Shown: one piece after another, positions 1 through 21,978 of the stretch
Position numbering within the stretch: the first letter of the stretch is position 1
How the letters are laid out: each line of letters starts with the position of its first letter
DNA from: a virus
Length of the DNA: 21,978 nucleotides
Reading direction: 5' to 3' (one strand)
IMG/VR virus record: IMGVR_UViG_3300005613_000454
Location: 1 to 21,978 of that record
Notes under the pieces: generated by a model
Seen by the model: only the letters and a program-made list of their open reading frames with translations
Databases searched by the model: none
Told to the model about the DNA's origin: nothing
Program-made: the position numbers and the translations under genes

Positions 1-219
1 ACTTTTAGCTAATGAAACGGCTGTACCTACAGCAAATACTCCTGTTAAAGCACCCTTTAAATCAGCAGCTATCTTAGAAGACTGCTGCATATTTGTCTGC
101 ATAGTCTTACTCGTCTTATTAGACTGTGCCTGCAAGTCTTTAAGCTGCCTCTGGGTATTATCCAGCCCTTTATTCAGATTTGCTATCTGCGCCCGTATGT
201 CAAGTTCTACCTTAGCCAT
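1..219 (-). CDS. Tail tape measure protein, N-terminal part (runs off the left edge)
   Basis: Only the first 73 codons are in the window; the frame is open to base 1. The protein begins MAKVELDIRAQIANLNKGLD, then a Gln/Lys-rich stretch predicted to be coiled coil (about residues 8-50), then a Gly/Ala/Val-rich hydrophobic segment (about 54-72). Tape measure proteins set tail length and commonly start with this kind of amphipathic coil followed by hydrophobic patches. The ATG at 219 lies 4 bases after the TAA of the small chaperone-like ORF. A place directly after a tail assembly chaperone pair is the classic siphophage position for this gene, and that context carries much of the call. The rest of the gene lies outside the window, so its length and any lysozyme-like domain cannot be judged. 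Confidence 0.7.
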   Translation of the reverse strand, partial: MAKVELDIRAQIANLNKGLDNTQRQLKDLQAQSNKTSKTMQTNMQQSSKIAADLKGALTGVFAVGTAVSLAKS

Positions 220-355
220 CTTTCATTGTTTTTTCATATTCCATAACCAGCAAAAAAAACTCTTCTATAGGTAATGTCTTTAGCTCCATATAACTCACTG
301 CTCCCTGCCGTGCTATCCTTGTCAGTAGTCCTGACCAGAATAGATCACGTTTCAT
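212..355 (-). CDS. Small tail-chaperone partner (gpT-like position); possible -1 frameshift extension
   Basis: This is a 47-residue ORF beginning MKRDLFWSGLLTRIARQGAV. Its ATG overlaps the TGA of the preceding tail chaperone gene inside the string AAAAAATGA. The same frame stays open upstream to about 457, through the end of that gene, so the product could be made by restart at the overlapping ATG or as a -1 frameshift extension of the upstream protein. In many siphophages the two ORFs just before the tape measure gene are a gpG/gpGT pair joined by a programmed frameshift. The run of six A residues in codons AAA AAA before the stop would allow a slip, but it is not a perfect X XXY YYZ heptamer. 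Restart by ATGA coupling is used widely in this genome and is the simpler reading. Confidence 0.6.
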   Translation of the reverse strand: MKRDLFWSGLLTRIARQGAVSYMELKTLPIEEFFLLVMEYEKTMKDG

Positions 356-873
356 TTTTTGCTTTTCGAACCAGTAGATTCCTTTTGCTTCATAAGGCTC
401 GAAATATCTTGTAAATCGTCCTTGTAAATATCTATAAAGCCTGGAACTAAGTTCCAAGCCAAGGAAAAAAAATCCTGTATAGCATAGCCCTCCTTCTGCC
501 AGTCTTCTATCTTAGATTTCATTACCTCTTCATCATAAACCTTCTCATCCTCACCTTCTGCATTGATAAATAAAGCGCAAATCTGAAGAGCCGGGTCATG
601 CCTCCCGTCCAGCTTCTCCTTGATGCCAGTAAGAATGTTATGCAGGATAACCGAAGCATCAGCGATCTTTGGTGCTTGGAGAGCTTCATACGCTTTTTTC
701 ACACTGTCAAATATATCCTGAAAACTTCTCCCGAATCCTATTAACGGCTGAAGGTCTTCATATTGTCTCCACCGTTCTACACTTAGCATCTTTGACACAT
801 GGTATTTTCTTCCATTTGCTTCAAACTCTTTTACATCAAGGGGAAGGCGTTTTATTTCATTGGGCTTGCTCAT
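352..873 (-). CDS. Tail assembly chaperone-like protein (gpG position)
   Basis: A 173-residue soluble protein beginning MSKPNEIKRLPLDVKEFEAN, mostly helical, acidic in the middle and ending in a Lys/Ser-rich tail. I do not recognise a catalytic motif. The role is inferred mainly from position: it is two genes before the tape measure protein and is followed by a short ORF in the -1 frame, the usual layout of tail chaperones that hold the tape measure protein during tail assembly. The ATG at 873 overlaps the end of the upstream membrane protein gene by 17 bases. A minor tail protein cannot be excluded. Confidence 0.55.
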   Translation of the reverse strand: MSKPNEIKRLPLDVKEFEANGRKYHVSKMLSVERWRQYEDLQPLIGFGRSFQDIFDSVKKAYEALQAPKIADASVILHNILTGIKEKLDGRHDPALQICALFINAEGEDEKVYDEEVMKSKIEDWQKEGYAIQDFFSLAWNLVPGFIDIYKDDLQDISSLMKQKESTGSKSKK

Positions 874-1147
874 AGATATAAAGTATTAAGTGTGTGATAA
901 ATATGGTCATAGAAACAAAGAAAACATGCTCAATCAGGCTGTATCCATCCTGAAGAATGTAGAACCACAGTGCTATCTGTCCACTCAGACAATAAGCACA
1001 CTGCCCCAGGGGATCAGCCACCTTTTCAGGTAATTTCTTGAGAATACGGCCCCACCAGTCCAGAATCATACCCTCTTCAATAAGGATGCAGTTAAACACT
1101 ACTGCGAAAACAGCTATTGATATGCTATATATTAAAATAATCCCCAT
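857..1147 (-). CDS. Membrane protein with CxxC motif, in the tail gene cluster
   Basis: A 96-residue protein with a hydrophobic N-terminal segment (about residues 2-24), a short loop containing EEGMILDWWGRIL, the motif CAYCLSG (about residues 50-56) followed by a second hydrophobic segment, and a third near the C-terminus (about 74-92). It probably spans the inner membrane two or three times. The pattern of a Pro, then CxxC, then a small residue leading into a membrane helix resembles the DUF1360-type phage and bacterial membrane proteins, whose function is unknown. The ATG overlaps the stop of the upstream PKD-containing protein by 16 bases. An integral membrane protein between head-tail joining and tail chaperone genes is odd for a virion part; it may act at the membrane during infection. 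Confidence 0.6.
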   Translation of the reverse strand: MGIILIYSISIAVFAVVFNCILIEEGMILDWWGRILKKLPEKVADPLGQCAYCLSGQIALWFYILQDGYSLIEHVFFVSMTIFITHLILYIYEQAQ

Positions 1148-2460
1148 CCTTTTACAATTAATGAAGCCCTGGCAGCGGCACTCGCAGCACTTACAGGGTC
1201 GTTGTCTGGCGTGTAAACAATAAGCCCATTTAGTGACCCAGAGGTATCTAAGTCAATTAATATTTGATCTACTTCAATTGTACTCAGGTTACAATCATTA
1301 AGCTCAATAACTACGCCATCATTATATTTAGGCAGAACAGCTGTCGTATAACTTAACCCTGTCACTGACTTCACGTCAAAATATGCCATATTAGGGAAAT
1401 TAGCCATAACATTCATATCCCCGGTACACCCAGTATATGAAATAAAGAAATCCTCCATTGCAATCATCCCTGCAAGACTGGCAATATCTCCATATACTCC
1501 AACACTCCCTGTAAATCCTGATGAACTGATATTTATAGTTTTAACATTCCTGAAAATAGTCCATGCGGATACATCACCCTGAACATGAGCCTGACCGGAG
1601 CATCTTATGTAGGATATATTCCTTAAATTTCCCCTGAGTGTAACAGAGTAGGTGTCATTTACGGTATAATTGCTTGCAAAGGTTACATTTACCGAATCTC
1701 CAAGCCCTGATTGTGTCTCCGTATTCCCGTCACCCCAATCTACGGTAACTGATGAGTAAGTCGGAAATCTTAATATAATCGTAGCTTGCACTCCGGCATA
1801 CACAACTTCAGCAAAAGCCACTTCACTTCCTGCAATCATTCTGGGAGGACATTCTGATGGCGAAAGGGTAATTGCCTCAGTGCAGTTTTTCCCAAAAGCA
1901 AACTCGACTGTAAAATTCAGAGCAGTAACGAAATATGGGAATGTAGCAAACTGACTTTCAGGCTCATCGAAGCCATACCTGCTCAGAATCTCCGATCCTG
2001 GCGGTTCTTCACCAGCGAACATAACCTGTATCTGAGACATATACTCAACATTGGGAAGCCTTCCGGGAATAGTTGCTATAAGTCTGGCAACCAAGAGCCC
2101 CGGATCACTCATGTATTCATCTATGAGTGGCAGATTCCACCAACACATACATACAAGATTAGCACGGGAATAGATATAATAAGTATCCTCACGGACAGGC
2201 TCTATGCCGTTGCTCTCCCACCATACGATACTCTTTTTGCTGGTATCCGGGACGAGCTTATACAAATCCCCTTCCTCACAGGCTATTCCGAGATCGTTAT
2301 ATGCCATAGGTATTACCCTGCCCTCCATTACTCCCTCACTGGAATCCGAGGGTGTTGCATTCACTCTCACTGTATGGGGTGTTGCCAGCCCCGCAGCTAT
2401 CTCGACAAAATTCAGTGCCTGAATCTCATCCCTGAGCATATTGGCTATCTTGTATATCAT
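1132..2460 (-). CDS. Head-tail or tail-terminator protein fused to PKD-like and leucine-rich-like domains
   Basis: A 442-residue protein that looks modular. The N-terminal about 200 residues (MIYKIANMLRDEIQALNFVE onward) are compact and fit the place of a tail terminator or head-tail joining protein. From about residue 235 there is a PKD/Ig-like segment with the signature VDWGDGN and a later SVTLRGN strand. From about 290 there are leucine-rich-like repeats of the Bacteroidetes BspA type (spaced repeats with T/S-G-x-T/S-G turns). The end is typical of such repeats, with DQILIDLD and a final KGWGLF. The start overlaps the upstream stop as ATGA. Ig-like and LRR modules on phage structural proteins are usually surface-exposed and may bind carbohydrate or host surface. 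The domain calls are by motif only. Confidence 0.65.
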   Translation of the reverse strand: MIYKIANMLRDEIQALNFVEIAAGLATPHTVRVNATPSDSSEGVMEGRVIPMAYNDLGIACEEGDLYKLVPDTSKKSIVWWESNGIEPVREDTYYIYSRANLVCMCWWNLPLIDEYMSDPGLLVARLIATIPGRLPNVEYMSQIQVMFAGEEPPGSEILSRYGFDEPESQFATFPYFVTALNFTVEFAFGKNCTEAITLSPSECPPRMIAGSEVAFAEVVYAGVQATIILRFPTYSSVTVDWGDGNTETQSGLGDSVNVTFASNYTVNDTYSVTLRGNLRNISYIRCSGQAHVQGDVSAWTIFRNVKTINISSSGFTGSVGVYGDIASLAGMIAMEDFFISYTGCTGDMNVMANFPNMAYFDVKSVTGLSYTTAVLPKYNDGVVIELNDCNLSTIEVDQILIDLDTSGSLNGLIVYTPDNDPVSAASAAARASLIVKGWGLF

Positions 2461-3062
2461 GACAGTCCTACTTTTCGTACATACCGGGCAATCTCTTTAT
2501 CTATCATTTCAGCCAGTTTTTTTAGTTCGCTATCTGAGATATTGACTATTGAAACACCCTCTCTTGCTGAATTAGCATCTATCAGCTTTTGTGATCTTAT
2601 GTTCCTTCCTCCCAGGGTAATTATTATCCTGTTTCCCGTTGTCACTGTTTTCTTTACCCCGAATCCTCTCCACATCTGCCCGGTAAACTCGAAGCTCTTA
2701 CGTGAATTAGAGAACCCTTCGATCCTCCGTAATTCAGCATACCCTCCCTTCAATTCAAACAGGTGAATATTTTTCCCCTGCCTCTTTATCGCTACCCAGT
2801 CCAGCTCTCTTCTTTTGCTCTTGCTTCCCGCTACTTGCCTGTACACCCTCTTGCTTTTCTCTGTCACCCCGCTGGTAAGCATCGGTCGCTTGCTATATGC
2901 CGAGAACTGACCACCGAGATAATTCTTTTGCTGCCTGACTACCCTGTTATGGATCATCGCCACAGCGTCATGAGCTATGATCTCCTGTATAAAACCCGGC
3001 AGGTCACGCTTAATAAGCATCTCAAGGCTGTGAAATCTGTTTGCAGCTTCATCGGGTGTCAT
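2457..3062 (-). CDS. Head-tail joining / tail completion-like protein
   Basis: A 201-residue basic protein. The N-terminal half is helical. The middle contains FSAYSKRPMLTSG, then GGYAELRRIEGFSNSR and EFTGQMWRGFGV. I associate this pattern with proteins of Bacteroides-type phages annotated as virion morphogenesis or HK97 gp10-like tail completion factors. It sits between a connector-like protein and the PKD-containing protein, with ATGA overlaps at both ends, so it is translated coupled to both. No enzymatic motif is seen. The exact step (neck, head completion or tail joining) is inferred from gene order only. Confidence 0.5.
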   Translation of the reverse strand: MTPDEAANRFHSLEMLIKRDLPGFIQEIIAHDAVAMIHNRVVRQQKNYLGGQFSAYSKRPMLTSGVTEKSKRVYRQVAGSKSKRRELDWVAIKRQGKNIHLFELKGGYAELRRIEGFSNSRKSFEFTGQMWRGFGVKKTVTTGNRIIITLGGRNIRSQKLIDANSAREGVSIVNISDSELKKLAEMIDKEIARYVRKVGLS

Positions 3063-4192
3063 GAAAATATTGTGCCTTTCCTTATAGGCTGTTTATCTCT
3101 GCATTGCAAGCAATCTGTTTTCGTAACATCTGTTTCCATACCGATATACTCAACAAGCTCCATGTACTTCTTCCGCCAGTCAGCCTGTTCGGTAGCAAGG
3201 TTCTCCCTGTTTACCAGTTTCGTGAAGCTCATCTCCGGGTTAGCAAATATGCTGTCAGCAAGAAATTCTGCGGCCTTGTACCTGATAGCCGATGCCGTTG
3301 CCAGGGCCAGCGGATCGCTCATGAAGTTCATAGACTCTTTACACAGCACCATACCATATTCGCAGTCTATATCTATTCCCAGGTTTAGCCCATTCAGGTA
3401 TCCATTACCTCCATAGTCATATTCGACCTCTTCAAACCTTGTCACATCATCTGTGGTGAAGCCGCCAGCCATAATACTCTCAGCCCACCTGTATGCGTCG
3501 GTATGTCCGCGCAGATAATAAGGTCTATTCGCACAGAAGGCGAAATGCTTATCACAGTCACAACATATATCATTGTTTCGTGGCTGGTTTGCTCCGAGTG
3601 CATAGTAAATGAAATATTCAACATTGTCGACCAGGTCACTCCACAGCGGAAGCTCAAGGTCAGTGATATCGTTCTCCACCCATGTATCCTCAGTGGTATT
3701 CAGTGTATACGGTCCCCAGATATTTCCGAGATTATCGGCAACATATACGTCTACGGTCCCGGTGAAGTTGAAGGCTGTGTAAATCTTCTTCAGGGTAAGC
3801 TGCCCTCCGACTACTTTCTTGCAGATTATATGCACCCCGGCATAAGTCTTTGTGATGCTCCTGTCCTGGGTGTTCACCCTCCGTCCTATTACCCCTGAAT
3901 ACGGCTGGTTTATCACTTCATTATTTTTCAGCAGCTCACGTGTAGCATCTCTGACAAATTCTTTGATAGCGTTCTCCCGTGCCCTTGACATGATCTCCCA
4001 TACATCGTCCTCACAGTTTTCCAGTCCTGCCAGTACCCTCAACGGTTCCAGCTCGTCGATATACAGGCCGGAATAGCTGGTATTGAAGTCCAGTTCATAG
4101 TCACCTTTCGGATCGTCGCATGCACATTCTGTCCTTGACAGTCCTATTATGTAATCATAACATTGATATAAGTCATTGATTATTAATGACAT
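3059..4192 (-). CDS. Cys-rich structural / head-tail connector-like protein
   Basis: A 377-residue protein beginning MSLIINDLYQCYDYIIGLSR. The start resembles phage connector proteins, but the central part (about 120-210) is beta-rich with a TGTVDVYVADNLG stretch and the C-terminal third is helical. It is unusually rich in cysteine, with clusters such as ECACDD, ICCDCDKHFAFC and CLQCRDK. These could bind metal or form cross-links in the particle. It is the first gene after the capsid terminator and the GIY-YIG remnant, 4 bases after the remnant's stop, and it overlaps the next gene as ATGA. A structural role is inferred from position; the exact function is not recognised. Confidence 0.5.
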   Translation of the reverse strand: MSLIINDLYQCYDYIIGLSRTECACDDPKGDYELDFNTSYSGLYIDELEPLRVLAGLENCEDDVWEIMSRARENAIKEFVRDATRELLKNNEVINQPYSGVIGRRVNTQDRSITKTYAGVHIICKKVVGGQLTLKKIYTAFNFTGTVDVYVADNLGNIWGPYTLNTTEDTWVENDITDLELPLWSDLVDNVEYFIYYALGANQPRNNDICCDCDKHFAFCANRPYYLRGHTDAYRWAESIMAGGFTTDDVTRFEEVEYDYGGNGYLNGLNLGIDIDCEYGMVLCKESMNFMSDPLALATASAIRYKAAEFLADSIFANPEMSFTKLVNRENLATEQADWRKKYMELVEYIGMETDVTKTDCLQCRDKQPIRKGTIFS

Positions 4193-4196
4193 TGTG

Positions 4197-4319
4197 CTAT
4201 TTTTTTATAGTTATTCCAACCAATCTGTTCTTAACATCAAAAGAACTGCCAATATATCTTTTACCATTAATAGTATTAATGATTGCATAAACTCCTGGTA
4301 TGTTATCTATCTCTCTCAT
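4197..4319 (-). pseudogene. GIY-YIG endonuclease remnant (N-terminal 40 residues)
   Basis: This short ORF reads MREIDNIPGVYAIINTINGK, then RYIGSSFDVKNRLVG, and stops after ITIKK. It shows the start of a GIY-YIG nuclease domain: the first motif as GVY, the second as YIG, and the conserved Arg a few residues later (R32) in the FDVKNRL helix. Seg-type and other GIY-YIG homing enzymes usually exceed 150 residues, so the rest of the domain (conserved Glu and Asn) and the DNA-binding part are gone. It lies directly behind the capsid terminator and 4 bases before the next structural gene, a place where mobile endonuclease genes often insert in phages. It could be expressed as a peptide but should not be an active nuclease. 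Confidence 0.75.
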
Positions 4320-4324
4320 AACTT

Positions 4325-4354
4325 AAAAAAAAGAGGGTGCATAAAACACCCTCC
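4325..4354 (-). terminator. Intrinsic terminator after the major capsid protein gene
   Basis: On the minus strand the arms GAGGGTG and CACCCTC form a perfect 7-bp stem with a 7-base loop (TTTTATG), followed at once by eight T residues. It lies about 50 bases after the capsid protein stop codon. The plus direction has no equal T tract, so it acts on minus-strand transcription only. It closes the promoter-to-terminator capsid unit. Confidence 0.93.
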
Positions 4355-4405
4355 AATTTACAAACTCAAATTCTTCTTACGAAAAACTTAACGTTATTTC
4401 TGTGC

Positions 4406-5419
4406 TTAGTCCTCTTCACCGCACTCGAATTCAAGAATTCCTGTGCGTGTTTCTGTACACCCGATCGGGTTTACGAAGATGTCACCGAATGTTTTCAGCT
4501 TGAAGCTGTGTGTAAAGAAGTCGCCTCCTGAACACTCATTTTTATAGTGAACATCGTAAATAACCCCTGGCAGGTAGAAACTGGGCATCGACCATCTGTG
4601 CTGATCCATATACTCAGCGGGCGCAGCCGCTGTGATTCCCTCATAGTATGCCTTCGTGACAAATGCGAGAGCACCGCGATTTATCATGTAGGTCATGAGG
4701 TCAGGATCATTAACTGAGTCAATGTTGAAGAGGTCAAAGCAGATATCCATACTTCCGTACTTTCCACGCCTGTTTTCGCAGCAATTCTCAAGCATGGCAG
4801 TCCAGCTGGACTCCCAGAGATTTGCCCCGGAAATAAGCATCGGACGCTTAAACCTGTTGCCAGCCGCTACGCGAGCGAAATAGGACATCAGGTTAGCATC
4901 CCAAAAAGCAGGCTGGATATAGGTGGTCGTTCCACTGACATCACCTTTCCCGGTGGTGACTTCGTTCTGGCCTACATTCGCATTCAGCACTGCCACGATC
5001 TGAGCTGCCCACCATTCATCGAGTTCAAGGGATGCTTTCAGGAAACCCTTTGCTACGACATCTTCGAAATCGAAGAAATTGTCCCTGAAGTCATTCTCTA
5101 CTACTTTGAATGATACACACTGCTCACGGTTCAGATAATACTCTTCAGTGTTAGTGGAGAGTTCTGTTCCGCTGATCGTACAGTCCACACACGAATCGGC
5201 AGAAACGTCACAGGCATTGATCCATCCGACATTTACTGACGGGTCTTTCTTCCCCTTCAGCGCTCCAAAACGAGCTGTCGTCTGGTCGATTATGCAGTTG
5301 ACGATCTCCGCCTCCGGTACATAATCTTCCCTCTGAATCCTGTCGTTCCAGATTTCATCGGCTTTCACCTGTATGTTCACCAACGTGGTTTCCGAAAAAA
5401 CTCCCGCTGTGATACTCAT
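4406..5419 (-). CDS. Major capsid protein
   Basis: A 337-residue protein beginning MSITAGVFSETTLVNIQVKA. The size, the position directly after a scaffold-like gene and the segment with repeated acidic/aromatic residues (FRDNFFDFEDVVAKGF) before a long helix fit a HK97-fold capsid subunit of a Bacteroidota phage. No protease or delta domain is evident in it; the scaffold is a separate upstream gene. It has about eleven cysteines, including DVSADSCVDC and ENCCENR, which is many for a capsid protein. It starts 6 bases after the scaffold stop, behind an A-rich leader with no Shine-Dalgarno site. It is the last gene of a unit with its own promoter and strong terminator, as expected for the most abundant virion protein. 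Confidence 0.75.
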   Translation of the reverse strand: MSITAGVFSETTLVNIQVKADEIWNDRIQREDYVPEAEIVNCIIDQTTARFGALKGKKDPSVNVGWINACDVSADSCVDCTISGTELSTNTEEYYLNREQCVSFKVVENDFRDNFFDFEDVVAKGFLKASLELDEWWAAQIVAVLNANVGQNEVTTGKGDVSGTTTYIQPAFWDANLMSYFARVAAGNRFKRPMLISGANLWESSWTAMLENCCENRRGKYGSMDICFDLFNIDSVNDPDLMTYMINRGALAFVTKAYYEGITAAAPAEYMDQHRWSMPSFYLPGVIYDVHYKNECSGGDFFTHSFKLKTFGDIFVNPIGCTETRTGILEFECGEED

Positions 5420-5425
5420 TGTTTC

Positions 5426-6340
5426 TTAACTTTTTTGAGCGGCATCCCAGGCTTGCTTGAGCTTGATCCTCCCCTCCCGATCACCCTTCTTCATCAAATC
5501 ATTCATCTGAACCAAATACTCATCTTTGCTTTTCGGGACCTGAATGTGCTGGCTTCCTCCCTGACCGTTGTTACGGTTTCCGGCATTACCAGCGGAGTCA
5601 CTTGCCTGAAAGTCATAACACTTACGTGCTATGTTGGCGGCAAAATCCTGAAACTTCACAGGATTGCCGTGACCGTCTTCTACACGGCTTCCGTCTTTCA
5701 TTACCAAGTGGTTCCCTTCATCATCCAGCTCGAAATCGTAGTCGTCGAACTTACGCAGGAAATCATCCTGGCGAGTTTGAGCAACATCGGCATTCTGGCT
5801 TATGATTGGTTTGAGACTGTTTCGAATGACCAGAGCATCGGACTTGACTCTACCAAGTCTTGTGTTGCGCTCCATGTTGGACTTAAATTGATCAAATTCC
5901 GTCTGAACTTTTTCCAGGTCGGCTTTCGGGACCCTGTTCTTTTCCAGGTCACGGTACAACGGATGCTTTTTAATATCATCCTCCGTGATCTGCGCTTTGC
6001 TCTCTGAAACGGCGTTCACCACTTCTTTTACAAGATCAAGACCCTGACTGTCGCTCTCCACGTCATAAAGTTCTTTAACCGACTTCTCAAGTTTCTCAAT
6101 AGCCTTGAAAGCACCCTTGTCATACTCGGCCTGTAAAGCCTTTTTGTCCGGTTTCGTGCTTTTCTTGATGTTGTCGACGCGAGATGTGTCACGATCGAGT
6201 ACCAGGTTGAGAGCATCGTCTTTAAGAACTAGCTCTTTGGAATCATCACCCGCAGGTTCAAATAAGAGTGCGGTTAGCTCTTCCTCCGTCATGTTTAACG
6301 TCTTCGTCAAGACACCTTTCAGCAGATCAATTGTTTCCAT
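5426..6340 (-). CDS. Scaffold-like capsid assembly protein
   Basis: A 304-residue, highly charged, mostly helical protein with long predicted coiled-coil stretches (about 95-190), including KKHPLYRDLEKNRVPKADLE and KVQTEFDQFKSNMERNTRLG. A flexible Gly/Asn/Gln-rich linker follows (about 250-265), then a short basic helical tail ending KLKQAWDAAQKS. Scaffolds typically combine a long coil with a small basic C-terminal capsid-binding helix. It lies immediately before the major capsid gene and overlaps the upstream LEM-like gene by 14 bases. No Ser protease motif is seen, so there is no sign of a protease-scaffold fusion. Confidence 0.65.
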   Translation of the reverse strand: METIDLLKGVLTKTLNMTEEELTALLFEPAGDDSKELVLKDDALNLVLDRDTSRVDNIKKSTKPDKKALQAEYDKGAFKAIEKLEKSVKELYDVESDSQGLDLVKEVVNAVSESKAQITEDDIKKHPLYRDLEKNRVPKADLEKVQTEFDQFKSNMERNTRLGRVKSDALVIRNSLKPIISQNADVAQTRQDDFLRKFDDYDFELDDEGNHLVMKDGSRVEDGHGNPVKFQDFAANIARKCYDFQASDSAGNAGNRNNGQGGSQHIQVPKSKDEYLVQMNDLMKKGDREGRIKLKQAWDAAQKS

Positions 6341-6698
6341 TTCTTACTGCTTGTATTTTTTCTAAATAAAGTTCGAATAACTCGGCTTTCTTAGCACCAG
6401 CGGGATACTCCACCTCATGCTCATTAAACCAATTCTTGAGCTGACTTACTGTCATGTCAGACTCATCAGGGATATCAACAATGTTTTCAACAGTATTTTC
6501 AACAGGGTTATCAACACTTTCCGGCTTGCCAACATCGAAGATTTTTTCAGGGGCAGGGATGACCGTTTCTTTCATGTCGTCATCGTCAACGACAACATAC
6601 CTGCGAGCCAGTCCCTTCTTTTTCATCACTTCCCATACGTCAGCAGTGACGTACATAGGGTCGTGTTCCGGGTATTTCCTACTCCTTATTGTTGGCAT
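6327..6698 (-). CDS. Small acidic protein with C-terminal LEM/HeH-like helix-extension-helix domain
   Basis: A 123-residue protein. The N-terminal part (MPTIRSRKYPEHDPMYVTAD, then WEVMKKKGLARRYVVV) is followed by a low-complexity acidic linker with the repeat PVENTVENIVDIPDE. The C-terminal about 35 residues (MTVSQLKNWFNEHEVEYPAG, then KKAELFELYLEKI) match the helix-extended loop-helix pattern of HeH/LEM/SAP-like domains. These are common in small phage proteins encoded next to capsid genes and usually bind nucleic acid or protein. It overlaps both neighbours (20 and 14 bases) and belongs to the capsid transcription unit. Function is unknown; a head-associated or head-completion role is likely from position. 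Confidence 0.55.
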   Translation of the reverse strand: MPTIRSRKYPEHDPMYVTADVWEVMKKKGLARRYVVVDDDDMKETVIPAPEKIFDVGKPESVDNPVENTVENIVDIPDESDMTVSQLKNWFNEHEVEYPAGAKKAELFELYLEKIQAVRNGNN

Positions 6699-7182
6699 CG
6701 CTCAGCTTTTTCTCAAGGGTTTCAACAGTAGAATTCCATGCGAACTTTATCCCCAGCCTCTTACATTCATCCCGCAGAATTTTCTTCTTCGCTTCCTCAT
6801 CATCCCCACTGGGAATGTCCTGGGTTTTTACGCCAGCATTTGACATCTGGGTTTTTACGCCAGCATTTGACATCTGGCCTTTCAGTGCGTTGACCTCTTC
6901 TCGCAATGCCTTGTTGCTTGCAATAAGCTCATCGTTCTCTGCTTCCAGCCCTGCAATCTTTCCTTCAGCTTTCTTTAGCTTATCCTGCATGTTTTCGACT
7001 TGCTTATTCTGGAAGTTCAGAACATCCTCAGAGATCGGTGGTTCGTCTTCAGAGCTGCGTTCTGTCCACATCGCCTTCTCCCGGTCTGTGAAGTGACGCA
7101 TCTGCTCATCGGTGAAGTAAGCATACAATTCCGGGTTGCCGTTCTTGTAATACTTCTTTTTTTCTAAATTTTTCTTCGCCAT
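6679..7182 (-). CDS. Coiled-coil protein with internal tandem repeat and LEM/HeH-like C-terminus
   Basis: A 167-residue protein: Lys-rich start (MAKKNLEKKKYYKNGNPELY), an acidic linker, a strong coiled coil (about 60-103), two identical 9-residue repeats (QMSNAGVKT twice, about 104-121), and a C-terminal helical segment with KRLGIKFAWNSTVETLEKKL that again fits a HeH/LEM-like fold. It is the first gene of the capsid unit. The promoter -7 element ends 6 bases before its ATG, so its mRNA may be nearly or fully leaderless. The next in-frame Met is near residue 28. It may be a head-associated or assembly factor; no enzymatic motif is visible. Confidence 0.6.
   Translation of the reverse strand: MAKKNLEKKKYYKNGNPELYAYFTDEQMRHFTDREKAMWTERSSEDEPPISEDVLNFQNKQVENMQDKLKKAEGKIAGLEAENDELIASNKALREEVNALKGQMSNAGVKTQMSNAGVKTQDIPSGDDEEAKKKILRDECKRLGIKFAWNSTVETLEKKLSDANNKE
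6821..6877. repeat. Perfect 27-base tandem duplication inside a coding region
   Basis: Bases 6821-6847 are repeated exactly at 6848-6874, with 3 more bases (TGG) of a third copy. The unit is in frame and encodes QMSNAGVKT on the minus strand. Perfect identity suggests a recent slippage event. Confidence 0.95.
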
Positions 7183-7188
7183 GATTTA

Positions 7189-7220
7189 CAAATTTAAGTT
7201 TAATATTTAACAATGTCAAA
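7189..7220 (-). promoter_or_regulatory. Bacteroidetes-type promoter for the capsid unit
   Basis: On the minus strand TTTG (7217-7220) is followed after exactly 20 bases by TAAATTTG (7189-7196), a full match to the Bacteroidetes primary sigma-factor consensus (TTTG, about 19-21 bases, TAnnTTTG). The -33 element overlaps the stop codon of the last island gene. The expected start of transcription falls within a few bases of the ATG at 7182. Confidence 0.82.
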
Positions 7221-7464
7221 CCTTATCATTCAGATTTGCCCAGATAAAATTATTTCGCACCCTATTATACGTCGTCAGCGCACTCTCCAAGGGATATTCT
7301 TCAGTAGATATCCCATACAGATCAAAGAAATCCTCTATTGCCTCTTCCAGGATCATCTTATTGCGTTCGCACATAGCGGTAACATGCGTAAACAACATAA
7401 GGTCCAGTGCACTACGCCTGTAATACGCCGGAATTCTACCTTCGTATTTCTTTACTTTTGGCAT
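7216..7464 (-). CDS. Hypothetical helical protein at the end of the glycosylation island
   Basis: An 82-residue protein beginning MPKVKKYEGRIPAYYRRSAL. I chose the ATG at 7464 because an upstream ATG (7491) would extend the overlap with the preceding gene from 29 to 56 bases and add a sequence unlike the rest. It is basic at the start and then helical (MLFTHVTAMCERNKMILEEA, then IEDFFDLYG). No family is recognised. Its stop codon is part of the -33 element of the capsid promoter, so it marks the boundary between the island and the capsid unit. Confidence 0.55.
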   Translation of the reverse strand: MPKVKKYEGRIPAYYRRSALDLMLFTHVTAMCERNKMILEEAIEDFFDLYGISTEEYPLESALTTYNRVRNNFIWANLNDKV

Positions 7465-8041
7465 AACGTAAATATTGTAATTTATTGTCAAAATCCATGC
7501 AGTCTCTCACATACGTGAACATCCCGGCTATTGCGTGTTTACGAAAATCCAGTTCATTCAGTCTGCGGTACAAGTTCCAGAGCTTACCGTACTTTTTCTT
7601 AAAATCAGTCGAGCTGACAATGCCATGAATAGCCATAATAATCGGAACACTCATTCGCAGGTGAAACTTGATAGCATAAATCTCACCCCTGTCACCATAG
7701 AACATTAGCGACTCTTTCTGCCTTTCTATTAATTTTCTTGTGTTCCTTCCATACAGAACATCACCTAAAAGAATTGTAGTCCATTCCCCCCAAAAGTCAC
7801 GAGTAGAGAAAAGCGTTGCCAGAGTTACCTCACTATTCTCAGGCTTAAAATATTTGTGTGAATTATTTATTATCTCCTGATCATTAGTTACTACTATTGA
7901 ATCTTCAAACTTGTTTTGAATATCCACAATCAAAGGAACACCATTAACAGGAACTAACTGCTTAACCTTTGGTAATATTATTCCCCTTTCCTCAGTAGCG
8001 TTCCATCTCGTTTGTGTTCCGGCTGCTAATATTAGGTTCAT
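7436..8041 (-). CDS. Sugar nucleotidyltransferase-like protein (GT-A-type NTP transferase)
   Basis: A 201-residue protein opening MNLILAAGTQTRW, the nucleotide-binding start of NTP transferases (LxAAGxGTR). This is followed by LPKVKQLVPVNGVPLI, which has the Pro-Lys and substrate-loop pattern, and by TILLGDVLYG, with the metal-binding Asp after a hydrophobic strand (about residue 94). The family transfers a nucleotide to a sugar phosphate to make an activated sugar. It is shorter than full RmlA/GalU-type enzymes (about 250-300 residues), and the second half is not typical, so it may be a minimal or altered enzyme. It overlaps the gene before it as ATGA and sits in a run with an epimerase and glycosyltransferases, consistent with supply of an activated sugar. 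Confidence 0.68.
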   Translation of the reverse strand: MNLILAAGTQTRWNATEERGIILPKVKQLVPVNGVPLIVDIQNKFEDSIVVTNDQEIINNSHKYFKPENSEVTLATLFSTRDFWGEWTTILLGDVLYGRNTRKLIERQKESLMFYGDRGEIYAIKFHLRMSVPIIMAIHGIVSSTDFKKKYGKLWNLYRRLNELDFRKHAIAGMFTYVRDCMDFDNKLQYLRYAKSKEIRR

Positions 8042-8295
8042 AACATCCCATTATTTTTGTCTAACTGTGTTTTTATTTCTTCCCATACCTGCTCATCATA
8101 TTCAAGTACCCAATTCCCAGAGGGAAAAAAGGCGATTATTTCTCCATTACTATTCAGATACGCTAAATGAATATAGCTTGCGTCAAAATATATCTCTCCT
8201 TCTGATTTCTTTGGTTCAGGTTGAGGGAGTCCAAGATTTTCAGCTTGTTCTACAGCTTCTTTATCTAAATCTTCCCAAATAATTTTTGATTTCAT
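8038..8295 (-). CDS. Hypothetical protein between epimerase and nucleotidyltransferase
   Basis: An 85-residue acidic protein: a helical N-terminus (MKSKIIWEDLDKEAVEQAEN), a Pro-rich linker (LPQPEPKKSEG) and a beta-like C-terminal half with NSNGEIIAFFPSGNWVLEYD. No family is recognised. It is joined to both neighbours by ATGA overlaps, so it is translated together with the sugar-nucleotide enzymes and may assist them. Confidence 0.6.
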   Translation of the reverse strand: MKSKIIWEDLDKEAVEQAENLGLPQPEPKKSEGEIYFDASYIHLAYLNSNGEIIAFFPSGNWVLEYDEQVWEEIKTQLDKNNGML

Positions 8296-9188
8296 AACAT
8301 TGTCTTTATTCCTTCCTTAAAAGGTCTGAATTTAACTCCTAACTGTTGTATCTTTTCCGAAGAAACATCGAACCAAAATATATCTCCCTCTAAAGGATCA
8401 GTGTATTCTACTTCTACTTCCCCGTATTCATCCATAAGTAAATCTGATAACTGTCCCACCGTTACTTTCTCCGAGGCTGCACAATTATAAACCTGTCCAT
8501 ACGTGCGGTTCTGTTTCCATGCTATCATATTAGCCTCTACAACATCTTCAACATGAGTAAAAACCCTCTGTTGCTCACCATCACCGTGAATAGTTATCCC
8601 TAATCTGTTTCTTATCCTGTCTCTAAAGATAGCTACTACACCACCAAGATCAGCATCAGTCTCTTGTCTTTCTCCGTAAACATGGAAATACCTTAGTATA
8701 GTGATGTTCATTCCATAAGCATATCGGAAATGCCTCACATAACTTTCCCCTGCTAACTTGGAAATCCCATAATAACTAACAGGCATAAGCCGTGTTCCTT
8801 CGTTTATCTCAGCAGTAACATTCCCGTAAACAGATCCCGTTGAGGCATGGACAAACTTCTTAACTCCATATTTCTGAGCAAGCTGTAAGAGCATTAGCGT
8901 CCCTCCACCGTTTACCTGTAAGTCTTTAACTGGATCTCTCAGACAGATGTTTTTCTTGCTTGCAGCGTTATGAAATATAACATCACAGCCTTTAAACTCA
9001 TTGTTGTTAGCTGCTAATTCATCCCAGTTGCTTACATCTACCTGACAAAACCTTGCTTTCTTTGGAATGTTCTCTAACTTCCCTGCTGAAAGATCATCGA
9101 ATATTATAACCTCGTGACCGTCTTTAATAAGTCTATCTGCGATATGTGAGCCTATGAAACCTGCCCCCCCTGTTACTATTGCTTTCAT
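8292..9188 (-). CDS. NAD-dependent sugar-nucleotide epimerase/dehydratase (extended SDR)
   Basis: A 298-residue protein with the full extended-SDR signature. The Rossmann motif TGGAGFIGSH is at residues 6-15, an acidic pair D31-D32 for NAD ribose comes after the second strand, and HNAASKK is near 73-79. STGSVYG (116-122) supplies the catalytic Ser/Thr, and Y140-x-x-x-K144 is the catalytic pair. The later LRYFHVYG and GDGEQQRVFTHVEDV segments are typical of the UDP-glucose 4-epimerase / NDP-hexose branch. It likely interconverts or dehydrates a nucleotide sugar in the cytosol using bound NAD. The exact substrate cannot be read from motifs. ATGA overlaps link it to both neighbours, which supports joint production of a donor sugar for the island's glycosyltransferases. 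Confidence 0.9.
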   Translation of the reverse strand: MKAIVTGGAGFIGSHIADRLIKDGHEVIIFDDLSAGKLENIPKKARFCQVDVSNWDELAANNNEFKGCDVIFHNAASKKNICLRDPVKDLQVNGGGTLMLLQLAQKYGVKKFVHASTGSVYGNVTAEINEGTRLMPVSYYGISKLAGESYVRHFRYAYGMNITILRYFHVYGERQETDADLGGVVAIFRDRIRNRLGITIHGDGEQQRVFTHVEDVVEANMIAWKQNRTYGQVYNCAASEKVTVGQLSDLLMDEYGEVEVEYTDPLEGDIFWFDVSSEKIQQLGVKFRPFKEGIKTML

Positions 9189-9409
9189 TGTATAAAATAT
9201 GTTAATACCGAGAGCAATCCCCCGGCAATGAATATAAGCGTTGTCTGATGAACCAGGGCCGTTTTATTTTGTCCATCCCAGTTCATTATAAGTGCCGTGT
9301 TCACCAGAGCCGTCGCTCCCAAGATACATGCAGGAATAAAAGCTTCATCCTGGATGAACTTGTACGGTTCCGCTACTTCCATACTCAAGACTGCGGCCTT
9401 GAACTGCAT
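9185..9409 (-). CDS. Small membrane protein with two predicted transmembrane helices
   Basis: A 74-residue protein beginning MQFKAAVLSMEVAEPYKFIQ. Hydrophobic segments lie at about 25-41 (FIPACILGATALVNTALI) and 53-72 (TLIFIAGGLLSVLTYFI), joined by a short polar loop NWDGQNKT. I chose the ATG at 9409, 4 bases after the upstream glycosyltransferase stop, over an ATG at 9460 that would overlap that gene by 47 bases. The stop is joined to the epimerase ATG as ATGA. It could anchor or assist the glycan machinery at the membrane, or be holin-like, but nothing in the sequence decides this. Confidence 0.6.
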   Translation of the reverse strand: MQFKAAVLSMEVAEPYKFIQDEAFIPACILGATALVNTALIMNWDGQNKTALVHQTTLIFIAGGLLSVLTYFIQ

Positions 9410-9413
9410 GTAG

Positions 9414-10343
9414 CTAATTGAGTCCGAGAACATTTCTTGCAGCATAATCATAACTTGCATATTTTAACGCCCAGTCAGTCCCATTATGTGCGAGTCTGTC
9501 CCGCTCATCTGGACTATTAACGAGCCGAAGCAGTGTCTCTTCAAATGTGTCTTTCGTAACCCATGCCACAGGCGGGGCAGGAATCTCAGTATCATGCTTC
9601 GCTCCATAAGTGATAACAGCACATCCCAGGTGGAGTGCTTCGATTCCCGATTTTCCGAGGGCAGGCCAGATATAATCCGGGTCCCTGAACTTGAACTTGT
9701 CTCTGTCATAGTGGTCTATTTGATCTACAAATATGTGTGCTGGTGCTTTTCTTCTGAGACATTCGTCCCATGATACACCAGTAATTATATCCAAATCTAC
9801 ATCCAGCAATCCGACAATTCTTTTGATATCCACAGTACCTTTCTCCCTGAACTTTGCCGGAACGAACGGACTATGCGCTACTGTCAGTTTCGTATATTTC
9901 TCCTTCCATATATCCCTCAAATCAAAAGGCTGGTAATACGTCTTCGTAGGCAGATCACCCCTGAAGTGCCGCTTACATGCCGTCGTCAGAACATCTATAC
10001 CCTCAAACTGCGGATTGTACTGTTCGGGATAACGTGCAAACCGACCATCAGTTATAATAATATGCACCTTGCCGTAATTCCTGAGTAAACGTTTCCATCC
10101 ATACGAGCCAAAGAACAGCTTTATCCTATCCCAGGTGATGCAGCTCACAATTATCAGGTGATCGCCTTCCTTCGGTATTCTCCTATACCCGAACTTAGCG
10201 TCAGGCACAAGGTAGTCCAACCCATGCTTGTTCCTATTCTCCCATACGGAAGTAACCTGACCGTACTTCTTCAGTCCGATCGCCAGTCCGCAGGCGTGAC
10301 CACCGCCACAGTCAACGCACGTCAATGTTATTCGCTTCGACAT
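9414..10343 (-). CDS. GT-B fold glycosyltransferase-like protein
   Basis: A 309-residue protein beginning MSKRITLTCVDCGGGHACGL. The C-terminal half contains HIFVDQI, then WPALGKSGIEALHLGCAVITYG, the nucleotide-sugar binding loop of GT4/GT1-type enzymes with the conserved Glu before a small, Gly-rich strand. Near the end, DERDRLAHNGTDWALK is the usual helical tail. GT-B enzymes use activated sugars in the cytosol or at the membrane. It is shorter than typical GT4 enzymes (about 350-400), mainly in the N-terminal acceptor domain. Its DQ-then-IEA layout resembles the other GT-B gene of the island at 11381-12283, so the two may be old paralogs. It overlaps the PP-loop gene by 32 bases. Confidence 0.72.
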   Translation of the reverse strand: MSKRITLTCVDCGGGHACGLAIGLKKYGQVTSVWENRNKHGLDYLVPDAKFGYRRIPKEGDHLIIVSCITWDRIKLFFGSYGWKRLLRNYGKVHIIITDGRFARYPEQYNPQFEGIDVLTTACKRHFRGDLPTKTYYQPFDLRDIWKEKYTKLTVAHSPFVPAKFREKGTVDIKRIVGLLDVDLDIITGVSWDECLRRKAPAHIFVDQIDHYDRDKFKFRDPDYIWPALGKSGIEALHLGCAVITYGAKHDTEIPAPPVAWVTKDTFEETLLRLVNSPDERDRLAHNGTDWALKYASYDYAARNVLGLN

Positions 10344-11400
10344 AACTTGCTATACAATAATCCAGCCACCATCTGCTGTATCTGATGCTGTCTGAAGGTT
10401 TAACGGTACTCATTTTGCCGTATCTCGTCGACTTAAACCATTCGTACATTTTCTTTAGCTCTTCGGGTTTTACTGTCCTGTGCCCGTTCGCCGTAACCTC
10501 ACCCAGTATTTCCAGTCTTTTGATATGCTCACATTCAGGTACGAAATGCCTGCATAGGTGCTCCGCCTGCCGTCCTTCATTATGCTCATACCCGGCAACG
10601 GAAGTGATGTACCTCCATGACCAGAACGGGTGAAACGAATACTTAGGCTCCCTGAATGCTGAAATCTGGTAGTAATACTGATGCCTGAAGTAAAACCGCA
10701 GCCTGTCTTTGAGCTTCGTCCTCTTCTTACGATGCGGTTCCAGCAGGTACGGACTTGTCAGCCTCATTGCGTCACTCACATTACCCCCGTAGCCTGAGAT
10801 ATATTGGATGTCCTCTTCGTTCCAGGTGTCAATGAAGTAATCATACCACTGGTTCACCGGAAACGCACACAGGCCATTAAAACGCTTATGGATATCCTTG
10901 AAATAATCAAAGTCATACTTCGGTTCCCATATAATGTAATTCGTGAAGCCCAGTGTTTTCATGATCTTCTCAAAGTTTTCGCCTTCGCCACCACATTCGA
11001 CAAACCAGTATTCACCAAGCCAGCTGTCACCTTTCTCTTCTCGTAACTCCTGAATAACCTTTGCTATAACACGGGAATCATATCCTGAGCTGGACCCTAT
11101 GACATGAATCTTTCCAGGCATCCATGCTTTCTTGATAGCTTTCTTCAGCTCGCTCCATATTCCGAATAACCTTCCTTTTGCCGGGATCAGGTTATACAGG
11201 AATTTCGTCAGCTCCGGGTGCTCCCGGTATGGAAGCAGGCGTGTCCCTGTAAACGGAGTCTTATTTTTCTGATACGGATAGTATAAATCAGGCGAGATAA
11301 ATACCCTCACCTTATCCGGCACTGTGTCGCTAAACTCAGAGGATATTACTGCATTCCCGCCGTACTGACGGTACTTCCAATCATAATGTAACGATGTCAT
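10312..11400 (-). CDS. Asparagine-synthetase-like PP-loop ATP-dependent ligase without glutaminase domain
   Basis: A 362-residue protein. GRLFGIWSELKKAIKKAW is followed by HVIGSSSGYDSRVIAKVI, where residues 104-109 (SSGYDS) fit the PP-loop SGGxDS that binds ATP pyrophosphate in the asparagine synthetase C-terminal domain. A second region, ISGYGGNVSDAM, lies where the family has GxGxDE; here the Asp-Glu pair is replaced by Asn-Val. A C-terminal segment with PFWSWRYITSVA resembles the family's PF-D/W-RR region. There is no N-terminal Cys2 glutaminase domain, so it would need free ammonia or another amine as acceptor. The family adenylates carboxylates and makes amides. It lies three genes from PanD among glycosyltransferases, so an amide-forming step in glycan decoration is plausible. 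The altered second motif leaves open a different or lost activity. Confidence 0.62.
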   Translation of the reverse strand: MTSLHYDWKYRQYGGNAVISSEFSDTVPDKVRVFISPDLYYPYQKNKTPFTGTRLLPYREHPELTKFLYNLIPAKGRLFGIWSELKKAIKKAWMPGKIHVIGSSSGYDSRVIAKVIQELREEKGDSWLGEYWFVECGGEGENFEKIMKTLGFTNYIIWEPKYDFDYFKDIHKRFNGLCAFPVNQWYDYFIDTWNEEDIQYISGYGGNVSDAMRLTSPYLLEPHRKKRTKLKDRLRFYFRHQYYYQISAFREPKYSFHPFWSWRYITSVAGYEHNEGRQAEHLCRHFVPECEHIKRLEILGEVTANGHRTVKPEELKKMYEWFKSTRYGKMSTVKPSDSIRYSRWWLDYCIASYVEANNIDVR

Positions 11401-12283
11401 AGATTTTATTCCATTGTTGTGCTACTGCTTTGTAACTATGTTTCTGGTGACACCACATCACTGATCCTATGCTTAAAGTGCTAAGATCGCCATTCAGCTC
11501 CCTGTATATCCGTTCAACCCATTTGTCAACATCCTTGTCCTCAGTGATCACCGGGCAGAGTTCGTCGATCTTTACTTCCGGGCGTATCCATGCCGCTACC
11601 GGGACACCGTAAGCCATTGCTTCGATTGCTGAGTTGCCATAAAACCCTACATTGAACTGATCGAAATATATCGTTGCCCTCTTCCGCTCCTTGATTACTC
11701 TGCTGAACGGTACGTTCTCAAGAATAAGAGTCTGCACATCCATAACCTCTTTCAGTCCTCCGAATATGTCATACACAAAATCCGTCCCTTTGACTTCCCT
11801 TCTGGAAGGTATGTGCATAAGAACAGGCGGGTCACTCCTGGTCCATTCCCGCTCCGTATCTGTGCACATAATAGGATGGGGCGTCCAGATATCCGAGAAT
11901 CCTGAATAACATAAGTCAGGGGTAAAAGCTGTCCTGACTATGGCATCCCGGTAATCTTCGACCTTGTATTTCCCGTACCCTCCAAATCTCTTATGCCTGA
12001 AGTGACTACCGGAAACAGTGATAACTATTGGCTTGTGCATGATTTTCAGTCCCAGGTATCCGTCTTTTGGCGGAACATCGCCCTTCAGGTGAACAATATC
12101 TGATTCATCGATCCTGCGCTGAACATCTTTCTTGCTCCATTTGGAATTATCAGGATGCCCATACGGATTGTAATACTTCCCGGTGAAAATCTTTATATCA
12201 TGGTCAGTATGCAGATCAATCGCTTCACAGAGCTTATGCCCTGACCCTGCGTAATCGATTTCAGATAGCATTGTAATCTTCAT
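11381..12283 (-). CDS. GT-B fold glycosyltransferase-like protein
   Basis: A 300-residue protein beginning MKITMLSEIDYAGSGHKLCE, which suggests an N-terminal Rossmann domain with a Gly-containing acceptor loop. The second domain starts near PPVLMHIPSRREVKGTDFVY, which is the usual start of the donor half in GT4 enzymes. The family signature is IYFDQFNVGFYG, then NSAIEAMAYGVPVAAW, with the conserved Glu in a donor-binding helix. It ends with a C-terminal helical tail. It is short for the family. ATGA joins it to the upstream GT-A gene, and it overlaps the PP-loop gene by 20 bases. It likely transfers a sugar from a nucleotide donor; the acceptor is unknown. Confidence 0.78.
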   Translation of the reverse strand: MKITMLSEIDYAGSGHKLCEAIDLHTDHDIKIFTGKYYNPYGHPDNSKWSKKDVQRRIDESDIVHLKGDVPPKDGYLGLKIMHKPIVITVSGSHFRHKRFGGYGKYKVEDYRDAIVRTAFTPDLCYSGFSDIWTPHPIMCTDTEREWTRSDPPVLMHIPSRREVKGTDFVYDIFGGLKEVMDVQTLILENVPFSRVIKERKRATIYFDQFNVGFYGNSAIEAMAYGVPVAAWIRPEVKIDELCPVITEDKDVDKWVERIYRELNGDLSTLSIGSVMWCHQKHSYKAVAQQWNKIYDIVTL

Positions 12284-12981
12284 AGCGATTTAATCTCTGA
12301 GAATTCAGGTATCGTATCGAGTATTGTCATATCAAATGGTTCAAGCTGATATGCCGTATATCCTGACAGGTTGCCAAATCCTTTTACGTCGAGCAATGCC
12401 CCGCCAACATCTTTAACACTAAAAACTTCCCTCTTCAGGAACTTTTGCTTTTTTAATCGTTGCATCATGATCCAGTCCAACCCTGCCCTTGCGTGGCTCC
12501 AGGGCCTTCCTCCCAGTGCTTTGAATGCTTTAGCTGACAGAAGTCTTCCCATGCCTATCGACTCCCCTCTCCTGTGATCTACCGAATACCCTGCCCAGTA
12601 TCCTGCCTCCCCTGTTTTGGAATTATAAAAATAACAGTCTCTGAATCCGGCAACATCAATACCTTTTATCAAAGCGTTCTGAAGTGTTTCAATTATCTTA
12701 TCATTCATAAAATCGTCGCTCCCCATGAGAATAAAACCGTCAGGCTTCCAGGCTATCCATGCTCCCATGATTGCCTGATTCCATTTCTTTGATAGCGGTT
12801 CATTCGGAGTCTCTGTATATCCAGCCCCTGCATCTAAGCACATATCCCTTGTCCTCACCCCTTCACTTCCAGCAATCATTGTCTGAATGCCATAATCCTG
12901 CCAGTATCTCTGTACAGATTTTAGGAATATTTTCGTTATCGGTTCCCTCTGCCAGATCGCCGTTATGATAGCAAACTTCAT
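12280..12981 (-). CDS. GT-A (family 2-like) glycosyltransferase
   Basis: A 233-residue protein beginning MKFAIITAIWQREPITKIFL, a first beta-strand and loop typical of family 2 transferases. Further on, SKKWNQAIMGAW is followed by a hydrophobic strand ending in the metal-binding acidic motif GSDDF (about residues 87-91). The catalytic half has GMGRLLSAKAFKALGGRPWS, similar to the acceptor loop of these enzymes. No transmembrane helix is seen, so it acts in the cytosol. Its ATG overlaps the PanD stop as ATGA and its own stop overlaps the next GT-B gene the same way, so PanD and two glycosyltransferases are translated as one coupled block. Confidence 0.75.
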   Translation of the reverse strand: MKFAIITAIWQREPITKIFLKSVQRYWQDYGIQTMIAGSEGVRTRDMCLDAGAGYTETPNEPLSKKWNQAIMGAWIAWKPDGFILMGSDDFMNDKIIETLQNALIKGIDVAGFRDCYFYNSKTGEAGYWAGYSVDHRRGESIGMGRLLSAKAFKALGGRPWSHARAGLDWIMMQRLKKQKFLKREVFSVKDVGGALLDVKGFGNLSGYTAYQLEPFDMTILDTIPEFSEIKSL

Positions 12982-13340
12982 CTGATCTCTGTGATCATAT
13001 TACGGTCGTCGGTAACTACAACTATCGGTTTGTCTGTGCGTGATAACTCGGAAATCGGATCACCGTACTTAAAACAGTTTACATGAACTCTGTCACCCGG
13101 CTGAAAGAAATTTGCCATAGCCCCGTTCATCTCTACTTGTCCGCTCATGTGATGGCCGGGCATAACATACGTCACCAGCCTGTGCGACTTGTTAATACCA
13201 TTCACCTCAACACGCTCATACGGGAATAGCCCCGCCGCATCCATCAATACCGGGTCCAGCGTCAGACTTCCTTCATAATCAACGCTTGCGTCAGTAACTA
13301 CGACTGACTTTAACTTAGATTTCAATACCTGCAATAGCAT
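12978..13340 (-). CDS. panD: Aspartate 1-decarboxylase (pyruvoyl-dependent), phage-encoded
   Basis: A 120-residue protein that aligns without gaps to the first about 90 residues of E. coli PanD as I recall it. The self-cleavage site YEGS puts Gly24-Ser25 at exactly the family position, giving a 24-residue beta chain and an alpha chain capped by pyruvoyl. Lys9, Tyr22, Arg54, Thr57, Tyr58 and the Asn72-Gly73-Ala74 loop are all present at family numbering. The enzyme converts L-aspartate to beta-alanine and CO2, normally for pantothenate and coenzyme A, and works as a tetramer in the cytosol. The alignment fixes the start at 13340, although it overlaps the upstream gene by 26 bases. No other pantothenate gene is present; the neighbours are glycosyltransferases, so beta-alanine may be needed for a glycan modification, or the gene may raise host CoA. 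Confidence 0.93.
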   Translation of the reverse strand: MLLQVLKSKLKSVVVTDASVDYEGSLTLDPVLMDAAGLFPYERVEVNGINKSHRLVTYVMPGHHMSGQVEMNGAMANFFQPGDRVHVNCFKYGDPISELSRTDKPIVVVTDDRNMITEIR

Positions 13341-13998
13341 ACTTTTGTTTTTTATATTCGATGAAAAATTCTTCCTGTGCTCGCATATACCTGGCCCTCT
13401 TCAGGCTTCCTATGGCTTTAAGTGTTACGCTTCCGCCTCCCAGATGCCTGACCAGTGAACTGCCTATAAGGGCATGCTTGATCCCGGCACACTTGAGCTG
13501 CACACCGTATACATTATCTGAATACCAGAACTGTACAGGCGTATCAAATCTGCCTATGTGCTCAAATACTTCCTGATCAGTGACAATACACCACCCCAGG
13601 AGCTGCCCTTTTTTTCCTATGTCATATCCTTCGACTACACCATTAAACACATACTTGGAGCTGGGACTGGCACTGAGATACCCATGCGCTTCCATTGCAT
13701 TAACGATATTTCTGGCCCAGTTTCTTTCGAAATAAAGATCATTATTACAAAACGCTACATACTGACTCTTACATAGGGTCCTGCCCAGGTTGAGGCATTC
13801 GTTATAATTGAATTCAAAGTCATAATACAATGTGCGCCCTATTTTCTGTTCTCTTGCATAACTCGCTTGCTCAATAGTTACAATATTCCCTATCGGATAA
13901 CTTGCATGCTTGACTGCTGACTTAATAGCATTGGCAGTCATTTCCCACAGCCTGCTGTCCCTACTATTGGCTACTATGACAATATCTATCATCGACAT
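13315..13998 (-). CDS. GT-A (family 2-like) glycosyltransferase
   Basis: A 227-residue protein starting MSMIDIVIVANSRDSRLWEM, with the first strand and loop of family 2 glycosyltransferases. FEFNYNECLNLGRTLCKSQY leads into the strand VAFCNNDLYFERNW, where NND stands at the DxD metal site (about residues 89-91). Later come GQLLGWCIVTDQEVFEHIGR, the usual acceptor-side strand and helix, and VRHLGGGS, which fits the His-Gly loop of the family. An in-frame ATG two codons after the first is an equally possible start. It overlaps the end of the basic 79-residue gene by 10 bases and the start of panD by 26. Confidence 0.78.
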   Translation of the reverse strand: MSMIDIVIVANSRDSRLWEMTANAIKSAVKHASYPIGNIVTIEQASYAREQKIGRTLYYDFEFNYNECLNLGRTLCKSQYVAFCNNDLYFERNWARNIVNAMEAHGYLSASPSSKYVFNGVVEGYDIGKKGQLLGWCIVTDQEVFEHIGRFDTPVQFWYSDNVYGVQLKCAGIKHALIGSSLVRHLGGGSVTLKAIGSLKRARYMRAQEEFFIEYKKQKYAIAGIEI

Positions 13999-14228
13999 GC
14001 CTTGCGGTGTTGCTTTTGGAGCCTGCGCTTCCGTTTCTTGACGCTATACCTGTTTGCTTTGAGTTGCGCCGGGTCCTTTGATCCGTGACCACCCTTATAC
14101 TCTCCGAATCCCAGGGCCATAAGTACGGCTTGTATGGCTGTTTTGTTCTTAACCGCAGCTTTCTCCGTTTCCTGTTTTGGAGGAGCCGTTGGTACTGCAT
14201 CCACTGATCTGCTTAAACCTTTTCCCAT
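13989..14228 (-). CDS. Small basic protein with KKRKRR-rich C-terminus
   Basis: A 79-residue protein beginning MGKGLSRSVDAVPTAPPKQE, with an Ala/Lys-rich middle (KAAVKNKTAIQAVLMALGFG) and a strongly basic end (KKRKRRLQKQHRKACR). I chose the ATG at 14228 rather than the upstream ATG at 14306, because the same 16-base string ATGGGAAAAGGTTTAA also begins the preceding gene and marks a shared start. The basic tail could bind nucleic acid or a polyanionic glycan. No family is recognised. It overlaps the preceding small gene by 80 bases in another frame, so one of the two may not be a true protein. Confidence 0.55.
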   Translation of the reverse strand: MGKGLSRSVDAVPTAPPKQETEKAAVKNKTAIQAVLMALGFGEYKGGHGSKDPAQLKANRYSVKKRKRRLQKQHRKACR

Positions 14229-14352
14229 TTTCCAAATTTTTAAGTTCTTGATCAAACTTCTCAAACTCCTTACATATTTTAATACAGTCCTTAACGAATC
14301 GCACAATAAGCGGAACTGTGAATATGTTTAGCTTCTTTAAACCTTTTCCCAT
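14149..14352 (-). CDS. Small helical hypothetical protein
   Basis: A 67-residue protein beginning MGKGLKKLNIFTVPLIVRFV, then an amphipathic helical stretch (KDCIKICKEFEKFDQELKNL) and a Ser/Gly-rich end. The ATG at 14352 lies inside the last codons of the upstream glycosyltransferase gene (16-base overlap). The last 80 bases overlap the next small gene in a different frame, and its Ser/Gly-rich tail there looks like run-on sequence rather than a folded part. The start region duplicates that of the next gene. No function is recognised. Confidence 0.4.
   Translation of the reverse strand: MGKGLKKLNIFTVPLIVRFVKDCIKICKEFEKFDQELKNLENGKRFKQISGCSTNGSSKTGNGESCG
14213..14352. repeat. 16-base direct repeat at two successive gene starts
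   Basis: The string TTAAACCTTTTCCCAT (plus strand) occurs exactly at 14213-14228 and again at 14337-14352, 124 bases apart. Each copy contains the ATG and first codons (MGKGL) of one of two overlapping small genes. Recombination between the copies would delete exactly the first gene's start and body. Confidence 0.9.
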
Positions 14353-14981
14353 ATCTCCGGGTCTTTTGGTGAATATTTCTGCCGCTGATCTACGGCCTCT
14401 ATTTCGATGCAGGTGCGGTTCATGATTTTTCCACACCTACCCAGTTTTTTTGCCATTATATATTTGCTCTTCATACCCTGCTCTTCAGATATTCCCAAGT
14501 TCATGAAGTCGTCCTTCCTGATAATGTAACATGCAACAGCCCTCTCAACGGGTGCTATAACCAAATCCCTGATCATCTGTTCCCTGCCAAGCGGTTTTAA
14601 TTTCCATGCTACATTCTCCCTACGCAGCATAACCAGCTTGTACTTTGTCAGACTTATGCCCCAGAAAAGTGATGTCAGCCACCCTTCACATGGAATGATA
14701 TCATTATCCAGCTGTACGATATAGTCGCCCTGAGCGATCTTTGCCCCGGTAAGCATTCCTCCCCAGTCACCATGATTGCTCTCCATCCTGACGTACCTTA
14801 TTTTGGATTTCCTCAGCCAGCTATGGTCAGCCATCCAGTGAAACCATTCCTTCGTACCGTCACTACTTGCATTATCGATTATGATATGCTCATAATCATA
14901 CCGGGTACGCCGGAAGACAGCATCGACTACCTGGGCTGTATATTCAAGCCTATTCCTGCAACGAGTGATAACGCTGATCAT
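14337..14981 (-). CDS. GT-A (family 2-like) glycosyltransferase
   Basis: A 214-residue protein with the family 2 order. MISVITRCRNRLEYTAQVVD is the first strand and loop, HIIIDNASSDGTKEW is the nucleotide-binding Asp-Asn-Ala-Ser-x-Asp-Gly-Thr signature (about residues 33-47), and YIVQLDNDIIP carries the DxD-type metal motif (about residues 89-94). It is short and lacks the long C-terminal extension of processive enzymes, so a single sugar transfer is likely. Its ATG overlaps the stop of the small MGCNC protein as ATGA. Confidence 0.88.
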   Translation of the reverse strand: MISVITRCRNRLEYTAQVVDAVFRRTRYDYEHIIIDNASSDGTKEWFHWMADHSWLRKSKIRYVRMESNHGDWGGMLTGAKIAQGDYIVQLDNDIIPCEGWLTSLFWGISLTKYKLVMLRRENVAWKLKPLGREQMIRDLVIAPVERAVACYIIRKDDFMNLGISEEQGMKSKYIMAKKLGRCGKIMNRTCIEIEAVDQRQKYSPKDPEIWEKV

Positions 14982-15103
14982 TGCGTACTTTCTTTTCCGA
15001 ATTTAGGTATGTACTTATCCTTTGGCAGCTGCTTCTCTGCTAAAGAGCTTGACCTGCTTGATACAGGTACTTTGTTCCGTTTTTTCTTGCAATTGCATCC
15101 CAT
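14978..15103 (-). CDS. Small Cys-Lys-rich protein (MGCNC type)
   Basis: A 41-residue ORF reading MGCNCKKKRNKVPVSSRSSS, then LAEKQLPKDKYIPKFGKEST and a final Gln. Two Cys at positions 3 and 5, followed at once by KKKR, form a distinctive start. Small proteins of this kind occur in phages of Bacteroidota as I recall, with no known role. The stop is joined to the next glycosyltransferase ATG as ATGA, which argues that it is translated. A longer ORF in another frame (15015-15215) runs through the same bases but begins within the upstream glycosyltransferase gene and looks like a shadow. Confidence 0.6.
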   Translation of the reverse strand: MGCNCKKKRNKVPVSSRSSSLAEKQLPKDKYIPKFGKESTQ

Positions 15104-15138
15104 GATACGTGTAAATTAAGTGAACATCATAAATACTG

Positions 15139-15747
15139 TCAGGTATCGAATCTTCCTGGTATATGGCAGACAAGGTATTTCCCGCCTTCAATACGTCCGT
15201 AGTTCTGGCTTGCATGCTTCAAGTTACGAATAAAATTCCAGTCATGAGCATAGTTGTCACGCTTATTCCACAATGCTATTTTCTTGTGTATCAGGTTCGA
15301 CGTGCCAGAATACCCTTTCTTATTCACCCTGCATGTCCTCAGCTTAAAATCCTTCGTATCCTGCCGGTATACCCAATCATCCATGTAATACCAGTCCTTC
15401 CCATCCAGCCCTTTCGCTATCGATTCAAGGTGCGTTTCCTCAAACGCATCGTCAATATCCAAGTAGCATATATACTCTCCCCTGGCTTCCTGAATGCCTT
15501 TGTTACGCACGTTCCCGCTCCATGTGGGTTGTTTAGTTATGTAGAACAGTCTGATCCTCTTATCCGTGAATGTACCCACTATCTTACAGGTCTTCTCACA
15601 GCCGTCAGCTACAACTATCAATTCCCAGTCCTGATACGTCTGACAAAGAACGCTATTTATCGCCCGGACAATCTTTCGATCCCGGTTCTTTGCTGCTTTC
15701 TTATATTCACCCAGATAACTGGGCATCACTATGCTAATCACAGGCAT
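15139..15747 (-). CDS. GT-A (family 2) glycosyltransferase
   Basis: A 202-residue protein with the standard family 2 layout. MPVISIVMPSYLGEYKKAAK starts the fold; AINSVLCQTYQDWELIVVAD (about 30-49) contains the S-x-x-x-Q-x-x-x-x-E-h-h-h-V-x-D signature. RNKGIQEARGEYICYLDIDD (about 81-100) is the conserved N-x-G-x-x-x-A-x-G-x-Y-I-x-x-L-D-x-D-D motif with the metal-binding Asp residues. It uses a nucleotide sugar, likely in the cytosol, and has no membrane helix. It is the first gene of the island and overlaps the head morphogenesis gene by 14 bases, so the island is joined directly to the head operon without its own visible promoter. Confidence 0.92.
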   Translation of the reverse strand: MPVISIVMPSYLGEYKKAAKNRDRKIVRAINSVLCQTYQDWELIVVADGCEKTCKIVGTFTDKRIRLFYITKQPTWSGNVRNKGIQEARGEYICYLDIDDAFEETHLESIAKGLDGKDWYYMDDWVYRQDTKDFKLRTCRVNKKGYSGTSNLIHKKIALWNKRDNYAHDWNFIRNLKHASQNYGRIEGGKYLVCHIPGRFDT

Positions 15748-16648
15748 CTTCTCTTCCCATATCGCATGCCAGCGTTGCCGAAATATACCTTATCGTATGG
15801 CGGCAATTGTACCTGCCACGTTCTATGAGGGGGTTATACGAATCATCACATTTCTTTCCTTTGGGTTTGCCTATCAGGTTTGGATCACATTTCCACTTAT
15901 TTGCCTCATCGGTATTAAACACCTTTCCGGCACGTTTACGACAAAACGGTCTGCTGGTATCTATCAGACTTCCTGTGTATATAAACCACTTCAGTCCCAG
16001 GCCATCAGCATAATGCTTATTTATAGCGGCATCGGTCTGGTTGAAAGTGTCATAAGCGAACTGCCTGTAATACCGCTCAAATGCTCCTGCCCTCTCCTGC
16101 GTTCCCACCATGATCTCTTTCATACCACGCAGATACTCGGAATATCCTTTCTTATTGGCAACACTCGAAGTAACATAATCCTTGACTTGCTGCCTCACTT
16201 CTGGCATCCGGGTGATGTTGTCAAGATAACCTCCTTTTATGATCTTCCCATCTTTGATGCCTATGCTCTCTTCGATAAAACGAACATTCTCCGTCAGGCT
16301 CTTTACCAGGTCACGGGCATCACTTCCAGTAAGTGCGGAATAATACCGCTCACTCAGAGGTGTCAGCTTGAGCATATCCAGACCATACTGTGTATTGATA
16401 GCTCTCAGAGACTCTTTGTCAAAGGAATCGAAAAACTGGTCCAGGCGTATAGCCATACGCATGTTTCCTACCGTAGGCTTGAGGTTGCCGTTCTCATCCA
16501 AAGAAAACTGTCCCATATAATCAGCAATGAGCGCAGTAAGGAAATCGGACTGTGCTTTGTCTACTTTCTTGGTAAGCCAGTCCAGCTTGGAAGTGATATA
16601 ATCATCCTTCCTCTTCCATAAATCCCGTAGCTGTATGTCGGTAGCCAT
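15734..16648 (-). CDS. Head morphogenesis protein (Mu F / SPP1 gp7-like minor head protein)
   Basis: A 304-residue protein with a long helical N-terminal part and a C-terminal Mu F-type domain. Residues about 228-243 read DTSRPFCRKRAGKVFN, and about 270-285 contain the PLIERGRYNCRHTIRYIS element with the conserved Arg, Cys-Arg-His residues. In phages such as SPP1 and Mu this protein binds the portal and helps head assembly or DNA delivery. It directly follows the portal gene (stop and start overlap as TAATG), the usual order, and precedes the glycosyltransferase island. Confidence 0.85.
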   Translation of the reverse strand: MATDIQLRDLWKRKDDYITSKLDWLTKKVDKAQSDFLTALIADYMGQFSLDENGNLKPTVGNMRMAIRLDQFFDSFDKESLRAINTQYGLDMLKLTPLSERYYSALTGSDARDLVKSLTENVRFIEESIGIKDGKIIKGGYLDNITRMPEVRQQVKDYVTSSVANKKGYSEYLRGMKEIMVGTQERAGAFERYYRQFAYDTFNQTDAAINKHYADGLGLKWFIYTGSLIDTSRPFCRKRAGKVFNTDEANKWKCDPNLIGKPKGKKCDDSYNPLIERGRYNCRHTIRYISATLACDMGREDACD

Positions 16649-18462
16649 TATTCTTCGTTACCTTCGTCGCCTTCCTTATCCTCTTCTTCAAACTTTGGCG
16701 GCTGCGTATTCTGCCCTTCAAGTTCCGTTGCTATCTCTTCCACCTTTGCATCCACTGTTTTGTTCTGCTTCCTTCTGTCCCATTCATAGAAATCAGGGTG
16801 CTCAAGAAATATCTCATCAAATATCCAGCCTATATTGTTGTACAGGACTTTCACCTTAAAAGGAACAGTATTGCTTGCCAGTGCTGACGCTATCTCTGCA
16901 TCCGTCTTCCCGGAGAACGGGTCGAAACTCTGTACGGTCTTATATACAGCAAACTCCACAGGGTTCTCTGCCGTATCGACCTTCATGATCTCGTCGTCAA
17001 TATTCCGCAGTATAGCATCCGGCACACCAGCATCCTGAGCGGCCTTACGATCAGCAATATAGTCGTCCTTTGACTTGAACTTGAAATCTTTAGAGAATGT
17101 CATTCTGACAATGAGACCTTTGTCCTTGCTTGTCACCCTTGCAATGATCTTAACGGTATGCTCCCAGTCCTTAGCAAAGCGCACACTGAGCGGATAAAGC
17201 GTGTCGTAAACATTGTCCAGGTCGATCCTCTTCTCTGTCGCTGTCGTAGCCACCTGATCCGCAGTGAAAACATCCGAGTTAAACACTGCTCCCATACACT
17301 CTTCCGTCAGGTACTCGATATACTGCCTCTGGAATTCAATCAGGGCCACTTCAGGGGTAATATACCGGGCCATGTTATCCAGGCTCAATTGCTCGACACT
17401 GTCTCTGGGAATAGGTACATAAATGATATCCTGGGCACTGGTATGAACATCAAAACCTTCACCCTTACATACCTTGCATTTTTCCACACTTCCCTCTTCA
17501 TAGATATATCCATTATTGCATTTAGGATTCGAGCATTTCTTGGCAGTAACAATCTTCTGAGGAAAAGCATGCAGGGCCATCGTCAAATCCATCTCTGAAT
17601 TCGCCTTGATTGATTTCTTGAGATAGGGAACGCAGTCATGATACGGACTGACATAAGTATGCCCGTCGGTGAATTCATCCCGCTTGTACCCTACCCTGAA
17701 TGCAGGGACCATATCCAGGTTGTGCGGCTCGAATATCTCTATCATGTAGAAATCACCCTCTTTCGTCTTGAAATAGAACACCCCGTCTATCTCCATCAGC
17801 ACACCAGGTTCCTCAATCTGCTTCTTCAGCCTGTCTTTCTCATCCTCATCAACAATCTGTACAGCCCTGATGGTCTGGTTCTTCATGTACATAGTGTAGT
17901 TCCCGCCGTTACAGTCAACCAGATATTGCAATACATTGTTGACATACTCAAACATCACCGCTTGGTGTGAATCAGATTCGTAAGGATAAGGCTGGGCAAT
18001 CTCTTCCATTGGGTCAAAGGCGTTCCATTCAACCACAAGAAAAGTATTCGGGTCTACGTCATTCAGTTCGATCCACCGTGTAGCCATCCACTCATCCAGG
18101 GACATAGTACCCCAGAATTTTTTCAGAATCTCTTCCAGCTCTTCGGCTTGTTTGTGCTGCTCTCCTTCAATATATGCCAGCACCCTGGTTTTACCATTAG
18201 ACCTGGGAACCTTCCGTTCCACAGAGGTGATGTTACTTACTACCGAAGGAATAATATGCTGAGTGATTTTCTTCCTCTGTTCAAAAGCTGTCTCGTCTTC
18301 ACGCATTGTAAACTGCTCCATCATATCATCCAGCCCTTCCCCGGTGACATAGGCCCGGTAATCATCAGCGAGCGTTGTGACCCGCTCATAATAGGGATGC
18401 TTCAGATCATTCGCTACTATATTGGCGAACAACTGCATCATCAATAATAAATTTTCTTCCAT
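16648..18462 (-). CDS. Portal protein with an internal Cys4 zinc-ribbon-like motif
   Basis: A 604-residue protein between the large terminase and the Mu F-like protein, the standard place of the portal. It begins MEENLLLMMQLFANIVANDL, has an acidic C-terminus, and its size is within the range of portals of Bacteroidota phages. The central region carries CSNPKCNNGYIY and then EKCKVCKGEGFD. The cysteines at 310, 315, 329 and 332 (C-x4-C-x13-C-x2-C) look like a DnaJ-type zinc ribbon, an insertion not found in classical portals. The portal forms the dodecameric ring through which DNA is packaged by the terminase. The call rests on gene order, size and overall composition more than on a sharp motif. 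Confidence 0.82.
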   Translation of the reverse strand: MEENLLLMMQLFANIVANDLKHPYYERVTTLADDYRAYVTGEGLDDMMEQFTMREDETAFEQRKKITQHIIPSVVSNITSVERKVPRSNGKTRVLAYIEGEQHKQAEELEEILKKFWGTMSLDEWMATRWIELNDVDPNTFLVVEWNAFDPMEEIAQPYPYESDSHQAVMFEYVNNVLQYLVDCNGGNYTMYMKNQTIRAVQIVDEDEKDRLKKQIEEPGVLMEIDGVFYFKTKEGDFYMIEIFEPHNLDMVPAFRVGYKRDEFTDGHTYVSPYHDCVPYLKKSIKANSEMDLTMALHAFPQKIVTAKKCSNPKCNNGYIYEEGSVEKCKVCKGEGFDVHTSAQDIIYVPIPRDSVEQLSLDNMARYITPEVALIEFQRQYIEYLTEECMGAVFNSDVFTADQVATTATEKRIDLDNVYDTLYPLSVRFAKDWEHTVKIIARVTSKDKGLIVRMTFSKDFKFKSKDDYIADRKAAQDAGVPDAILRNIDDEIMKVDTAENPVEFAVYKTVQSFDPFSGKTDAEIASALASNTVPFKVKVLYNNIGWIFDEIFLEHPDFYEWDRRKQNKTVDAKVEEIATELEGQNTQPPKFEEEDKEGDEGNEE

Positions 18463-18464
18463 TT

Positions 18465-19925
18465 TTATCTGTATTTACTGAAATAATGAGCAAATGCCTC
18501 AGTTATAAAATAATCGAAACTATCAGAGGTATGACCATACTTTTCATACGACTGCCCTGTTTCCGGGTCCGTGATACGGGTCTTCATCTTTTTTCCATCC
18601 GCATCTTCCTTGAGATATTCGAAGTCGGCTATTGTATTTCTGCATTGCTTGTCAATCAATATACGAATATCGTACTGGTTATCAAAAATATCGTTTGCGA
18701 AATCTCTTCTATCTACGACCATAGGTGCTGCCCTTGCTACCCTTCTGCTATAATTATTCAGTAAATCATACAACACCCCTTCTATCAAATCGAAATCGTT
18801 CCTTCGTCCTCTCGTGCTCCTGCTCGCCCCTGATGGATCACCGTAAAAAAATAACCCTGCCTTTGCCTGCTCACCCCACTTATTCTTAAACACTTTAGCT
18901 ATGCGCTCCGTCGTATTATCAGGCGACGGCAAGCAAAACTCATCGAAACACCGCACTTCCCACCACTTCTCTTCGTGCTTTATCTGCCAGCATGTGATCG
19001 TCATATAAGGAACGACGTTGAAGTCGAAACTTATATGTATCGGTTCTCCTGGGATATGTTTGACCTCTCCTGTGTGCGCCGTCCTGTCGAATGAACTGTA
19101 AAACTCTCCCCCGGCCTTCACAAACGGATTCGAATATATCAGCCTCTTCCCGCTCTCTTTCAGCTTGCCTTCCCTGTCCAGGTGCTCCTTGATCAGCCCT
19201 TCGATATGCCCTTCCGGCAGATTCTCCTGATTGTGATATGTGGAGCATATACTTACACATTTGTCGTCCGCTTCATATCTGAAAAAATCATTCTTATCGT
19301 AAATATGTGACTGAATCTCGTCTTCATATTCATCCAGCCTAAACCATTCGTTGATCCAATCCACCTTCGCCGGAGTCGTTCCAATGTACATCGGTGTCAC
19401 CATCCGCCCACCAAAATTCATCCCTTCCTGACGAAGCCTGTGCAGGATAACCTCCTTCACGGCCTCTTCTTTCGTATCTTTCGTTTCGTCGAGTATTGCC
19501 CATCCTATTTCTTTTCCTTCGTGTGCTTTATAATTATCGAGCGAAGCCTTGAAAACCACTGCACCATTTCTGAAGCTAATAATACTGTCGTAACGGTCGA
19601 AGTTGTGCCACTCAAGATTAAAGCCCTTCGGCGGAGCCTGACCAACAACATAGTCCCGCCCTTCAACCATGCCGAAATAATCACGCCAGGTATCACGTAT
19701 TCTCTTGAGAGTCGACGTATTGAGCTGTTCGTAAGTGTTTGCTCCAATGAAGCCCGTAACATGAGGGTAGTTACGGACAAAATCCGCAGATATGACACCC
19801 TCCAAAAATGTCTTACCGCTTCCAGTGCCTCCCATGAACAGGTTGATCCTGTTAGGACTGTATAGGATGTATTCTTGCGGTTCACTGAGGTTCAGTTCTT
19901 TTTCTTCTCTCAATCTTAACATCAA
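18465..19925 (-). CDS. terL: Terminase large subunit (packaging ATPase/nuclease)
   Basis: A 486-residue protein with a full terminase layout. Walker A GGTGSGKT is at residues 32-39 and Walker B WAILDET at 142-148 (Asp146, catalytic Glu147). The C-terminal RNase H-like nuclease has HISFDFNVVP (Asp301), FFYGDPSG (Asp363) and TSDSFDYF near the end (Asp468/Asp471). It drives DNA into the prohead and cuts the concatemer. The start at 19925 overlaps the small subunit gene by 44 bases; the next Met follows directly, and the residues after it (LSEPQEYILYSPNRINLFMG) are needed before Walker A. It is 2 bases from the portal start. Confidence 0.96.
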   Translation of the reverse strand: MMLRLREEKELNLSEPQEYILYSPNRINLFMGGTGSGKTFLEGVISADFVRNYPHVTGFIGANTYEQLNTSTLKRIRDTWRDYFGMVEGRDYVVGQAPPKGFNLEWHNFDRYDSIISFRNGAVVFKASLDNYKAHEGKEIGWAILDETKDTKEEAVKEVILHRLRQEGMNFGGRMVTPMYIGTTPAKVDWINEWFRLDEYEDEIQSHIYDKNDFFRYEADDKCVSICSTYHNQENLPEGHIEGLIKEHLDREGKLKESGKRLIYSNPFVKAGGEFYSSFDRTAHTGEVKHIPGEPIHISFDFNVVPYMTITCWQIKHEEKWWEVRCFDEFCLPSPDNTTERIAKVFKNKWGEQAKAGLFFYGDPSGASRSTRGRRNDFDLIEGVLYDLLNNYSRRVARAAPMVVDRRDFANDIFDNQYDIRILIDKQCRNTIADFEYLKEDADGKKMKTRITDPETGQSYEKYGHTSDSFDYFITEAFAHYFSKYR

Positions 19926-20343
19926 AAGGTAATTCTTGAGGGAACGTATGTGACAAATCCTGCCTGTCTCTCCATTTATCCGGCATCCTGTTCTTTAGCC
20001 AGAAAGCTATTGCCCCAACATCCGGCGGAACATGCTTGGTGATCGTTTCAATTCTCGCTGGTTTCTGTTCGCCCTTCTCATTTACGCTGACCAAAACTTT
20101 CTTCTCCGTGTAATCATATCCCTGCGCTCTCTTCAGTAAAGCGTTCTCTACTTCCCTGTCCACAGGAGCTTTCCCTTCTTTTATTGCGTTCGCAAACTCC
20201 GGGTATTTCTTCTGGTATTCGTAGTAAACTGTCTTCCCTATCCCCAGTTTCTCTGCTATCTCTTCGTCATTAAGTCCCTCTCTTGCAAAGCCTTGCGCCT
20301 TCAATGGGAATGTGTCAGGATCATATAGTTCTTTCCTTGCCAT
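19882..20343 (-). CDS. Terminase small subunit-like DNA-binding protein
   Basis: A 153-residue protein with an N-terminal helix-turn-helix (about residues 23-50: GLNDEEIAEKLGIGKTVYYE, then YQKKYPEF), a helical middle (VENALLKRAQGYDYTEKKV) and the segment PPDVGAIAFWLKNRMPDKWR, found in many small terminase subunits. It recognises the packaging site and loads the large subunit. It precedes and overlaps the large subunit gene by 44 bases, with its basic tail (KIERRKRTEPQ) in the overlap. Confidence 0.9.
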   Translation of the reverse strand: MARKELYDPDTFPLKAQGFAREGLNDEEIAEKLGIGKTVYYEYQKKYPEFANAIKEGKAPVDREVENALLKRAQGYDYTEKKVLVSVNEKGEQKPARIETITKHVPPDVGAIAFWLKNRMPDKWRDRQDLSHTFPQELPFDVKIERRKRTEPQ

Positions 20344-20350
20344 TGTCCGT

Positions 20351-20449
20351 TTATTTCAGGTATTCGTCAAGTATGATACTCAGCCCATCCCATCGCCTCT
20401 GCTTTTCTATCTGTCCTTCCTGCTCCATAGTGTCGAGAATGTACTTCAT
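20351..20449 (-). CDS. Small hypothetical protein before the terminase genes
   Basis: A 32-residue ORF reading MKYILDTMEQEGQIEKQRRW, then DGLSIILDEYLK. It fits exactly between the DUF488-like gene (8-base gap) and the small terminase gene (7-base gap), where otherwise 107 bases would be empty. The sequence is amphipathic and helical. A longer ORF in another frame (20367-20570) covers the same bases but starts inside the DUF488 gene and looks random. No function is recognised. Confidence 0.5.
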   Translation of the reverse strand: MKYILDTMEQEGQIEKQRRWDGLSIILDEYLK

Positions 20450-20457
20450 TTTCTCTG

Positions 20458-20727
20458 CTATTTCTCATAACATAACAAAGCGACCTGCCTTCCTTTCCCG
20501 TAATTCTTGATTTTCTCAACGACCTGACGTGCATCCAGGCGGGCAAGCATATTCTTATAATGAAAATCAAACTGATCCCAGGTCATGCCAAACATCTTAT
20601 GCGTAGGAGCCAGCTCTATGATTGTCTTACCCTGAAAGAATTCAGGATTATACCTTGCTATGCTGACAGGAACTATCCCGGCTTGTTTGATCCTGCGAAT
20701 GTTCCCGAAGTAGCTTGTAAAAATCAT
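20458..20727 (-). CDS. DUF488-family-like protein, shortened C-terminus
   Basis: An 89-residue protein. TSYFGNIRRI near the start, VPVSIARYNPEFF (about 19-31), LAPTHKMFGM and the end VALLCYEK follow the order of DUF488 proteins. The family usually goes on after LLCYEK with a Pro-Gly and Cys-His-Arg element and a further helix, about 30 residues that are absent here; the stop comes at once. No other frame after the stop restores the lost part. The biochemical role of the family is not established. It is the first gene after the candidate late promoter and the leader hairpin. Confidence 0.7.
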   Translation of the reverse strand: MIFTSYFGNIRRIKQAGIVPVSIARYNPEFFQGKTIIELAPTHKMFGMTWDQFDFHYKNMLARLDARQVVEKIKNYGKGRQVALLCYEK

Positions 20728-20795
20728 GTTTTTCTCTTCAAGTTAGTGATAATTAGCGTTTTATGCAAGAGTTTTAACATTTGATTTGCGAATAA

Positions 20796-20827
20796 GGAGG
20801 GGGAAGACACTCCAAACTCCCCCCTCC
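20796..20827 (-). other. GC-rich hairpin in the leader of the late operon
   Basis: On the minus strand GGAGGGGGGAG pairs with CTTCCCCCTCC (11 bp, one G-T pair) around a 10-base loop. There is no T tract on either side, so it is not a standard intrinsic terminator. It lies in the predicted 5' leader between the promoter at 20847-20878 and the ATG at 20727 and may control transcript stability, processing or pausing. Confidence 0.75.
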
Positions 20828-20846
20828 AACGATGGACCTGACCTTA

Positions 20847-20878
20847 CAAATGTAATGCAAAAAATCCATCTATACAAG
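20847..20878 (-). promoter_or_regulatory. Candidate Bacteroidetes-type late promoter
   Basis: On the minus strand CTTG (20875-20878, three of four bases of the TTTG element) is followed after 20 bases by TACATTTG (20847-20854), a full match to TAnnTTTG. It lies in the only clear intergenic gap on this side of the genome, ahead of the terminase and head genes. The spacing is the same as in the capsid promoter. Confidence 0.65.
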
Positions 20879-20974
20879 TATCAAAGTTAATATGATCATA
20901 ACTACACAAATAATCATGACCACAAAATACAACGCACATCCTCTGCCTTCAGGTTTGTCAGTAATATAGTTCAT
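20870..20974 (-). CDS. Possible 34-residue single-pass membrane peptide
   Basis: The ORF reads MNYITDKPEGRGCALYFVVM, then IICVVMIILTLILV. A short charged N-terminus is followed by one hydrophobic segment of about 20 residues, a complete transmembrane helix. The ATG overlaps the last codons of the NinB-like gene by 17 bases, in keeping with the coupled starts seen across the window. Its 3' end overlaps the -33 element of the promoter. Such tiny membrane peptides are common in phages, with roles ranging from lysis timing to superinfection exclusion; none can be assigned here. Confidence 0.5.
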   Translation of the reverse strand: MNYITDKPEGRGCALYFVVMIICVVMIILTLILV

Positions 20975-21356
20975 CGTCGTAAGTTATTTCGTTGGGTAAC
21001 GGTATGAATTGGTTTCTCTCTGAGCTGGCATGTATTCTGACTTTACTCATGAAGTCCTCCTGTTCTATTGTGCTTAGCTCTGTTGTGCTCTTCACATACT
21101 CAACCTCTTCGCCAAAGACTTCGATAACAGTTGTCAGAAACATTTTGCGGTAAAACCATTTCACTTCATCCATCTTCTCGCCACTTTCTTCGGCAATCAG
21201 ATTAAAGACAAAATGCATGTACCTGTTCTGCCTGTTGCTTCTCTGGCTGGCAATCGGATCGATCCTGCCCCTGAATCCGCGCTTCTCAATCGGTAGCCTC
21301 TTAATGTATGAGATTACAGACTCCCGCTGTTCTTCGGTCTTAATCCTGAATATCAT
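20958..21356 (-). CDS. NinB-like recombination protein
   Basis: A 132-residue protein. The middle reads SQRSNRQNRYMHFVFNLIAE, and the C-terminal part holds STTELSTIEQEDFMSKVRIH followed by IPLPNE. A run with xRSxxQNxYxH, then a helix and a ST-T-x-L-S-T-x-E-x-E-x-x-x-x-K-I/V-R segment ending in PxPNE is the pattern of the NinB / lambda Orf-like family, which binds single-stranded DNA and helps recombination. The length fits (about 130-150). It is joined to the upstream gene by ATGA and appears to belong to the early/replication side of the genome, ahead of the late promoter. Confidence 0.65.
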   Translation of the reverse strand: MIFRIKTEEQRESVISYIKRLPIEKRGFRGRIDPIASQRSNRQNRYMHFVFNLIAEESGEKMDEVKWFYRKMFLTTVIEVFGEEVEYVKSTTELSTIEQEDFMSKVRIHASSERNQFIPLPNEITYDDELYY

Positions 21357-21556
21357 TGCTCTCTGAATTTTCCCCTACTATAATGAGCACCGTTCTGCTT
21401 ATAAAACAGCCGCAGCAATTTTTTAGAATTTGCGATTGTTGCAGTGATCTCGTCGAGGATCATTTCACGTAAGTTAAGTAAATCCTGCATCATTACCTTC
21501 CTGTCTTCAGGTGGCATCTGTTCTACTATTTCATGAATTTTTTCTGTGCTTTTCAT
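21353..21556 (-). CDS. Hypothetical helical protein
   Basis: A 67-residue protein beginning MKSTEKIHEIVEQMPPEDRK. It is predicted to be helical over most of its length (VMMQDLLNLREMILDEITAT), with a basic aromatic end (KLLRLFYKQNGAHYSRGKF). ATGA overlaps join it to both neighbours, which supports real translation. No family is recognised; a small accessory protein of the early region is the most that can be said. Confidence 0.6.
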   Translation of the reverse strand: MKSTEKIHEIVEQMPPEDRKVMMQDLLNLREMILDEITATIANSKKLLRLFYKQNGAHYSRGKFREQ

Positions 21557-21870
21557 AGTTTTATTACTGTTACTTCTTTCCCCACTTCTACCTGGCAGGG
21601 GTGGTTAGGAAATTCAATCTTAATATAGTTGAGTTCTATCCCTACTGTATAATATTCCTGATAATTTTCATCCCTTCCATAATACCAGTTATCTGGCTCT
21701 CCGAGTATGGAGGATTGCCACTGAGTAATAGCCTTCCCAAAATGCCTAATACCAACATTTGACATTGCCTTCGTTTTTAAGTAACGGAAGTCGTCTGCAT
21801 TTGGCTTCTTTATTGTACTTGCCACTACTTTACCGTTGTGGATATTGAGAAATGCGTTGATTGGTTTCAT
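21553..21870 (-). CDS. Hypothetical protein of the early region
   Basis: A 105-residue protein beginning MKPINAFLNIHNGKVVASTI. It contains an aromatic, polar middle (ITQWQSSILGEPDNWYYGRD) and a beta-like end (YYTVGIELNYIKIEFPNHPC, then QVEVGKEVTVIKL). No motif is recognised. The ATG overlaps the stop of the partial gene at the right edge as ATGA and its stop is joined to the next gene likewise. Confidence 0.6.
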   Translation of the reverse strand: MKPINAFLNIHNGKVVASTIKKPNADDFRYLKTKAMSNVGIRHFGKAITQWQSSILGEPDNWYYGRDENYQEYYTVGIELNYIKIEFPNHPCQVEVGKEVTVIKL

Positions 21871-21978
21871 GCTGAAGGAAGTATTTCGATACTCAATAAC
21901 CCCTGTGCTTGAAATAATTTATTCTGGTAATCAGACCTAATTCCCATTTTATTTAGCTTATCAATTACAAGTGTTTCC
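21867..21978 (-). CDS. C-terminal end of an unknown protein (runs off the right edge)
   Basis: The minus strand is open from the window edge for 36 codons: ETLVIDKLNKMGIRSDYQNK, then LFQAQGLLSIEILPSA and a TGA that overlaps the next ATG as ATGA. The fragment is too short to name. An internal ATG (MGIRSD) could also give a 26-residue ORF, but the frame is open to the edge, so a longer gene is more likely. Confidence 0.55.
   Translation of the reverse strand, partial: ETLVIDKLNKMGIRSDYQNKLFQAQGLLSIEILPSA

Follow-up and report, generated by a model that had tools for sequence, protein, structure and literature searches.

The panD gene and the cassette that surrounds it

The window, that is the whole stretch of DNA analysed here, is a linear fragment of 21978 bases from an IMG/VR virus record. 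Its phage origin is indicated by PHROG matches to the small and large terminase subunits and to the portal protein. At positions 12978-13340 of the minus strand, an ORF of 120 amino acids starting with ATG encodes PanD, the pyruvoyl-dependent aspartate 1-decarboxylase. The terminase, portal and MuF genes are located upstream of panD on the same strand. It shares 26 bases with the glycosyltransferase gene upstream (13315-13998) and the 4 bases ATGA with the gene downstream (12280-12981). The features of the region are listed below, together with their counterparts in L068, a syntenic contig, and in other contigs.

18465..19925, minus strand: terminase large subunit (phrog_2, E=2.4e-20)
16648..18462, minus strand: portal protein (phrog_7376, E=4.7e-19)
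15734..16648, minus strand: MuF / SPP1 gp7-like head protein, the gene before the cassette (PF04233, E=3.5e-4, below cut-off; conserved in related contigs)
15139..15747, minus strand: GT2 glycosyltransferase that opens the cassette after MuF (PF00535, E=5.6e-17; conserved in L035, L043, L046 and L068)
14337..14981, minus strand: GT2 glycosyltransferase (PF00535, E=3.6e-19)
13315..13998, minus strand: GT2-like glycosyltransferase, directly upstream of panD (PF00535, E=8.2e-5, 23.0 bits, just below the 23.3 cut-off; 60% to L068 4595-5275)
12978..13340, minus strand: PanD, 120 aa, with predicted cleavage at Gly24-Ser25 (PF02261, AF2/PDB match, syntenic homologue in L068)
12280..12981, minus strand: glycosyltransferase-like protein, directly downstream of panD (61% to L068 6423-7124; 34% to L043 10265-10993)
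11381..12283, minus strand: probable GT4-type glycosyltransferase (weak PF13692, E=0.024; 65% to L068 7121-8020)
10312..11400, minus strand: 362-aa protein with SSGYDSR, a PP-loop-like motif invariant in three homologues; putative ATP-dependent ligase candidate
9414..10343, minus strand: probable GT4-type glycosyltransferase (its 63% L068 homologue matches PF13524 weakly, E=0.0012)
8292..9188, minus strand: NAD-dependent nucleotide-sugar epimerase/dehydratase (PF01370, E=3.4e-57; 79% to L068)
7436..8041, minus strand: probable sugar nucleotidyltransferase (N-terminal LAAGxxTRW...K; 65% L068 homologue with weak PF12804, E=0.022)
4406..5419, minus strand: putative major capsid protein, encoded beyond the cassette (assigned solely by position; L068 homologue at 76%)

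The cassette, flanked by the MuF and capsid genes, thus contains about six glycosyltransferases together with an epimerase and a probable nucleotidyltransferase. The occurrence of a nucleotide-sugar enzyme and of glycosyltransferases in one operon is based on the PF01370 match and on several GT2 matches, the nucleotidyltransferase match being weak. When searched together with its neighbours, the product of 13315..13998 reaches 23.6 bits with PF00535. The product of 12280..12981 has no Pfam match in its window copy; its homologue in L043 (10265-10993) matches PF00535 with E=6.1e-9. No PHROG match was obtained for the putative capsid protein, and the window showed no recognisable gene for the synthesis of amino sugars. 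A small protein encoded at 8038-8295 (minus strand) adjoins the epimerase, and its L068 counterpart (6181-6426) directly follows PanD.

The 362-aa protein belongs to a family with invariant SSGYDSR and HPFW motifs, two copies of which are present in L068 (8001-9095 and 9975-11084). A scan for more of its relatives returned L068 alone, and a scan for relatives of the downstream glycosyltransferase (12280-12981) found none. An identity as PP-loop ligase is not claimed for this protein: it has no match in Pfam or in a sequence search of the PDB, its AF2 model is poor (pLDDT 41) and a fold search on that model meaningless, and hhalign to a PP-loop protein gives a probability of 8% only.

PanD itself matches PF02261 over residues 1-116 (E=3.6e-32, 111.1 bits for a Pfam gathering cut-off of 25). 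Its AF2 model (mean pLDDT 95.3) recovers the double-psi beta-barrel of PanD; in a Foldseek comparison with the PDB, the best 40 matches are all PanD entries, with a top TM of 0.93, and the rmsd from E. coli PanD is 1.4 A. With the NCBIfam panD equivalog, TIGR00223, the protein scores 77.4 bits, under the cut-off of 106, which the L002 and L003 phage PanDs likewise miss. A profile search for PanC (PF02569) found nothing in the window, L068, L043 or L049. The first-pass annotation had placed a PanD gene at this position, coupled to glycosyltransferase genes in a phage head operon and away from pantothenate genes, and had proposed a PF02261 search. The ORF, the profile score, the fold, the overlaps on both sides, the portal and terminase matches and the lack of PanC in the window bear it out on these points. 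The window protein is a genuine yet diverged PanD, carried by a real phage.

Active-site residues and predicted processing

In the family numbering, which was checked against M. tuberculosis PanD (2c45), alignment confirms K9, Y22, G24-S25, R54, T57, Y58 and N72-G73-A74 in the window PanD, all as first listed from the sequence. Among these residues, T57 has a role in PanD activation (PMC3975893), and Arg54 is linked to substrate specificity, its loss inactivating the M. tuberculosis enzyme (PMC3314653, PMC6969166). However, the accompanying statement that every catalytic residue is kept was too strong. The published list of strictly conserved PanD residues includes His11, Ala75 and Ile86 (PMC3314653). 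At these positions the window PanD carries Lys11, where nearly all others have His, Met75, usually Ala, and His86, usually Ile. Lys11 and His86 are found in the window and L068 proteins only, out of 40 aligned PanDs (0/38 of the others).

For E. coli PanD, an unprocessed crystal form of the H11A variant is described by the title of PDB entry 1pt1. Conservation of His11 is nevertheless not absolute, since Francisella PanD (3oug) has Ser11 and is cleaved. Setting these two structures against each other, self-cleavage of the window PanD at Gly24-Ser25 would be likely, not certain. The earlier prediction that the protein should self-cleave, resting as it did on the overstated claim of complete conservation, therefore went too far in view of H11A, and it keeps the support of the Francisella enzyme. 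As read from the alignment, the H11K, A75M and I86H changes make both processing and substrate uncertain.

Related contigs and PanD in other phages

L068 (IMGVR_UViG_3300035698_001761, 43967 bases) comes from a different metagenome. Its gene order is that of the window with a few insertions, PanD included. From the head side, the portal (66%), MuF (69%) and three glycosyltransferases (65, 61 and 60%) come first. PanD (52-54%) is next and precedes a small protein, then a glycosyltransferase (61%) and a GT4-like protein (65%). Beyond these lie the homologue of 10312-11400 (55%), a second GT4-like protein (63%), the epimerase (79%) and the nucleotidyltransferase (65%); genes of the capsid region reach up to 76%. 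L068 PanD matches PF02261 with E=5.2e-30, retains K9, Y22, G24, S25, R54, T57, Y58, N72 and G73, and its gene shows tight overlaps with its neighbours as in the window. Comparison of the two PanDs gives pN 0.34 and pS 0.70, that is a dN/dS of about 0.23 with dS near saturation. In view of this ratio and of the synteny, panD has been kept by selection and long retained in the glycosyltransferase cassette. The chimeric assembly that had been feared initially is very unlikely, because a PanD homologue stands at the same place in L068. The L068 cassette also contains a rhamnosyltransferase (PF11316), a methyltransferase and a formyltransferase (PF00551), which are typical of tailored sugars.

More distant relatives, found by their terminase, have the first glycosyltransferases in common with the window, and PanD is missing. 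In L043, the flanking glycosyltransferases are as in the window and an unrelated 82-aa ORF occupies the PanD site. L046 has a short glycosyltransferase cassette and L049 has the head genes without a cassette; PanD was not found in any of these three contigs. Thus, PanD goes with the more elaborate cassettes.

Concerning the host, a strong Shine-Dalgarno motif precedes 0/28 of the window genes (4% expected at random positions), and the closest bacterial PanDs are from Bacteroidales, L068 PanD being 42% to a Phocaeicola record. A Bacteroidota host is suggested, and only suggested because scans of the genome collection with the terminase and with a two-member PanD alignment gave no host or prophage.

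A single-sequence scan of IMG/VR with the window PanD returned no relative. Queries with alignments were needed, and these yielded about 40 PanD loci, which fall into about 20 groups. Phage PanD is thus no rarity, and two isolates have it annotated, Rhodococcus/Gordonia phage Jace (gp87) and Achromobacter phage 2-1 (panD). The first-pass annotation knew of no characterised phage PanD; none was indeed found in the open-access literature, although the gene is annotated in these isolates and occurs in many IMG/VR contigs. K9, G24, S25, T57, Y58 and G73 are kept in 25/25 aligned phage PanDs. The PanD tree has 120 columns and few resolved deep nodes, and only two of its groupings are used here. The first is the window-L068 pair (support 0.998), on a long branch. 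The second is a seven-member phage clade (0.986) with Arg54 replaced by His and Ala74-Ala75 by Pro-Pro (L002, L010, L059, L060, L061, L063 and L064). Since R54A inactivates M. tuberculosis PanD (PMC6969166), members of this clade may use another substrate.

Four records filed as phage, L005 (MT839897), L004 (CAKLQH020000007), L053 (OR848172) and L054, probably reflect host contamination. L005 and L054 look bacterial, with panC-panD, and so does L004, where panD accompanies ribosomal L25 (rplY) and pth; MT839897, L054 and CAKLQH were treated as bacterial in the tree.

Of the 21 other phage records with PanD, one contains GT2 glycosyltransferases, and these lie at a distance of about 40 kb or more from the PanD gene. 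PanD beside glycosyltransferases is therefore specific to the window lineage, and a general linkage in phages was rejected: the search for such pairs, advised at the outset, succeeded with L068 and gave nothing in the 21 other records. Other settings were observed. In L008 (8641-10522), a 173-aa PanD with a C-terminal extension, common to its close relatives L007, L009, L011 and L013, directly follows a gene of the PLP-dependent beta-eliminating-lyase type (PF01212). In L028 (8851-10327) and its relatives L026, L030 and L034, PanD comes after a ribonucleotide reductase small-subunit gene. Outside phages, plasmid p184_1 of Bradyrhizobium sp. 184 (L077 1-545) has an aspartate 1-decarboxylase gene between bioB and an 8-amino-7-oxononanoate synthase gene, a non-pantothenate setting.

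Three further contigs carry PanD close to genes related to DNA modification. In L067 (IMGVR_UViG_3300005095_000172, 10001-13616), the order is PanD, class II glutamine amidotransferase, ADDT (PF18724), 5-hmdU DNA kinase 2 (PF18747) and amidoligase (PF12224). This operon may represent a thymidine-hypermodification cassette using beta-alanine, as predicted from its gene content. In L065 (IMGVR_UViG_3300030503_000573, 8097-13275), PanD directly follows an FAD-dependent oxidoreductase gene (PF01266) and ADDT is found about 2 kb downstream. In L059 (IMGVR_UViG_3300032320_001881, 9132-10369), a PP-loop gene (QueC/Asn-synthase-like) overlaps the start of PanD, here of the R54H clade, by one base. The company of ADDT, HMUD2, amidoligase or PP-loop genes suggests that beta-alanine can be a phage building block outside CoA.

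Possible uses of the PanD product

The reading that we prefer, tentatively and with a confidence slightly short of even, is that a diverged PanD works in a phage glycan-assembly cassette, where beta-alanine or a close amine is a glycan building block and is not made mainly for CoA. In such a model, PanD would probably cleave itself at Gly24-Ser25 to form its pyruvoyl cofactor, and the processed enzyme would decarboxylate aspartate, its presumed substrate, to beta-alanine. The latter, or a closely related amine, would most likely be used within the cassette to decorate, as a substituent, the glycan made by the phage, to whose sugar it could be joined by a putative ATP-dependent ligase or transferase. 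The glycan would then most likely be put on the virion or on another late phage target. The conserved position of PanD within the sugar-gene set of two distant viruses argues that the product is probably a sugar-coat building block and not a vitamin precursor. It should be kept in mind that a gene can occupy a variable cassette without functional coupling.

PanD ordinarily supplies beta-alanine to the pantothenate/CoA pathway. Hence, the phage gene could be a CoA auxiliary metabolic gene: PanD would raise beta-alanine, host PanC would convert it to pantothenate and more CoA would aid infection. The supply of beta-alanine may plausibly limit the pathway, in which case PanD alone could suffice, and a phage PanC is not strictly needed if the host supplies the enzyme. 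Moreover, most phage PanDs have no glycosyltransferase neighbours and some of them could serve CoA. Against this, pantoate ligase (PanC) is missing from the window, L068, the relatives checked and the phage PanD records, except for the bacterial panC-panD pair of L054. In addition, the place of PanD in a late glycan cassette is conserved, and PanD is missing from relatives with smaller or no glycosyltransferase cassettes. Glycan decoration and host CoA were the two uses envisaged in the first-pass annotation. The former has gained support from synteny and from the sugar-tailoring genes of L068, the latter nothing beyond the usual role of the enzyme. A CoA boost is thus the weaker of the two, and we consider it unlikely.

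Alternatively, the PanD fold would be kept for the decarboxylation of another amino acid, the resulting amine being used in the cassette. Positions 11 and 86, both given as conserved or as close to the active site, carry in the window and L068 the Lys and His that are unique among the 40 PanDs, on a long branch (0.998), and the window PanD falls below the panD equivalog cut-off. There is also a precedent, as phage AdoMetDC homologues have become decarboxylases of ornithine or of arginine (PMC9992855, PMC10407285). However, the specificity residue Arg54 is kept, as are K9, T57, Y58 and N72, and a changed substrate seems improbable.

It may also be imagined that beta-alanine is placed on a modified phage base, with the glycosyltransferases acting on DNA too. 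PanD does accompany ADDT in the phage contigs L067 and L065, joined in L067 by 5-hmdU kinase and amidoligase, and directly follows a PP-loop gene in L059. Yet neither the window nor L068, with its 44 kb, yielded an ADDT, 5-hmdU kinase (HMUD2) or thymidylate-synthase-like gene, while the same ADDT and HMUD2 searches were positive in L067 and L065. In the window and L068, beta-alanine therefore most likely goes into a glycan. The window is a fragment, so DNA-modification genes could lie outside it. A role in DNA modification is considered very unlikely. Finally, an inactive, decaying passenger or a chimeric assembly is highly improbable, for despite three changed positions that are usually conserved and the unprocessed E. 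coli H11A zymogen, the frame is open, the fold conserved, selection purifying, the synteny found in a separate metagenome contig and the Ser11 Francisella PanD cleaved.

Returning to glycan assembly, a bolder proposal would be that the K11/H86 subfamily makes beta-alanine or a related amine specifically for a virion glycan, in which case no earlier pyruvoyl decarboxylase would be devoted to the sugar coat of a virus; in this strict form it is rather doubtful. PanD as an enzyme kind and its annotated phage copies are already known. The new elements are the setting in a glycan cassette, the K11/H86 subfamily and the parallel to cassettes for DNA modification. PanD is regarded as an enzyme of a vitamin pathway and a lone phage panD is normally filed as a CoA auxiliary metabolic gene, whereas the cassette placement described here and the DNA-hypermodification neighbours elsewhere suggest a use of beta-alanine by phages for chemical decoration. 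If so, the annotation of lone panD genes in viral metagenomes would change and, considering the ADDT-linked PanDs, beta-alanine would recur as a building block in the chemistry of both phage surfaces and phage DNA.

As compared with known systems, the window PanD shares with the bacterial enzymes (M. tuberculosis 2c45, E. coli 1ppy, Phocaeicola/Bacteroidales) the double-psi barrel, G24-S25, K9, Y22, R54, T57, Y58, N72 and G73. It differs from them by an identity of about 30-45%, by K11, M75 and H86, and by its context, a head operon with glycosyltransferases and no panC partner. The PanD homologues of Jace (gp87) and Achromobacter phage 2-1 also lack pantothenate partners nearby, but they are only 31-33% identical to the window protein and lie among DNA-metabolism or early genes, not glycosyltransferases; that of Achromobacter phage 2-1 moreover has His at positions 54 and 72. 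In mycobacteriophages Che8 and Rita, the virion is known to be glycosylated by phage glycosyltransferases, according to the passages of PMC11256854 that cite them. These tailed phages, whose capsid may bear a glycan, resemble the window in their glycosyltransferases. The same passages report no PanD, and the window cassette lies inside the head operon. CmoA was not found above cut-off in the PanD phage records or in L068. The CmoA-CmoX-CmoY system offers a parallel to the proposed use, an amino acid serving as a phage building block through an ATP-dependent ligase; unlike the glycan substituent envisaged here, it acts on DNA and with glycine, which CmoY joins to 5-carboxymethylcytosine (PMC12783734).
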